Origin: Bacillota bacterium
GTDB lineage: Bacteria > Bacillota > Sulfobacillia > Sulfobacillales > Sulfobacillaceae
NCBI GenBank assembly: GCA_021784595.1
Contig: JAJYHT010000084.1
Coordinates: 1-62,512 of the forward strand
Direction of reading: 5' to 3'
DNA: 62,512 bases
Below, piece by piece: positions 1-62,512 of this stretch (position 1 is its first letter; each line of letters opens with the position of its first letter). The translations under genes and the position numbers were made by a program. The notes below the pieces were generated by a model. The model searched no databases, had not been told where the DNA came from, and saw only the letters and a program-made list of their open reading frames with translations.

Positions 1-783
1 GCCTCCCATAAGCAGTGGCAAGCCATCCCCCAGGAGAGCATTAACGAATCCAGTCTACTTGGGTATGCGGGACTCACATCATCGGGACTCAGCACCATCT
101 TTCGCCTTTATGGACCCCTCAATGGAGCTGCCAGCCAACGCTTTCACTATGCTTTGGACGGCTCACCGAGCGGAGAATGGATTCCCGCGGGGCCACCAAA
201 TTTCGGCCCGGACGCATTAAACGGGTTCACCACGCTCCCTGCCACCACGCTTCAAACGGCAGCCACAACCTATCTTAGTGAAGTCATGGAGAACCACCCG
301 ATAGCGGCATCAAAGCTGGTCGCGCCAGGAGTCAATTCAGAGGCTATCTGGAGTGCTGTAAGATCGCTGACTCATTTTGGGCTCAATGGTAGTATCAATT
401 TGGTGCAATATCAGATGGTCAGCCCCACCGAAGACGTCTTCCCGCTATCTACCACGGAGGGCTCGGGTCCTCAAGAAACGCTGATCACCGATGGTGCCAC
501 GCTATACGGAACTGCTGTCCACGGTGGCTGGTATGTAACCCGAGTGGTTCTAAAACCGATTAGCATCAAATACAAAACCGTGAGTGATGTCCTCAGACTC
601 CTGTTGCATAATTTCACCGTACTAAAGTGGTATCGGAAGCATCCTCAAGAGCTGGCCAGGGTATCTACCGATACTACCGGTTCAACCGATTGGATGGTCA
701 ATATTAGCTCTGCTACGTCAGGACTGGTTGTGCATGTCAACGCGGTCACCGGTCACATTACCACGAGCCCGAGCAGTAACTAA
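1..783 (+). CDS. Unknown protein, C-terminal part (runs off the left edge)
   Basis: The reading frame is open from base 1 and ends with TAA at 781-783, so only the last 260 residues are seen; the true start lies outside the window. A TTG at 154 is an internal possibility but has no convincing ribosome binding site. The visible part has no membrane segment or motif that I recognise. It is rich in Ser, Thr and Gly and ends in a short Ser/Thr tail, which would fit an exported or cell-surface protein, but this is inference. An inverted repeat (CAGCCGA / TCGGCTG, about 845-869) follows the stop and lacks a T tract, so it is only a weak terminator candidate. The next gene is convergent. Confidence 0.6.
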   Translation, partial: ASHKQWQAIPQESINESSLLGYAGLTSSGLSTIFRLYGPLNGAASQRFHYALDGSPSGEWIPAGPPNFGPDALNGFTTLPATTLQTAATTYLSEVMENHPIAASKLVAPGVNSEAIWSAVRSLTHFGLNGSINLVQYQMVSPTEDVFPLSTTEGSGPQETLITDGATLYGTAVHGGWYVTRVVLKPISIKYKTVSDVLRLLLHNFTVLKWYRKHPQELARVSTDTTGSTDWMVNISSATSGLVVHVNAVTGHITTSPSSN

Positions 784-919
784 AGTAACGAGGCCGGTGC
801 TTCCTTTGAGTTGTCATCGTAGTGGTTGTCTAACATGTGAAACGCTCAGCCGAAGATCACAAATCGGCTGGGTCTCGACACACGATCTAATCTTTTTCTT
901 TTAACCAATGATTCGCTAA

Positions 920-1444
920 TTATCCGAGCACGATATCCATCGTTGACCACCCATAAGCCGTTTCACTAACCTCATGTTCGGCCAAAAAAATTCTTCTCTG
1001 GTGCACTACATGCCCTCCCAGTGCTTCGTAAAATCGACGCGCCGGCACATTATCAGAAAAGACCCAGACAAACATGGAATGCAGTCCCTGTGTGTGAAGA
1101 TGCTTGACCACCAACGCAACCAATTGGCGTCCTATGCCTTTGCCGTGGTACGCTGGCACGATATAGATGCCATATAACTCACCGAGGAAGGGGGTTAAAT
1201 CTTCTCTAGCCAATCCTCCCATAGCATACCCCACTACGGAGCCATCATGGTCCGCCACAAAAATTGCCGAGTCCCTCCCTGTTTTACCTAGCATGCGTTC
1301 CAACCGATGTTCCGCCGTCTCATAGGACAGGTCATTCATCAATCGGTCGGGCACGATGCCTTGGTGGGTGGCGCGAAAAGTATCAACGTTAACTCGGGCA
1401 ATGTGCGTCAAATCGTCGGGTTTCATTTCTCGGAACTTTATCAT
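920..1444 (-). CDS. GNAT family N-acetyltransferase
   Basis: This 174-residue protein has the full GNAT layout. An N-terminal half begins FREMKPDDLTHIARVN, the central beta strand reads LYGIYIVPAYHGKGIGRQL with the acetyl-CoA loop R/Q-x-x-G-x-G/A (HGKGIGRQL, about residues 100-108), and the typical end SDNVPARRFYEALGG follows. It would transfer acetyl from acetyl-CoA to an amine; the substrate cannot be told. The ATG at 1444 is preceded by GGGAG at 6 bases, which supports the start. It stands alone between two unrelated neighbours. Family assignment is secure, specificity unknown. Confidence 0.9.
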   Translation of the reverse strand: MIKFREMKPDDLTHIARVNVDTFRATHQGIVPDRLMNDLSYETAEHRLERMLGKTGRDSAIFVADHDGSVVGYAMGGLAREDLTPFLGELYGIYIVPAYHGKGIGRQLVALVVKHLHTQGLHSMFVWVFSDNVPARRFYEALGGHVVHQRRIFLAEHEVSETAYGWSTMDIVLG

Positions 1445-1615
1445 CGGCTACTCCCATCCTTGATTGTTTGGGCGATCCGCCCTTGCCCATTATATGTTGG
1501 TTTTCGCGCAAGCGGTCTGTCCGGATGGATCGGTCTCTTGACTTTATCTGCCCATGAACGGCATTCGCTTGTCGTCCTGACTGCCGCAAAAGTCCCGGCT
1601 AGCAAGACCTATTCC

Positions 1616-1998
1616 TCATCCACGAAACACGGTGGTCTTGTCCACAAAAGAAATAGGGTTGCCGAACGGGTCTAACGCGTAAAACATTCGTTCTCCCCAT
1701 GGCATCGATTCAATGGGACTGGTTACTTTACCACCTGCTTGTTGAATTTTTTCCGACATGGATTCAAGATTTTCTATCGCAAAGTATAAATATTGGTTTT
1801 CATGGAACCGCCACCCATCCCCCTCCGCGTCTTTGTCCGCCACGGGATCGTAACAGGCTAGAATTGTTTCACCGCATTGAAAATAGTGCCTTCCACTAGA
1901 CACTCGCGAACCGGGTTGGCCAAATATGTAAGCATAAAATGTGCTGGCCAATTCGATATCGGAAACAGGAAGAATGATTCGGAAAAAATTGCTGACAT
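1616..1998 (-). pseudogene. VOC (glyoxalase-like) protein broken by a frameshift in a 6-base homopolymer
   Basis: The downstream frame (1951 to 1616) encodes most of a VOC-fold protein, ending with DPFGNPISFVDK, a standard C-terminal VOC motif. The natural start, an ATG at 1998 with GGAGG five bases upstream, is in a different frame. Joining the two at the run of six T on the coding strand (1983-1988 as A on the given strand) gives MSAIFFRIILPVSDIELAS, the normal beginning of this family. One more T would restore a protein of about 127 residues. It is therefore a fresh single-base deletion, a sequencing error in a homopolymer, or slippage at the run. VOC proteins bind a metal and act in glyoxalase, dioxygenase or resistance reactions; the substrate is unknown. 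Confidence 0.75.
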
Positions 1999-2111
1999 AA
2001 GAGCCTCCATCGCATATTTAGTAGGTTCGGATATATTGGTCCGAGCTCTTTTTGAACATCCAATCAAGATCTTGATATCGAGAATTTCAAGTGGCCCGTC
2101 GGCAACCATCC

Positions 2112-2672
2112 CTATATCAAATCCCCAATACGGGCTACAGTACAAAATTCTCCATCAAGAGCTGCCAGTTCGACATCATGCATGACACGGGCTGGGATCA
2201 CTTGGCCGTCCCGCCTGGCATCGAAGGTCGCCATAGCGTCTTCCACCGCATAGACCTCATAGCCTAAATTGCCAGCCATTCGTATGGTTGTGCTGCAACA
2301 ATGGACTGTCGTCAAACCCACTGCCACAACGGTCTTAATGCTTCGTTGGTCAAGCCAATCCTTGAGGTCGGTACCAATGAACGCGCTATTGACATGTTTG
2401 ATGATATGGTGCTCTTCTGGTTGAGGAAGCACCATACGTCTTAATGCAAATCCGGGTTTATCCGGAGCCAAGAGAGAATGAGGATTTAACGAATGATGCT
2501 GAACTATCACCACAGGCCTGCCCTTCTCCCGCCAATGGGTTAGCAGCCGCTCGATCACCACTTCGGCATGCGGATTGTTGCGAGGACCCCAAGCGGGATC
2601 ATCCCAGGCCATTTGAACATCAATCACAATCAAGGCCGTGTTTTCTGACAGCTGCAGTGCCACGTTTACCAC
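2112..2672 (-). CDS. Isochorismatase-family cysteine hydrolase
   Basis: The protein has the cysteine hydrolase triad of the isochorismatase/nicotinamidase superfamily: Asp18 in IVIDVQ, Lys92 in HIIKHVNSAF, and Cys125 in TTVHCCSTTIRMAG. Its length of 186 residues is normal. The family hydrolyses amides or enol ethers (isochorismate, nicotinamide, carbamates); the sequence does not decide which. The GTG at 2672 lies almost on top of AGGAAAGG, so the in-frame GTG three codons later (2663), about 9 bases from the same site, may be the real start. It is 79 bases downstream of the oppositely reading region that follows the epimerase, with no obvious operon. Confidence 0.85.
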   Translation of the reverse strand: MVNVALQLSENTALIVIDVQMAWDDPAWGPRNNPHAEVVIERLLTHWREKGRPVVIVQHHSLNPHSLLAPDKPGFALRRMVLPQPEEHHIIKHVNSAFIGTDLKDWLDQRSIKTVVAVGLTTVHCCSTTIRMAGNLGYEVYAVEDAMATFDARRDGQVIPARVMHDVELAALDGEFCTVARIGDLI

Positions 2673-2751
2673 CCTTTCCTTTCACATACTATCATCAGGA
2701 GAAGAGTTTAGTAGATTCAGCCCCCTAGGTCCAATACCACTAGCCATCCAA

Positions 2752-3768
2752 TTAGTTATCGTGATATGAAAAGCGCAGCTCTTGGTTACGATGGGCATAC
2801 CAGGCGGGGATCTCCGTTCGATAATATTCGCTGACCCACTGGCCTGTGGTTTTCATCCAAGTGATCATCGGGGTCCATGTCATGCCGAGTTCACGGGATG
2901 TTCGCTCGGTTGACAACGCTAAACGATATGGCAGAGGCTGGCGATATGTTCCCTGGTCTGCAAACAATGACTTATTTAACACACTCGACGGCGCATAACG
3001 AATGTCTAGACGAACTTCTAAAATAGAAGCCATCATAAGCAAATATTCCTCGATACTCCACAATTCAGGCTGAATCGCATGATAGGCCCGAATGCCCGGT
3101 TGATTCACGCATGCAGCGCCAATGAGGACTTTCGCCACATCCCCACTATAAGATACCTGACAAGGTCCCAGCAGCCAACGATGCTCGGCCGCAATCCAGA
3201 TCGGCCCCTTATCCTGGACTCTTAGCCAGAACCATGCAAACCGTCCATCGTCCGTATGGGGTCCCATTATTTGCAACCCCGGCCGAATAATGGAGATGCC
3301 CAGATCTTGTCTGATCTGCGCGAAATCCACCAAATAAGTTTCGAGTGCGCGTTTGCCCTGCACATACTGGGCATGCAATCCGACTTCATGGGGAGTGGGT
3401 GTGGCATGTTGCGAGAACCATTCCTCAGACATGATTTCTAGGGTCCCCATTGTCACCGCGGGCAGTCCGGGGTAGACAAAAGCAGTGGAGATTGCTACAT
3501 ACTGGCCGATCTGGCCCTCCAACACCTGCAACACCGTTTGGGCGTCTTCGGGGGTATATGCGACATTGTCTATCACCGCGTCAAAGGTTCCCGGCACATC
3601 TTTGGTCGTCAATCTGTGCCTATCGCAGACCACATGATGAACATCTCTTAAATAACAAGGACGTCGATTGCCTCGCGACAGCACGGTGACTGTATGTCCT
3701 TGCTGAAGCAGCTGCGGCACCAATTGATGACCAATCATTCCTGTTCCTCCGATGACCAATACGCGCAT
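2752..3768 (-). CDS. NAD-dependent epimerase/dehydratase family protein
   Basis: The N-terminus MRVLVIGGTGMIGHQL is a Rossmann dinucleotide-binding loop (GGTGxxG) of the atypical or extended SDR family. The rest (about 338 residues) contains a Ser/Thr-rich stretch and a Tyr (AISTAFVYPG) where the catalytic region lies, but I see no clean YxxxK, so it may be an SDR-like binding or RNA-associated member rather than a classical epimerase. The ATG at 3768 is chosen because GGAGGG sits seven bases upstream; the frame is open another 49 codons but that part has no ribosome binding site. It is related in style to the second epimerase at 18273-19274. Confidence 0.8.
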   Translation of the reverse strand: MRVLVIGGTGMIGHQLVPQLLQQGHTVTVLSRGNRRPCYLRDVHHVVCDRHRLTTKDVPGTFDAVIDNVAYTPEDAQTVLQVLEGQIGQYVAISTAFVYPGLPAVTMGTLEIMSEEWFSQHATPTPHEVGLHAQYVQGKRALETYLVDFAQIRQDLGISIIRPGLQIMGPHTDDGRFAWFWLRVQDKGPIWIAAEHRWLLGPCQVSYSGDVAKVLIGAACVNQPGIRAYHAIQPELWSIEEYLLMMASILEVRLDIRYAPSSVLNKSLFADQGTYRQPLPYRLALSTERTSRELGMTWTPMITWMKTTGQWVSEYYRTEIPAWYAHRNQELRFSYHDN

Positions 3769-3939
3769 TCTCATTCCCTCCAGCTGGAAGAATTTTGGGT
3801 AGATGACGTAATAGAGGTTTTTGGCCGCTCGATGCATCTCGGGCAGGGCTTCATACTGCGCACGGGCGAGTCCATGAATTTGATTGCTTTTTGTGAGATA
3901 CACGAGCGACATCACTTTCCTATATGATTATGTAGGAAT

Positions 3940-4016
3940 GCTAGGAGTTTCTCAAACACAAAAAGTCGCCTAACGGCGAGCGCCCCATATCTCCACCGGC
4001 TAAAGCTAGGAGTTTT
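3940..4016. repeat. Short direct repeat and hairpin, possible IS200/IS605-type right-end relic
   Basis: GCTAGGAGTTT occurs twice, at 3940-3950 and 4005-4015. Between them are a small hairpin (CGCC taac GGCG) and the string ATCTCCACCGGCTAAAGC, which with the second repeat can fold as CTCC / GGAG around GCTaaAGC. This resembles the right-end hairpins of IS200/IS605-type elements, and the end of the tnpB element at about 15280-15295 (TGGGAGAGTTCATAAC) is similar. The stretch lies just upstream of kynU, so it could equally be a regulatory repeat for that operon. Low confidence in either reading. Confidence 0.3.
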
Positions 4017-4048
4017 ATGACGCGCTTGACAACCACGGAGGTTAGAAC

Positions 4049-5329
4049 ATGCCGATGTTTGATGCATCGAAGAGATGGGCCCAACATCTGGACCAAAGCG
4101 ATACCTTAGCAAAATTTCGCGAGGAATTCTATCTTGATGGCCGTAGGATTTACCTTGATGGCAACTCCTTGGGCCTATTGTCGAAACGAGCTCACGATTC
4201 ATTGCTCGACCTTGTCCACAGTTGGCGTCAACTCGGTATTGATGGCTGGAGCGAGGGCAACCATCCCTGGTTCTACCTCTCCGAACAACTCGGAGACATG
4301 ATGGCGCCTTTAGTGGGGGCCGATTCCGGGGAGGTCATTGCCACAGGTTCCACTACCATTAACCTTCATCAACTTGTCTCCACCTTCTACCAACCTAGCG
4401 GTCATCGAAACAAAATTCTTGCCGATCAGCTGACATTTCCGTCAGATATCTATGCCTTAAAGAGCCAACTCCAACAGCACGGATTCGATCCGGATCAAAA
4501 ATTGATTAGGGTGCCTAGTCAAGATGGGTGGACTCTACGAGAAACAGATCTGATTGATGCCATGAATGATGATGTCGCGTTGGTCATCCTGCCGTCTGTA
4601 TTGTATAAAAGCGGACAACTGTTGAATTTGGAGGCTTTGACTCATGCTGCCCATGAACGCAACATTTTGATTGGCTTCGACCTAGCGCATTCGGTAGGTG
4701 TTGTGCCCCATCATCTGACTGATTGGGGTGTCGACTTTGCGTTCTGGTGCACTTACAAATATTTGAATGGAGGCCCGGGTAGTGTAGGCGGGCTATATGT
4801 CCACAAGAAACACTGGGGTGCTGCACCCGGTTTAGCAGGCTGGTTTAGTTCGAAGAAAAGTGTCCAGTTTGACATGGACCACACTTTGGTGGCGGCTGAC
4901 ACAGCCGCAGCCTATCAAATTGGAACCCCCCACATTTTAAGTGCGGCCCCATTGCTCGGTTCTTTGAGCTTGTTTGCCGAGGCCGGCATTCATGAAGTCC
5001 GCAACAAATCGCTGCGGATAACCCGCTATCTGATGGATCTTGTGAACCATCAGCTACCGAACATGGGTTTTTCATTGGCCAACCCCCAGCAGGACCAACG
5101 TCGAGGAGGTCACGTGGCATTGGTTCACGACGAAGCGACCCGTATATGCAAAGCCCTCAAAGCGCATCAGGTAATCCCGGACTTTCGTCCACCCAACGTG
5201 ATTCGTCTTGCCCCGATTGCACTTTACACATCCTTTAGCGACGTGTGGAACGCCGTAGAACGCTTGAAAATCATTATGGAAAATCACGAATATGAACAGT
5301 TTACCCAACAACGGGAGGTCGTATCATGA
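4049..5329 (+). CDS. kynU: Kynureninase
   Basis: This PLP enzyme cleaves kynurenine to anthranilate and alanine (3-hydroxykynurenine to 3-hydroxyanthranilate) in tryptophan breakdown. The N-terminal motif [18 protein letters not shown], the substrate loop around [13 protein letters not shown], and the PLP lysine (Lys237) in [10 protein letters not shown] are all present, and 426 residues is the usual length. The ATG at 4049 follows GGAGG about 8 bases away; a second ATG two codons later is also possible. The stop overlaps the start of kynB by four bases (ATGA), so the two are translationally coupled. Tryptophan/indoleamine dioxygenase (kynA) is not in the window, so the pair is an incomplete pathway here. 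Confidence 0.95.
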
Positions 5330-5955
5330 AACACTGGATCGACGTGTCGCAAAGAATCGACGGTGGAACTCCCGTATGGCCAGGAGACACTCCCTTCACC
5401 TTTAGTTTAACCTGGACAACGTTGCAAAGCGGGTCCGTCAACGTAGGCCAAGTGACGATGAGTACTCACACGGGTACTCACGTGGACGCCCCCTTTCATT
5501 TCAACGACATGGGGGCACGAACCATTGAACTGGATCTTGACTTATATATTGGTCTGGCCCGTGTCATATTTTTGCCTCAAGTGAACTGCATCAGCCCTGA
5601 TGTTCTTGATGCGTTCGACCTTTCGGGGGCTGCCCGACTGCTGATCCGTACCGGAGCATGGACCGATATCCGGGTCTTCCCCCATGCCATTCCATCCGTG
5701 GATCCCTTACTTGCTCCGTTTTTAGCGGAAAAGGGCATCGTCTTGCTCGGAGTGGACCTCCCGTCGGTCGATGCACTAGATAACAAAGAACTCCCTGCCC
5801 ATCATGCGCTGGCGAATCACGGAATTCAGATCTTAGAAGGGCTGGTTCTTCAGGATGTTTTGCCAGGCCTTTATGACCTGATAGCGCTTCCGCTACCGTT
5901 GGCCGATGGGGATGGCAGTCCAGTGCGAGCCGTTTTACGCCCAAGGTCGATCTAA
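5326..5955 (+). CDS. kynB: Arylformamidase (kynurenine formamidase), cyclase family
   Basis: This metal-dependent hydrolase converts N-formylkynurenine to kynurenine, the step before kynureninase. The cyclase-family metal motif [12 protein letters not shown] (His48, His52, Asp54) is intact, as are the N-terminal [16 protein letters not shown] and the late motif GVDLPSVD with [11 protein letters not shown]. Length (209) is normal for bacterial KynB. The start overlaps the kynU stop by four bases. Its place after kynU fixes the function better than sequence alone, because other cyclase-family members look alike. Confidence 0.93.
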
Positions 5956-6051
5956 AATCCAGGAGCACTTAATCATCCGCAAGGACGGCTCCCCATGAGG
6001 CCAGAGATTCCTCATCCGAACCATGCCCCACAGACAAATGGTTCAAAAAAC

Positions 6052-6530
6052 CTATACCTTCACACTCTCACGCCCGCTTGCCCGGGAGTTGACAACACCA
6101 TCCGCTGCCTTATGCTCTGGCAGGTTGTCTTTCTCGAACGACCCGCTCTGAATTGGGCCGGTAGGCGAGCGGCCCAAGGAGGATGGCAATTGCCGTCCTC
6201 TCGCAGGTTGGTTTGAGGCAGCCTGTTGCCAAGCCGTCCCGAGGACCGTAGCCCGGGTGGTGGATTCGACGACATGTCCGCCAGCACTCTCAGCCTTGCT
6301 GGCGAGGAGGCTCAAAAACAACTTCGGCGCCCTAACCCCGATGGGACGGCCAAACCGCTGGTGAAGCCCAGGCACCAACTCTTTCCCAGACCGCCCTCCC
6401 TAGTCGTTCAAGTCCATGCAGGCCTTGGTATAGCGCTTGATGCTGAAGATGGGAACCGCTCGCAAAACCTGTTGCACCATGGAGATCAAGCCCTATACCG
6501 CAGAAAGTCAATAAGACTGATCGCCATCGC
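6052..6530 (-). pseudogene. Decayed IS1341/IS605-type tnpB
   Basis: Broken frames on the minus strand read like the end of a TnpB-like transposase accessory protein. One segment resembles GIKRYTKAWM..RFGRPIGVRAPKLF, the next is LFLSLLASKAESAGGHVVES followed by TRAT, and the frame ends in the tail RESVKV typical of this group. Zinc-finger cysteines and the last RuvC aspartate are missing or out of frame, so it cannot be active. Below the stop (about 5985-6015) there is a GAGGAATCTCTGG-type hairpin as seen at right ends of these elements. The whole 5956-6550 stretch holds nothing else that I can recognise. Confidence 0.65.
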
Positions 6531-6550
6531 AATTGGGTGCTCTAGGGAAC

Positions 6551-7207
6551 CTACCAAAGAATCGCTGCCAGATCTTCAATATGATTCACCAGATATGTAG
6601 GGTGAGCTTGAATCAATTCGTCCACCGTCCCATATCCATAAGAGACCGCGATGGAGTCGATTCCATTTTGGCGGGCTCCTACCACATCGTGCTTGCGGTC
6701 TCCGATCATGATAAACGAGGCCTTGGGATATTGCGGGTATTTTTGTCCAATGTGCGCGATAATTTCAGCTTTGGACGACCGTGTCCCATCCAGGTGGCTT
6801 CCTACCACACAGGAAAAATAGCTGGCGATGTTAAAATACTCCAATATTTTCTGGCTATATATCGTCGGCTTGGATGTCGCCAACACTACTGCTTTCCCAC
6901 GATCGGTCAGCTTTTGCAATAACTCCACCACCCCAGAATACAAGGTGTTTTCATAAATCCCGACACGGCTAAAGTATTCTCGATAGAAACCGATGGCGCG
7001 CCCAGCCATTTCTGAATCCATGTGGTAAAACTGTTCAAAACTCTCTTGAAGTGGCGGCCCAATAAAGGCCGTTAAGCTATCGCGGTCGGGCTCGTTTATC
7101 CCCATCTTTGCCAATGCGTATTGAACAGATTTTGTTATGCCGACTTTTGGATCAGAGATTGTACCGTCCAGGTCGAACAATATTATCGAGTACTGTTGCA
7201 CAGCCAC
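6551..7207 (-). CDS. HAD-family phosphatase (phosphoglycolate phosphatase / PpaX-like)
   Basis: All four HAD motifs are visible in 218 residues: I, ILFDLDGTISDP; II, VLATSKP; III, a lysine in SSKAEII; and IV, FIMIGDRKHDVVGA. The cap insertion after motif I is of the C1 type, as in phosphoglycolate phosphatases and PpaX-type pyrophosphatases. It is a cytosolic phosphomonoesterase; the substrate is not decidable. The GTG at 7207 has GAGGAG just upstream. It is divergent from nothing nearby and ends about 20 bases beyond the dead tnpB. Confidence 0.85.
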   Translation of the reverse strand: MAVQQYSIILFDLDGTISDPKVGITKSVQYALAKMGINEPDRDSLTAFIGPPLQESFEQFYHMDSEMAGRAIGFYREYFSRVGIYENTLYSGVVELLQKLTDRGKAVVLATSKPTIYSQKILEYFNIASYFSCVVGSHLDGTRSSKAEIIAHIGQKYPQYPKASFIMIGDRKHDVVGARQNGIDSIAVSYGYGTVDELIQAHPTYLVNHIEDLAAILW

Positions 7208-7289
7208 ACGCTCCTCTTCAATTGCCAGGACCTTTAGTAGGGGCCAAAGTAAAAAAACAAACCCGTGTCATCGCTTCCAGCCCCTTACA

Positions 7290-7784
7290 CTAGGGCAAAT
7301 GCAACAACAAGCTCACTAGCCAATGTCCACCGTACGCGATCAAAAATACGGACACTACTAGTCCGAGGAAAGTGGCAAAAAACGTTGTCATGGGCCTCCA
7401 CCCCGCGACACTGCCGATCGCAATGCACAAGTAAGCCCCCAGAAATGGAGACAATAAGGTCAGTGCTCCCACGCCATATCGCCTATACTTGCGAGACCAA
7501 CGTTCAGCACGCTGGACTTTTTTTCTGGCCCACCCCCACCGCGAGATAATCTGACGCACCGTGAACATCAGGATTGGAATGGGAATAAGGTTGCCAAGAA
7601 TACTGATAACCGCACCCATAAGGGGATGAAACCCCAAGGCAATGCTGGCGGCAGCCCCAGGTTGCGCTTCCAACACGATGGACGTGCCGATCAGGGACAG
7701 CGTGGACCATAGTTTAGCCTGCTGCAATCCCAAATAAAGGGCAGATAAAAAGAAAATCACCGCACTGGCTATGGCATACAGCAA
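7290..7784 (-). CDS. Putative small multidrug export family membrane protein
   Basis: This 164-residue protein has four or five hydrophobic segments and the family hallmark near the middle, PGAAASIALGFHPLMGAVISILGNLIP (glycine-rich loop then GN), followed by a basic loop of about 30 residues (RKKVQRAERWSRKYRRYG) and LLSPFLGAYLCIAIGSVAG. This matches the family named small multidrug exporter, whose transport function is poorly established. A TTG at 7784 is taken as start; GGAGG lies about 20 bases upstream, so the exact start is uncertain. Confidence 0.7.
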   Translation of the reverse strand: MLYAIASAVIFFLSALYLGLQQAKLWSTLSLIGTSIVLEAQPGAAASIALGFHPLMGAVISILGNLIPIPILMFTVRQIISRWGWARKKVQRAERWSRKYRRYGVGALTLLSPFLGAYLCIAIGSVAGWRPMTTFFATFLGLVVSVFLIAYGGHWLVSLLLHLP

Positions 7785-8447
7785 CCCCCGCCAAAAAGTT
7801 ACTGGTGCCTCCGCTGTTTTCCCCAGTCACGATCCCCCCAGTGCCACTGCATCATATGTCAGGGATTAGACCTCTCGACGTCCATGTGGACTGAACGATT
7901 CCAGGACCTTTCCACCGATCATCTCAGCAATACAATATTTTCCGCAGTGAATTGAATCGAATGGCCCTCAAGTTGCTTGGACGCCTTGGCCCGTGCGCAT
8001 ACAATGATCGCTCGCATACCGCATCGTTAACCTTCGAACAGCGCCGACACCAAAAAATCGCAATAAGTGGAGTAAAACTCCAGATCCATCAGGCCATTCT
8101 GCCGTCAGGAGAATAGTTCAGCATGCGCTTGCCCCACAAGTTGGAATGGCCGACGGTACCAAAGCCGTGCCAGTCGAGGAGCGTTTATCCAAACACCTCG
8201 GCTAGAATAGAAACCCAATTACGCAAATCGTATCTCAAAATGCTCGACTTGATAGACTTTTAGTGCATGTAACACGAGACGTTGCGGGTTGTTGGAAAGC
8301 ACGGTTAATTGGTGTGGGAGACAAGCTCGCTTTGTCCGACGCCTGTCCCATCTGAAGAGACACCTTTTCTCCAACTGACGCCTGGGGTTTCTTCCGTTCA
8401 TGACTCGCTCGGCCTAACAACGTCATGCGAACATCATGCCGCCCAGC
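7785..8447. other. 663-base stretch without a convincing gene
   Basis: Short open frames occur on the minus strand (for example about 8219-8426), but they lack ribosome binding sites and family motifs and are interrupted by stops. Fragments such as WHGFGTVGHSNLWGKRML on the minus strand near 8110-8170 look protein-like and suggest a decayed gene, which I cannot name. No hairpin, repeat or promoter of note was seen. Confidence 0.4.
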
Positions 8448-8678
8448 CTAGACAAACAAGGTGATTTGGCCACCACCGTGTGGATTTGCCCACAATTGAA
8501 CGACTGGGTACTGAGTCCCCGGTTCCTCGGTAAATTCCACGCACAACGCTTTTTGGGAAAAGGATGTGAGAATTTGCGCGATCTCCTGGTCAGATAGGTC
8601 ATTCATTTCAATACTGCGCCCCATGCCGGGTAACGCAATGGCGTTGAATAGCCTTTTGGAAACGTTCACCACATGCAT
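8448..8678 (-). CDS. Small protein of unknown function
   Basis: This 76-residue protein starts at an ATG with AAGGAG at good spacing (8678). It has no membrane segment; the middle contains an acidic helix-like part (LSDQEIAQILTSFSQKA) followed by a beta-like C-terminus ending GGGQITLFV. I do not recognise a family. It is 190 bases downstream of the ABC exporter operon on the same strand, so it may be co-transcribed, but the gap is long. Confidence 0.6.
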   Translation of the reverse strand: MHVVNVSKRLFNAIALPGMGRSIEMNDLSDQEIAQILTSFSQKALCVEFTEEPGTQYPVVQLWANPHGGGQITLFV

Positions 8679-8868
8679 AATGTTGCTCCTTCGCGATATT
8701 GGGCCGATACCCGTCCCGCGGCTTGAACCAACATAAGAACCGGTTACGTTACGACTCTTGTTCCATTTTACTCTACCTAAATGCCCAGCAGGAATGTCTT
8801 GCCCGTTTTCATCCCCGCCCCTACCCTAATTCCTGCGTAATGCTGACCCAGAAAGAAGGGCGACTGCT

Positions 8869-10770
8869 TCAAACAGCCGCTTCATTGGCGCTGGGAGACG
8901 AAGTAAACTGACTGTTGTACAATTCTGCATATAAGCCGCCGCGAGCCAACAACTCGAGGTGCGTACCTTGTTCGACCACCTTCCCATGGTTCATCACCAA
9001 AATTTGATCGGCTTGTCGAATGGTGGATAGACGGTGGGCAATGACAAAACTGGTGCGACCTTGCATTAAGTTGTGCATGGCCGACTGAATAGCCATTTCA
9101 GTGCGGGTGTCGACATTGCTGGTGGCTTCATCCAAAATCAGGATTGAAGGATCTGCCAAAATGGCACGGGCAATGGTCAGCAGTTGGCGTTGCCCGTGCG
9201 ATATGTTGGAGGCTTCCTCATTGAGGACGGTGTCATATCCTTGGGGCAAAGTACGAATAAAATGATCAGCATGCGCCGCACGGGCGGATTGGATGATTTC
9301 TTCCTCCGATGCTTGGTCACGGCCATAGGCAATATTGTCCCGTATGGTACCGTGAAATAGCCAGGTGTCCTGCAAGACCATTCCGAACCACCGGCGCAGC
9401 TGCCCCCGGGGAAATTGCGTAACGCCTACCCCATCCACCTTGATTTCACCCTGGTCCACGTCATAAAATCGCATCAGCAAATTGACCAACGTTGTCTTAC
9501 CAGCTCCGGTTGGGCCGACGATAGCCACGGTCTGGCCAGCTTTGACATCGACGTTGAGATTGGCAATAAGGGGCGTGCCGACGTCATATCCGAAATTGAC
9601 GCCTTGAAACGCTACAGATCCCTGGGGCGAGGTTAATCCTACGTTGTCGACAGGGTCAGCCGACTCCTCCGGTTGGTCCAAAATATCAAACACGCGTTCT
9701 GACGAGGCTAATGTGGACTGAATAACATTGGAAATACTCGATAGTTGGGTAATTGGTTGCGAAAATTGCCTCGCATACTGAATAAAAGCTTGAATATCAC
9801 CAATTTGAATAGCCTGGCGGGTTACTAGAATGCCCCCAATCACACTCACCAAAACATAACCCAGGTTTCCAATCACATTCATTAAGGGCATAATAATCCC
9901 GGTCACGAATTGGGCCTTCCAACTGGAATCGAACAAGCGTTCATTGATCTCATCAAATTTTGCGATAGAACGGCGTTCATGACCAAACGCCTTGATGATG
10001 GGATGACCGGTATACATTTCCTCAACATGTCCGTTCAACTCGCCCAACTGCCGTTGTCGTGCCACAAAATATGCTTGTGAGCGTATCGCAATGCTCCTCG
10101 TCACCACAAAACTCAGCGGCAGCGTCAGAGCAACGGCTAAGGTCATAATGGGACTAATCGTGAGCATCATGACTATCACCCCAATAAAGGTGACAATGGC
10201 CGTAATCAGTTGAGTCAAACTTTGCTGGAGGGTGCTGCTGATGTTGTCAAAGTCGTTGACAAAGCGGCTTAGTATTTCGCCATGAGGATGCGTGTCAAAA
10301 AAACTCACCGGCAACCGCGTCAGCTTTTCCATTACCTGTTGCCGCAAGGTATAGACCGTGGTTTGAGCCACTCCTGCCATGATGTATTGCTGAATATAGC
10401 TAAAGACCGAGCTAAAAACGTAGAGGAAGGCCAACACTATCAAAATATGAAGAATCTCATGAAAGTCAACGCCCCCTCCTGGAATGCCACGCATCTTTTG
10501 CATGAAGCCTTCAAATAAATCGGTCGTCGCATTGCCCAAAATTTTGGGACTTAAAATACTAAAAATGGTACTGAGGATGGCGGCTAACACTACCATCGAA
10601 ATGCGTACCTTGTGCGGTCGGAAATAGCCCAGCAAACGATACAGCGTTCCCTTGGCGTTTTTCGGTTTTTGCACGGGCATCCCGAGCCCCGCCATAGGGC
10701 CCCATCCACCTACCGGGCCACGCCCACCGGGAAAGACAGAACTCGATGATTCCTTTCGCTCGTCACTCAT
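8869..10770 (-). CDS. Heterodimeric ABC exporter, subunit with catalytic-type Walker B
   Basis: This half-transporter of 633 residues has a Gly/Pro-rich cytosolic N-terminus, six membrane segments (about 50-350) and one nucleotide-binding domain. Walker A is VGPTGAGKTTLVNL, the signature is ISHGQRQLLTIARAI (His replaces the usual Gly), and Walker B with catalytic Glu is ILILDEATSNVD. The partner gene just upstream has the reverse pattern, so the two form an asymmetric ATP-site pair as in BmrCD or TM287/288. The ATG at 10770 has GGAGG upstream and overlaps the partner's stop by four bases (ATGA). Likely a drug or lipid exporter in the cell membrane; substrate unknown. Confidence 0.92.
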   Translation of the reverse strand: MSDERKESSSSVFPGGRGPVGGWGPMAGLGMPVQKPKNAKGTLYRLLGYFRPHKVRISMVVLAAILSTIFSILSPKILGNATTDLFEGFMQKMRGIPGGGVDFHEILHILIVLAFLYVFSSVFSYIQQYIMAGVAQTTVYTLRQQVMEKLTRLPVSFFDTHPHGEILSRFVNDFDNISSTLQQSLTQLITAIVTFIGVIVMMLTISPIMTLAVALTLPLSFVVTRSIAIRSQAYFVARQRQLGELNGHVEEMYTGHPIIKAFGHERRSIAKFDEINERLFDSSWKAQFVTGIIMPLMNVIGNLGYVLVSVIGGILVTRQAIQIGDIQAFIQYARQFSQPITQLSSISNVIQSTLASSERVFDILDQPEESADPVDNVGLTSPQGSVAFQGVNFGYDVGTPLIANLNVDVKAGQTVAIVGPTGAGKTTLVNLLMRFYDVDQGEIKVDGVGVTQFPRGQLRRWFGMVLQDTWLFHGTIRDNIAYGRDQASEEEIIQSARAAHADHFIRTLPQGYDTVLNEEASNISHGQRQLLTIARAILADPSILILDEATSNVDTRTEMAIQSAMHNLMQGRTSFVIAHRLSTIRQADQILVMNHGKVVEQGTHLELLARGGLYAELYNSQFTSSPSANEAAV

Positions 10771-12494
10771 GCGATTTCCTCCGGGGAGAGTTGCGACGAC
10801 ACAATTTCTTGGTACACGGCGCAAGTCTGCAGCAAAGATTTATGCGTACCAACACCCACCACGCGTCCTTCATCGAGCACGATAATTTGGTCTGCTTCGA
10901 TCACCGTGCTGACTCTTTGCGCCACCAGAATAACCGTGGCCGCCTCTGCCTCCTGGCGCAAGGCGAGGCGCAGCTGCGCATCGGTTTTGTAATCCAACGC
11001 GGAAAAAGTATCATCAAAGAGATATATCTCTGGTTTTCTCACCAATGCCCGTGCAATCGCCAAGCGTTGTTTCTGCCCTCCTGAGATATTTGCTCCTCCT
11101 TGTGAAATGACGGAGTGAAAACCATCGGGCATCGCAGCAATGAATTCCGCAGCTTGCGCCACCTCAGCGGCATGAAGGATTTCCACCTCGGTCGCTTCCT
11201 CTTTTCCATACTTGATGTTGTCAAGAATCTTACCCGTAAAAAGAACTGCACGCTGGGGCACATAACCCAGTTTAGCCCGCAGACTTTCTTGCGGCATTTC
11301 GCGTACATCCATGCCATCCACAACCACGCTGCCTGAATCCACATCGTGAAAGCGCGGGATGAGATTGATTAAGGTGGACTTTCCCGACCCAGTGCCGCCA
11401 ATAATGGCGGTAATTTGACCCGGTTGAGCGATAAACGAAACGTGCGACAACGCAGGTTCTTCTGCTCCGGGATAGCGAAACGTAACATCACGGAATTCAA
11501 CCTGACCGCTGTGGTCCACCGATGCTTGGCTCTGCACGGGGTCCACGATTTCGGGGTGCATGGCGAGCGCCTCGTTGATTCGCAAGGCCGAGGCTTGGCC
11601 GCGCGGAATCATGAAAGCCATCATGGATACCATCATGACAGCAAACATAATTTGCATCACGTACTGAATGAATGCCATCAAGTTGCCCACTTGCAGAGTT
11701 CCGTCATTGATCCGAATGCCTCCAAACCATACAATCGCCAAAGTGGAAATATTCATGATCAGCATCACAACTGGCATCATGGCAGCCATCATTTTGTATA
11801 CCCGGATCGATACATCGGTTAAGTCACGGTTAGCCTGGTCAAATCGTTGGATCTCAAAAGCCTCTCGATTAAACGACCGAATTACCCTCGTGCCGGTCAA
11901 ATTCTCGCGCAACACGCGGTTGAGGTGGTCCACCTTTTTTTGCATGGTTCGAAAAAGTCCCATGCCTGGTCCTAGGATCCCGTAAATGGCCAGACTAAGC
12001 ACCGGAATCACCACCACAATGATGAGAGAGAGCTTGGCATCGGTGTATACCGCCATAATGATTCCGCCAATGGCTGTTAAAGGTGCCATCACCATCATAC
12101 GCAGCATCATGTTGACTAATTGCTGGACCTGCATTACGTCATTGGTGGTCCGCACTATCAAGGACGAGGTCCCCAACTGGTCAAATTCGGCTAAGGTGAA
12201 TTTCTCTACATGAGAAAACAACCTGCTCCGTAAAACTTGACCAAAGCCCGCCGATGACTTGGCCGCGAAATAGCTGGCCCAGACTGATGCAATGCCGCCC
12301 AAAATTGTGATTCCCAACATAAAGAATCCGATTCGAATGATATAAGAGACGTCTCCTTTAATGATGCCCTTATCCACAATGTCCGACATCAAATTGGGAA
12401 GGTACAAAGTGGCCAAAGACTGCACAAAGGTCAACACCAGCACCATGAACACAAAGGTTCGATAAGGACGCAAAAACCGTTTCAATTTCATCAT
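10767..12494 (-). CDS. Heterodimeric ABC exporter, subunit with degenerate Walker B
   Basis: This half-transporter of 575 residues has six membrane segments in the first 320 residues and then the ATPase domain: Walker A IGGTGSGKSTLIN, canonical signature ISGGQKQRLAIARAL, and Walker B IYLFDDTFSALD. There Asp replaces the catalytic Glu, the mark of the non-hydrolysing site in heterodimeric exporters. It is the first gene of the pair. The ATG at 12494 follows GAGGGGG at about 9 bases (a second ATG comes directly after). An extended -10 element is seen at 12526-12534. No leader attenuator was found upstream. Confidence 0.92.
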   Translation of the reverse strand: MMKLKRFLRPYRTFVFMVLVLTFVQSLATLYLPNLMSDIVDKGIIKGDVSYIIRIGFFMLGITILGGIASVWASYFAAKSSAGFGQVLRSRLFSHVEKFTLAEFDQLGTSSLIVRTTNDVMQVQQLVNMMLRMMVMAPLTAIGGIIMAVYTDAKLSLIIVVVIPVLSLAIYGILGPGMGLFRTMQKKVDHLNRVLRENLTGTRVIRSFNREAFEIQRFDQANRDLTDVSIRVYKMMAAMMPVVMLIMNISTLAIVWFGGIRINDGTLQVGNLMAFIQYVMQIMFAVMMVSMMAFMIPRGQASALRINEALAMHPEIVDPVQSQASVDHSGQVEFRDVTFRYPGAEEPALSHVSFIAQPGQITAIIGGTGSGKSTLINLIPRFHDVDSGSVVVDGMDVREMPQESLRAKLGYVPQRAVLFTGKILDNIKYGKEEATEVEILHAAEVAQAAEFIAAMPDGFHSVISQGGANISGGQKQRLAIARALVRKPEIYLFDDTFSALDYKTDAQLRLALRQEAEAATVILVAQRVSTVIEADQIIVLDEGRVVGVGTHKSLLQTCAVYQEIVSSQLSPEEIA

Positions 12495-12525
12495 GCCGCA
12501 GTGCCCCCTCAATCAAATTGGTGAC

Positions 12526-12534
12526 ATTATATCA
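12526..12534 (-). promoter_or_regulatory. Extended -10 promoter of the ABC exporter operon
   Basis: On the minus strand TGATATAAT is a perfect extended -10 (TGnTATAAT), about 32 bases before the first ABC start codon. No good -35 hexamer is present at 16-18 bases, which is usual for extended -10 promoters. Confidence 0.5.
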
Positions 12535-12690
12535 TACTGCTAAAAGTTCGCTACATGAATATTTATAGTCTCTAATTACTTTTCCATCGCCTATCGCTTC
12601 TCGCCTGGGTCTGCACTTGCTGGAGCGGGAAAAAGTCTCTACCATAATCCTTAGGCCAGATTCTATGGAGGCTGGAGGTTTTAAAACATC

Positions 12691-14091
12691 ATGCGAGATT
12701 TGAGTCAAATACCTCAAGGCGTACACACCCTATGGGCCCAGTTGTCCGAAAGGGCACCCAGCTATCTGGTAGGCGGTGCAGTCCGCGACTTGTTGGAGCA
12801 TCGTATGCCCAATGACTGGGACTTGGCCACAGCACTGCAACCGGAAGACCTCTTAAGATTAGGCGCCGAGACTGGCTATGGTGTGACAGCCACCGGCGCC
12901 AAATGGGGAACCGTCACGTTCAGCACGGCCTCAGGCCCATGTGAGGTCACCACATTTCGTCGCGACGGACGCTATCAGGATGGACGGCACCCCCAAACCG
13001 TCACGTTCACCAATACTATTGAAGAGGACTTAGCTCGTCGCGATTTCACCATTAACGCGATGGCTTTGTCTATCGAGGGCACCCTCATTGATCCCTATAG
13101 CGGGCAGAAGGACCTCGACCAGAGCACCATCCGCACTGTGGGAGACCCCGTTAAAAGATTTCAAGAGGATCCCTTGCGACTGTGGCGAGCTGTGCGCATG
13201 ATTGGACTTGACCATGCAGGCCATTCGTTAACCTTATCATCTATGACTGCCGAAACTATTCAACGATATAAAGCCTTAAGCCTATCCGTGAGTGCCGAGC
13301 GCCAGCGCGATGAACTCTGCAAACTATTGCAAACTCCTCATTTCGATCAGGCTTTGCGTGCTGCTGATGATTTGGGCCTTATAAGCCTAATCTGGCCGGA
13401 ATGGGAAGCCACACGCCATTTTAATCAGCGTAATCCACACCATCGCTATCTCCTGCACGACCACAATCTTATGACCGCTTCTTTGGGTCCCACACCCTTG
13501 CTGCGACTGGCGGGCCTTTTGCATGACATTGCCAAACCTCAATGCTTGGTTTTAGACAACGATGGCATTGGTCACTTTTATGATCATGCCGAAATTGGAG
13601 CGCGCTATGTCCGTTCCATGTTGACTCGCCTCAGATTTCCCCTGCACACCATCGAATCGGCGGCAATGTTGGTTAACTTACATATGTTTCCATGGGAAGA
13701 AGCCAGTTTAAAGGCCCAACGCCGACTGGTCCGCACGATCGGCGAAGCACGCGTTCAAGAGTTGCTGACACTCTATCGGATGGATTTGATCGCAACCGGC
13801 ACCGTATCCCAATGGGACAATGAGGATGCGGTGCGCCAGGCCGTCGCTTCACTATTTGACTGGGGAGAAGAGCCACCTACCTTTGGGAAAGCTCCGCCCT
13901 TGGCCGTATCGGGACGAGATGTCATGAGTTGGTGTAAAATTCCGCCCGGAAAGGCCGTAGGCCAATGGCTGGATCGCATCGCAGCTTGGGTGGACGAAGA
14001 CCCGGCTCGCAATACCCGCGAGCAAATCGCCGCATTTGTCCAAACCTCCGATGCTGCCCTCTCGCACGGGAAAGCGGATAGTTCTCAATGA
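12691..14091 (+). CDS. cca: CCA tRNA nucleotidyltransferase (with HD domain)
   Basis: The enzyme adds or repairs the 3' CCA of tRNAs. The class II head domain is clear: YLVGGAVRDLLEHRMPNDWDLAT, with the G-G-x-V-R-D loop and the DxD metal pair in DWDLAT, then RRDFTINAMAL and the RFQEDPLRLWRAVRM neck motif. After about residue 250 an HD-type motif (LLHDIAKP) marks the longer bacterial form that also has phosphohydrolase-like parts. Length is 466. The ATG at 12691 follows GGAGG. The stop codon is directly followed, in the same frame, by the truncated tnpB, so that element landed within a few bases of the gene end without breaking it. Confidence 0.93.
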   Translation: MRDLSQIPQGVHTLWAQLSERAPSYLVGGAVRDLLEHRMPNDWDLATALQPEDLLRLGAETGYGVTATGAKWGTVTFSTASGPCEVTTFRRDGRYQDGRHPQTVTFTNTIEEDLARRDFTINAMALSIEGTLIDPYSGQKDLDQSTIRTVGDPVKRFQEDPLRLWRAVRMIGLDHAGHSLTLSSMTAETIQRYKALSLSVSAERQRDELCKLLQTPHFDQALRAADDLGLISLIWPEWEATRHFNQRNPHHRYLLHDHNLMTASLGPTPLLRLAGLLHDIAKPQCLVLDNDGIGHFYDHAEIGARYVRSMLTRLRFPLHTIESAAMLVNLHMFPWEEASLKAQRRLVRTIGEARVQELLTLYRMDLIATGTVSQWDNEDAVRQAVASLFDWGEEPPTFGKAPPLAVSGRDVMSWCKIPPGKAVGQWLDRIAAWVDEDPARNTREQIAAFVQTSDAALSHGKADSSQ

Positions 14092-14118
14092 ACAAAATGC
14101 CCGCGCATTCCCCTTCCT

Positions 14119-15273
14119 ATGCCGCAGGCCAGGAGGGGGTCAAGCGGACGGCAGGCTGTCTGGGTCACCGATGAGTTATTCCAGTTCATCCCGCTAATCG
14201 ATGAGACCGGCGAGATCGCATCGTATCAGTTGATCCTGGGCACGAAGAAGTTTCCGGTCGGGGTTATTGCTTACGTGGCGCATCGGCCTCATGGCGTACC
14301 GTCTTCGATTCACATCGCCGTGGAAGGCGGCCACTGGTGGCTGTCTTTCGCAGCCGAGGATGCCGAGGTAACGATGCCCAAGAAAACGGCAGACGCCACC
14401 ACGGAACAAATTGCTGAGGATTTACGGCATCTTTCGGCGGAGCAACTTACCGAGCGGACTCTCGGTGGAGATCGGGGCGTCGCCAAGCCCCTGACCACAT
14501 CGGATGGGCAGGTCTTTGACCTCCTGCCCGTGCAGAAGAAACGGATCAAGAAGACCCGCCGTCAACGCAAACAATGGCAACGACGGGCTTCTCGCAGGAA
14601 GAAAGGATCGAGAAATCAGAAGAAAGCCTATCGCAAAGTGGCGAAGTATCAGCAATACGAAACGAATGTCCGACAGGACTATGCCCATCAAACGAGTCAT
14701 CATTTGGCCGCCGATGATGCCTATGATTTGTATGTGTTCGAGGCTCTGAAGATCCAAAATATGACCAAACGCCCCAAGGCCAAAACGGATGCCCAAGGAC
14801 GGTTTCTGCCCAATAAAGCGGCAGCCAAAGCCGGGCTAAACCGCGCTATCTTGTCGTCGGCTTGGGGACAAGTCGTCTCGTTTACCACCTATAAAGCATT
14901 GCGTCATGGCAAGCTTGTCATCACCGTACTACCCGCGTATAGTTCGCAGGAATGTGCTGTCTGCACATTCACCTCCCCGGACAATCGGCCTTCACAGGCT
15001 GAGTTTGTCTGTCAACGCTGCGGACACACCGATAATGCCGACCACAATGCGGCCGTGGTGATCGCGAAGCGGGGTATCCAAAAGCTTCTTTCCGGCGATC
15101 CGCTGACCAAAACTCACAAAACCACGCGGATTTTTCGGAAACTAGGGCCGGAACGGTCCGAAGTTACGCCTGGGGAGATCGGCGTAAGCCGTCTGGGGCC
15201 TACGGCCTCGACGCAGCGATCAATGAGCCAGGAAAGCTTTGGGGGCAACCCCGAAACCCCCGCCTCGGCGTAG
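14119..15273 (+). CDS. tnpB: TnpB-like RNA-guided nuclease, 5'-truncated, catalytic core intact
   Basis: TnpB proteins of IS200/IS605-type elements are RNA-guided DNA nucleases, ancestors of Cas12. The RuvC residues are all present: Asp118 in LGGDRGVAKP, Glu208 in YVFEALKIQNMTK, and Asp308 in CGHTDNADHNAAV, with zinc-ribbon cysteines 279, 282, 298 and 301. The protein starts at the middle of the WED domain (GRQAVWVTDELFQF); the usual first 60-80 residues with the YKFRLYP-type motif are missing, and the frame simply begins after the cca stop. ATG 14119 has only a weak GGAGG-like context. A C-terminal tail of about 55 residues overlaps the presumed guide-RNA region. No tnpA is present, so it is not self-mobile. 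Confidence 0.85.
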   Translation: MPQARRGSSGRQAVWVTDELFQFIPLIDETGEIASYQLILGTKKFPVGVIAYVAHRPHGVPSSIHIAVEGGHWWLSFAAEDAEVTMPKKTADATTEQIAEDLRHLSAEQLTERTLGGDRGVAKPLTTSDGQVFDLLPVQKKRIKKTRRQRKQWQRRASRRKKGSRNQKKAYRKVAKYQQYETNVRQDYAHQTSHHLAADDAYDLYVFEALKIQNMTKRPKAKTDAQGRFLPNKAAAKAGLNRAILSSAWGQVVSFTTYKALRHGKLVITVLPAYSSQECAVCTFTSPDNRPSQAEFVCQRCGHTDNADHNAAVVIAKRGIQKLLSGDPLTKTHKTTRIFRKLGPERSEVTPGEIGVSRLGPTASTQRSMSQESFGGNPETPASA

Positions 15274-15305
15274 CCAGGCGGTGGGAGAGTTCATAACAGT
15301 CGTAT
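15120..15305 (+). ncRNA. Predicted omega-RNA (reRNA) and right end of the tnpB element
   Basis: In IS200/IS605-type elements the guide RNA scaffold overlaps the 3' end of tnpB and runs to the element's right end, with the guide taken from the flank. Here the tnpB tail is GC-rich and full of short inverted repeats (GGGCCGGAACGGTCC, GGGGCCTACGGCCTC), and the frame is followed by AGCCAGGCGGTGGGAGAGTTCATAAC at about 15273-15298, a typical right-end look. The guide would begin near 15299. This is inferred from position and pattern only. Confidence 0.4.
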
Positions 15306-15357
15306 TCGTGGTATGCTATGGGACGTGAGTTGACCCTATGAAAGGCCACGTGATGCA

Positions 15358-16635
15358 ATGCCCTCTACACCTGTATTTGATGTCACAGTGATTGGCGCAG
15401 GACCCAGTGGTCTGATGGCAGCCATTGCTGCCCGCTCTCAGGGAGCACGCACGCTACTCATTGAAAAAGGCAACAAACTCGGCCGCAAGCTAGGCATCTC
15501 TGGCGGAGGACGATGCAATGTCACCAACGCCAAACCACTTGCCGAGCTAATGAAAAACATACCCGGCAACGGCCGTTTTTTGTACTCAGCGCTAACCCAG
15601 TTCTCCAACCACGATATCGTTGCCTTCTTCGAAGATCTTGGCATAAGGCTCAAAGAAGAGGATCGGGGACGGGTGTTTCCCATTACCGATAAAGCCTCTA
15701 CCGTCGTTAGGGCACTCGTCGACAAAGTGTACAATTTGGGGGTCGAGGTGTGGCAAGAAGCTCCTGTGGCAGACTTGCTGACCGAGGGCAGCGTGGTTGC
15801 CGGAGTGAAATTGGCCAGCGGTGACATCCTGCACACTAAAGCCGTGGTGGTGGCCACCGGAGGGTGCAGCGTGCCGCAGACGGGAAGCACCGGAGACGCC
15901 TACCCATGGGCCGAAGCGCTTGGCCACACTATTATAGATCCCTATCCCACCGAAGTTCCTCTGAGAAGTGCCGACCCGTTTATTGAAAGCCGCACTGTTC
16001 AGGGACTTTCATTCAAAGATGTCTCCATCGCGATTGTAAACAGCGCCGGCAAGACCTTGACCACCGAGTTGGGAGACATGATGTTCACCCATTTTGGATT
16101 GACGGGACCCGTGTCTCTGCGTTGCAGCCATTATGTGTCTACCGCGCTACGCAGGAATTCTGCCGATGAACTGACAGCCTACATCGATTTTTTTCCATCA
16201 ATTCCCCGCGACAATTTGGTTAAAGAGCTCAAACAATATCGCGATCAAAAAGGTCGTAAACAACTAAACACGCGATTGGCGCAGTGGTTCCCGGATCGCT
16301 TCGCCTCAGTGCTGCTCGACACTCTTAACATTTCCGCCGCCACCGACATGAGTCACGTGAGCAACGAGATGATCGCAACCATTGTGCAACATATCAAGGG
16401 ATTTCCGGTCTCCATTTCAGGCACTCTCCCGCTAGAAAAAGCCACGGTAACCGGCGGCGGGGTCTGCATCCAGGAAATTTCTCCAAAAACCATGGCCTCC
16501 AAATATTGCCTTGGCCTGTATTTTGCTGGCGAAGTGATGGACGTCCATGCCCATACGGGAGGCTACAATATTACCGTGGCTTTTTCGACCGGGCACGCTG
16601 CAGGAACTGCGGCCGCAGAATATGCCATGACCTAA
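15358..16635 (+). CDS. NAD(P)/FAD-dependent oxidoreductase, HI0933/BaiN family
   Basis: This flavoprotein of 425 residues begins with a Rossmann motif VIGAGPSGLMAAIAA, then the family signature KLGRKLGISGGGRCNVTN near residue 45 and a central VVATGGCSVPQTGSTGDAY. The end has GGGVCIQEISPKTMASK and ALYFAGEVMDVHAHTGGYN-like FAD-binding residues (GLYFAGEVMDVHAHTGGYN). The family includes BaiN-type reductases and many of unknown role; physiological substrate is unclear. ATG 15358 has a weak site upstream (GTGATGCA context). The gene starts about 60 bases after the tnpB right end, so its promoter may lie partly in element sequence. Confidence 0.88.
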   Translation: MPSTPVFDVTVIGAGPSGLMAAIAARSQGARTLLIEKGNKLGRKLGISGGGRCNVTNAKPLAELMKNIPGNGRFLYSALTQFSNHDIVAFFEDLGIRLKEEDRGRVFPITDKASTVVRALVDKVYNLGVEVWQEAPVADLLTEGSVVAGVKLASGDILHTKAVVVATGGCSVPQTGSTGDAYPWAEALGHTIIDPYPTEVPLRSADPFIESRTVQGLSFKDVSIAIVNSAGKTLTTELGDMMFTHFGLTGPVSLRCSHYVSTALRRNSADELTAYIDFFPSIPRDNLVKELKQYRDQKGRKQLNTRLAQWFPDRFASVLLDTLNISAATDMSHVSNEMIATIVQHIKGFPVSISGTLPLEKATVTGGGVCIQEISPKTMASKYCLGLYFAGEVMDVHAHTGGYNITVAFSTGHAAGTAAAEYAMT

Positions 16636-16864
16636 TCCCCGCTCCGGTGATTCTTGGACATACAACCCTGTCCGTCTCTATCGTTTACGACATCGTCAGG
16701 CGTCTGATCCGCATCGAGTAGTCGTGGGCAGGAGCAGGCGGAGGCCCGGGTCTTCACATTTGCGGCATGTTATGGGAATCCATGTGCTATGATAGAATTT
16801 AATCGTTCTTTCCTATCTTTTTAACATTTACCAGCCATCGATGCCATTTAGAGGAGGATGCGCA

Positions 16865-18217
16865 GTGCCTGCTAAAAGAGTGACCAAACAGCGCAAAATT
16901 GCGTCCTCCGTGCTTAGATGGCATCGAACAAGCTCCCAAGTCCAGACAACGCCATTCGACACGCCTTCCTGGAACGAGATATTTTCCCTGTTTAAAGATC
17001 ATATGATTGTAGGAGTCGACCTTCATACCGATCGATTTTTGTATACTAATGCGGCCTTGCAGTCCATGCTGGGTTACAGCGAAGAAGAACTATTCGCTAT
17101 GAAGGTGTGGGATGTATTCGAGGAACCATACAAATCCCAAGTAAAAAGCTCAGTTCAAGCGGGTCTGCAAACCATGGACCAGGTCACCTCAATAGTTTTA
17201 AAGGCCTTAAGAAAACAGGGCGACAGCATTTGGCTTGAAGCTTACGTGACCTCCGTCCCCTATCGAGGAGGGGTTGCCCGGATCGCCAATTATATTAATG
17301 TTACGGAAGCCATCACCCTCAAAGAACGCATGGACCAGGAACTGACCTCATTCTATTCTGCGCTCGATGCCATGCCGACCCCGGTGGTCATTGCCAAAGA
17401 AACATTTCAGTACGCCAACCCCGCCGCTCTGCAGTGGTCCGGCTATACCAAAGCCGAGTTGTCCCATATGCATGTCTGGGATCTCATAGAAGTCACCGAT
17501 GACCTGATGCAAAGGATTCAGGCCAATATTCATCGTCGGTTGCAGGGGGAATCTTTTTTAGGCGAATATCCGCGCATCCAAGTCAAGATTAAAGGCGAGT
17601 TGCCTAAATGGGCGCATGTCGTTACCCGTACCTTGTGGCATCAAAATTCTTGGGTAGACTTGATGATTTTAACCGACATTACCGACTCCGTAATTACCGA
17701 GCATCGTATGGCACAAGAACGGGAACGGTATCGAGAATTGTCCGAACTCGACGGATTGACGCACATATACAACCGCCGTATGTTCGATAACCAACTGGCC
17801 GACATGATTACGCATGCGTCCGCCAGTCACCGTCATCTTACGCTGGTAATGATCGATATTGACCACTTCAAAAGAGTCAACGATCAATTTGGCCACGAAA
17901 CGGGAGACTATGTTTTGCAAGAACTGGCCAAAGTTGTTCAAGCGGATTTGCGGCCCACTGATCTCTTTGCTCGCTATGGAGGCGAGGAATTTATGATCAT
18001 TATCCCCGATGTTCACTTAAACCATGTCAAAGCTCTGGCCGAACGGCTTCGGATTAGAATTGCACGCCATGATTTTAAAATCGGAACTCAAATTACCGTC
18101 AGCATGGGGATTACCGCCCTTCGCGAGCAGGATACCACGACACGCATGGTGCATCGTGTCGACGATGCCTTATATGAGGCCAAACATAACGGGCGCAACC
18201 AGATTGCGCTGGGATAA
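16865..18217 (+). CDS. PAS-PAS-GGDEF diguanylate cyclase
   Basis: Predicted cytosolic c-di-GMP synthase of 450 residues with no membrane segment. Two PAS sensor domains lie at about 45-150 and 165-280 (LYTNAALQSMLGYSEEELFA and YANPAALQWSGYTKAELS cores), followed by a GGDEF domain. The active-site motif is GGEEF at 372-376 and the allosteric inhibitory site RPTD lies at 363-366, exactly five residues before it, so the enzyme should be both active and product-inhibited. A GTG at 16865 is chosen over the ATG at 16841, because GAGGAGG lies seven bases before the GTG and inside the longer frame. An EAL-PAS enzyme is coded 2.7 kb away. Confidence 0.92.
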   Translation: MPAKRVTKQRKIASSVLRWHRTSSQVQTTPFDTPSWNEIFSLFKDHMIVGVDLHTDRFLYTNAALQSMLGYSEEELFAMKVWDVFEEPYKSQVKSSVQAGLQTMDQVTSIVLKALRKQGDSIWLEAYVTSVPYRGGVARIANYINVTEAITLKERMDQELTSFYSALDAMPTPVVIAKETFQYANPAALQWSGYTKAELSHMHVWDLIEVTDDLMQRIQANIHRRLQGESFLGEYPRIQVKIKGELPKWAHVVTRTLWHQNSWVDLMILTDITDSVITEHRMAQERERYRELSELDGLTHIYNRRMFDNQLADMITHASASHRHLTLVMIDIDHFKRVNDQFGHETGDYVLQELAKVVQADLRPTDLFARYGGEEFMIIIPDVHLNHVKALAERLRIRIARHDFKIGTQITVSMGITALREQDTTTRMVHRVDDALYEAKHNGRNQIALG

Positions 18218-18272
18218 CCTTAACACCCCCAAGCAGAGGACGTGGCTCTCGTCGGCGATATCCATACCGTCC

Positions 18273-19274
18273 TTAGCAGCGATCCAACTGCTCGCCCCAG
18301 GCATCCAACAGTTCACGTTCCTTGCTGCTCGTCATTCCAACCTTTAATTCATGACCTTGGCGATCCCTCAAATCCCACAACAACGTATCGCGAATCGTAT
18401 CCTCAATTGGTCGGCAACTCAATCCCGCCTGGACTGCCCGCCGACTGTCAATGGTGAAAAACGCCTTCCATTCCAGACGGCTAATGGCAATCCACAATGG
18501 AAGGTCTGAAAACTCCGTTACCCCATGAGATAACAAAAATTCGTCAGGAATCCAAACGGGTGCCGCAGAGGATGGTATGGCACGCATCAATGCCTCTACA
18601 AAATCCGCCATAGTAAACCGATAATCAGGTCCGGTGGCATTAAATGTGCCGCTCTTCTGCCTCTCCACCAAATGCATAACCCACTCCGCCAAATCTCTGG
18701 CATCGATCAACTGGAGTGATCGAGGTTCTTTGGGTACTATTCGTGGGCCTGCTTGCGAAAATCGGCGTACCCAATAGGTAAAACGATCCGTAGGGTCATA
18801 AGGACCCACCAGCAGTCCGGGTCGGATCACCAGAGCGTGGTCTCCAAACACTTCGTGCACTTGTTGTTCGCACAATGCTTTTAATGGACCATAAAAAGTC
18901 AGCACAGCCTCTTGGCTTTCGTCAGCCATAGCGGCTAGTGGAGCCGCTTCATCGATCCCCGGCAATGAAAAATCGCCGTAGGCGGAAATGCTGGAGAAGA
19001 ACGTGTAATGCGCTACATGATCTGCTAACACATTAAGACCCATTCGGACCACGCGTGGAATATATCCGCTGGTGTCAAGAGCTGCATCCCACTCTCGATT
19101 CTCTAAAGCCGACAGATCCCCATCTCGCTGTCCTCTGAGTTTTTCAACCGTCGGGTATAAATCGGGATTGGTCTGTCCTCGATTGAATATTGTCACCTGA
19201 TGCCCATGGTTTAAAGCCACATCTACCAGATGACGACCCAAGAACTCGGTGCCTCCAAGCACTAGGATTTTCAC
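18273..19274 (-). CDS. NAD-dependent epimerase/dehydratase family protein
   Basis: The protein begins MKILVLGGTEFLGRHLV, a GGTxFLGR Rossmann loop characteristic of an SDR-like branch that also contains chloroplast RNA-binding proteins. It is 333 residues long and ends in a region rich in Leu and Trp (PLWIAISRLEWKAFF). A catalytic YxxxK is not obvious; SSISAYGDF occupies that place and gives only S and Y. The start overlaps the end of the sigma-like gene by four bases, so it is the last gene of the clpP operon. Function unknown. Confidence 0.85.
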   Translation of the reverse strand: MKILVLGGTEFLGRHLVDVALNHGHQVTIFNRGQTNPDLYPTVEKLRGQRDGDLSALENREWDAALDTSGYIPRVVRMGLNVLADHVAHYTFFSSISAYGDFSLPGIDEAAPLAAMADESQEAVLTFYGPLKALCEQQVHEVFGDHALVIRPGLLVGPYDPTDRFTYWVRRFSQAGPRIVPKEPRSLQLIDARDLAEWVMHLVERQKSGTFNATGPDYRFTMADFVEALMRAIPSSAAPVWIPDEFLLSHGVTEFSDLPLWIAISRLEWKAFFTIDSRRAVQAGLSCRPIEDTIRDTLLWDLRDRQGHELKVGMTSSKERELLDAWGEQLDRC

Positions 19275-19930
19275 TTCTGCCCCCTATAAAGTTGACCGAA
19301 CCACTGATGGCGCAGCCTTTGCACTTTCTTTTTCCACCCGCCGGGTGTACCGCCATGCGTCCGCGTTAGTTGCTGGGCCGCTTCTTCTAAGGTTAATCCG
19401 CAATCGACGACCAGGTGGACAAACTGTTTTAACGCAGTTTGATGTTTTGTTGGCAATTCCAGCAACGCAGAGTCTAAATCGGCCTTCAATTCCAAGGCCG
19501 ACAACGCCGGGTCCACGCTGGATGTCTCGACATTCTCCAGTGATAGAAAAGCCAGCGACTGGGGTTGGACTGCCTGCAAGTAACTTTTTCGAACTTTTTG
19601 ATGAATATGATTGGCTACAAATGCAGACACGCTGGTCCGGTGAACCGTTGGTTGATATTGAAACGCCGCCTCCCATAATGCCAGTGCTGCTTCCGCCTGC
19701 AATTCCTCTTGGCATCCTCCCTTATGCGAGTAACGACGCACTTCATGCTCCAACACGGGCCAAAATGCGGCCAAGTATTGCTCTTGGGCCTCTACGCGGC
19801 CCAACCGCAATTGAACTAAGGTTTTAAATTCAACACCAGGAGGCAAAATCGAATTCCCAATGCCTGCATAGGTTTGCACTCTCATCCAAAGCGCTTCCGA
19901 CGCACTGGCGATTTCCCTCGCGTATACCAT
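19271..19930 (-). CDS. Divergent sigma-70-like RNA polymerase factor
   Basis: The middle of this 219-residue protein (about 50-125) resembles sigma region 2, with ALALWEAAFQYQP followed by FVANHIHQKVRKSYL, and the end (about 150-215) resembles region 4 with a helix-turn-helix (ELPTKHQTALKQF, LTLEEAAQQL). Both are weak matches, so it may be an unusual sigma factor of a lineage-specific type. It starts nine bases after the clpP stop and overlaps the next gene by four, so the three genes look like one operon. A role in stress transcription next to ClpP is plausible inference. Confidence 0.6.
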   Translation of the reverse strand: MVYAREIASASEALWMRVQTYAGIGNSILPPGVEFKTLVQLRLGRVEAQEQYLAAFWPVLEHEVRRYSHKGGCQEELQAEAALALWEAAFQYQPTVHRTSVSAFVANHIHQKVRKSYLQAVQPQSLAFLSLENVETSSVDPALSALELKADLDSALLELPTKHQTALKQFVHLVVDCGLTLEEAAQQLTRTHGGTPGGWKKKVQRLRHQWFGQLYRGQK

Positions 19931-19939
19931 GGCTGCCCC

Positions 19940-20536
19940 CTATGATTTAAGACGTGGTACAGTAACTTGGTCGATAAGACCATAGCTCTTGGCCTCATCG
20001 ACTGTCATCCAATAGTCCCGTTGAAATTGATGCAATATGTCATCCATTGCGTGGCCCGTATGCTGAGACAACACCGACGCTAACGTTTGGCGGGTTTTTA
20101 ACAGCTCCTGCATGGAAATTTCGATGTCAGTCACTTTGCCGCCAAGACTTTGCACAGATGGTTCATGAATCATGATTTCAGCATGGGGCAACGCAAACCT
20201 TTTCTGAGGCGCGCCACCCGCCAATAATACGGCCGCCATACTGGCAGCCATCCCCATGCATAAAGTGGCGACATCAGGACGAATATATTGCATCGTATCG
20301 TAAATACCCAATCCAGCACTAGTAGAGCCACCAGGAGAATTAATGTATAAATAGATATCTTTGTCAGGATCGTCACTTTCTAAAAACAACAGTTGGGCGA
20401 CAATAAGATTGGCTACGTCGTCATCAATTGGGCTGCTTAAAAAGACGATCCGCTCCTTCAGCAAACGCGAATAAATATCATAGGAACGCTCGCCGCGATG
20501 AGTTTGCTCCAAAACCATAGGCACCAGGGTAGGCAT
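19940..20536 (-). CDS. clpP: ATP-dependent Clp protease proteolytic subunit
   Basis: ClpP is the barrel serine protease used by ClpX/ClpC. The triad is Ser99 in GMAASMAA, His124 in IMIHEP and Asp174 in FQRDYWMT, at the usual spacing, and 198 residues is the standard size. The N-terminus [22 protein letters not shown] matches the family. The ATG at 20536 has GGAGG about 11 bases upstream; twelve extra in-frame codons above it are unlikely to be translated. No clpX or clpA lies nearby. It leads an operon with a sigma-like factor and an epimerase. Confidence 0.95.
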
Positions 20537-20572
20537 AGACCAATTTCCTCCACGGTTATTGTGAGGTCCCAA

Positions 20573-20919
20573 CTATCAAAAAATGGGGTACTAGCGGGAG
20601 CCTTCATACCTATAATGTTTCAAAGTTTGGCCATCGAGGACATTTGCTCAAGAAACTTTTCTTCCCCCCACACCCGTTGCCATCGGACAATATTCCCATA
20701 ATGAAAAAGCCTTGGCTCCATCCCCACATCATAATGTGGCATAATTCTTACTGTTGCAATTATCGATATTTATATTGTCAGAAATGTGCCGCTGAAGTTA
20801 GACGGACAGCACGCGCAGGTGCATAGTCAAGACACATACCAATCTTGTATCAAGTCAGCGCTAAAGACGGTACTCACACGCGCATTGCTTTTCTCTCATA
20901 GACAAAGGATGGATAAACT
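20573..20919. promoter_or_regulatory. Divergent intergenic region between clpP and the EAL gene
   Basis: The 347 bases hold two outward promoters by necessity. I see an inverted repeat CCACAT cata ATGTGG at 20724-20739 and an AT-rich stretch with a possible -35/-10 (TTACTG ... TATATT, about 20748-20776) reading toward the EAL gene. On the clpP side GGCCAAACTTTGAAAC (about 20612-20627, minus strand) is a distant look-alike of a CtsR heptamer repeat. No gene is visible. Confidence 0.35.
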
Positions 20920-22074
20920 ATGGTTATGAATAATGCCAAATCCATTTTTGACGGTCTGTGGATTGCATGGCAGCCAATGGTCAGTCTCAAAGACGGGAGC
21001 ATTTACGGACATGAAGCCCTCATCCGAGGGGTTGTGGGATCCGCTTGGGAGATGCCGGCAGCACTTTTCACCCTCGCCCGCGATCACGGATTATCAGAGG
21101 AACTGGAAAAAACCTGTCGGCAGTTGGCTTTGCAAGGTGCCATTGAACTTGTTTCCCCAAATCAGCGCATTTTCATGAACATCAATAACTTGTGGCCGGA
21201 TATGCCCTTAGGTCTCCCTTCAGCCTTCGTTAACAACCCGCATCGTTTGGCGATAGAGATTTCGGAAGGTCAACCCATCATCGAAAACGATGCCTTACTA
21301 ATTGCCGTGCGCCAATGGCGAGACCAAGGGCATGCAATTGTCATTGACGATTATGGCTCCGGGTATGCCAGCGCGGCCACCGTGTTGGCGGTATCACCCG
21401 ATATCATCAAATTAGACCGCCAACTGGTGGCCAACTTGGACCGTGACCCAGCACGCCAAAGCATCATTTCCGCGATACGAGATTATACGTTGGATCTTGG
21501 CATCGGCATCGTTGCCGAAGGCATTGAAACCCAAGCAGAACTTTTAGCTCTTCGTGCCCTGCACATTGAATGGGGTCAAGGGTTTTGGTTGGCACGACCT
21601 TCCCGCAATCCATTGATCGAACCCATTATATTACCGCCCACTTCTGCCCCCACCGAACTAACTCATGATGCGCCAACTGACGAAATGACGCTTCTCGACT
21701 TTTATCGCCAAGCCATAGAAGCCTCACCCATACCATCCTATCTGGTTGACCGCCGCCGCACAGTTCTTGCCTGGAATTCTGCCGCAGCCGAGCTGACAGG
21801 ATATGACTCTTCTTGCATGATAGGCCAGAAATGTTTTGATGGAACTTTGCTGCACCAGGATCAAGAGGGCCATATCTTGTGTTTCGGAGCATGTCCATTA
21901 GTATGGAGTATGGCCAAAAGGCAGGTCGAAGGTCCCCACCAGATTAGTTTTCGCAAGGCCGATGGCGCGCGGCTTGATGTTGTCACCACGGTATTCCCTT
22001 TATGGGATACAACGCGACAACGGATCGTCGGGGCGTTGGAACAGTTCATTCCCAGTGTGCTCGCTGAGCCATGA
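20920..22074 (+). CDS. EAL-domain c-di-GMP phosphodiesterase with C-terminal PAS
   Basis: The EAL domain (about 10-235) has the catalytic set: HEALIRG (Glu32), FMNIN, IEISEG, IDDYGSGYAS with the Asp pair, IKLDRQLV, VAEGIET, and GQGFWLARP. It should therefore hydrolyse c-di-GMP to pGpG. A PAS domain follows (about 265-375, with ASPIPSYLVDRRRTVLAWN), an unusual order since sensors mostly precede the EAL part. The ATG at 20920 has AAAGGATGG upstream; ATG 20926 is an alternative. It probably opposes the PAS-PAS-GGDEF protein encoded at 16865-18217. Confidence 0.92.
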   Translation: MVMNNAKSIFDGLWIAWQPMVSLKDGSIYGHEALIRGVVGSAWEMPAALFTLARDHGLSEELEKTCRQLALQGAIELVSPNQRIFMNINNLWPDMPLGLPSAFVNNPHRLAIEISEGQPIIENDALLIAVRQWRDQGHAIVIDDYGSGYASAATVLAVSPDIIKLDRQLVANLDRDPARQSIISAIRDYTLDLGIGIVAEGIETQAELLALRALHIEWGQGFWLARPSRNPLIEPIILPPTSAPTELTHDAPTDEMTLLDFYRQAIEASPIPSYLVDRRRTVLAWNSAAAELTGYDSSCMIGQKCFDGTLLHQDQEGHILCFGACPLVWSMAKRQVEGPHQISFRKADGARLDVVTTVFPLWDTTRQRIVGALEQFIPSVLAEP

Positions 22075-22196
22075 TTATGCAAAGACGGCAATTGGGATTC
22101 CCGCCCTATGCTCTGCACCAGCGCATGAGGGTTCGCGGGATCTTTCCCAAGGGGTCCCGGTTGCCAGAGCCGTCCGGCTTGTGATAGATATCTACG

Positions 22197-23957
22197 TCAC
22201 GATCGGTCTTCAAAATGATCTCGATGGCGCCGCCGCATACGACGCGATGCCCGCCGGCGAGTCGCCACAAACCAAGCTAATAGAAGTCCAGCGCCCGCCC
22301 AGGCCACATCGCGCCACCATTGCCAATGATGGCTCATAAAGAAAAAACTCATGGCGAGGACGCCAAAAAGACCCAACAATATTGTCAAGCTGTCAATCAA
22401 ATCCGCTAGTCGGTCTACACGACGCGTCATTTGGGTTAACTCAGGTCGAGTCACTAATTCGCCCGCTTCAGCCTCGGCCAATACGCGATCCAGGCTTTGC
22501 GGGACGCGCTGCAACAGACTAAACGATTCCCACACCCGTTGCCCTACGGCGTCGATGACCGCCCCGGTTTCGGGGCCAAAGATTTCGGATACGGTGCGCC
22601 GGATATTCCCCAGCCAGGCCGGGCCCGCCGCTTGCTGTCGCGCATTGATCAAGGGCAGGGCCTCTTGGCGCAACAATTGCATCCAATCCAACTCAGGATC
22701 CAGCGAAGATACCAATCCGAACAGCATTCCGATGGCCCGTCCCAAAAACATGTATTGCGCGGGAAACATCAACGGCTCTTCATATAAAAAATCTTGAAAA
22801 TCACTCACGACACCGCTTAATTTAGGTCCTGGTTCCAAAGGAGTTCCCGCGCTACGCTTCAACAGATGGGTCAGGGCACGCTGCAGGAGAAGTTTTTGCG
22901 CGTGCGGAGCCAAAAATCCTAGACCATCTATGGCTTGTACGACACGGCGGGCATCCTGGCTCAGAATCCCTTCAATGAGACGCGCTGCATATGCCAAATG
23001 CTCAGGCGGAATACGTCCAATCATTCCAAAGTCCAAAAAGATTAAGGTGCCATCCAAAGATGCAAAGAAGTTGCCGGGATGGGGATCAATTTGAACCAGC
23101 CCGTCCACCACAATTTGCTGTAAAAAGGCATTCACCAAAAGGTGAGCCAAATTTTGGGGGTCCAACCCTGCATTGACCAGGCCCTCGTGATCGGTCAATT
23201 TCAATCCCGAGACATACTCCATGACCAGAACCGACTGGTAGCAATACAGGGGATAAACCCCAGGCACCTTGATACGAGAGTTGGCGGCAAAATTTCGAGA
23301 AAACGCTTCAAGATTTTGGCGCTCTTGCACGTAGTCCAATTCACGGTTCACCATCTCTTTGAATTCGCGAAACAAGCGAACCGTGTCCAAGCGTCGTCCG
23401 GCGCGGGTCCATCGTCGCAAGGCCGCCATGATTTGAGCCAATGCCCGCAAGTCGATTGCAGCCAGTTCTTGAATGCCTGGGCGACGCACTTTAACCGCAA
23501 CCTCTTGGCCTGTTTCACGAAGTCTGGCCCGATGCACTTGCCCAAGAGACGCTGCGGCCACCGGCTTAGTGCTAAACTCCGAAAAAACATCCGTTAGCGT
23601 CTTCTTATAAGCAGCCTCTACCTCAATCTTAATATCGTTAAACGGCGCTGCCGGCACTTGATCCTGCAAACTGGCTAATTGACGTGTAAATTCCAGTGGC
23701 AACACGTCGGTTCGGGCGCTGAGGAACTGACCCACCTTGATAATGAGGCCTCCCAGACGAAGAGCCTCGCGACGGAATCGCTCGCCGCCAGCCGCATAAA
23801 TGGCAGATTCTTCAGCTTTGGCTTCCGATATGGACAAACGGCGCTTTGCCCGGGCAATAGCCCGGGCATCTCGCCAAAAACTGAGTGCCAGTGCAAAAAT
23901 AGCCAATGTCCGAACAATGGGGTTTCTCGGAAAAGACCGCGGGTCAGCTTGTTCCAC
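22197..23957 (-). CDS. ABC1/AarF/UbiB family atypical kinase
   Basis: The conserved UbiB motifs are all seen: KVGQFLSARTDVLP (KxGQ), SLQDQVP, the Ala-rich loop AAASLGQVHRARL, VAVKVRRPGI, QIDPHPGNFF and IFLDFGMIGRIP. Two hydrophobic helices at the C-terminus (about 525-575) anchor it in the membrane, as usual. Length 586. Members support ubiquinone or other isoprenoid lipid pathways, in bacteria by an ATPase activity not well understood. The GTG at 23957 begins directly after the stop of the small upstream gene, so the two are probably translationally coupled. Confidence 0.93.
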   Translation of the reverse strand: MEQADPRSFPRNPIVRTLAIFALALSFWRDARAIARAKRRLSISEAKAEESAIYAAGGERFRREALRLGGLIIKVGQFLSARTDVLPLEFTRQLASLQDQVPAAPFNDIKIEVEAAYKKTLTDVFSEFSTKPVAAASLGQVHRARLRETGQEVAVKVRRPGIQELAAIDLRALAQIMAALRRWTRAGRRLDTVRLFREFKEMVNRELDYVQERQNLEAFSRNFAANSRIKVPGVYPLYCYQSVLVMEYVSGLKLTDHEGLVNAGLDPQNLAHLLVNAFLQQIVVDGLVQIDPHPGNFFASLDGTLIFLDFGMIGRIPPEHLAYAARLIEGILSQDARRVVQAIDGLGFLAPHAQKLLLQRALTHLLKRSAGTPLEPGPKLSGVVSDFQDFLYEEPLMFPAQYMFLGRAIGMLFGLVSSLDPELDWMQLLRQEALPLINARQQAAGPAWLGNIRRTVSEIFGPETGAVIDAVGQRVWESFSLLQRVPQSLDRVLAEAEAGELVTRPELTQMTRRVDRLADLIDSLTILLGLFGVLAMSFFFMSHHWQWWRDVAWAGAGLLLAWFVATRRRASRRMRRRHRDHFEDRS

Positions 23958-24188
23958 CTACAAGACGTCCTCAGGCTTCTCATCGGTCCCCGTCTCTGCA
24001 GATGGTTCTCGCCACACATCAAAAGCTTCCTGTATCTTCTGACGGAACAAGCGCCGCTTATTGCGGTATTCGCCAGCATCGGCCTCAGAACGGTAGTTCG
24101 CACGCCATAATGACCTCAGCCCCAACAACGCCAAGAACACCATCCACCACGGCCTACGATATCGACGTCTCCACCACATCACAGTCAT
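23958..24188 (-). CDS. Small membrane-anchored protein of unknown function
   Basis: This 76-residue protein has an Arg/Trp-rich start (WWRRRYRRPWW), one hydrophobic segment (MVFLALLGLRSLW) and a charged helix-like remainder. It lies directly before the UbiB-type gene with no gap. The ATG at 24188 is preceded by a purine-rich AGAAAGAAG. No family recognised; a role as a partner of the neighbour kinase is only inference. Confidence 0.55.
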   Translation of the reverse strand: MTVMWWRRRYRRPWWMVFLALLGLRSLWRANYRSEADAGEYRNKRRLFRQKIQEAFDVWREPSAETGTDEKPEDVL

Positions 24189-26062
24189 CTTCTTTCTGTA
24201 GTCCTATCATATTGCTCTTTGCATTATAGCGCACTTGGTCAGAATCATCGGCCTTGGGCAATCTCAAAGAGTCTTCCTTGGACGCCATTTAGCTGCGATG
24301 ACATCGTCATTAGTCAAAACCCATGACCAAAAGAGTTAGCCAAAACACCCGGTTGGACGCCAATCTCCGCCGGGTTAATGACCGCATAGCCGCCGCTCGC
24401 ACCTGATCCGCCGCGAAGAACACAGAATAATAAAAGTCCGTGTAGCCCGTCATAGACTCAGCAATTTACAACCCGTCAGCATAGCCCACGGCATCTGCCG
24501 CAAGCAATACGGGAGGTGGAATGGTGAATATGACGTCACTCCTTCTATCCGTAATGCGTGGTAATCGACTACCAATGAGGACTATGCGGGGACGAAGGAG
24601 GCAGATGCGTCGACATATAAGTCTCAACAACATGAGTAATCGTCCGTTTCACTTCGTCCCACGCCCAAGGAAGGACGGTACAGACGGGGCATCGGGTCTT
24701 CTTCCGCATCGGTGAAGTAGGGGAAACTCGCTTCGCGAGCACTCTCTGGTTCGCTTTACGATGGTCACTGTAGCACAACAGAAAATGCATCGTAGGGGCA
24801 TCGATCCCCTGCAACCTGAGGGGCTGTGACCGTCATGAGCGGCCTCAACGTTTCGGCATCCAGTTCCAATCGGGGATGCCCCATCCACCCAAAGCACGGA
24901 GGGTGAGTCATACCGATTATCATAAAACGTGACAACGGATTATCCCGCATCATTTTGATGCGCGTCCTCCCCCGTCTTAATAGCATCGCTGGCAGGATAA
25001 CACCACATTTTCGGTTTCGGAGGAACGTTGGGACGCGGCGACTTGCCAAGCGGACGATTCCGTGTCCGATAGGATGCGAGCACCCGTCGCGAGGGCGAAG
25101 GAATGGTGCTGGTGCTGCGCCGCTCCATCAGACTGTATAATGAACACGCCACGCCACGAGCAGCACATACCCTACCGCTTCCACTCGCTCTTTTTGTCAT
25201 CGGTTTGAGGACGCATCCTCGCACTGGAATCCGTCCTCACCCTTTTCATTCACGTTGATGTAGGCCATGGGTTTGGACCGTACGCCAAACGCGAATCCCA
25301 GCCTTATGGGGCTGAATCCAGTAAAGTGTTTCGTCTGTAGAGTCCCTCGAAACTGACCATAGCCGAGTTAGTCGCAGTGATGCCCATGAGCATCAGCACC
25401 AACACCGCTAGAGAGCTTCGAGAACTGTGGTGAATTACATCGCCCACGCCAGGACTCGAAGGCGCCCTCGCCAAAGTGAACATCGAACGCAACGCCTTTC
25501 AACGCATGGGGAATTACCTCATAAAACCTGCTCCCCAACGGCGAAGATCGCTCGAGCGAGACAGCCGCCCTCCGGAACGGTCCATATCCCGCCCGTCCAT
25601 TCCTCGATCAACTTGAGGCTGGCCCTTTTGCAGGTTCCGCCGCGCTACACGCCTGAGCATTACGCGGGTTCTTCACTCCTACCAGAGCCTCCGTCCCTTG
25701 TGTGCGCATTGGCACTTTCCGCCAGGCGTTTTCCCTTGCCATCCCAACGAAGGTACCTACGTTCTAGGCGCGAGCCTGTGCTCGGTTCTTGCTTCCTTCA
25801 TGCCGGCCACCGCATATTGTCAATTCTAGGTTGCTGACCATGATCTGTAGTACGCCTCCCAGCGCCAGCTCCCCCAACCGAGATCTCCATCTGCGGGCCC
25901 TGGGGCCGGCAATGGCCAAGACTCGTTTTCGGTGAGCTGGCAACACGGGTCCCGATGGCTACTAAATCAACGAGCCACAAACCGCCAACGTGTCACCCCT
26001 ATTGAAGATGGCCACAGCCATGCGCTCTGGTCCCAAAGGATAACAACGCAAAGACCTTTGCT
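24189..26062. other. 1.9 kb decayed region, transposase-like fragments, no intact gene
   Basis: All six frames are broken by stops. On the minus strand some pieces look like a worn transposase: LKLIEEWTGG near 25600, GVGDVIHHSSRSSLAVLVL near 25400 running into LMGITATNSAMVSFEGLYRR, and HFLLCYSDHRKANQRVLAKR near 24750. They lie in the same direction over about 1.2 kb but in different frames. I could not name the family with confidence. No hairpin pairs that would mark both ends were found. Confidence 0.4.
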
Positions 26063-27499
26063 TTAATTGAGGCCAATTGTTCTCCATGAATGTCCCGGGA
26101 TCATCAATCGTTCTTGTCCAGCTGGGCCTTGGGAGCCCGCCGCGTAGGGCTCGGGCTGTCCCTCACTCCACGCTTGGAGCACAGGAGTCAAAATGCGCCA
26201 TGACTCCTCGACTTCGTCAAACCGTAGAAAATATGCCCGGTCACCTTTTAGTGCCTCCATCAGCAATTGTTCATACGCTGTGTAGTCTGGCTCGTCAACT
26301 TTTTCGTATGGGGTGGCTAAAATTATCTGACGCGTATCTAACTGAAGTCCTGGTGCTTTGGCCCAAGCCACGACATCGATGCACTGATCAGGCCACATTC
26401 TGAAAATTAGCCAGTTGCTAAGCGACTTGCCAAATAATCCCGGCGGCACATCGCGCAACTCGATAGCAATCTCTGAGTAACGTGCCGCCAAACGCTTCCC
26501 GCTACGAAGATAAAATGGCGTGCCATGCCATCGCCAGTTATCTACATAAAGCTTTACGGCCGCGAAGGTGTCCGTGCGGGAATCCTGGGGAATGCCGGGT
26601 TCCTCCAAATATCCCGCAACGTTCTGACCCCCAATGCTGCCCGCATTATATTGCCCGCGACAAGCAAAGTCATCTACCTGATTTGGCAAAATAGGGCGCA
26701 CCGCCCGCAACACCTCTACCTTATGCTCGCGCAATACCTCGGCGTCCCAGGTAGAGGGAGCGTCAAGCGCCGTTAGGGTAAAAAGTTGCATAAGATGGTT
26801 TTGAATCATATCGCGCAACGCCCCGGCTTGGTCGTAATAACGCCATCGCCCTTCTACACCCAGAGTTTCCCCCACCGTAATCTGTACCTGCCGTACGTGG
26901 TTTGAATTCCATACCGGTTCCAAAAATCGGTTGGCAAAGCGGAACACCAACAAATTTTGAGTGGTTTCTTTGCCCAAGAAGTGATCTATGCGATAAACCT
27001 GATCTTCATTCCAATACTGATGAATTCGCTCGCGCAATGCTTTGGCCGAATCAAAATCCCAACCAAAAGGTTTTTCTACTACAAGCCTGCGCCATCCTTG
27101 CGTTTCAGTCGCCAATCCAGCGTGTCCGAGTCCCTCAGCAGCATCTCCAAATAACTGCGGAGGCAATGCCAGATAAAAGAGAGCGGAAGGCGTGATCTTG
27201 GATTTCAGCTGAGTTAATGACGCCGCAGTCAAGTCGCCACTGATGTAGCTTATCCGGCTAGCTAGTGTCTTCCAGACCGTTTCATCATAATTATGTTCAA
27301 ATTGCTTAAGGTTTTGTTCGATATGCGCTAAGAATTGCTCTTGTGTCCAATCTTCCACTGCATATCCAATAATTTGCGTCTGCGGCCACTCAGACAACGC
27401 GTAAAGCCGATATATGGCGGGAAACAGCAAGCGCCTGGTCAAATCTCCTGTAGCTCCAATAATCACTATCGTCGATGCCTCTTGTGATACCACAGCCAT
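26063..27499 (-). CDS. zwf: Glucose-6-phosphate 1-dehydrogenase
   Basis: The enzyme oxidises glucose 6-phosphate to 6-phosphogluconolactone with NAD(P), feeding the oxidative pentose phosphate path. The coenzyme loop IIGATGDLTRRLLFPA and the active-site motif VYRIDHFLGKET are intact, with the Lys of VVEKPFGWD. The chosen ATG (27499) has GGGAG about 8 bases upstream and gives 478 residues, a normal length; the longer frame above it has no ribosome binding site. No other pentose phosphate gene adjoins. It is divergent from the amidase gene. Confidence 0.95.
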   Translation of the reverse strand: MAVVSQEASTIVIIGATGDLTRRLLFPAIYRLYALSEWPQTQIIGYAVEDWTQEQFLAHIEQNLKQFEHNYDETVWKTLASRISYISGDLTAASLTQLKSKITPSALFYLALPPQLFGDAAEGLGHAGLATETQGWRRLVVEKPFGWDFDSAKALRERIHQYWNEDQVYRIDHFLGKETTQNLLVFRFANRFLEPVWNSNHVRQVQITVGETLGVEGRWRYYDQAGALRDMIQNHLMQLFTLTALDAPSTWDAEVLREHKVEVLRAVRPILPNQVDDFACRGQYNAGSIGGQNVAGYLEEPGIPQDSRTDTFAAVKLYVDNWRWHGTPFYLRSGKRLAARYSEIAIELRDVPPGLFGKSLSNWLIFRMWPDQCIDVVAWAKAPGLQLDTRQIILATPYEKVDEPDYTAYEQLLMEALKGDRAYFLRFDEVEESWRILTPVLQAWSEGQPEPYAAGSQGPAGQERLMIPGHSWRTIGLN

Positions 27500-27656
27500 G
27501 TCTATGCTCCCTTCCCCCGCAGCCCCTTGCTCCATCAATGTCAGGCTTGGTCTATTATACCTTATCGATTTCCGTCCTCGCTCCAAAAGTTCCCAGATTG
27601 GACTCTCCGCGCGAAAGACATATTAATTCCGATTTCTGTCTGCAGGAGGCACAACG

Positions 27657-28754
27657 ATGATTTTTGAAGCAGCCTGGCCCTGGATCCTATCAGCCTTGTT
27701 TATCAACACCAGCCATGCCTCCCCGCCCCCCAACCTGGGGCCCGTATTGCAATCGTTAGTTCAACGCGAGGATACCGCGACTCTTTTTAATCGCCCCCAT
27801 GTGCTCAATGCGTTATTTGTCGATGATCATGCGGGACAACGCGCCAAGCTTAAGGCTACTTCACGAATGGATTACCTTCAAGCCTGGGCCAGGGCGCGCC
27901 AAATAGACTTTTTAAAGGTATCGGTCCTGGTGCGTTCTGGACCACCCCACTGGATTACCCCCAACCGAGTGAAAATTTATGGGGTGGTTTCCGCACGATA
28001 CCAATATCGTCACCGTCTAGGCAACACCACTCCCACCTGGTTTGGCCTAGGCGTTTACCATTGGTACACCCTGTATTGGAAAAACAACCAATGGCAAATC
28101 GCAGGCGACGTTTTCATTGATCCGTTGAACCAAGAAACTCGATTGGTCGGACCAGCCATTCCGGTGCCGATACGAGTGCCCGAATTTTCGCGCCACCACA
28201 AGTTAAGCCCAGGCGCCGCACTAGCGCTGCAATACGCGAGAACATACTGCGGTGCCGCTCCGGGTTGCGCAAATCAGAATCGGTATAATCCGCGCTACCA
28301 TGATTACAACTGGAATGGCGGAGACTGCACGAATTTTATTTCTCAAGTGCTGCACGCGGGCGGACTCTCAGAAACCCCAGCCTGGTCTTGGGATATGAAA
28401 CACGATGAGGGCACTAGTGCTTGGGTCAACGCCACCACGCTAGCTGGCTATCTGGTTTATTCTGAGCGCGCCCATCTATATGCACACGGAACGTTTTCCC
28501 AATTGACTCAATCTGCCTCCAAACCGATACAAAACCTGCAACGAGGCGACTTAATCGGATATTACGAAAATCATCGCACTGTGCATTTGGCCATTGTGGC
28601 GGGTTTTGACCCCGATGGCTATCCTTTGGTGATTAGCCATTCGGCAGACCGATTTGAGGAACCATGGGACCTTGGCTGGGATCGTACCACTCGATATTAC
28701 TTTTATCGCATACACTATCCACTTATCCGGCACAGTGGATCTCCCGTCGGCTAA
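27657..28754 (+). CDS. Secreted putative amidase (Amidase_6-type domain)
   Basis: The N-terminus (about 1-22) is a signal peptide with a hydrophobic core and a likely cleavage after SHA. The C-terminal half (about 185-355) matches the putative amidase domain: YARTYCG, YNWNGGDCTNFISQVLHAGG with the cysteine nucleophile, and HLAIVAGFDPDGYPLVISHS with a histidine. The first half (about 30-170) is a secreted adaptor-like part seen in many Bacillota relatives. It is likely outside the cell and may act on peptidoglycan peptides or another amide; the substrate is inferred only. The ATG follows AGGAGG at good distance. Confidence 0.85.
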   Translation: MIFEAAWPWILSALFINTSHASPPPNLGPVLQSLVQREDTATLFNRPHVLNALFVDDHAGQRAKLKATSRMDYLQAWARARQIDFLKVSVLVRSGPPHWITPNRVKIYGVVSARYQYRHRLGNTTPTWFGLGVYHWYTLYWKNNQWQIAGDVFIDPLNQETRLVGPAIPVPIRVPEFSRHHKLSPGAALALQYARTYCGAAPGCANQNRYNPRYHDYNWNGGDCTNFISQVLHAGGLSETPAWSWDMKHDEGTSAWVNATTLAGYLVYSERAHLYAHGTFSQLTQSASKPIQNLQRGDLIGYYENHRTVHLAIVAGFDPDGYPLVISHSADRFEEPWDLGWDRTTRYYFYRIHYPLIRHSGSPVG

Positions 28755-28852
28755 CCCATTGTGAGTTCAATGGTCTTGCCCATTTACGGGTGATTTCCGA
28801 AATACCCTCGTGTCTTCGTTTCAGCCCCGCAGCCTAGGCAGGCGATGTTATA

Positions 28853-31297
28853 ATGAAGCCACCGTGGGGTCGGGAGGTGGTTAAGGTCCCAATAGGTCTC
28901 GTGTGGCAGCCCGAGACAAGACAGATCATCGTCTCGGATGGCGACGGTCAGCCCGTCTTGATAATGCCATTGTCTCATTTAGCCGTTGCCGCGCCAGGTC
29001 GAGTCACGGTGCGGCGCCGAATCGCATGGGATTTTATCCGAGAACGCCCATCACCGCGTCTGGCAGCGAGCCCGCCCCAGACATTCAACTACAGCGAGAC
29101 CCTGAGATTGCCGACCGACGATCCACACACCGATATCCTTATTACCACCTTGTTCCATACTCCCTGGCATCAAGAACTCACTATCTCGAGCACCAATCCC
29201 CTCATAGAGCGCATCTACCTCGGTTTCCAAACCTCAGCCCGCGAAACTTGGTGGGGATTCGGCGAACATGGGCATACCATACGACCGGTGGCCCGATTTG
29301 ATACCTGGGTCGAGGAGGGTCCTGTCGGACTCGGTTGGCTTTCTCGATTCCTACGCTTCACCAACCACGTTCCCTTTCCTAAGGGTCCATATCCTTCTTA
29401 TGCCACTATGCCCATATGGATTTCATCGGCGGGATACAGCGCATGGGCAGACAACCGCGAATTGATGCGGTGGCGGATTGCCAGCACGCTGAGATCGGTT
29501 GAGGCCTGGTCCCACAAATTGACGTTGCATATCATAACGGGCGACAATCCCCAAACCATCTTGGAGCGCCAATTTTCTATTTTAGGCAAACCCACAATCC
29601 CACCGCCATGGGCCTTTGGACCATGGAACGATAGCGTGCGCGGCCAGCCCCAGGCAAAATCTTTAGTCCGCCTTTTAAGACAGCGCCGGATCCCTAGCAG
29701 CGCATTATGGATTGAGGACTGGATGGGTTCATGGGAAAATGGTAAAAGATTCTGGATGCGTCCTCTGTCCCACCAGGTGGATACGGTCCTTTACCCCGAC
29801 TTCCCTGGTCTAGCCATGCATCTCCACGAAACTGGTTTCCGCCTGCTCGGATACTTTTGTCCCGAAATCACCAAAAATAGTGCCTTATACCACGAGGCCG
29901 CCGCCCAAGACTTGTTAGTCAAAGATTCTGACGGATATCCCATCATGGTTGATATTTTGGGCATTTTGCATGCCGAGGTCGATCTGACTCACCCTAAGAC
30001 TGAACGTTGGATTCATGAGCGTTGGTTTAGACCAGCCGAGGCACTGGGATTTGACGGTTGGATGGCCGACTTTGGCGAATATTTGCCACCACAATCCGTA
30101 TTGAGCGATGGCACCACGGGATGGGCACGCCATAACCAATGGCCTCTCTTGTGGCAAACCGTCCACAAAAACTTTTGGAGTCAAGCGCGGCCCGACGGGG
30201 ACTTTACCTTTTTTGTGCGTTCGTCCAGTCTGGGCAGCCATGCCATAGCCCCGATTTTGTGGGGAGGCGATTCCGATACTGATTTCGATCCTTCCGATGG
30301 ACTGCCAACCGTGGTTCCTCAGGTGTTGTCAGCACAACTGGCAGGATTTTTCTTTTGGGCGACCGATATTGCGGGATATATGACGTTTGGGTTGACTAGG
30401 CCTTCAACTAAACCCTTATATATTCGATGGCTGCAGTTGGCCTCACTTTTGCCCGTGATGCGCACGCACCACGGCACCGCCCGTCCCCGCAACTGGCACT
30501 TGTCGCGAGATGAAGAAACCTTGAATGCATATGCCCGCTATGCCAGACTTCACACCGCGCTTTTCCCCTTATGGAACCACCTTGCCCAGCAAGCCGCAAA
30601 CCTGGGGCACCCCATCATCCGGCCCCTGTTTTTTGAATTTCCGAATGACCGCTCGACATGGACCATCGACCAACAATTTCTCGTAGGCGATGTGCTGTTG
30701 GTGGCTCCTGTAGTCAAGCCCCGTTCGCACCGACATCGCGTGTATCTTCCCATGGGGCAATGGCGCTATTGGTGGAGCAACCGCACCGACATCGGGCCGG
30801 GTTGGATCACTCTCTCGGTTCCACTGCATGAAATTCCCATATGGATCCGAGTCGGTCGAGTCCTGCCTCTGTTCGAAGGCGTTCCCCTTGATGATGTGCG
30901 TTCCGAAGGGATCGTGGACAGTTTGGCAGACATCGAACAAGGCGCTGGCGTAGACTTAAAGAGCGCATCCCGCCACCTCGCCATTTATGTGGTGGGAAAA
31001 CCTGGTCCAACCCATATATGGCTGCCGCAGGGCGGGTCATGGACGGTCGAATGGAGACCTGAGGAGGCAAAATCCGATATCGCATCACTCTGGCAGATGC
31101 CCTACTATGCCGACCACCTCCCACAAGATTTTGGCGCGGGAGAGCGATTGATGCTGGATAGCGGCCAAAGTGCCAGTCTCTCGTGTCCAGGCCACGGGCG
31201 CCTCACGCTGTCGGCATCGTCAGACAGTGGCCTTCGTTCTTGCACGGTTCGCTGGATATTGCCCAACTTTTATGACCAGGAGGTCGACCATTCATGA
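28853..31297 (+). CDS. Glycoside hydrolase family 31 alpha-glycosidase (YihQ-like core)
   Basis: GH31 enzymes cleave terminal alpha-linked sugars. The catalytic nucleophile is Asp406 in DGWMADFGEYLP and the acid/base is Asp473 in LWGGDSDTDF; other motifs are ALWIEDWMGSW, DIAGYMTFG and VMRTHHG. Of the GH31 proteins I remember, the closest in the core is E. coli YihQ (sulfoquinovosidase), but its Arg-x-x-Trp sulfonate site is only partly kept here (GKRFWMRP). The start is unsure: ATG 28853 overlaps a perfect TATAAT (28849-28854) that could be a -10 box, and GGGAGG at 28872-28877 points to a later GTG. The stop overlaps the next gene by four bases. Confidence 0.88.
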   Translation: MKPPWGREVVKVPIGLVWQPETRQIIVSDGDGQPVLIMPLSHLAVAAPGRVTVRRRIAWDFIRERPSPRLAASPPQTFNYSETLRLPTDDPHTDILITTLFHTPWHQELTISSTNPLIERIYLGFQTSARETWWGFGEHGHTIRPVARFDTWVEEGPVGLGWLSRFLRFTNHVPFPKGPYPSYATMPIWISSAGYSAWADNRELMRWRIASTLRSVEAWSHKLTLHIITGDNPQTILERQFSILGKPTIPPPWAFGPWNDSVRGQPQAKSLVRLLRQRRIPSSALWIEDWMGSWENGKRFWMRPLSHQVDTVLYPDFPGLAMHLHETGFRLLGYFCPEITKNSALYHEAAAQDLLVKDSDGYPIMVDILGILHAEVDLTHPKTERWIHERWFRPAEALGFDGWMADFGEYLPPQSVLSDGTTGWARHNQWPLLWQTVHKNFWSQARPDGDFTFFVRSSSLGSHAIAPILWGGDSDTDFDPSDGLPTVVPQVLSAQLAGFFFWATDIAGYMTFGLTRPSTKPLYIRWLQLASLLPVMRTHHGTARPRNWHLSRDEETLNAYARYARLHTALFPLWNHLAQQAANLGHPIIRPLFFEFPNDRSTWTIDQQFLVGDVLLVAPVVKPRSHRHRVYLPMGQWRYWWSNRTDIGPGWITLSVPLHEIPIWIRVGRVLPLFEGVPLDDVRSEGIVDSLADIEQGAGVDLKSASRHLAIYVVGKPGPTHIWLPQGGSWTVEWRPEEAKSDIASLWQMPYYADHLPQDFGAGERLMLDSGQSASLSCPGHGRLTLSASSDSGLRSCTVRWILPNFYDQEVDHS

Positions 31298-32589
31298 AGC
31301 CACCCCAGCCTCAATGGTATGCCCTAGGAAACCTAGGATCCAACATTTTCAGCCAAGCCTTTGCTACCTTTGCTTTATTCTTTTATATCGACCATCTCCG
31401 TGGCCCTGTCGGAGCGATTACCGCTGCACTGGCTGTCCAAAGCCTTTGGCATGCTGTGTTAAACCCTATCATTGGCCAGTTGTCGGACCGCACCCGGACC
31501 CGTTATGGTCGCCGCATCCCTTATATTGCAGGACTCAGCATTCCTTTGGGCGTCATCTTTTTCCTGCTTTGGCACCCATTGGTCTCAGCAAGCAATCTAG
31601 CATGGTATTTTTTGATTGTGGTAATGTTGTTCGACTTTACCTACTTGGCGGTCGTGTTAAACTGGACCAGCCTCTTCCCAGAAATGTTTCGCTCTATCCA
31701 AGCGCGGTCCCGAGCCCAAGCTTCACGCCAGGCGGTGGGCATCGTCGCCCTAATGGTTGGCGTGGCTGCACCTCCGCTGTTATACGGGCGTTTGGGATGG
31801 ACCTCCATGGGACTCATTTTAGGGGTGATTGGCACCGCAGGTTTTCTCCTGTCCTTGAAAGGAGCCAAAGAAGCCACTCCACTCGAATCCTCTCGATCCC
31901 ATTGGAATTGGGTGGAACCATGGACACTGATGCGCACGTCTTGGGGATTTCAGCGCTTTCTGGGAACAAATTTTTTGGTCCAACTGACCTTGGGCCTGAT
32001 TCCGGCCGTGTTGCCCTTTTATGCCAAATATGTGCTGCATACCAACCACAGCATGCTTTCCCTGCTATTGGCCAGCATTTTCGTGATTGCCTTAATCACT
32101 GTCGTACCCTGGACCCGATGGATTCGCAAGCGAGGTTCCCACCTGGGGATATTATGGGCCATCGGGTGGCTTGCTATGGGTGTCACCCCATTTATCTGGG
32201 CTCCCGACACACTCTGGGTCTTCAGTGGATGCCTCTTATTGGGAATCGGGTTGGCGGGGTTTTTAGTGCTAGCTGACGTCTTAATAGCGGAAGTGATAGA
32301 CCAAGACGCTCAGATTCACGGAACTCGTCGTGAGGGTCTCTTTTATGGCATTAACGGCTTCATATTAAGACTAGGCGTATCGGTTCAAGCCTTGCTCCTC
32401 TACTTAGCGTTGCACTTTTCCCACTATCACGCCAACACCCTTGGGCTCGCAACGACCTCAGTGCGGTGGAGCTTGCGTGGCCTTGCGGGAGTCATCCCAT
32501 TAATTTTATTAATCATGGCTTGGTCGGTGATTCGCCACTTTGATGTTCCGCCCAGTCCCAGCGAGCATGCTCCGTCTGCGGCATCCTAA
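31294..32589 (+). CDS. GPH-type sugar:cation symporter (MFS superfamily)
   Basis: About 12 membrane segments in 431 residues. The N-terminal pattern HAVLNPIIGQLSDRTRTRYGRRIPYI is the hallmark of the glycoside-pentoside-hexuronide family (compare the NPxxGxxSDRTRTRWGRxRP motif of melibiose and glucuronide carriers). It starts at an ATG with GGAGG and overlaps the GH31 stop by four bases, so it most likely imports the substrate or the product of that glycosidase. YihO/YihP and YicJ, partners of the E. coli GH31 enzymes YihQ and YicI, belong to the same family, so the arrangement is familiar. Confidence 0.88.
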   Translation: MKPPQPQWYALGNLGSNIFSQAFATFALFFYIDHLRGPVGAITAALAVQSLWHAVLNPIIGQLSDRTRTRYGRRIPYIAGLSIPLGVIFFLLWHPLVSASNLAWYFLIVVMLFDFTYLAVVLNWTSLFPEMFRSIQARSRAQASRQAVGIVALMVGVAAPPLLYGRLGWTSMGLILGVIGTAGFLLSLKGAKEATPLESSRSHWNWVEPWTLMRTSWGFQRFLGTNFLVQLTLGLIPAVLPFYAKYVLHTNHSMLSLLLASIFVIALITVVPWTRWIRKRGSHLGILWAIGWLAMGVTPFIWAPDTLWVFSGCLLLGIGLAGFLVLADVLIAEVIDQDAQIHGTRREGLFYGINGFILRLGVSVQALLLYLALHFSHYHANTLGLATTSVRWSLRGLAGVIPLILLIMAWSVIRHFDVPPSPSEHAPSAAS

Positions 32590-32605
32590 GAGCCCAGTAG
32601 CCGGT

Positions 32606-33874
32606 TCACGAAGATTCTACCTCTGGCAGTATTCGCTGACGCCGTTGGTAAATTGCGGGCAATATGGACCAATAACACCCTATCGCCGCGAGACCCCCCA
32701 TGACCGTCAACAGTCCCATGCCAATTGGCGGAACGATAGTGATTAGACTAACCACCAAGGCTGACATCATACCGCCCACGTTAAATGTCAAGTTATGCAC
32801 CGCAAGATAGGAACTGCGCGCGTGCTCTGGAGTCAAGTCGGCCAAAAACGACTGGCGCACAGGCACCGACAGCACTTCACCCAGGGTTGCCGTCATCATC
32901 GCAAGAAATAGCATGGAGGGCGCGGTCGCAAGATTCAGCAACCCGTATCCCATGGCAAAGAGTCCGATGGCACCACCTAAAATCCATTTATCAGGCACCC
33001 TGCGGCTAAACCGTCCAGCAAACAGTGCTAGGGCTACTACCAGCACCGTGTTTTCAGTGCGCAAAAATCCCAACATGGACAGCCCGCCTAAGTGAACGAT
33101 CGCCCCAGATCCGATGGAGACGGTGGTTTTGACAAAGTGGTCGACCAAGTGCACACCAATACCGTTTTGCAACTCGGTTTCGATAGCCATCATAATGGTG
33201 CCAGCGGCCAGATAACGCAAAAATGTGCGATCCTTCAGTACCGATCGGTAATTGGTAACAAATCCCGAGAAAGAGGGCGGTGTCTGGTCCGGCAGCGGAT
33301 GATGTGTTTCTCCGATAAACCAGACTGTTGATAGGCACGTGGCCCCAAACAATACTGCTGCACTTGCAAATAGCCAAAACCGATAGTGCACAAACATCAG
33401 TCCCCCCACGGCCGATCCAATGGCTATGGTTAGATTCGCCATCCAATAAAAAACCGTGTACATCTGCCCGCGATCTTTGACTGCAGTGACATCCAACATC
33501 ATAGCCTCGTCCACCGGACCGTAAATGCCCCAGACCGCATTACTCACCATAAATGCCAAAAAAGTGACCCATGGCGCATGAAGCACCGGACTGTTGGCTA
33601 TCGCCATAGCAGCATAAGCACTAGTTAGCACGAATTCACACCCATACAACACCCGACGTCTCCCGATATGGTCCGAGACAACCCCCCCAACGATTCCCGC
33701 CACCATCGCGACAAGCATGGTAAGTGCCAATAAGATGCCGGTCGGTCCGGCTCCAAAATTATGGGCGAAGTAAATGGTCATGAAGGGAATGGTAGTGAAT
33801 TGCGCAATACCAAGAAAAAAGAACGCACCTAGACGAATTCGCACATTTAGGTGTTGCCGCAAAAGAAATTGCAC
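32606..33874 (-). CDS. MFS transporter, probable drug exporter, under leader control
   Basis: 422 residues with about 12 membrane segments. The loop between segments 2 and 3 reads GGVVSDHIGRRRVL, the motif A of MFS antiporters, which favours export. The GTG at 33874 is chosen because GGGAGG lies at about 8 bases; the upstream extension runs into a terminator hairpin. A promoter (34066-34094), a leader peptide (33964-34032) and an intrinsic terminator (33912-33947) lie in its leader, so expression is probably switched by attenuation. It is convergent with the GPH carrier. The substrate is unknown; an antibiotic is plausible given the leader type. Confidence 0.88.
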   Translation of the reverse strand: MQFLLRQHLNVRIRLGAFFFLGIAQFTTIPFMTIYFAHNFGAGPTGILLALTMLVAMVAGIVGGVVSDHIGRRRVLYGCEFVLTSAYAAMAIANSPVLHAPWVTFLAFMVSNAVWGIYGPVDEAMMLDVTAVKDRGQMYTVFYWMANLTIAIGSAVGGLMFVHYRFWLFASAAVLFGATCLSTVWFIGETHHPLPDQTPPSFSGFVTNYRSVLKDRTFLRYLAAGTIMMAIETELQNGIGVHLVDHFVKTTVSIGSGAIVHLGGLSMLGFLRTENTVLVVALALFAGRFSRRVPDKWILGGAIGLFAMGYGLLNLATAPSMLFLAMMTATLGEVLSVPVRQSFLADLTPEHARSSYLAVHNLTFNVGGMMSALVVSLITIVPPIGMGLLTVMGGLAAIGCYWSILPAIYQRRQRILPEVESS

Positions 33875-33911
33875 GATAACGTTCCTCCCTGGGGAAACCT
33901 TTCCTGAGCAT

Positions 33912-33947
33912 AAAAAAACGAGCCATGAGATGATACCCATGGGCTCG
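33912..33947 (-). terminator. Intrinsic terminator inside the MFS leader (attenuator)
   Basis: On the minus strand a stem of CGAGCC(C)ATG with CATGGCTCG is followed at once by seven T (bases 33912-33918 as A). It sits 38 bases before the MFS start codon and after the leader peptide. No gene on the same strand ends just upstream, so it most likely controls read-through into the MFS gene. The left arm also contains CCATGGGT, complementary to ACCCATGG at the leader-peptide start codon, so the terminator can be displaced. Confidence 0.8.
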
Positions 33948-33963
33948 GCAGGAGTGATGAACG

Positions 33964-34032
33964 CTACCGCACGACAAAGGCACCATCAAACCAGCCGATG
34001 CGGGAATTCCCGCAAACGTCCCGAATTACCAT
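33964..34032 (-). CDS. 22-codon leader peptide (upstream ORF of the MFS gene)
   Basis: A small frame starts at ATG 34032, has a strong Shine-Dalgarno (AAAGGGGAGAGG) five bases upstream, and ends with TAG at 33964-33966. It codes for 22 residues beginning MVIRDVCGNSRIGW and ending AFVVR. The frame covers both arms of the stem AGGCACC / GGTGCCT and the palindrome GCGGGAATTCCCGC, so ribosomes on it would change leader folding. This is the pattern of ribosome-stalling attenuators before resistance genes. The peptide is not one that I know. Confidence 0.65.
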   Translation of the reverse strand: MVIRDVCGNSRIGWFDGAFVVR

Positions 34033-34065
34033 GGGTGCCTCTCCCCTTTCAATCCAATTGCCCCT

Positions 34066-34094
34066 ACTCTATCCAAAGTCCTCAAAGGTGTCAA
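34066..34094 (-). promoter_or_regulatory. Sigma-A type promoter of the MFS leader
   Basis: On the minus strand TTGACA (34089-34094), a spacer of exactly 17, and TAGAGT (34066-34071). Transcription would start near 34058, giving a leader of about 185 bases to the MFS start codon. This is the best promoter match in the window. Confidence 0.75.
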
Positions 34095-34432
34095 GACGGA
34101 TTGCACGGAACATCAGGTCTTCGGCAAAGTCGCTCCCCGGCCTTATTGTCGAACGGGATACGCAGATTTTGGTTTCTCGGGATACTACTATTAATCTGCT
34201 TTAGCGACCACGGACATCTAAGACAAAAATAAGTTCACCGCAACTATGAGTTCAATTATTATGTTAGAGTAACTCAAAGAGAGCGTCGTCCCGAATGTTA
34301 GGTGATGGTCCAGTGAAGGGATTACATGCGTCCACCATCCCCCATCTTCCCAAGCCATTCATGAGTCTCTGGGTGGGCGAACACCGTCAGCTCGCAATCG
34401 TTACACCAAATTTGCTATCAAGGAGAACTCGC
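34095..34432. other. Intergenic stretch upstream of the 161-residue protein
   Basis: About 340 bases with no supported gene. The open frame that reaches back to 34295 on the plus strand is only an extension of the next gene, without its own ribosome binding site. Nothing else recognised apart from the promoter of the divergent MFS leader at its left edge. Confidence 0.4.
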
Positions 34433-34918
34433 ATGACTGAACCGACACCCACCCCAGAGGCCGCTCTCCACCGACAGTGGGCCATCGATCTATTTAATGC
34501 GACATGGGAGTATATGGACAACCCCCACCGTTCCCCGACGGATGATACCCAGATGATTCACATGGCACACGCGTCCCGATATCATTGGGGTGTGGTAGGA
34601 ACACCGTTAAACCTGGCCCGTGGAGAGTGGCAGATTTCCAGGGTCTACGCTCTGGTCAGTCGCTGGGAGCCATCCTTATATCATGCCACTGCAAGCCTTC
34701 ACTGGTGCCTGGATAACAATCTCGGCCCCTTTGATTGGGGATTTGCCTATGAGGCCTTAGCAAGATCCTATGCATTGCATGGGGATCACACCAAACGAGA
34801 TCGATACCTGGAACTTGCCCTCCAAGTAGCCCAAACGGTCGATGATGAAGCAGACCGCGATTGGTTGCGAAAAAATATCGAAAGTGTCATGTCGTTGTCC
34901 ATTCCACCATGGGAGTGA
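34433..34918 (+). CDS. Conserved-looking protein of unknown function (161 residues)
   Basis: The start ATG (34433) has AAGGAG at seven bases. The protein is helical: an N-terminal half with HRQWAIDLFNATWEYMD and HMAHASRYHWG, then two helix pairs (FDWGFAYEALARSYALHG, DRYLELALQVAQT) that look like a TPR-type solenoid. I know no name for it. It has no membrane segment or signal. It stands alone between an MFS leader and a dead intron fragment. Confidence 0.7.
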   Translation: MTEPTPTPEAALHRQWAIDLFNATWEYMDNPHRSPTDDTQMIHMAHASRYHWGVVGTPLNLARGEWQISRVYALVSRWEPSLYHATASLHWCLDNNLGPFDWGFAYEALARSYALHGDHTKRDRYLELALQVAQTVDDEADRDWLRKNIESVMSLSIPPWE

Positions 34919-35666
34919 GGATCAGGTCCTAACAGCTCGTAGCTCGACTCTAATTGCTGTATTCCAACAGCGTTGCCACGGTAATCGCCCATTGGTTTAT
35001 TAGTTTGGGCAAATCGGTGGCAACAAGTGCTCAGCAGCCCGTCACTTAACACGACACTCGTGAGGAGCGGAAGTAAGAAAACAACGGCACGTTACTCAGC
35101 ATCGGTGATCCCACTCTGCGGGGTGCCACGGTCGCCCGGTACCACTACCACTGTCCGTGTGCCTGATGCCCTGCCGCAAGCAGTTGCCGGATGAGTTCAA
35201 GAACTCATCCATCAGCAATCCGTCGATTCACTAACATCAACAGCTTCTCGTGGTCAACAGTACCAAAGAAGTCGGACAAGTCTGCGTCCACCACCCACTG
35301 AGCGCCAGTCTAGAGTTCCTGCCAGATATAGCGCCCTGCATTCGAGCGGCACGCGTGGCAGCAGTGCCTTCACGACCGTTGCGCTACTTCCCGCACCCAC
35401 TCTTCGAATTGTGCGACCCCACTTGTCATTGCGGGTGCCATCCTCTACCCGCATATCTGCAACTCCTCCTCATCGGTCGGACAGACTTAATGTGATGAGG
35501 AATTGCTTCGTCAAAGACCCCTCAAAATGCCTTGCGTACCAATAAGCGCCACTTAAGGACGGGGCTTACTCACACACATGAGGTGCACTCAGGAACATGC
35601 GTGACGCTCATAGCGCATTTCTGTTACCATTGATCATATTGTCACAACAATCCGGGAGGCAGTCGC
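34919..35666 (-). pseudogene. Group II intron reverse-transcriptase fragment (about 35165-35470) in an otherwise empty stretch
   Basis: On the minus strand a frame reads IWQEL*TGAQWVVDADLSDFF then GTVDHEKLLMLVNRRIADG* then VLELIRQLLAAG. This is the RT core of group II intron proteins (normally WVVDADIKGFFDNIDHE...RVLKLIRQWL), interrupted by two in-frame stops. The fragment before it (NDKWGRTIRRVG and following) is also out of frame. The intron's ends, maturase part and RNA domains are not found here. The remaining bases of this interval hold nothing that I recognise. Confidence 0.75.
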
Positions 35667-36200
35667 ATGGTTGTAGCTGGAGCGCGCGTCACCTTGCGGG
35701 AATTCCGTTTCGAAGATGCCCCGCAAGTGCATCAATATGCCAGTGACCCGCGCGTGGTCAATCACCTAAACTGGGGCCCGAATGCTTGGGGGGATACCAC
35801 GGCATTTCTCGCTTTAGTCAAGGCCGAGGCCGAGGCCTCCCCGAGAGTCTCATACCAACTCGCCATTACCGAAAATTCTACAGGTTTGGTGATGGGCGCC
35901 GTGAGACTAGCAATCGAAAGCCCACGCCACCGTCGTGCCGCCATCGGATATGTTTTGGCAGCATCCCGTTGGGGTCTAGGTTACGGTACGGAAGCCGCCC
36001 AACTGATGGTTCAATGGGCCATTAGAGATGCTGGGATGCACCGCATCGAGGCCACTTGCGACCCTGCCAATCACGGTTCACGCCGAGTCTTGGAAAAAAT
36101 AGGCCTGCAGTACGAAGGCTACCGCCGCCATGACTTTTTAGTGCGTGGGCACTGGCGGGACTCCTTAATGTTTGCTCTGATTGCTGACCCGGCGGATTAG
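35667..36200 (+). CDS. GNAT acetyltransferase, RimJ/RimL-like
   Basis: 177 residues. The start VTLREFRFEDAPQVHQYASDP and the motifs RAAIGYVLAASRWGLGYGTEAAQLMVQWA and HRIEATCDPANHGSRRVLEKIGLQYEGYRR are the standard signature of the RimJ/RimL-type (Acetyltransf_3) group. The substrate may be a protein N-terminus or a small molecule. GGGAGG precedes the ATG at 8 bases. Its stop overlaps that of the convergent Nudix-like gene by four bases. Confidence 0.9.
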   Translation: MVVAGARVTLREFRFEDAPQVHQYASDPRVVNHLNWGPNAWGDTTAFLALVKAEAEASPRVSYQLAITENSTGLVMGAVRLAIESPRHRRAAIGYVLAASRWGLGYGTEAAQLMVQWAIRDAGMHRIEATCDPANHGSRRVLEKIGLQYEGYRRHDFLVRGHWRDSLMFALIADPAD

Positions 36201-36943
36201 CGTTGTTCTGCCATCCTGCGCAATGCTTGCGACAAATAATCAACTCGAGGGCGGCCGTCCGCGGCTAAAAAGTCCTCAACAGCGCTCCAAGAGCCTTTCA
36301 AGGCCACCAGTTCCTCAAATTCAGGCACACCGCCCTTATCGTTTACCTGGCGGACGAATGTCCGATATTGTTGCAATAGCTGGCGTAGAGTAAGTGGCAG
36401 TGACACCTCACAAATCAAAACCACAAAATCCCATGGACCGCCCTGCTTTAGCCAACGCGGGACAATAGCGGCAGAGACCAAACCGAGTTCCTCGGCAAGC
36501 TCTCGGCGCACACTGCCTACGACATCGACCGCATTTTGGTTAACGTCGGCAAAATCCAATCCACCGCCCACGCCTTGCAGACGACCTCCATAAGTAGTGT
36601 GACGACCCATCTGCCCAAACACCAAGTAGTTGTCTGCTGTGCGTCCTATCCCCGCGCCATAAAGCACTCGACACGCATCAGAATGGTCTAGCAGTCCCCG
36701 AATCGTCGCTAGATAATGGGCATAATCAGTACGCTTGAGTTCGATCCCAAGGCGCTTGGGGTCAAGCGACATGTGGGCGATGCTAAACACCTCGCCTCGA
36801 AACCAGTCCGGATGTTCTCTCACAGCGCGAGACCACTCGCGATCCACCACATCCTGCACAGCAGGTGCCAGAGTCAGGGATTCAGCCTTCAATGTGACCG
36901 AAATCTCCCGTGGCACCGACTCATAGACGACTTCCGCCGCCAT
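36197..36943 (-). CDS. Nudix-like protein with an altered Nudix box
   Basis: In the middle of the 248 residues is YGGRLQGVGGGLDFADVNQ followed by VDVVGSVRRELAEELGLV. REL-x-EELG is kept, but the first glutamate of the box (GX5E) is displaced by an insertion, so hydrolysis of nucleoside diphosphates is doubtful. The first 90 residues and last 70 have no family that I know. It is convergent with the GNAT gene. ATG 36943 lacks a strong ribosome binding site. Confidence 0.65.
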   Translation of the reverse strand: MAAEVVYESVPREISVTLKAESLTLAPAVQDVVDREWSRAVREHPDWFRGEVFSIAHMSLDPKRLGIELKRTDYAHYLATIRGLLDHSDACRVLYGAGIGRTADNYLVFGQMGRHTTYGGRLQGVGGGLDFADVNQNAVDVVGSVRRELAEELGLVSAAIVPRWLKQGGPWDFVVLICEVSLPLTLRQLLQQYRTFVRQVNDKGGVPEFEELVALKGSWSAVEDFLAADGRPRVDYLSQALRRMAEQR

Positions 36944-37777
36944 ATTAACGCACCCCCATTACCATGGCTGCCGCCATGTTTCACGCAGATCAGCTTTGTC
37001 CAATGAATCACGCCGTTTTCTACAAAACGGCATTGACTGATGGAGAGCACCATCGGGTTTAAGTCTACAGCCATAGCCTTGGCCGAAGGAAATCAGTCCA
37101 GTCACTGCCAGGAAATGGTTCCCATTCCATAATGTCTGGCGTCCCCATCGTCCGTGCTTTTCCACCTCGAACCGGGAAGACTTTTCGAACACCAAAAATT
37201 GTCCCACGCTCGCAGTTTTTGGCAAGAAAACGGTCACCGTCAATTTGCGGGGCTCGCGCTATGCCGATGGCGGGCCCTAAAGCACGCCTGAATGGAGTAC
37301 TCTATATAACGAACCGTGGTGGAACGATCCTTCAGTCTATGGACCGCCCACGGGATTAAGGCGACGCATCATCGCTGCCCCTATCTCCGGTATGTCCGAT
37401 TAGCGCTCGCCGGTATGGTCTCCCACCACCAGCCCGGGATCCGAACCGCGGCGTAAAGCGCCGGTTCGGCAGGGAGGCGATGACAGACTAACCTATCGTC
37501 GAGTATTTTGAGTCGTTTGTCACGCCTCGAGCATGGTTTACGCAAAAATGGTGTTCCAAACGTGGACTATCGCCAACGAATTTGGGCCCCGCACTTCAAG
37601 GACTATATGAAAAGTTTCCTAGGCGGAAGTCCACTATGAATCGCCGCAATCAAATCTGCCATAACCTTAATTATCATACCCTTATAGAGCTGCTATCCAG
37701 CTTGCTGCAGATCCCGGCGATGACTACGCACATGCCATTAAGTCATGCTCCACTCCCTATTGGAGAATTGGCCCGGG
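36944..37777. other. 834-base stretch without a convincing gene; one strong hairpin
   Basis: Short open frames occur in both directions (for example 36959-37243 minus and 37582-37788 plus), but none has a ribosome binding site plus recognisable motif. A clear hairpin, CCGAACCG ... CGGTTCGG, is at 37441-37469, and the flank AGGGAGG resembles the hairpin just before the 3' part of group II introns (compare 60800-60840). So the stretch may hold intron debris. Otherwise nothing. Confidence 0.4.
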
Positions 37778-39070
37778 CTATGGCGTAAGGCGCTTTAAAT
37801 CCCGAGGAAAGATGGTCGCTTCTCGGATGTTGGAAAAACCCATCAATCGAGCCACCAACCGCTCCAAGCCTAACGCAAATCCCCCATGGGGTGGCATCCC
37901 GTACTGAAACGCCATCAGATAGCCTTCCAACCCCTCGGTGCTCATGCCTCTTTTCTGCAACGCCTCGACATAATTGCGGTACTGATGCAGGCGTTGGCCC
38001 CCAGTGACTAATTCTTGGCCTCGAAATAACAAGTCAAAGCTTCTGGTGTATTGGGGACGGCTTGGGTCCGGATGCGTATAAAATGGCCGCTTGGCCGTGG
38101 GATAACCCTCGACAAAGAGAAAATCGGAGCCATACTGGTTTTTCGCCCACTGCCCGAGCCACGCTTCATGAGCCGGCGCCAAATCAGGTTCAGCGCGAAA
38201 GTTTTCTCCCAGACCATTAGAGACCAAATCGAGCGCTTCCGCAAAATGGATGATCGGTATGGCAGGCAATATTTCCGGCCAAAAATCTTGCGTATTCGGC
38301 GTCTTCTCTCTAGCCCAGTCCACCATGCCTGCAATCACCTCGCGCACTAGGCCCATCACCGTACGATGATCCGAAATGAACGCTACTTCCACATCCAAAG
38401 ACGTATATTGGCTCAAATGCCGCGCGGTGTCGTGGGGTTCCGCACGAAATACTGGCCCGACCTCAAAAACTCGGCCCAACACACCAGCCATCATTTGTTT
38501 GTATAATTGTGGGCTTTGGGCCAAATATGCCTTTCGGCCAAAATATTCCACCTCAAAAACGTTGGACCCGCTTTCAGTGGCAGTTCCCAATATTTTCGGC
38601 GTATGGATCTCCACAAAACCCAACCCATGCAACGTATGACGAAATCCCGCAACGAGTTGGTCGGTCATGCGAAGCCACTTGACAGCCTCAGGATGGCGCA
38701 GAAGAATCGGGGCGGCGGTAAGCCTAGTAGGCAAAGCGGCCTTAGCATAAGAAGCCGACAAATCAATCGGAAGGGGAGAATCTGCTTCTGCTAACACCGT
38801 GATGTCCGCCTCATGCAATTCTATTCCACCAGGGGCGCGCGTCTCGCGAACCACCCGCGCAACCACCGAAACGACCGTCTCAGGGTGTAGCCGCAGTGCT
38901 TGATCACGCTGCACTACCTGAATTAAGCCCGAGCCATCGCGCAGGACCAAAAACTGCACTCCACCCAAGCGACGCACTGTATGAATCCATCCGGCGGTCA
39001 CCACACGTTGATCAATATACTGGGGCAATTCGGCAATAAGGCATGGCAAAGAGTACTTAGCAGTTGACAT
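37778..39070 (-). CDS. aspS: Aspartyl-tRNA synthetase, archaeal type, probably non-discriminating
   Basis: Class II synthetase of 430 residues: OB-fold anticodon domain (about 1-105), then the catalytic core with the flipping loop EIHTPKILGTATESGSNVF, QSPQLYKQMM, FRAEPHDTARHLSQYTSLDVE and the final motif PPHGGFALGLERL. It lacks the GAD insertion of bacterial AspRS and so is the archaeal-type form. His30 (GWIHTVRRLGG) and Pro80 (RAPGG) are at the positions that mark non-discriminating enzymes, which also charge tRNA-Asn. ATG 39070 follows GGAGGG at 8 bases. A T-box lies upstream. Confidence 0.9.
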   Translation of the reverse strand: MSTAKYSLPCLIAELPQYIDQRVVTAGWIHTVRRLGGVQFLVLRDGSGLIQVVQRDQALRLHPETVVSVVARVVRETRAPGGIELHEADITVLAEADSPLPIDLSASYAKAALPTRLTAAPILLRHPEAVKWLRMTDQLVAGFRHTLHGLGFVEIHTPKILGTATESGSNVFEVEYFGRKAYLAQSPQLYKQMMAGVLGRVFEVGPVFRAEPHDTARHLSQYTSLDVEVAFISDHRTVMGLVREVIAGMVDWAREKTPNTQDFWPEILPAIPIIHFAEALDLVSNGLGENFRAEPDLAPAHEAWLGQWAKNQYGSDFLFVEGYPTAKRPFYTHPDPSRPQYTRSFDLLFRGQELVTGGQRLHQYRNYVEALQKRGMSTEGLEGYLMAFQYGMPPHGGFALGLERLVARLMGFSNIREATIFPRDLKRLTP

Positions 39071-39084
39071 TTGAAGCCCTCCAT

Positions 39085-39290
39085 TTATCCCGGTATGGTG
39101 CGGACGGGCCGGTACCCGTGGTGCCACCGCACTTCACTTGGCCCTTGGAGGAAGCGCCGAGTCTCAAGTCCCATAACGTGGGAAGACGGCCCATTTCAGA
39201 TAAGCATCCTGGAGGGCACTCCGGAGGGTCTTGGCGGCAGATTTTGGGTCACACTCTCACCCCGCGTGACTCGCTGGACCAAAAGTGCTG
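39085..39290 (-). promoter_or_regulatory. T-box leader of aspS
   Basis: Reading the minus strand, the leader contains GTGCGGTGGCACCACGGG (about 39113-39132), a close match to the T-box consensus that binds the uncharged tRNA end, within a larger stem GTGCGG ... CCGCAC. Upstream are several paired segments (GAGTCAC / GTGTGAC near 39250-39275 among them) that would be Stem I. There is no T run after the last hairpin, so control may be at translation rather than termination. I could not fix the specifier codon; Asp or Asn is expected. Confidence 0.7.
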
Positions 39291-39300
39291 CAACTACTAG

Positions 39301-39651
39301 GCTCCATCATCATATTAACAGCAGTATATCAAAAGGGCTCAGCCCGTGTCAGAGATTGATGAAGATCTTTGGGCGAAATTGGCCTCCTCTAAACGGACAA
39401 TACAGTGAGGACACTCTTGTCGGTTTCCAGAACTGCCATCTTGTGGATGGTGTCGCTCAGCATTCGGAGGTAGTCTCCTGTCATGGTCCACCTACGCATA
39501 AACCCGCGATGTTGCTACAATCCAGGGCACGTGTAGTGCATTCGAAAACACAGCACTCACTTCTCTCCTCCACGCACGACATCCCCACCCAATGCCGCCG
39601 ATTCTCTCGCTACACATCTAAGGCCCTGTCCATATTTTTGGGCTCTCCCTC
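39301..39651. other. Intergenic stretch, nothing recognised
   Basis: About 350 bases between the aspS leader and the end of the GNAT gene. Short open frames exist without ribosome binding sites or motifs. No clear hairpin, terminator or repeat. The promoter of aspS should lie at its left part, but I cannot single one out. Confidence 0.35.
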
Positions 39652-40200
39652 TCACTCATGCCATATCTCACGCGTCAAACTAAAAATTTTGTGATCTTCC
39701 CACTGGCCATTGATGCGCAAATATTTCGGCGCGTATCCTTCATAGACAAAGCCCGCTTTCTCAATCACCCTCAATGATGCAGAATTTCTCGGCATAATGG
39801 CCGCCTGTATTCGATGTAGCCCAAACTGGCAGAACGCCGCCTTCGCGACTAGCCGCACCGCCCGTGTTGCTAAACCCTTTCGGTTATACGCTTTGGATAC
39901 CCAATAGCCCAACGTACAACTTTCCCAGGCGCCCCTCACCACGTTGCTCAAGGCGATACGCCCAACTAATTGGCCCGTATCGCCCAGCCGTATGGCAAAA
40001 CCGTAGTCACGATCCTCACGCCATAACTGTTCCGAACGCGATAGCAAAAAGTCTTGTCCTTCGTCAGAGAAAATCTCGGGCACGAAAATAGGGCTAAATG
40101 GGGCAAGAAAGTCTTCATTCTCTGAGTAAAGACGGCTAAATTCCCCAGCCTGTGACCGATCCAGTGGTTCTAACAAGACGACGTCGTCGCTAATATGCAT
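39652..40200 (-). CDS. GNAT acetyltransferase, RimJ/RimL-like
   Basis: 182 residues beginning MHISDDVVLLEPLDRSQAGEF. Core motifs: CTLGYWVSKAYNRKGLATRAVRL and HRIQAAIMPRNSASLRVIEKAGF with the end FVYEGYAPKYLRINGQWEDH, typical of ribosomal-protein alanine acetyltransferase-like enzymes (RimJ). The frame can be extended upstream, but the ATG at 40200 is preferred since it starts one base after the stop of the previous GNAT gene, suggesting coupling. It is the last gene of a run on the minus strand. Confidence 0.88.
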   Translation of the reverse strand: MHISDDVVLLEPLDRSQAGEFSRLYSENEDFLAPFSPIFVPEIFSDEGQDFLLSRSEQLWREDRDYGFAIRLGDTGQLVGRIALSNVVRGAWESCTLGYWVSKAYNRKGLATRAVRLVAKAAFCQFGLHRIQAAIMPRNSASLRVIEKAGFVYEGYAPKYLRINGQWEDHKIFSLTREIWHE

Positions 40201-40201
40201 G

Positions 40202-40645
40202 TCATTCCATCTCAAAATGGAGCCACGGACTAACCCGCCCACCCATTTTCCGATACAGCGATTGGGCCGCCAGATTATCCGTGGCAGTCGCCCATTCCAG
40301 GCCAGCCAAACCCTGATCCCTGACATGGCTCAACACCGTCTTGAACAGCGATTCCCCCACCTGACGGCCACGCATCTTTGGGGCCACATACAAGTCGTTC
40401 AAAATGCCAGTCTGCTTCACGGGCACCGTATTCCACGTAATGTAGAGAGTGGCAAATCCTATAAGTTCTCCATTGGTCTCGGCTACCCACTGCCTCCCTC
40501 GACCAGGATTGTTCAATAAATCTTGAACCAGTTCAGTCACAGCACTTTCACCGGGATCCGGCTGGCGATAGAAATCGACAATGTAATCCAACATCAATGC
40601 AACCAACTGCGCAACATCGACCTTGGATGCGGGACGAACCAGCAC
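40202..40645 (-). CDS. GNAT family N-acetyltransferase
   Basis: 147 residues. VRPASKVDVAQLVALMLDYIVDF at the start, LNDLYVAPKMRGRQVGESLF in the CoA-binding strand-loop (R-x-x-x-V-G instead of the usual G-x-G/A), and TDNLAAQSLYRKMGG at the end are characteristic of general GNATs related to small-molecule or amine acetyltransferases. A GAGGAAG is upstream of the GTG start. It precedes the RimJ-like gene by a single base. Confidence 0.87.
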   Translation of the reverse strand: MLVRPASKVDVAQLVALMLDYIVDFYRQPDPGESAVTELVQDLLNNPGRGRQWVAETNGELIGFATLYITWNTVPVKQTGILNDLYVAPKMRGRQVGESLFKTVLSHVRDQGLAGLEWATATDNLAAQSLYRKMGGRVSPWLHFEME

Positions 40646-40683
40646 TGCGCTTCCTCCTCAATGACTTCTCAAACCCCAAAGTT

Positions 40684-41205
40684 TTAAGGACTACCGCCAA
40701 TCAATTGACGACGTTGGCGAAGTAGCGCCTCCAACTTGGAGAGACTCTCTTCCCATCCAGCGCTCTCCTGGTCGGGCGATTGGGTCAACTCTTCCAAACG
40801 ATGCGCCGCCCAAGCTAAACCACGGTCTACTTCAACCAGCATCTCCAAAAGTGCGGTGTTGTCGCGGATCCGGTTATATACGCGATCTTCTGGGGGAACT
40901 TCTAATGCCACGACTTGAGCACCGAGCGCTGACAGACGATCGGCTACAGCTTTTTTCTGTTTAGCCGCTTGGATGAGCATTTTGTCGGGAAAGGGATTGT
41001 CACGCGACGGGGCAGGAATCCGCGCGCTGGCTTCTTGGTAACAACGCCGCCAGACGGCAGCAACACTGACCAAGTCATTCGCCAAAGTATTGCGGATGAC
41101 TTGGTCAAGCGCGCGCATTGTGCTCGCACTGGCATAGGGGTTGGTGTCACGGGCTTCCGAAAAGAACTTAGCCACAACCTCAGCCACGCTGTCGTGCTTT
41201 TCCAT
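40684..41205 (-). CDS. Helical protein of unknown function next to the SPFH gene
   Basis: 173 residues, almost all alpha-helical in character, with charged coiled-coil-like segments (LEEL, SKLEALLRQRRQL) and no membrane segment or signal. I see no catalytic motif. It starts five bases after the end of the SPFH-domain gene and is almost certainly co-transcribed with it. The ATG at 41205 lies after a weak site. Function unknown; a partner of the SPFH protein is inference. Confidence 0.75.
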   Translation of the reverse strand: MEKHDSVAEVVAKFFSEARDTNPYASASTMRALDQVIRNTLANDLVSVAAVWRRCYQEASARIPAPSRDNPFPDKMLIQAAKQKKAVADRLSALGAQVVALEVPPEDRVYNRIRDNTALLEMLVEVDRGLAWAAHRLEELTQSPDQESAGWEESLSKLEALLRQRRQLIGGSP

Positions 41206-41210
41206 TAGTG

Positions 41211-42050
41211 TTATCGCCGCTCCGGAGGGACTGGCTGGCTATAGTCTTGCGTGTTTACCAAAGGGGTTGCCCCCTGAATGGTAAATCCAGTCCCACTAAT
41301 CATATTGGGCGCGGTAATCAACCCGCGTTCCGCCATGAGCATCGCAATATAATAGCGAATGGCCGTTTCCTCAGTCAATCCAAAGGCCCTCAGTGAGATC
41401 AGTTTTTTCATCAACTCATCAGCGGGAGCCACCAGGACTTTGACATTGTTTAACGTAATGCCATAGGTGCTCAAAAATTCCTGCAGGTGACCAGTGACCA
41501 AGTCCGTAATGTCATGAATTTTTTCGTTGATTTGCTCTAATGGGGTTACCTGACAGATTTGGTTGATTGACTGCTCTAATACCGGCGCGGCGTATGTGTT
41601 CACCTCCGCAGTTTTGATGTAGTGGCCCTGATAGGGCATGTGCTGCACCAATTTGAGGGCATCGTCCTTGGAATCGACATGGATGTAATAATCTACTTGA
41701 TACCGCAGTTGCGCCATCTCGCGTGATAGAGCCTGACCTTCCGCACGAATAACCAATTTTGCCCGATTGACGTAAATGGCCTCATACTGCCATGGCGATT
41801 GGCCTCCGTAAAACGCCTGTTGGATAGCTCCCACCAACACTTTTTGGGGGGTGTCAACCGCATATTGACCCGTTTCATAGACATTCAAAATTGCTCCGCG
41901 GCTTTTCAAGACACAGAAATGGTTCGATTCCACGGTCAGCAGGGATCCATTCATAATGTCATTACCGGGATAATGATACAATAACACGTCAGGTCCCATA
42001 ATTTCTTCGCCCGATGAAGTCAGCGTCGAAATCACGTTCCGAATAGCCAT
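41211..42050 (-). CDS. SPFH/Band-7 domain protein
   Basis: 279 residues with an SPFH-type domain from about residue 25 to 230: GPDVLLYHYPGNDIMNGSLL, then VNRAKLVIRAEGQ, YQVDYYIHVDSKDDALKLVQ, and LQEFLSTYGITLNNVKVLV near the end of the domain. There is no N-terminal membrane helix, so it resembles the soluble virion-core-like SPFH group (YdjI type) that may act in membrane stress. GGGAGG precedes the ATG. An extended -10 (TGATATAAT on the minus strand, 42095-42103) lies upstream, inside the end of the HAD gene. Confidence 0.82.
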   Translation of the reverse strand: MAIRNVISTLTSSGEEIMGPDVLLYHYPGNDIMNGSLLTVESNHFCVLKSRGAILNVYETGQYAVDTPQKVLVGAIQQAFYGGQSPWQYEAIYVNRAKLVIRAEGQALSREMAQLRYQVDYYIHVDSKDDALKLVQHMPYQGHYIKTAEVNTYAAPVLEQSINQICQVTPLEQINEKIHDITDLVTGHLQEFLSTYGITLNNVKVLVAPADELMKKLISLRAFGLTEETAIRYYIAMLMAERGLITAPNMISGTGFTIQGATPLVNTQDYSQPVPPERR

Positions 42051-42092
42051 TTAAATTCCTCCCGAATTACAAATATTTGGTCACCGTTTTTA

Positions 42093-42800
42093 TTATATCA
42101 TGACCCCTAGGCTCGATAAGTGCGGATCAAGCGCCTTTAATGCATCACCTAATTCCAAAAGATTTTTAATGTCTCCAGATTGTTGTGACCCTCGATTAAT
42201 GTGAAACGCATGCATTCCTAGTGCGCGAGCCGGGAGAATGTCCTTGTCCACGCGATCACCAACAAAAACGGATTCGTGAGGCTGACATCCAGCCAAGTTC
42301 AAAAGTTGGCGAAATATCGAAGGGTCGGGTTTAGCCGCACCAAACTCTCCTGAAATCAGCACAATGGAGACCCATCGGTCAATCCCAGCAACGGCCAGTT
42401 TTCTGCGTTGGGTTGGACCATCGCCATTAGTCACAATCCCCACCGGGATGCCCAGACTTCGAATTTTTTGAAGAAAGGAAATGGTATCCCAAAAGGGCTG
42501 CCATCCCCGTTCATATCCCGTTCGGTAAACAGTAAAGGCTTGAAGCGCCCGAGAATTCCCCATCGCTATGCCACAAGCCGAAGCTGTCTCTATTATGCGA
42601 CGGATTCGATTTTCTTCTAGAGACACATGTCCTGCCAGGTATTGTTCAAACCAATAGTCCGACGCGATGCTCCACTGCTCACTGAGACGCTCTAAATCAC
42701 GGATCCCCAAGTACTCTGCCAATTCCGAAAGTCCCTGTTGGGTTGCCCCCATATCATCCACCAAAGTGTCATCCAAGTCCCAGCCAATCAACCGTATCAC
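42093..42800 (-). CDS. HAD hydrolase, YjjG-like nucleotidase type
   Basis: 235 residues with motif I GWDLDDTLVDD, motif II VGIVTNGDG, motif III GAAKPDPSIF and motif IV VFVGDRVDKDI. The long helical cap and the DLDDTL signature place it with the nucleotidase or haloacid-dehalogenase-like group such as YjjG. It is cytosolic. The substrate is unknown. The ATG at 42800 has GGGAGG about five bases upstream. It is followed by the SPFH gene 42 bases later. Confidence 0.87.
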   Translation of the reverse strand: MIRLIGWDLDDTLVDDMGATQQGLSELAEYLGIRDLERLSEQWSIASDYWFEQYLAGHVSLEENRIRRIIETASACGIAMGNSRALQAFTVYRTGYERGWQPFWDTISFLQKIRSLGIPVGIVTNGDGPTQRRKLAVAGIDRWVSIVLISGEFGAAKPDPSIFRQLLNLAGCQPHESVFVGDRVDKDILPARALGMHAFHINRGSQQSGDIKNLLELGDALKALDPHLSSLGVMI

Positions 42801-42809
42801 GAAATGCCT

Positions 42810-43378
42810 CCCAATTGTTTACCTTGTTTACGCCATTCCATGCCAAATTACATACATTACCAAAGCATCCAGCCCCATACTGGCCAAACGCTCTGGTCAC
42901 TCACCAATCCAGCGCGAAAACAGCCTGCCAAAAAACATGCCCACAACCGTCCAGACTACCGCTTGCATGGCGAACGCCAACGACAACAGCCCAATCCTAC
43001 TCGGGCCCAATCCCCCAGCCACCAACGCATCAATACTGACCCCCAAATGCGCCCATCAAGAGGCTCTGGTCACTCAGGCTGTCTGCATCCTGATCTTCAA
43101 AGAACGTCCAAACAGCCAAGCCGATCAGAAGCTTGCGGCAATAATATCCACCCATCGCCCAAGCCATCCAGAGGCAACCCGCCCCAAGCTAGACCCATGA
43201 TCGGCATCAGCGCCTCCGCTAAAGCAAAAGCGATCGCATATCGCCAAACTCGGGACGAGCGGCCTGCCATCCCGAGGCTTATCGCTGTCACCAACGTATC
43301 TATTCCAAGTGCAAACACCAGGCCCATTGTGGGAAGTATGTTTAGCAATCCACCGCCCCCGGGTCTGTCATGTTTTAT
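42810..43378 (-). pseudogene. Decayed MntP-like manganese efflux protein
   Basis: The first part reads MGLVFALGIDTLVTAISLGMAG, then YAIAFALAEALMPIMGLAWGG, the classic MntP (DUF204) helices with the GMD/GID motif. Later pieces in another frame read LLSLAFAMQAVVWTVVGMFFG and MGLDALVMYVIWHG, again MntP-like, with an in-frame stop between. So at least one frameshift and one nonsense change break the gene. Remains cover about 560 bases. It lies in a minus-strand run with a VOC gene upstream and the HAD gene downstream. Confidence 0.7.
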
Positions 43379-43397
43379 TGCTGAATTCTCTTCCGTT

Positions 43398-43787
43398 TTA
43401 GTCTGAGGAATCTTGCCGCAATCCCCATAGGTTGCCAAAAGGATCTACGATTTGGCACACCATAGAACCATCCACCCCGACTATGGGACCTCGATATCGT
43501 TGACATTGCCGTTGCTCTAGTGCCTTAAGGACTGCCACCAGGTTTTCTACCTTCCAATACAACACCTGTCCTCCGGAGCCGCTGGGAGTCTTAGCATCGG
43601 ATGGATGCAATCCGACTTGAATGCCCGGTCCTTGAAAGAGGCAAAAATATTCGTCATCGAACACCGGATCACCAAAAATCTGCCGATACCAAATACGAGC
43701 TAGGTCTATGTTGTCAACAAAAAACGTAATCTCCGCTACACCTCGCAATATGGAGTTCACCCGAAAATCCATCCCCCCAACTGGCAT
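43398..43787 (-). CDS. VOC-family (glyoxalase-like) protein
   Basis: About 124-129 residues. The pattern AEITFFVDNIDLARIWYRQIFGD at the start and IVDPFGNLWGLRQD at the end are those of a VOC fold with the C-terminal DPxGN motif. Two starts are possible: ATG 43787 has no ribosome binding site, and ATG 43772 lies right after GGGGGG, perhaps too near. The role is unknown; relatives are dioxygenases, isomerases or resistance proteins. It is upstream of the MntP relic. Confidence 0.82.
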   Translation of the reverse strand: MPVGGMDFRVNSILRGVAEITFFVDNIDLARIWYRQIFGDPVFDDEYFCLFQGPGIQVGLHPSDAKTPSGSGGQVLYWKVENLVAVLKALEQRQCQRYRGPIVGVDGSMVCQIVDPFGNLWGLRQDSSD

Positions 43788-43905
43788 GATCTGAAAACCA
43801 CCTCACTAAGGTGGCGATGCATAGCCCGCAACAGGACGATTCGTTGCAAACCGTACTGTCCTCATCGCTCCTGGCAATCAATTCCAAGGCAAGGTCGTCG
43901 CGGCT

Positions 43906-44151
43906 TTAGGTGCTCTCGTCGTGACGGTCTAAAATATTGGGAAGCTCCCGATCCTTCGTAAGCCGCAAATATTCTGCTATCAGCTGGTCTAGCATCTGGG
44001 AGATGGCCACTACTTCAGGATCCCCCAAATTTGCACCCCGAGCGACGGCATTATCCAAATTTCGTCTTAGTTTTTCTATCCGTCGTAGCAACGCTTGCTC
44101 AGTCATTCGCGGCCGCCTTTTAAGAATTTCTAACCTATGTTCATTTTCCAC
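43906..44151 (-). CDS. Spo0E-like aspartyl-phosphate phosphatase
   Basis: 81 residues. The core IEKLRRNLDNAVARG ends in ISQMLDQLIAEYLRL, which contains the S-Q-x-L-D motif of Spo0E-type phosphatases. These remove phosphate from Spo0A~P and delay sporulation. It indicates a spore-forming organism. The first 20 residues are a charged extension. It stands alone, 45 bases downstream of the peptidase gene in the opposite reading order. ATG 44151 has no strong site, so the ATG at residue 16 is a possible start. Confidence 0.8.
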   Translation of the reverse strand: MENEHRLEILKRRPRMTEQALLRRIEKLRRNLDNAVARGANLGDPEVVAISQMLDQLIAEYLRLTKDRELPNILDRHDEST

Positions 44152-44195
44152 TCACACCCTTCTCTGTCAATAGGTGGGCATGCCATGGCACTATT

Positions 44196-46313
44196 TTAGA
44201 GATTCTCCAGAAAGAATTGAGTGCGACGCCGAATCACCGTGAGTACATTGTGAAATCCTCGCACGGCGTGGCGCGACTCTGGCAGCATCACCAGTTCCAG
44301 TGATTTACCCGCCTTATTGAGCGCGTCGATTAATTGAACGGTGTTGCGAAAATGAACATTTTCGTCTAATAAACCGTGGATCACCATGAGATGCCCCTGC
44401 AACCGGTCGACATAATTAATTGTCGAGCCTTCGGCATAACCCTTGGGATTTGTCTCTGGCGTCTGCATGTAGCGCTCCGTATATGCGGTGTCATAGAACC
44501 GAAAGTCGGTCACTGGCGCACCCGCCACCCCTACCCGAAAAATTTCAGGAGCCTTGAACATCGCCATTAAGGTCATATAACCACCGTAGCTCCACCCATA
44601 GATTCCAATTCGATTGGGGTCTACCTCATGATGTTTGACCAACCACTGCACACCCGTCAACTGGTCTTGCAACTCTACCGTGCCAAAACGCTTATGAATA
44701 GCGCCTTCAAACTGCTTACCGCGGTGATAGCTGCCGCGATTATCCATCTTAAACACTAAGTAGCCATTTTGACTCAGCAATTGAGCTTGGAGATCCACCG
44801 TCAGTCCCCAAGCGTTGACAACTAACTGCGCATGGGTGCCGCCATAGACCGAAATGATGGCGGGAACTGGAGAATTATCGGTTTTGGTTGGATACACGGC
44901 TCCGTAGAGCAAGGTGCCGTCCTCAGCTGTCAGCCTAACAAGGTCAGGAGCTGATAAGCCAAGATCTTCTGGAGTGATACGATGATGGCCGTGGACTATC
45001 GTGCGAATCTCTCCATCCATCGACATCAGTCGAGTTTGAGGCGACAGTCGGCAAGAGCTCGACTGGTCTATCCAAGAATCAAACTGCGGGGAAATTACTG
45101 CGTGGTGAATGCCCTCTTCGCGAGATATCCTCACCATATCTCCCGAATTAAGATTCACTTGATAGATATGGACCTCTAGAGGGGTTTCTCTCGTGGCGGT
45201 CACATACGCCTGGTTGTGCGCTTGGTCTACTGCCAACAACCTTTGGATTTCAAACGGTCCCTGGGTAATCTGGCGTCCGCCGCCATCTGCACCTGAAAAC
45301 TGCCACAGATGACGAAAACCGCTAGCCTCACTGGAGGTAAGAATATCCCCAGAATCTAAAAACCTCGTATCATCGCCTACATTGACCCAAATGGACGACA
45401 CTTCCTCAAAAAGATCCCGACTGTCGCCAGTCTTGGCGTCATATAGGCGCCAGACGAGCCTTTGGTGATCGCGACTAAGTAGCATCACCGCCAGATTGTT
45501 ATCTCGCGTCCAGACTACACGAGCCAGATATTGCTCTTGGGAGCCCAAGTCCAGCCATAGCGGATCGCCTCCCTCTATGGACACTACTCCCAATCGAACT
45601 TGGGCATTAGGACACCCTGCAAACGGGTATCGATGGCTCTCCACAAATGACGTCGCGGTCTCCCAGTGCACTATCGGAAAATCGGGTATTTGGCGCGTAT
45701 CAACCTCCTCAAATGCCACCATCTGTTGATCGGGGCTTACCCAAAAGCCGTGTGTGCGATCTAATTCTTCTTGTGCCGCATACTCCGCGAGCCCATGGGA
45801 GACTCCCGACACAGCGCCTTCAGTCAGTTGTCGTGCTTGCCCAGTCAGCGTATCAGCCGTCCATACCTCATCTTGATACACATATACGACGCGCGACCCA
45901 TCGGGCAATATGTAAGGATCCATGACGTCACGCACTCCGGGAATTTCCTGCACGGGGTCGGTGTCGCGCTGCACAAAGAGTTTGCCTCCTTGCGGTATCA
46001 GCACCGTAGTTTTCAGAGCGTGCTCCGCGATTTGGTAACTGGTAATGCCTTCCCAAATCATACGAGTACGCTCGCGCAGCAACTCCTCATTGGCGGACAT
46101 TGAATTTTCCGAAGTAGGGCCTGCTACTAAGTGGTGGGAATTTGTCTCAATGTCATACCGCCACAATGAAAGCGCCATAGTACCAGACCCACTGTACAAA
46201 TACATAACGCTTTTCCCGTCAGGCACATATCGAATTTGCTGCGGTACCACGGTGCCCGGCAACGGCAATCGAGCCGCCAGTTCTGGAGTTAAGTTCCGGT
46301 ATTGTTGTTGCAT
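44196..46313 (-). CDS. S9-family prolyl oligopeptidase (dipeptidyl peptidase IV type)
   Basis: 705 residues: an N-terminal beta-propeller region (about 1-430; QEELDRTHGFWVSPDQQMVAFEEVD is a DPP-IV landmark) and a C-terminal alpha/beta hydrolase. Nucleophile Ser in IGIYGWSYGGYMTLMAMF, then the acid in VIHGLLDENVHFRNT and the His in PESRHAVRG complete the triad. It has no signal peptide, so it is cytosolic. Predicted to cut dipeptides after proline or alanine from peptide N-termini. GGAG precedes the ATG at good distance. Confidence 0.92.
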   Translation of the reverse strand: MQQQYRNLTPELAARLPLPGTVVPQQIRYVPDGKSVMYLYSGSGTMALSLWRYDIETNSHHLVAGPTSENSMSANEELLRERTRMIWEGITSYQIAEHALKTTVLIPQGGKLFVQRDTDPVQEIPGVRDVMDPYILPDGSRVVYVYQDEVWTADTLTGQARQLTEGAVSGVSHGLAEYAAQEELDRTHGFWVSPDQQMVAFEEVDTRQIPDFPIVHWETATSFVESHRYPFAGCPNAQVRLGVVSIEGGDPLWLDLGSQEQYLARVVWTRDNNLAVMLLSRDHQRLVWRLYDAKTGDSRDLFEEVSSIWVNVGDDTRFLDSGDILTSSEASGFRHLWQFSGADGGGRQITQGPFEIQRLLAVDQAHNQAYVTATRETPLEVHIYQVNLNSGDMVRISREEGIHHAVISPQFDSWIDQSSSCRLSPQTRLMSMDGEIRTIVHGHHRITPEDLGLSAPDLVRLTAEDGTLLYGAVYPTKTDNSPVPAIISVYGGTHAQLVVNAWGLTVDLQAQLLSQNGYLVFKMDNRGSYHRGKQFEGAIHKRFGTVELQDQLTGVQWLVKHHEVDPNRIGIYGWSYGGYMTLMAMFKAPEIFRVGVAGAPVTDFRFYDTAYTERYMQTPETNPKGYAEGSTINYVDRLQGHLMVIHGLLDENVHFRNTVQLIDALNKAGKSLELVMLPESRHAVRGFHNVLTVIRRRTQFFLENL

Positions 46314-46395
46314 GCGTATACACTCCTATGCCTGTTGTCCATACTTCTTTCCATGCCTGGTTATTGTAGCCGATATTGACCGGCATGCCACGCCA

Positions 46396-47634
46396 TCACA
46401 CCGAAGACGATTCTACAATCGAAGCCGGATCATTCGGCACTTTGGTAAAAATGGCATAGGTCAAGGGAATTTCAGCGGCCACTGCTAAAAGCCAGGTCCA
46501 TGACAATGGCAAAAGATGAAGTGTCACGCCGGCCGCCAATGCACCAAGCGGGGTGGCTAGACCGAATAATGTAATGATAATCCCCATTACACGCCCCATT
46601 AGGTGACTGGGGATGACACGCTGCATAAAGGTCAAAAAGATCGCGTTGATAAGTCCATTGGCAATGCCTGCGAAAAACAGCATGACACCTGCCAACACTG
46701 CTAGGTGGGATCCGACGAATCCCAATATGAATAGTCCCATTGCAATGCTTAAATAACCGACGACACGACGCAGAGAGTGCTGCCGAAATAAACCTGTAGT
46801 CAAACTGCCTAACACCAAACCGGCGGCCCAAGAACTATCGACTAAGCCGTAGGTTAACGGCCCTGCGTGGAGCACATGACGCATCCAGAAAGGAAACATG
46901 GTAAATGCGCCACTAAACGCGAAATTGGTTAAGACTACTGGCAATAGCAGTGCCATGAACCACGGCATGGATTGCAATCCCTGCCAGCCGTCTTTCAGAC
47001 TCTTCCAAAAGCCGATAGGCCCTTCAGAAGCTTCGGGCAACTGGATCCTATTCCCATTGGCCGACCTGATGTAGCCCAAGGCAAGCATTATGGCGCCTGC
47101 ACTGATCCAAAAACTTATCATATCAAACCCAAAAATGGCCTTTATTCCGACTGTGGCAATCGCCGCCCCACCAATCGCAGAACCCACCGCCATCGACAAT
47201 TGATTGGTCACCGCATTAAGACCGTTCGCTGACGCCAGCGCGTCGTCCGACACCAATCGGGGCATCGCTACCATCTCGGCAGGTCCAAAGAGTGCGGCAC
47301 CCAATGAATTGATGGTTAAAATAGCGATAATGCTCCAGACATCCCAAGCTGGACGCCACCAAATCAGCACGAGTCCAATCAACACCGCCACCCCTCGCAG
47401 GGAATCGGTGCCCAACATTAGTTTGCCGGGATGATAACGGTCAACAAACACGCCCCCTGCCATGGCCAACATCGAAGGAACTGACATCGCCAATCCGGCA
47501 ATCGAGAGCAAAAATGGCGAATGGAGTTGAATTTCCCACAGCCCCATAATTAAAAAGATCGCGTTGCCTAACTGAGAAAACATTTGCCCAATCCATAACC
47601 ATAAAAACCCTCGATTCTGTAACGCTATCCACAT
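46396..47634 (-). CDS. MFS transporter, probable efflux
   Basis: 412 residues with about 12 membrane segments, beginning MWIALQNRGFLWLWIGQMFSQLG, the N-terminus of the group that includes macrolide-type exporters (MefA-like). Motif A is reduced (GGVFVDRYHPGKLML). The ATG at 47634 is preferred over that three codons earlier because AGGAG is at 8 bases. An AT-rich promoter region with a doubled TAATTGTA is upstream (47659-47698). Substrate unknown. Confidence 0.87.
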   Translation of the reverse strand: MWIALQNRGFLWLWIGQMFSQLGNAIFLIMGLWEIQLHSPFLLSIAGLAMSVPSMLAMAGGVFVDRYHPGKLMLGTDSLRGVAVLIGLVLIWWRPAWDVWSIIAILTINSLGAALFGPAEMVAMPRLVSDDALASANGLNAVTNQLSMAVGSAIGGAAIATVGIKAIFGFDMISFWISAGAIMLALGYIRSANGNRIQLPEASEGPIGFWKSLKDGWQGLQSMPWFMALLLPVVLTNFAFSGAFTMFPFWMRHVLHAGPLTYGLVDSSWAAGLVLGSLTTGLFRQHSLRRVVGYLSIAMGLFILGFVGSHLAVLAGVMLFFAGIANGLINAIFLTFMQRVIPSHLMGRVMGIIITLFGLATPLGALAAGVTLHLLPLSWTWLLAVAAEIPLTYAIFTKVPNDPASIVESSSV

Positions 47635-47658
47635 GCATTTCACTCCTATATTAAATAG

Positions 47659-47698
47659 TAATTGTATATATATTAATTTTTCACTTTATAATTGTAAA
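47659..47698 (-). promoter_or_regulatory. AT-rich promoter of the MFS gene with repeated octamer
   Basis: On the minus strand TTTACA (47693-47698), 17 bases, then TAATAT (47670-47675). The octamer TAATTGTA occurs twice in the same orientation on the given strand, at 47659-47666 and 47689-47696, on either side of the -10 and over the -35. This would be a natural place for a repressor, but it is inferred from pattern only. Confidence 0.55.
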
Positions 47699-47982
47699 TA
47701 CACTTAAAGCGATCCTGTGATTTGTGCTCTTGGGGGGAAGGTTAGTGAGAAAAACTGTGGTATGCCTTTTGATACGGGGAGATTTTCTCTCCACCACTCA
47801 GGTGGGGACTATAACCGTAGCATATTTTTTGAGTCCGACAAAGACAATGGGGGCTGTAGGCAACTGCCGGGGTTTGATGTTGCCACCAATGCAAGGAGCA
47901 AGCTATGTCCAACCATGTAGTTGAATTCGTAGAGGCGAAGAATTGTTCATCGCCTCTAATCAGCTAGAATTACCTCGAATCG
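47699..47982. terminator. Hairpin downstream of trpS within a 284-base stretch
   Basis: AGAGGCGA and TCGCCTCT form an 8-base perfect stem at 47931-47957, about 25 bases beyond the trpS stop; a T tract is missing, so terminator strength is unsure. The rest of this stretch has open frames on the plus strand (47717-47924), but their two overlapping frames carry no known motif or ribosome binding site. Confidence 0.45.
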
Positions 47983-48993
47983 TTATTCCACCGTTTGTCC
48001 AATGGCGCTGCGGACTGCCCCCATGGTTTCCCCGGCCACTTGGCGTGCTTTTTGCGCGCCACTGGCAAGTATTTCATCTAAGGCGGCGGTATCATCGATT
48101 AAATCGCGAAAACGCTCGCGTGGACCACTGAGACGACGGTTCAACACATCAAACAGATGCTCTTTCGCGTCTTTCCAAGCAATGCCCTGTTCAAACAGCT
48201 GACGAAAGGCCTTTGTCTCATCGTCCGTAGCCACCACGCGAAAAATTTGGAAAATGGTTGAAGCGTCAGGATCTTTGGGTTCGCCCGGTCTAGAGGAGTC
48301 GGTGGCAATCCGAAACACTAATTTACGCAATTCTTCTGGATTAGCAAAAATGGGAATAGTATTATTGTAGCTTTTACTCATTTTACGTCCATCCAGGCCT
48401 GGGATGACCGCTCCAGACTCATCGATCATGGCCTCGGGCAATGTGAATATTTCGCGGCGATATTGCCGATTGAAATATTGGGCGATGTCACGAGTGATTT
48501 CGATGTGCTGCAATTGGTCACCACCCACCGGAACCCAGTCTGTTTGCATGAGCAAAATATCCGCCGCCATCAACACTGGGTAAGTATAAAGCCCCATGTT
48601 CACACCAGCATCCAGATCCGCCTCGCCGTCTTCCTGATTTTTCTGCACTGCCGCCTTATATGCATGCGCCCTATTCATTAATCCTTTCGGCGTAAAGCAT
48701 GCCAAGATCCAACTTAATTCAAAGACTTCGGGCACATCAGATTGGCGATAAAAGACAACACGATTTGGATCTAATCCTAGGGCGATCCAGGTCGCAGCCA
48801 AGGAACGCGAATAGTCATGCAACAATTGCGCATCTTTTAGTCCGGTCAATGCATGATAGTCGGCAATAAAGTAAAGCGCGCGTTTGTCTCTGCTATGAGA
48901 GAGCTTCAACGCAGGTTCAATAGCCCCCACCAGATTCCCTAAATGTGGAATACCGGTGGGCTTGATTCCCGTGAGGACCACCTGTTGCGACAT
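47983..48993 (-). CDS. trpS: Tryptophanyl-tRNA synthetase
   Basis: Class I synthetase of 336 residues that charges tRNA-Trp. The HIGH-type motif is PTGIPHLGNLVG and the KMSKS loop is GRKMSKSYNN; GVNMGLYTYPVLMAADILL and PVGGDQLQHIEITRDIA fit bacterial TrpRS well. ATG 48993 has GAGG at 7 bases; four extra codons above are less likely. A promoter is seen at 49031-49058. No T-box is present here, unlike aspS. Confidence 0.95.
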   Translation of the reverse strand: MSQQVVLTGIKPTGIPHLGNLVGAIEPALKLSHSRDKRALYFIADYHALTGLKDAQLLHDYSRSLAATWIALGLDPNRVVFYRQSDVPEVFELSWILACFTPKGLMNRAHAYKAAVQKNQEDGEADLDAGVNMGLYTYPVLMAADILLMQTDWVPVGGDQLQHIEITRDIAQYFNRQYRREIFTLPEAMIDESGAVIPGLDGRKMSKSYNNTIPIFANPEELRKLVFRIATDSSRPGEPKDPDASTIFQIFRVVATDDETKAFRQLFEQGIAWKDAKEHLFDVLNRRLSGPRERFRDLIDDTAALDEILASGAQKARQVAGETMGAVRSAIGQTVE

Positions 48994-49030
48994 ACGACAC
49001 CTCAAGTTTTTGGGTTAGATTGCTGTTCAT

Positions 49031-49058
49031 ACTATACCAAACCCGCCGCCGGATACAA
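49031..49058 (-). promoter_or_regulatory. Promoter of trpS
   Basis: On the minus strand TTGTAT (49053-49058), spacer 16, TATAGT (49031-49036). It lies about 40 bases before the trpS start codon, inside the gap to the upstream gene, so trpS is transcribed on its own. Confidence 0.55.
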
Positions 49059-49109
49059 TCAACTCCGCGCATGGTATGCGGAAAACAGACGCCTAAGATC
49101 CTTAAAAGC

Positions 49110-50270
49110 CTATGTGAGCCGTTTTTCCAGCTCGATTTCATGAAGAATGGCAATTCCGTCACCACTATAATGAGGAATCTCCGGCTTTAAGTGTCGTGCC
49201 AGATCGATGGCATTGCGGTGAATCGCCACCCATTCCCATTGTCGCCTCTGGTAAAATCCCAAAGCGTGAACATTATCATTGGTTGTAATTAACCACAGGC
49301 GGGTGGCTCCATGAGTGTGGGCTTCTCGTTCGACAGTATCCAACAGCGCTCCGCCAATCCCAATGCCCGGATTCAGACTGTCAAGGCTGATAATTTCCCA
49401 TTGGTCAGAGGTCGTTCGTATCGTCACCAAGCCGAGCCAGGTGCCGTCGCTGTCTACTGCGGCAAACCCGGTCACATCCGCCGGATGATGCACTATTCCC
49501 CGCGACACGACCGTCGTCGATCCCCAGTGATTGGCCCAAAATTTCCCGATGTTAAGCGACTCCGCGCGATCCAGTTTCTGAATCCGGTATTTGGCGGCGC
49601 GGTCTAGTTCCAAGGGCTCAAGTTCGGCCTCGGCAAAGGGAACCCAAAGAGGAACCTGAAGTATATCGTCCAATAGCTGTACTGCTAGTGCATAAGCGGT
49701 GTCGTTGTTCTGAGACTCCAATATCATCGCCAATATGCGAGCTTCCCGCGGTGCCAGTTCAGCGATTTTTTCCCATTGCCGCCTGACAGTGGGTACCGCA
49801 GCCTGGGATGACCGCAAGATATAGATAGCTGCTTGGTGCACCCAATGGGCTAGTAGATAGCGAAATCGAAAAACATCTGCTCGAGCATGTTTCAACAAAA
49901 CCAGCCCTTGTCGCAGATCCCATGCTGCGTAGCCTGGTGACGGACCTCTTCTTGTTGTGCTTGCCGCCAACGCGGCGGTGTCATCTGCATCGCGAGCCCA
50001 TACCAAGCGGGCACCTTGCAGAAGTTCTCCGCTGCTCCCAAAACGGTCACGCGGAGTATAAATCGCTTCAATAGCGCGTCCCTGCCATTGGCCATAGCGA
50101 AGGTATTGCCGATGACCTGCTATCACCACGACAAAATCCAAGTCGCTGGCCGAATCCGCATGGCCACGGGCAAAGGATCCTACCACCCATATGGCGAGTA
50201 CGCAGAATTTGCCCGCTCCCTTTCGCAAAGCCATCAGTAGGGTCGGATCATAGACAATATCTTCTTCCAT
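49110..50270 (-). CDS. Nucleotidyltransferase-GNAT fusion protein
   Basis: 386 residues with two enzyme parts. The N-terminal domain (about 1-130) is a polymerase-beta-like nucleotidyltransferase: VVGSFARGHADSASDLDFVVV has GS plus Asp43 and Asp45, and Glu68 (GRAIEAIY) could be the third carboxylate. A helical linker follows (130-240). The C-terminal domain (about 255-380) is a GNAT with SLNPGIGIGGALLDTVEREA and NDNVHALGFYQRRQWEW. Both active sites look complete. The layout recalls bifunctional aminoglycoside-modifying enzymes, but the domains are not close to known ones. The start ATG 50270 has no strong site. Confidence 0.82.
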   Translation of the reverse strand: MEEDIVYDPTLLMALRKGAGKFCVLAIWVVGSFARGHADSASDLDFVVVIAGHRQYLRYGQWQGRAIEAIYTPRDRFGSSGELLQGARLVWARDADDTAALAASTTRRGPSPGYAAWDLRQGLVLLKHARADVFRFRYLLAHWVHQAAIYILRSSQAAVPTVRRQWEKIAELAPREARILAMILESQNNDTAYALAVQLLDDILQVPLWVPFAEAELEPLELDRAAKYRIQKLDRAESLNIGKFWANHWGSTTVVSRGIVHHPADVTGFAAVDSDGTWLGLVTIRTTSDQWEIISLDSLNPGIGIGGALLDTVEREAHTHGATRLWLITTNDNVHALGFYQRRQWEWVAIHRNAIDLARHLKPEIPHYSGDGIAILHEIELEKRLT

Positions 50271-50383
50271 AACTTAAAGAGTAGCAAAAAGGGGACTGTC
50301 AAATCAACTTGGCAAGAGTCTTCTGCTGTCATCGCGGTGTGCCTTAAAAATAAAACAGTATAATAACCGTGGAGGATGGTTCC

Positions 50384-51598
50384 ATGAAAAACAACTTGCG
50401 CTGGCTCTTGTTAGGCCGTATTCTACGAAGTTTTTCCACAGCATTTCTCACTGTCATTTTTCCCTTATACTTGGCCCGCGCCGGATATTCCGCCACCAAG
50501 ATTGGTTTCGTTTTAGCTATTTCTGGAGGTGTCACGGTTCTCTTAGTGGCTGGCGTCGGCCTTGCAGCCGATGCATTTGGGCGAAAACGCGTGATTATGA
50601 GCTTAGCTGGATTGGCGGTTTTGGGTGGCATCGGAATGGCTTGGAGTCCTGTCTTTTGGGTGGTAGTGCTCGCCAGTGGTTTAGGCGGCGTGGGACGTGG
50701 CGGCGGAGCGGGCAGCGGAGGATCATGGGGCCCGGTATTTCCGGCTGAGCAACCGTTGGTGGCTGATTCCGTAGAACCACAGCAACGAACCCGCGCTTTC
50801 GGCCAGTTATCTTTTGTGGGAGTGTTAGCTGGGGCCGCAGGATCCTTAGTGGCGGCCATTCCGGACATCTTACACTCCCACGGAATGTCGTGGATAGTCA
50901 GTTACCGCTGGCTATTTGGTGCTAGTGCCCTGATTGCCTTGGCCATGGTCTTGGCAACCATTCCCATCGAAGAACCCCCCCATATCATCGACGCCGAGCA
51001 GCCATCCACACCGATCCCCGTCCGCCGCTTAGTCGGACGTTTGGGATTTACCAATGCATTGAATGGTCTAGGGTTTGGATTTCTAGGACCGCTGTTGACC
51101 TACTGGTTTTATCGTCGTTATGGGGTAGGTCCCGCCGAAATTGGCATTGTCTACACCGTTGTCAACTTGGCATCAGCGTTCCCTTACCTATGGTCCGCTC
51201 CACTTACCCGCATTCTCGGCGCGGTCCGCACGGTTGTCGTTACGCGCGCGGTGAGTCTGATCATGCTGGCCCTCATGATTTGGGCACCCACCTTTTGGAT
51301 AGCCGGAATGCTCTACACCTTGCGAATGGCCTTTAACTCTTTGGGAATGCCAGCTAGACAATCCTATGTCATGGGAGTCAGCGACGCCAGATACCGCAGT
51401 CGAGTGTCGGCGTTCGGGTCTTTACCGTCTCAGGTCACATCGATGATAAGCCCAGCCATTGGGGGAGCTTTGATGGATAGTTTTTTAGAAACTCCGATAG
51501 TGGGCGCAGTGTTGTTTATGGGCCTTAATCTGGTTGCATACTATTTCGCGTTTCGCCACGTGCCCGCACAAGGAGAAGAAGCCGACGCACGTCCATAG
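50384..51598 (+). CDS. MFS transporter
   Basis: 404 residues, about 12 membrane segments, starting MKNNLRWLLLGRILRSFSTAF. A Gly-rich loop GLGGVGRGGGAGSGGSWGP lies between segments in the first half and is unusual. Loop 2-3 has GLAADAFGRKRVIM, a clear motif A typical of antiporters. GGAGG at 8 bases before ATG 50384 sets the start. A TATAAT at 50359-50364 lies just before the ribosome binding site, so the mRNA leader must be very short. Substrate unknown. Confidence 0.87.
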   Translation: MKNNLRWLLLGRILRSFSTAFLTVIFPLYLARAGYSATKIGFVLAISGGVTVLLVAGVGLAADAFGRKRVIMSLAGLAVLGGIGMAWSPVFWVVVLASGLGGVGRGGGAGSGGSWGPVFPAEQPLVADSVEPQQRTRAFGQLSFVGVLAGAAGSLVAAIPDILHSHGMSWIVSYRWLFGASALIALAMVLATIPIEEPPHIIDAEQPSTPIPVRRLVGRLGFTNALNGLGFGFLGPLLTYWFYRRYGVGPAEIGIVYTVVNLASAFPYLWSAPLTRILGAVRTVVVTRAVSLIMLALMIWAPTFWIAGMLYTLRMAFNSLGMPARQSYVMGVSDARYRSRVSAFGSLPSQVTSMISPAIGGALMDSFLETPIVGAVLFMGLNLVAYYFAFRHVPAQGEEADARP

Positions 51599-51631
51599 CC
51601 CGATGGCTTAGAGGCCAGAATACCCAAAATA

Positions 51632-51645
51632 CAAACATAAGTTCT
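51632..51645 (+). promoter_or_regulatory. LexA/SOS-box-like sequence upstream of dinB
   Basis: CAAACATAAGTTCT matches the Bacillota SOS box CGAACRNRYGTTYG at 10 of 13 informative places. It lies about 130 bases before dinB, a gene that often is under LexA. The mismatches (the outer G, the Y) make it a candidate only. Confidence 0.35.
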
Positions 51646-51700
51646 TTAATGCTGGATTCTCCTCGCGCTATGCCATAACATAGAGGGGAGGAGTGTGCTA

Positions 51701-51766
51701 ATGATGTTTTTCACTCTTGCATCGCTCGCCATGGGCTTACAAGATACTCGAGCTCGGACAGGTTAA
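51701..51766 (+). CDS. 21-residue small ORF just before dinB
   Basis: GGAGG lies about 8 bases before ATG 51701, and the frame ends TAA six bases before the dinB start. The peptide begins MMFFTLASLAMG, with a hydrophobic first half. It may be a translated leader that couples to dinB or a chance frame with a good site. No family known. Confidence 0.4.
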   Translation: MMFFTLASLAMGLQDTRARTG

Positions 51767-51772
51767 GAGGAA

Positions 51773-52849
51773 ATGGAACTACTGCCCATTATTCATGCGG
51801 ATGCTGACGCCTTTTTTGCTGCCTGCCACATGGCCGAGGACAGCTCTTTAAGGTCTCGGCCGATAGCGGTAGCCGGAGATCCAGGGACGCGGCACGGCAT
51901 TATCTTAGCCGCCAACTATCCGGCACGCTCCTATGGCATACGCACGACCATGCGCGTGGGCGAAGCCCGTCATCGCTGTCCTGGTCTAATCACCATTGCG
52001 CCGCAACGGGAACTTTATACTGCCTACAGCCGTCGTTTGCGAGAGATCTTTGACCAATGGACACCTTTGGTGGAACCCTTGTCAATTGATGAAGCTTGGC
52101 TAGACTTGACCCCCCAAATGGATCGGTGGCACGGCGACAGCGTCAAAGCCGGTCAGGCGCTGCAGGCATCTATTTTAAGTCATCTGGGAATCACCGTCAG
52201 TCTAGGGATCAGCATCAACAAGATGCTGGCCAAACAGGTAAGCGATTGGAACAAACCTGGCGGATTAACGATTCTCCCTAAGGACGACATTTCTCAACGC
52301 TTGTGGCCCCGTCCCATCATTGAACTGTTCGGCTGCGGCCCCTCTACGGCCAGACGACTGGCCTCTTGGAATATCGAAACGATTGGCGACCTCGCTAAAA
52401 CGCCTATCTCCGCCCTAACCTCTTTGGGGATTCAGGGTGAGCGCTTGAAAACCCGGGCCCAAGGCACAGACTACAGTCCTGTGGTCCCTCCCCGGATCAC
52501 CGATCGCCAATCTATCAGCGTAGAGCGTACATTGCCATATAATCTTGCTCCCGACGCGCTCACCGACCAAAGCTGGCAACCCCTGATCACCGAACTCTTG
52601 ATAAGGAGAACGTCCACTGGATTGGATGGCAGAACATTAGTCGCCAAGTATCGCACCAGTGACTTCACCACTCACACGCGCCAGATCACCACTTCCCAGT
52701 CTATTCACACCGCAGCTCAAATCCTAACATTACTGCATCAAATTTTAGCTCGTACCCCCATTACTCAACCCGTGCGCCTCATTGGACTAGGTCTCACTGA
52801 CCTTCGGTTGCCAACCACCGAGCAGATGACATTTTGGCAAAACGTCTAA
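51773..52849 (+). CDS. dinB: DNA polymerase IV (Y family)
   Basis: Translesion polymerase of 358 residues. Metal-binding Asp10 in HADADAFFAACHM and Asp106/Glu107 in SIDEAWLDLT are intact, and GISINKMLAKQVSDWNKPGG plus the helix-hairpin-helix (LFGCGPSTARRLASWNI) fit the palm and thumb. The little-finger domain forms the last 110 residues. No C-terminal clamp motif is obvious. The ATG has AAGAGGA six bases upstream. An SOS-like box and a small ORF precede it. Confidence 0.93.
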   Translation: MELLPIIHADADAFFAACHMAEDSSLRSRPIAVAGDPGTRHGIILAANYPARSYGIRTTMRVGEARHRCPGLITIAPQRELYTAYSRRLREIFDQWTPLVEPLSIDEAWLDLTPQMDRWHGDSVKAGQALQASILSHLGITVSLGISINKMLAKQVSDWNKPGGLTILPKDDISQRLWPRPIIELFGCGPSTARRLASWNIETIGDLAKTPISALTSLGIQGERLKTRAQGTDYSPVVPPRITDRQSISVERTLPYNLAPDALTDQSWQPLITELLIRRTSTGLDGRTLVAKYRTSDFTTHTRQITTSQSIHTAAQILTLLHQILARTPITQPVRLIGLGLTDLRLPTTEQMTFWQNV

Positions 52850-52865
52850 CCCGCCCTTTTGGTGG

Positions 52866-53471
52866 TTACATGGTTGCTAATGCTTTGAGCGTATTGACAT
52901 AATAGCTTGTGGTGTGGGGCACGACGTCGTCGAACGTCACCGAAGCCGCTTCTCCGCTGGCAGCCACTCGGATCATCATGGCTGGCGCCGCCCCCATGGC
53001 CCATGCTATCGCTTCTTCCAAAGGCACGCTGCCCACCGCAGCAACCTCGTCAGGATTCAGCCGAGGGCCAAAGGCGGATAGATCCAAAGCAATTTGAAAC
53101 ACATGGCATATTTCGCGGTCCGTAAAATCGGGCATATGGATTTGGTCCTGTTCTACAGACATATAGCGGCACGCAGTCAGAGGCACTGCAAACCCCAATT
53201 CTTCGTGTACTTCCCTTATCCCATCGTACGGTTCCTCACCAGCCAGCAAATGGCCAGCCACGGTCACGTCCCACAGTCCCGGATACTGCTGTTTTTGTTG
53301 CGCACGTTGTTGGAACCACACATAAGTTCCTTGAGGTTTTACCGTGGTAATCCATGCGTGAAATGTTTGATGCCATAGCCCGAGTCGGTGCACAGAGGCA
53401 CGTGTGTCTGTGCCCAGCCACTTGCCCTCTGGCGAGAAGATGTCCAATCGTTCACTGCCTTCAGCCACCAT
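52866..53471 (-). CDS. Nudix hydrolase (IPP isomerase-like group)
   Basis: 201 residues. The Nudix box is GHLLAGEEPYDGIREVHEELGF, complete (GX5EX7REVXEELGF), and the context FHAWITTVKPQGTYVWFQQRA and PGLWDVTVAGH is that of the group related to isopentenyl-diphosphate isomerase and YfcD-type hydrolases. So it should cleave nucleoside diphosphate-X or similar compounds. The start is likely ATG 53471 or a GTG/ATG nearby; no strong site was found. Convergent with dinB. Confidence 0.87.
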   Translation of the reverse strand: MVAEGSERLDIFSPEGKWLGTDTRASVHRLGLWHQTFHAWITTVKPQGTYVWFQQRAQQKQQYPGLWDVTVAGHLLAGEEPYDGIREVHEELGFAVPLTACRYMSVEQDQIHMPDFTDREICHVFQIALDLSAFGPRLNPDEVAAVGSVPLEEAIAWAMGAAPAMMIRVAASGEAASVTFDDVVPHTTSYYVNTLKALATM

Positions 53472-53548
53472 ACCGCATCATCCTCCGGGGGTCCCTTTTT
53501 GTTCATCCATCGGTCATGAAGCACTTAATAATTTTATCCTATTTCATA

Positions 53549-53600
53549 TAGACGGGCGCTCTCAGAATTTTTATAATACTGTTGTCAGACGTCATACAAC
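53549..53600 (+). promoter_or_regulatory. Promoter and operator of the GntR-ABC sugar operon
   Basis: TAGACG (53549-53554), 17 bases, then TATAAT (53572-53577). Immediately after, at 53581-53600, is a 20-base imperfect palindrome with arms GTTGT and ACAAC around a central GACGTC. It covers the transcription start, where a GntR-type repressor could bind and regulate its own operon. Confidence 0.6.
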
Positions 53601-53612
53601 AGGAGAAACAAC

Positions 53613-54374
53613 ATGGGAGTGTCTCGCCCTTATTCGCGTCTGGAACTCGCCCGCCAAACCATTGAAACGCTCATGCGCCAACACGGGCCTGGCGAACGGC
53701 TGCCGTCCGAAGACCAATTGGCGGAGTTATGCGGCGTAAGCCGGCCTACGGTGCGCACCGCCTTAATTGCCTTGGAGCAAGAAGGCTTGGTCATTAGACG
53801 GCATGGCTTGGGAACGTTTGTTGTCAAGCCACGATCGACTATGAAGGCTCCACTGCAGTCGCTGTACAGTGTGGCGGATATTGTCCGAACCAATGGATAC
53901 GAGCCAACGATTACAGATGTTGACGTTAGTGAAGTGTCGTTGTCTAGCGAGGTTGCCCAAGCGTTGCACCAGGATCCAGACTGCCCAGGGTATCGGGTGG
54001 TTCGAACCGTATTGGCAAATGGGGATCCCGCGGTGTTTCTAATTGATTACTTGGCGCGGCAGATTAATGGAGTGCCCGTGGACTTGTCTGGTTTCAGGAC
54101 TCAAATGATCCCGTACCTTAAACGTCATGGCATTATCATGGCATATGCGGTGGCAGACCTGTCCCTCGGTCGGGCAACCGCGGAGACTGCGCATGCGTTA
54201 AATCTTTTGCCAGGGGATCCCGTGCTGCAATTGGCACAAGTCGCCTACACCGCGAACAACGAGCCCATTATTTACAGCATCGGGCATCACCGAGAAGGAT
54301 TTGTTACTTACAGTGTGGTGCGTACTATGAAAGACCCGCAGTCAGCCCAGTTTGAAGGAGGGCCCATACGGTGA
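53613..54374 (+). CDS. GntR-family regulator, HutC subfamily (UTRA domain)
   Basis: 253 residues. Winged-helix domain at about 10-75 (GERLPSEDQLAELCGVSRPTVRTAL, then IRRHGLGTFV) followed by a UTRA ligand-binding domain (about 90-240; LARQINGVPVDLSGF region, EPIIYSIGHHR). It is likely a repressor of the sugar transporter that follows, sensing a sugar or its phosphate. AGGAG lies before the ATG. A palindromic operator candidate lies 13-32 bases upstream. Its stop overlaps the next start (GTGA). Confidence 0.92.
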   Translation: MGVSRPYSRLELARQTIETLMRQHGPGERLPSEDQLAELCGVSRPTVRTALIALEQEGLVIRRHGLGTFVVKPRSTMKAPLQSLYSVADIVRTNGYEPTITDVDVSEVSLSSEVAQALHQDPDCPGYRVVRTVLANGDPAVFLIDYLARQINGVPVDLSGFRTQMIPYLKRHGIIMAYAVADLSLGRATAETAHALNLLPGDPVLQLAQVAYTANNEPIIYSIGHHREGFVTYSVVRTMKDPQSAQFEGGPIR

Positions 54375-55252
54375 ATGCGGAGCACAAGGCGCAGCCAATT
54401 GGTTACCTTTATCTCATGCCCGCGCTGATTGTGTTTCTATTATTTTGGATCGTGCCGTTAATGATGGTGGCAGGATTCTCCTTGTTTCATTTTGAGTATG
54501 GCACGCATCCAACGTGGGTGGGATTGAGTCAATATGTCTCCCTGTTCCAAACCAATCTATTCTGGCAATCCGTTCGTATCACCTTCGAATTTGCGATCGC
54601 CGTCGTGCTGGGCGGTACAGCCATTTCATTGTTATTCGCCACCCTGCTCTACAGCGGGTTGAGGGCACAAGGGCTGTTTCGCTCACTTTTTTTCCTTCCC
54701 TATGTGATGCCCGTTGTGGCCACGTCCACTGTGTGGCTTTGGATGTATCAGCCTAATCTTGGTCTTGTCGACCAATTGCTGGGCGCGTTGGGTTTTTCCA
54801 ACAAGATTGGGTGGGTTAACACACCAAACCTAGCTCTGGTCAGTCTGATTATTTATACCGTATGGCTTTCATTCGGATTTACCACACTCTTGTTTATGGC
54901 CGGGCTTACCAACATCTCCAATGAACTAACAGAGGCGGCAGCCGTAGATGGGGCCACTGCATGGCAACGGTTTTGGCGCATTACCTGGCCATTATTGTCA
55001 CCCACGACCTTCTTTGTACTGGTGGTCAACATGATCAACTCTTTCCAAGCCTTTACTCAGATCTACGCCCTAACTCGCGGGGGTCCCATAAATGGAACAA
55101 CCACGTTAACCTACTACATCTACCAGACCGCTTTCAATTATTTCCATTTTGGCCAGGCATCAGCTATCGCAGTAATCTTCTTTCTGTTGATTTTGGCGCT
55201 AACCGGGATCCAATTTTGGATTTCCCGGCGTTCAGTGTTCTACGAGGCGTGA
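54371..55252 (+). CDS. CUT1 sugar ABC transporter, permease 1 (MalF type)
   Basis: 293 residues with six membrane segments. The EAA loop EAAAVDGATAWQRFWRITWPLLSP (about residues 190-213) docks onto the ATPase. GTG 54371 overlaps the GntR stop by four bases and has GGAGGG upstream. Works with the permease and lipoprotein that follow; no ATPase gene is in the window, so a shared MsmX-like ATPase encoded elsewhere is likely. Confidence 0.93.
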   Translation: MNAEHKAQPIGYLYLMPALIVFLLFWIVPLMMVAGFSLFHFEYGTHPTWVGLSQYVSLFQTNLFWQSVRITFEFAIAVVLGGTAISLLFATLLYSGLRAQGLFRSLFFLPYVMPVVATSTVWLWMYQPNLGLVDQLLGALGFSNKIGWVNTPNLALVSLIIYTVWLSFGFTTLLFMAGLTNISNELTEAAAVDGATAWQRFWRITWPLLSPTTFFVLVVNMINSFQAFTQIYALTRGGPINGTTTLTYYIYQTAFNYFHFGQASAIAVIFFLLILALTGIQFWISRRSVFYEA

Positions 55253-55256
55253 AACC

Positions 55257-56078
55257 ATGATACGAAAGACGAAGCGTTTTTTAACCTACACATTTCTGAT
55301 TGCCAGCGTCGTGATTACGTTGTTTCCCATCTGGTGGATTTTTGCCACGTCATTGGAAACCAGTCGTCGGGCCTACAGTTTTCCAGGCGCTTTAATTCCC
55401 CAGCTGCATTGGCAAAATTACCGGGCGGCATGGCTTTTGGCGCCCTGGTTTCGGTTTTTGGCCAACTCAGTAGGAATTGGGTTGATCACTACCGTTCTCG
55501 CTTTATCTACCTCAATTTTAGCCGCCTATGCTCTGGTGTTTATGGCCAATCGATGGAACAAGCCTATTTTTGGGATCATTCTGGCCACTATGATGGTGCC
55601 TTTCTACTCGATAATGATCCCCGACTACTTAATCGTACGCGATCTCGGGTGGCTGAACAGCTATACTGCCCAAATCATACCCTTTGCTGCCAACGGATTT
55701 GCAGTATTTCTGCTGGTGCAATTTATGCGAACCTTCCCCAAAGAGTTGCGCGACGCAGCGCGAATCGATGGTGTCACCCAGTGGGGCTATCTATGGAAAA
55801 TCATAGTCCCCAATCTAATCCCAGCCATCACCACCGTTGGAATCTATCTGTTCCTGTTGAGTTGGAATGCCTTTTTGTGGCCATTAATTGTCACCAATGG
55901 ACCTCAGGTGCAACCAATTGGGTGTACCTTATTTTTGTGAGTGTCAACCGCCAACGGCACCGACTGGACAGTGCTGTCGGCGGCCGCCGCGATCACTACG
56001 CTCCCAGTCCTGGTGCTATACGCCGTAGCCCAAAAACAAATTGTAGAATCCGTAAGCCGGACCGGAATCAAGGGTTAG
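55257..56078 (+). pseudogene. CUT1 sugar ABC transporter, permease 2 (MalG type), with in-frame UGA
   Basis: Codons 1-227 encode a normal MalG-type permease, with an EAA loop ELRDAARIDGVTQWGYLWKI. A TGA at 55938-55940 stops it at codon 228. The same frame then continues without further stop for 45 codons to TAG 56076-56078: VSTANGTDWTVLSAAAAITTL, then PVLVLYAVAQKQIVESVSR, GIKG. That is exactly the usual MalG end, including the final TM helix. Only one base change (for example TGG, CGA or AGA to TGA) is needed. So it is a recent nonsense mutation, a sequencing error, or a read-through codon. Neighbouring genes are intact. Confidence 0.85.
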
Positions 56079-56200
56079 TACTATCCCGTTAAGGAGGTGG
56101 TGTGGCTGGGATTGGAAATCAATCCCAAAACTCCTCATCGCGCATCCGAATTTGACCTGTAGCACCGATCAGACACTTTAATCCCAAGGAGGCAATACTC

Positions 56201-57514
56201 GTGAACAATTGGAGCCTAGGTAAAAAGATGTTCTTAGCCGCATCCAGTGCAGCCCTGATGGCCACCACCTTAGCCGGGTGCGGCAGCAGCGCTGCGCCCA
56301 CCCCTGTGGCGCCATCGAACAAGCCCGTGACGATTACGTTTTGGAACGAAATGACCGGACCATACGAAATCGCATTATCCTCTGAAATTAGCCAGTTTCA
56401 TAAACTGCATCCCAATATTACGGTTCAAGACACCGTTGTACCCAACGATGCCGCATTGGAACCAAAGTTGTTAACGGCCATTGTAGCCCAAGACCCCCCC
56501 ACTCTTTCCCAAGTGAATCCTCCTTGGGCTACAGGATTCATTCAGACCGGCAGTCTCGTCAACCTCAGTCCCTTAATTAACGGACCACAGGGATTTTCCC
56601 TTTCGGCTTACTATCCGAATATGCTCAAAGCCGGAACGTGGCCCAATGGCGATCAATATCTGATGCCGTTCAACCTAGGAGCAGCAATCATGTACTACAA
56701 CAAAACCCAATTCCAACAGGCCGGTATTACCTCAACTCCCACGACATGGCAACAATTTACCCTCGATACCGCAAAACTCTCCACCAATGGCCGCCAAGCC
56801 TTCGCCATCACGTTGGTTCACACCTATCCCTGGCTTGCCTTTTTCTATCAAGCGGGCGGGAACTTCATTAATTCCAAGGGAATGCCCAATGCCGCCGCAT
56901 TCGCACCCAACGGGCCCGGCGTCAAGGCGCTTACTTTGTGGGGCAACATGATTAAGAACGGTTCAGCGGTGCTTACTCACGGATATGCATCCCAGACTGA
57001 TTTCGCCGATGGAACCAGTTCCATTTTGATCGGGACTACTGGATTCTATCCCTATCTTCAGCAAGCGGTAGCCGGAAAATTTCCGATCGGCATGGCTCCG
57101 TTGCCAGGTGACGTGAAGCAGGCGACCAGCCTCTTTGGGGGGTATCTGGGAATTTTTTCAAAATCCACTCCAGCACAGCAGGCTGCAGCTTTTGCTTTTG
57201 TGAAGTATCTCACATCCAAAGCGGGCACTCTATATTGGATGGAACACAGCGAAGGCTATCTTCCCGTACGAAGTGATGTGGAACAAGAAGCCGCAAGCTT
57301 TTTAGCCACGCACCCGGCCCAAGCCGTCTCATTAAGTGTGTTGCCGTATGCCAAAATGTCGCCTAAGGTTGCCTGGTGGGATGAGTTTTCCCACGAAGTC
57401 CTGATGAATGCCATCGTTTCGGTCCTGATTAACAAAGCAACTCCCGTACAAGCCATGCAACAAGCGTATCAACAGGCCAAGGTCTTGGCCCAAAAGGACG
57501 GCACGTACCAGTAA
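56201..57514 (+). CDS. Sugar ABC transporter substrate-binding lipoprotein
   Basis: 437 residues; the signal ends in the lipobox LAGC (TTLAGCGSS, about residue 28), so it is anchored outside the membrane. The body begins VTITFWNEMTGPYE and has the MalE-like fold motifs (PPTLSQVNPPWATGFIQTG, YYNKTQFQQAGITSTPTTWQQF). It captures an oligosaccharide for the two permeases upstream. GTG 56201 has GGAGG at 8 bases. A large hairpin follows the stop. Confidence 0.92.
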   Translation: MNNWSLGKKMFLAASSAALMATTLAGCGSSAAPTPVAPSNKPVTITFWNEMTGPYEIALSSEISQFHKLHPNITVQDTVVPNDAALEPKLLTAIVAQDPPTLSQVNPPWATGFIQTGSLVNLSPLINGPQGFSLSAYYPNMLKAGTWPNGDQYLMPFNLGAAIMYYNKTQFQQAGITSTPTTWQQFTLDTAKLSTNGRQAFAITLVHTYPWLAFFYQAGGNFINSKGMPNAAAFAPNGPGVKALTLWGNMIKNGSAVLTHGYASQTDFADGTSSILIGTTGFYPYLQQAVAGKFPIGMAPLPGDVKQATSLFGGYLGIFSKSTPAQQAAAFAFVKYLTSKAGTLYWMEHSEGYLPVRSDVEQEAASFLATHPAQAVSLSVLPYAKMSPKVAWWDEFSHEVLMNAIVSVLINKATPVQAMQQAYQQAKVLAQKDGTYQ

Positions 57515-57530
57515 TCTTCAACCAAGAATC

Positions 57531-57568
57531 TAAGCCGCCGCATCGAGACAACTCGGAGCGGCGGCTTA
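57531..57568 (+). terminator. Strong hairpin after the sugar-transporter operon
   Basis: TAAGCCGCCGC (57531-57541) pairs perfectly with GCGGCGGCTTA (57558-57568) over 11 bases, with CGAG/CTCG pairing inside the loop. There is only a short T group after it (GCATTT), but position and stability fit an operon end. Confidence 0.6.
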
Positions 57569-57701
57569 CGCATTTAAAACTGCTCGCCACCTCTTCCTCA
57601 AGGGGGGCATGTCCTCGGGGCAGCCACGCCTTGGCTTATCTCATTGTTGCCTTGCCGAGCAATGTTTTTCCCAGATATATTCTTGCCGATTCGCCTAACG
57701 C

Positions 57702-57941
57702 GTGACAGCAGGAGGACCGGAATTAAAGACCTACGCAGAAAACGCCGGATGGACACGTCTGTCTAACAACCCCTACAATGGGCTGTATCAGTTGGGGGAC
57801 TATTGTCCCGTATGGGCTGCTAGGCAGTACACGACGGATTATCTTAGCAATGCATCGCCCAGTTCGAGTGTTCCCGGATCAGGTCTTGTGTACATGGTCG
57901 GTGTGCATAATTTGTCTCAGTCCGATTATGTGTACTCATAG
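57702..57941 (+). CDS. Short unknown ORF, possibly the end of a worn gene
   Basis: 79 residues from a GTG without a good ribosome binding site. It has Tyr-rich parts (NNPYNGLYQLGDY, AARQYTTDYL) and ends DYVYS; no family recognised. A hairpin (57984-58021) follows. Doubtful as a real gene. Confidence 0.25.
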   Translation: MTAGGPELKTYAENAGWTRLSNNPYNGLYQLGDYCPVWAARQYTTDYLSNASPSSSVPGSGLVYMVGVHNLSQSDYVYS

Positions 57942-57983
57942 GGATTGATTTTGCTAACAGATCGTGTGATTTCATCAAGTGGA

Positions 57984-58021
57984 GGGCTAAACGGTCTTCT
58001 CAAATGAGGGCCGTTTTGCCC
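57984..58021. terminator. Hairpin between convergent genes
   Basis: GGGC-t-AAACGG pairs with CCGTTT-t-GCCC, with a loop of about 16 bases. It lies 25 bases after the end of the lipoprotein gene (minus strand) and after the short plus-strand ORF, so it can serve both directions. No T tract follows. Confidence 0.5.
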
Positions 58022-58046
58022 TGCCATGGTCCCTGCGAATAGGCCG

Positions 58047-58661
58047 TTAGAGTTTGGTGAAAGATTCCGCAATGGTATCGATTTGCGTTTGGGATAATCC
58101 TCCAATGAAATAGTACATGCCGTGTATATGAAAAGTTAGCGACGGTCCGCCCCCACTTGCGGATGCGGGTTGATTCCATGTTCCGGTAACAGACGATCCC
58201 AATATCGTGAGGGGCACCGTCCTCATGACCGCGCCACCTGTGAGCATTGGCTTGGTAGACTCCTGAACACTAACGTTATTATATTGTATTAAGAGCATGT
58301 ATACTCCCTCACTCGTGAGGAGTCTTTGCGTGTATTGCAACTGCGATCCGAATCCGTGCATAGGGACATCCACCGCTGGCAAACCGACCGATTGGGCCGC
58401 CTGCATGATGAATGATTTTTGTTGACGCGTATACAGGATTGCACTTTCCGCGTGGGATGTAGTGCTAGAGGACCGACTGGGCACCGTGGATGACGGCCTT
58501 GTCGACGATGTCCAAGAGGATGCGGAAGTCGATGGACTCACCGTTTGTGAATGATGACTGGGAGCAATACCTTCGGGGTGTTCGCTAGTGCCACATCCCG
58601 CGAGGACAATACTGCTCAAAAGAATGGCCGAGCCGAGTACCCAATGTTTTAGTTTTATCAT
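58047..58661 (-). CDS. Lipoprotein of unknown function
   Basis: 204 residues. Signal with lipobox LAGC (SIVLAGCGTS, Cys23). A Ser/Thr-rich linker at about 30-75 leads to a C-terminal domain (about 80-204) with no motif that I know. So it is an anchored surface protein with a flexible stalk. The ATG has GGAGG at good distance. Serine runs and base use resemble the host. The gene is flanked by hairpins and element debris. Confidence 0.75.
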   Translation of the reverse strand: MIKLKHWVLGSAILLSSIVLAGCGTSEHPEGIAPSHHSQTVSPSTSASSWTSSTRPSSTVPSRSSSTTSHAESAILYTRQQKSFIMQAAQSVGLPAVDVPMHGFGSQLQYTQRLLTSEGVYMLLIQYNNVSVQESTKPMLTGGAVMRTVPLTILGSSVTGTWNQPASASGGGPSLTFHIHGMYYFIGGLSQTQIDTIAESFTKL

Positions 58662-58847
58662 GCGATGATTCCTCCGTGGGTTTTAAAAAGTTAAAAAGTT
58701 TGCCGGGATTCTCAGACGTGACAGGCCGCCGCGCCGCTGTTGCTGATAAATGTTTGCCATAATCCCATCCGTAAGGAATGGTCGCACTAATCATCGCAAG
58801 TATATAACGACGCCGACTCTCGGAGCGTTACTGAGAATGACTGACAG

Positions 58848-59273
58848 ATGATTCACAAAAACCTCAAGACAAACAGGCTGTCAGTACCCTCCGGCAACAA
58901 CTCGCCGACTACCAGCAATTCAACGCGCTGGGCCCGCACCATCCGGGAGCAGACAGGACAAGCCGACACCGCGGACAAAAAATGGCTGCAAGCCCTGCGG
59001 GCTCTAGCTGCGGGCACGCTCCAATTCTGTCACCGGGAACACCTCATCCACTTCCCTGATGACGTGACTCCCGAGAACGTCATCCGCACCGTGCAACACG
59101 GCCTCGTCAGAGACACCGGCCTCAATCAACGCATCTGGTCGCACGGCAATAAAATCATCTCGGATGCCCTGCTCAACAACGAAATCACCATCGACGCAGT
59201 GGCAGAGGCATTAAGTCTGGATTACCCGACAGCAGTTTTCCGGCTAGCACACAGCCTTCCTCGTCCATCGTGA
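58848..59273 (+). pseudogene. Frameshifted unknown gene fragment
   Basis: In one frame (about 58865-58925) the product reads KQAVSTLRQQLADYQQFNAL; a frame change then leads into ARTIREQTGQADTADKKWLQ and a long helical part to HSLPRPS. The two belong together, so one frameshift has broken the gene. I do not know the family. No clear start site is visible. Codon choice resembles real coding sequence. Confidence 0.4.
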
Positions 59274-59274
59274 T

Positions 59275-59610
59275 GCCCGCCATGATTTACCGGAGATCCA
59301 GGCGATGGTCTCTCGAATGCCCCCAAGTAAGACTCACCGGGGCCGTCGGCCCCGTGTCAGGCGACGGATAATCGCCCATGAGGGCATAGGCGGTGGTATC
59401 AGAGTGCACCAGGTCTACAAGTGCTATATTGCGAACTCGGCGATGTCAACGGGAAATCGCCAAGATACGTTCCCCCGGCGAGGTCCGACATTGAAAGGGA
59501 TCCCACGGTAACAGCGTATTCAATAAATCGACAAATCCAATGGCATCCGCCATCCCCCGAATCACAGGCGCGGCGCCAACGACCCGACTGGGCACCTCGA
59601 CAAGTTTCAT
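59275..59610 (-). pseudogene. IS1634-type (DUF4277) transposase relic
   Basis: On the minus strand, VEVPSRVVGAAPVIRGMADAIG, then FVDLLNTLLPWDP, CRTSPGERILAIS are the usual N-terminus of IS1634-family transposases. After a stop and a deletion comes DTTAYALMGDYPSPD and WGHSRDHRLDLR, the later DTT...GDY...YSKDHRPDL part of the same family. The rest is gone. Inactive. Confidence 0.65.
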
Positions 59611-59990
59611 AAGGGGAATATTCAACACAAAATCGAAAAATGTTTGCGATAATATTGTGACTATAATTAATATAACAATGCCAATTTTTAGTTGCGGAGT
59701 ACCTGATACGTCGCCATATTCCCGACCCCAAAACGGATTCGGAGGTTGTCTGAGTAACCGCCCTAGGAACTGCTCCCGAACGGGATTGTGCACCCGGACC
59801 CTGACGAGAAAGAGCTTGAGGCTCGGGACAGATCAGCCCCCTAACCAGGCTATCCCGCCTGCAGGATTTTCCTCGCTTTCCAGAACATACTGGGCCATTT
59901 CCAGCGCAAAACCACAGGATCGGATGGGGGATGGTGTCGAATCTTGAACCCATGCCTCGCCATTTCCCCTACGAAAGGACTACCCCTGTC

Positions 59991-60455
59991 ATGCTTCGCG
60001 TTCGACGTTTGCTGGCCGCCGGCCTCATCGCCGCCCTAATTAGCCCCACGGTTCCGGCTTTTGCCGCTACGCTAATCGTCTCCAATCCCGCCGCAGTGCC
60101 CACCATCGGTCCCACCCGCACCATCTTAGGCGCCAATCCGATGCCCTTGACACCATTAGGAAAACCCGGCCCGATTCCGTCCGCAAGCGCGGGCGGCAAT
60201 ACGGTCGCTTGGCCCCATCCGGGATCGCAGCCGATTGAACTGGTCCAGGATCGCACCGCGACCAGCCAGACCTTTCTCAATCCCAACGGAACGTTCACCA
60301 CCGTGGTGTCACCTCAGGCCCGGTTTTATCAGAGCCCCAACACGCATGTGTGGCATGCCCTCAACACGAAGCTGACGGCCGATGCGGCAGGAACCGGATT
60401 TCACACGCCCAGCACGCCGTTTGGCCTCCGCATTGCCCAAACCCTTGTATGTAGT
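59991..60455 (+). pseudogene. N-terminus of an RHS/WapA-like secreted protein, cut by an ISL3-type element
   Basis: The first 30 residues are a signal peptide (MLRVRRLLAAGLIAALISPT). Then come IELVQDRTATSQTFLNPNGT and FTTVVSPQARFYQ, features of the leading region of RHS-repeat or polymorphic-toxin proteins. At about 60455 the sequence changes into an ISL3-like end and the frame soon stops. So only about 155 residues of a normally very large gene remain; no YD repeats, toxin tip or immunity gene follow in the window. Confidence 0.65.
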
Positions 60456-60747
60456 CAAATAGAAATGGACAGTTTCATCACTGAAATTGGCTCTTGGTCA
60501 CTTTTGGTGCAGGGAGGAATGATGGTACATAATGTCAAATAGACATGGAAACCCTGTAGGAGGTGTTTCCATGTCTATTTCCATTTTACCCGATTATCCG
60601 AACATGACGATTGACATGATTGTCGGAGAGATGTGTCCGATTCAGGTCGTCCTCATCTCTCGGGTAACCGTCGCTCCTTGTCCTCGGTGCAGCACACCGA
60701 GCACGCGAATCCGAGGCACGTATCGAGTAGGTAGAACGCGGCCTTGA
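60455..60747 (+). mobile_element. ISL3-type element, left end with 5' part of the transposase (truncated)
   Basis: From about 60455 the sequence has an IS-like left end. A transposase frame begins at ATG 60571 with MSISILPDYPNMTIDMIVGE, and CPRCSTPSTRIRGTYRV carries the zinc-finger CxxC typical of ISL3-family transposases. After about 55 residues it is broken by a group II intron end or another junction near 60735. Only the first tenth of the element is present, so it is inactive. Confidence 0.65.
60537..60580 (+). promoter_or_regulatory. 16-base-pair hairpin hiding the transposase start site
   Basis: AAATAGACATGGAAAC (60537-60552) is perfectly complementary to GTTTCCATGTCTATTT (60565-60580). 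The 12-base loop holds AGGAGG and the ATG (60571) lies in the right arm. Transcripts entering from outside the element would fold and keep ribosomes off, as known for IS10 or IS200-type elements. Confidence 0.7.
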
Positions 60748-61190
60748 GGCTTGGCCGTCATGGCGAGTTTCCCTTGGCCCGCGAACCCCCTCAGAACCGG
60801 ACGTGCGCAATTAACGCATCCGGCTCCCCAAAACACTCACCCTGAATCTTCCTGTTCGTTGCGTCACCCGCGGCGATGGGAGGTGGAACCACGGTTTCAC
60901 GGCCCAATCTGTCCATGCTCGGGGGCTGCGCTGACTTCGTCGACGAAGCGATTGCCACCACGCACGATGAATCGCCTGGCGGACCCGCGTCAGCACCGAT
61001 ATCGCGGTGCCATACCCAAAATACTGGTAGAACCCGCGAAGCCGTTGGGTCAGTTCCTGCTGCTGAAGCGCGGGTGGCGCGTGGCGATTGGCCTGCATCC
61101 ACTGTTTCGTCGCGAAGAGGAGAACTGTGCGGAGATGCATTGGACCCAGGCGTATAAGCCAAGTACCCTTGTGACGACTGTGAGTATACT
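60740..61190 (-). mobile_element. Group II intron 3' part with maturase end (truncated)
   Basis: On the minus strand, GGGAGCCGGATGCG ... GCGCACGTCCGGTTCTGAGG (about 60793-60832) is the usual group II intron hairpin. Before it lies a maturase end (about 61160-60811): QWMQANRHAPP, QQQELTQRLRGFYQYFGYGT, AIHRAWWQSLRRRSQRSP, LPSPRV. The reverse transcriptase part is missing. A stop ends the protein at 60811. The intron is a 3' remnant and so cannot move. Confidence 0.75.
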
Positions 61191-61406
61191 GTAGGGCCGT
61201 CTTGCAACTGCTCATCGCCTGATAGCGCAATGGTGCCAACGGACGATGACACTCCGACAGCTGACCAAATGCTCGTCAGCGGGAACCTGTTGCCGTACCT
61301 CGCTGTGGTGGAGCTGAGCAAGAAGAAGTTGTTCGATATCGTAAATGTCACGGTACTTGCCTGCGACGCGCCCGACAGATCACTGCCGGAGGGCGTGGGC
61401 TTATTC

Positions 61407-61601
61407 ACTATTGATAAATACTCCGGTATACTGAACATGACACAAGGCACTTGAGTGACCTTTATCACAGATCACGGCGCATAAGGCTGGGGGGTCCGGC
61501 AGCCTGCCGAAGATCCGTGTGAAGGGGGTGGGGCCATGCACCTATGGGTGTTAATTCTCCCGGTGTGGCTTATCGCCCGTCAAAACAAACGCGGTAAGTA
61601 A
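61407..61601 (+). CDS. 21-residue hydrophobic small ORF (61536-61601) with promoter
   Basis: ATG 61536 is preceded by GGGGGTGGGG at 3-5 bases; the peptide is MHLWVLILPVWLIARQNK plus RGK: one short hydrophobic helix and a basic tail, the layout of type I toxins and other membrane micro-peptides. A promoter of TTCACT, 17 bases, TATACT lies at about 61407-61434, leaving a leader of about 95 bases. The stop is directly followed by a hairpin (61604-61632). Function not known; could also be a chance frame. Confidence 0.45.
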
Positions 61602-61603
61602 AA

Positions 61604-61632
61604 AAACCACCCTGCAATAAGCAGAGTGGTTT
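61604..61632 (-). terminator. Hairpin with T tract on the minus strand
   Basis: AAACCAC-c-CTGC pairs with GCAG-a-GTGGTTT. On the minus strand seven T follow (61600-61606 as A), so it should end transcripts that come from the right, overlapping the 3' end of the small-ORF mRNA. On the plus strand its T tail is short. Confidence 0.65.
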
Positions 61633-61692
61633 CCGTTAAATGACTCCCTCGGCAGGACCTCCGACCAGTCACATGGTCGTGCTACCAATGTC

Positions 61693-61732
61693 CCTCCCTG
61701 ATCCAATCACGATCAGGGAGGTTTTCTTTTTC
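61693..61732 (+). terminator. Strong intrinsic terminator, plus strand
   Basis: CCTCCCTGATC (61693-61703) and GATCAGGGAGG (61711-61721) form a perfect 11-base stem with a 7-base loop, followed by TTTTCTTTTT. It is the best terminator in the window and would end the small-ORF transcript if that passes the first hairpin. Confidence 0.88.
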
Positions 61733-61915
61733 TATTATGCACTCGCTACGACCATTTATGCAATAAGGCATCACACATCCAGATACGCTCACTTATACGC
61801 CTATACGCCGTCGGAGAGTGATCTCGCCAGCACGACGAACGCTTATCGTCCATTCCCCTCTGTTGGTATTGGCCACTAACACTGTCGTAGCAGAGGGGAC
61901 GGGATCCACGTATAG
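61733..61915. other. Intergenic stretch before the IS3 element
   Basis: Short open frames only; nothing with a ribosome binding site or family motif. No more hairpins of note. Confidence 0.35.
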
Positions 61916-62370
61916 TGGTCCCAGAAAACTAGACAATCTGGGAGGCCCTCAAGTGTTACACTGGACACGTTATGAAAAGACATACCGCGACATTCAAGGT
62001 CCAAGTGACCTTAGAGCTTCTCAAAGAGGAAAAGACCGTCACACAAATCGCTGCCGAGCACAGTGTCCATCCTGGACAATTGCATCGGTGGAAGCGTCAG
62101 GCGATCGAGAACTTCCCGCAGTTATTTGCCGAATCCGAAGCCCGCAAACAAGAAGCGCAAGCGCACGAGCAACAACTGGCCGAGCTCTATGCCCAAATCG
62201 GCAAACTCACCACGCAATTGGAGTGGCTCAAAAAAAATCTGGACTCGACCCTCTCTCGCGCTGAGCGGGTAGCTTGGCTCGACCGGGGACGGGGCGCGCT
62301 ACCTCTGACAATTCAGCCGTCGTTCCGCAAGTCAGCCGGGCTGAAAATCGGGCATTTTTCTCGTAAATAG
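61916..62370 (+). mobile_element. IS3-family element, left end and orfA, broken on the right
   Basis: The left end begins about 61916 with TGGTCCCAGAAAACTAGACA, an IS3-type inverted repeat. orfA (ATG 61972) codes for MKRHTATFKVQVTLELLKEE, a helix-turn-helix (VTQIAAEHSVHPGQLHRWKR) and a leucine-zipper-like segment (QQLAELYAQIGKLTTQLEWL). After LDSTLSRAERVAWL the sequence runs as the usual A/B junction region but changes near 62325; the frame ends at 62368-62370. orfB, with the DDE domain, is absent. Confidence 0.8.
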
Positions 62371-62508
62371 ACGCAATTTTCGCGCAAAGGAATTTCCGCC
62401 GGCACGTCGAATCTTCTCGATATGATCAAAAAGCCGATTGAGATGCAGATGCCAACCCAAAAGAATCCGAATCACTTCCCCCAGAGCGGCACCGCGTTCG
62501 CGGTGCGA
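62332..62508 (-). other. Minus-strand open frame at the right edge, possibly element debris
   Basis: A frame of about 58 codons ends with TGA at 62332-62334; part of it reads IRILLGWHLHLNRLFDHIEK and KLRLFTRKMPDFQPG. A stop lies just before its beginning (62509-62511). No family recognised. It covers the point where the IS3 orfA was cut, so it may belong to what broke it. Confidence 0.3.
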
Positions 62509-62512
62509 CTAC

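Follow-up and report, generated by a model that had tools for sequence, protein, structure and literature searches.

The attenuator plan considered here has been shown by experiment for the leader of Bacillus subtilis vmlR, in which lincomycin and retapamulin act as inducers by stalling initiation; the Shine-Dalgarno (SD) sequence and start codon of its upstream ORF (uORF) lie inside an anti-antiterminator hairpin, and an alternative antiterminator and an intrinsic terminator complete the design (PMC9226507). In bmrB-bmrCD of B. subtilis, read-through is likewise caused by ribosome-targeting antibiotics, the terminator being placed inside the coding region of the 53-codon bmrB and the exporter being of the ABC type (PMC4191407). 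In tlrB/yxjB, a leader peptide and a terminator precede the resistance gene and combine transcription and translation attenuation, with the ribosome stalling at a C-terminal RYR motif and thereby blocking the terminator directly (PMC6851288). The multidrug exporter LmrP of Lactococcus lactis exports lincosamides, macrolides, streptogramins and tetracyclines (PMC4634932).

The minus strand of a 62,512-nucleotide stretch of DNA from a Bacillota bacterium of the Sulfobacillaceae (contig JAJYHT010000084.1, positions 1 to 62,512; hereafter the window) carries a leader that resembles vmlR in its plan, located ahead of an LmrP-type exporter gene, and it is probable that this leader acts as a ribosome-mediated transcription attenuator built of three competing helices (1:2, 2:3 and 3:4). 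The likeness is one of plan only, as no sequence relation between vmlR and the exporter leaders was seen, nor was homology to the vmlR leader or its ABC-F gene found, the window gene being of the MFS type. Unlike the 3-codon uORF (MIN) of vmlR, the uORFs of the exporter leaders have 17-34 codons and take in region 2, and terminators often come in tandem. The elements in the window are as follows.

34066-34094, minus strand: sigma-70-type promoter TTGACA-17-TAGAGT (-35 TTGACA at 34094-34089, 17 nt spacer, -10 TAGAGT at 34071-34066), 10 of 12 consensus matches
34041-34046, minus strand: SD of the uORF, GGGGAG, assigned from sequence
34034-34040, minus strand: region 1, AGGCACC, the spacer between SD and start codon, putative first strand of helix 1:2
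33964-34032, minus strand: uORF of 22 codons, MVIRDVCGNSRIGWFDGAFVVR, from ATG at 34032 to TAG ending at 33964
33978-33987, minus strand: region 2, GATGGTGCCT, close to the uORF end, predicted to pair with region 1 or region 3
33929-33938, minus strand: region 3, GGGTATCATC, upper end of the terminator 5' arm together with the loop, able to form 10 pairs (3 GU) with region 2
33935-33942, minus strand: CCATGGGT, previously proposed antiterminator target with partner ACCCATGG at 34029-34036, a perfect 8 bp, not conserved
33912-33946, minus strand: intrinsic terminator (3:4), a hairpin with a run of seven T
33884-33889, minus strand: SD of the MFS gene, GGGAGG, 5' of GTG 33874
32606-33874, minus strand: LmrP-type MFS exporter gene, 422 aa, GTG start, Pfam MFS_1

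An earlier reading of this DNA, made from its sequence only, had named the promoter, SD, 22-codon ORF, terminator and MFS start, and all were found where it had placed them. The terminator stem (33946-33920) has a predicted energy of -12.5 kcal/mol and is followed by T7 at 33918-33912. Because the upstream neighbour is divergent, there is no preceding gene whose transcript this terminator could end. The divergent gene at 34295-34918 encodes a 207 aa protein without Pfam match.

A profile built from 13 orthologs of the exporter retrieved a single PDB chain at E ≤ 1e-5, namely LmrP (6t1z), with E = 8.5e-59. The window protein and its orthologs match the same NCBIfam models, including multidrug and tetracycline efflux models, the matches of the window protein all lying under the cut-off. 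The homology with LmrP, together with the substrates of LmrP, therefore suggests that the window protein is a probable multidrug exporter whose substrates would be ribosome-targeting drugs. Its start was set at GTG 33874, from which the N-termini of the orthologs align and which has its own SD. The frame from an ATG at 33940, inside the terminator, is also open into the MFS gene; it was rejected as the start on the basis of the same alignment.

No close ortholog was found in samples of the window's own genus, family and phylum, with none above 32% identity in genus or family, and phylum samples, viral contigs and phages yielded nothing closer. In two relatives at 32% identity (L033, G000:C43, and L034, G030:C136), the exporter gene begins immediately behind a TetR-like gene or overlaps it, and no leader is present; with the TetR-like gene adjoining, their mode of control is a different one. 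The first leader-bearing ortholog, at 41.7%, was met on a plasmid of Alicyclobacillus fastidiosus, with a leader of the same plan. Further orthologs came from Alicyclobacillus sp. ALC3 and A. montanus, from 12 of 41 Alicyclobacillaceae genomes and from four more genomes of the order, giving an exporter clade of 17 members (the window, 12 from Alicyclobacillaceae and four others of that order). Phylogenetic analysis placed the window inside this clade with support of 100/99, apart from all other MFS relatives, on a long branch whose placement within the clade is loose. No comparable leader was seen upstream of farther MFS relatives from Bacillus, Exiguobacterium, Peribacillus, Listeria, Streptomyces and others. 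The leader family thus far spans the Alicyclobacillaceae and one more distant relative.

Comparison of the upstream regions established the plan in 15 of the 17 orthologs: in the window and 14 others, a promoter-like stretch is followed by a uORF with an SD-like purine run 5' of it, always in the same position, then by a terminator-type hairpin 13-37 nt past the uORF stop (15/15), and then by the exporter gene. Inspection by eye of about 500 nt upstream of the remaining two, G582 and G593, revealed no leader. A -10-like hexamer ends 30-40 nt ahead of the uORF start in most orthologs, and the window promoter, with its 10 of 12 matches, was equalled by no shuffle of the upstream stretch. Only four of the 15 leaders had promoters beating nearly all shuffles, and promoter quality was dropped as a test of the family, being too weak in several leaders.

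In every leader, the SD-to-start spacer was found to pair with a segment close to the end of the uORF (helix 1:2). In the window, the last 7 nt of region 2 (GGTGCCT, 33984-33978) are complementary to region 1 (AGGCACC, 34040-34034), a helix already pointed out in the sequence-only reading; its counterparts are GTGGGCAAG/CTTGCCCAC in G576, GTGGCAAG/CTTGCCAC in A. montanus, GGACAAG/CTTGTCC in G566 and GGGTGTGAATCCA/TGGATTCACACCC in G579. Against 1,000 dinucleotide shuffles, 12 leaders gave a combined Fisher p of 6e-9, a value that, like the other combined values given below, is optimistic and overstates independence, because the leaders are related; moreover, the pairing regions were picked by eye before the shuffle tests. 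In a core aligned by hand over eight leaders, with bulged leaders left out, double-sided changes occur in four of seven pairs, and 96% of the positions pair, compared to 6-54% when the strands are slid. Two leaders found after the hypothesis had been formed gave p = 0.0005 and p = 0.006. As judged from this alignment, helix 1:2 is conserved through compensatory changes, and the comparison bears out the proposal that relatives would share a small ORF and compensatory pairs, what is conserved being the presence of the uORF and not its peptide.

The second helix (2:3) joins region 2 to the terminator 5' arm at its top and loop, as exemplified by CGGCTTGTCC/GGGCAAGTCG in G564, CGGCTTGTCC/GGACGGGTCG in G575, TGACTTGTCC/GGACGAGTCG in G574 and GATGGTGCCT/GGGTATCATC in the window. 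Over the 12 leaders, the whole arm gave a combined p of 2e-5 and its top 2e-6 (0.03 in the window), in a duplex test that ignores competing folds, and the control pairing 1:3 gave 0.80. In the hand-aligned core of ten leaders, again without the bulged ones, five of nine pairs show double-sided changes and 92% of the cells are paired, compared to 26-52% when slid; the two later-found leaders gave p = 0.003 and p = 0.06. In several members, helix 2:3 overlaps only the loop and the stem top. Region 3 often repeats region 1, each of them carrying GGGCAAG or a near-match, which fits a competition of the two for region 2.

Folding of transcripts ending before the terminator was consistent with this competition. 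With positions -15 to +15 at the uORF start blocked, predicted 2:3 pairing rises in 15 of 15 transcripts and reaches 12 or more pairs in 12 of them; the fold of G567 has nearly no 2:3 pairing. Because the terminator, once complete, is favoured at equilibrium whatever the state of the leader, switching must be kinetic and decided during transcription.

The order of events that we infer is as follows. On a leader free of ribosomes, 1:2 would form, leaving the terminator (3:4, where region 4 is the 3' arm) free to form, and transcription would end; a ribosome running through to the stop codon would cover region 2, with the same outcome. If a ribosome were instead held on the start codon or within the first few codons, it would cover region 1 and free region 2, which would pair with region 3 as it emerges, allowing RNA polymerase to read through into the pump gene. 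The activating ribosome would thus sit at the start of the uORF and not near its end, and synthesis of the pump would probably await an agent, for instance an antibiotic, that holds ribosomes there. Given the vmlR precedent and the substrates of LmrP, lincosamides, pleuromutilins and streptogramin A, drugs that act at initiation or early in elongation, may be the inducers. Since region 3 imitates region 1 in sequence across much of the family, the design would be a simple one, in which pump expression depends solely on occupancy of the start codon, regardless of the peptide.

The sequence-only reading had located the antiterminator elsewhere: a ribosome stalled near the uORF end would free AGGCACCCATGG, and ACCCATGG would then pair with CCATGGGT in the terminator arm. 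In the window this pairing is a perfect 8 bp and the strongest duplex (-24.3 kcal/mol, p = 0.05), stronger than the 2:3 helix, which is weak there (-11.9 kcal/mol with 3 GU). It forms in the window fold (7.75 pairs of 8) once the uORF end is blocked. With a ribosome at the uORF start, the predicted fold is another hairpin (TCGGC..TGATG with CATCA..GCCGA), whose contact with the terminator arm is limited to the base of that arm. ALC3 has a similar pairing (8.4 pairs). For the window copy by itself, stalling at the uORF start and pairing of ACCCATGG with CCATGGGT cannot be told apart. However, the latter is not conserved, with a combined p of 0.50 over 12 leaders, no significance in the two later-found ones and about zero pairs in most folds, and CCATGG is self-complementary, so that two copies pair by default; stalling near the uORF end is therefore an unlikely route to read-through. 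Mutually exclusive folds are supported at the family level, where the covarying helices 1:2 and 2:3 share region 2, the conserved switch being the one between the uORF end and the terminator top. Across the family, the comparison argues strongly for an attenuator and lends good support to a ribosome held at the uORF start.

If instead the uORF peptide were the sensor, as in tlrB, a drug-dependent arrest motif (e.g. R/K-X-R/K for macrolides) would stall the ribosome at a set codon. Codon 2 is Arg in 12 of the 15 leaders, encoded by both CGN and AGA, and Lys in one, and one subclade shares a C-terminal LS[TI]PRG. Otherwise the peptides share little and range from 17 to 34 residues, and the uORFs of the sister leaders G556 and G557 differ by amino-acid-changing substitutions. 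By inspection, R/K-X-R/K at the peptide C-terminus is absent in the window and present in only a few orthologs, which distinguishes the exporter family, with no conserved arrest motif, from tlrB/yxjB. We regard peptide sensing as quite improbable, and, because the peptides differ apart from codon 2, the comparison indicates that the family is held together by something other than peptide conservation.

A structured leader with a terminator would also be explained by a riboswitch that binds a ligand or by a leader bound by a protein, the uORF being incidental, and the window uORF contains a 16-bp perfect palindrome, TGCGGGAATTCCCGCA, at 33999-34014, possibly a stable RNA hairpin or a protein-binding site. 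Yet this reading is very unlikely, given that the palindrome occurs in no other fetched locus, that no sequence core is conserved outside the SD/start region and that Rfam covariance models (T-box, riboswitches and others) gave no match in the window or in 14 loci, in agreement with the initial impression that no known riboswitch class fits. Judged by itself, the window leader is close to chance level, as evidenced by a whole-leader fold z of -1.75 and, in dinucleotide shuffles, p = 0.27 for helix 1:2 and p = 0.05 for ACCCATGG/CCATGGGT; it rises above chance because 15 of 17 orthologs share its plan. That an ordinary terminator merely follows a chance ORF of no regulatory role, as the window alone might allow, is contradicted by those 15 orthologs with their covarying helices and is hardly credible, and the proposal of a ribosome-mediated attenuator before the exporter is upheld by the same comparison.

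The exporter leaders thus appear, with good support from sequence comparison, to form a new family, not listed before, within a known type of regulator. They are absent from Rfam and from the papers searched, and a literature search on Alicyclobacillus leader peptides and attenuation returned nothing relevant, which is no proof of novelty; the family would add to the translation-sensing switches that silence resistance genes until needed.

A second hairpin with a T run follows the first in nine leaders (L043, L050, L055, L056, L057, L058, L059, L063 and L078). In these, the first hairpin's 3' arm is complementary to the 5' arm of its successor (combined p = 1.4e-9 over eight leaders), a complementarity equally expected from terminator duplication. 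A double switch, in which a single 2:3 event would free arm 4 and disarm the second terminator too, is conceivable but doubtful. In G592 (L078), the region-3 motif is kept in the first hairpin, which has no T run, and only the second hairpin, which has one, looks like a terminator; if the double switch were true, helix 2:3 would act on the working terminator of this leader only by relay.

In the window, the stretch around the uORF stop (33949-33968) can pair with the MFS SD and start (33874-33890; p = 0.016), a possible second, translational layer by analogy with vmlR. Across the family, sequestration of the pump SD by the post-stop stretch gave a Fisher value of 0.32, leaving it to the window only. 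Searching Alicyclobacillaceae for further occurrences of the SD/start block as a motif returned scattered matches, somewhat above the backward control. Transposases of the IS6 and IS3 families lie no more than about 3 kb away on either side of the A. fastidiosus plasmid copy (L043), and, because this ortholog lies on a plasmid near insertion elements, leader and pump may move as a whole.
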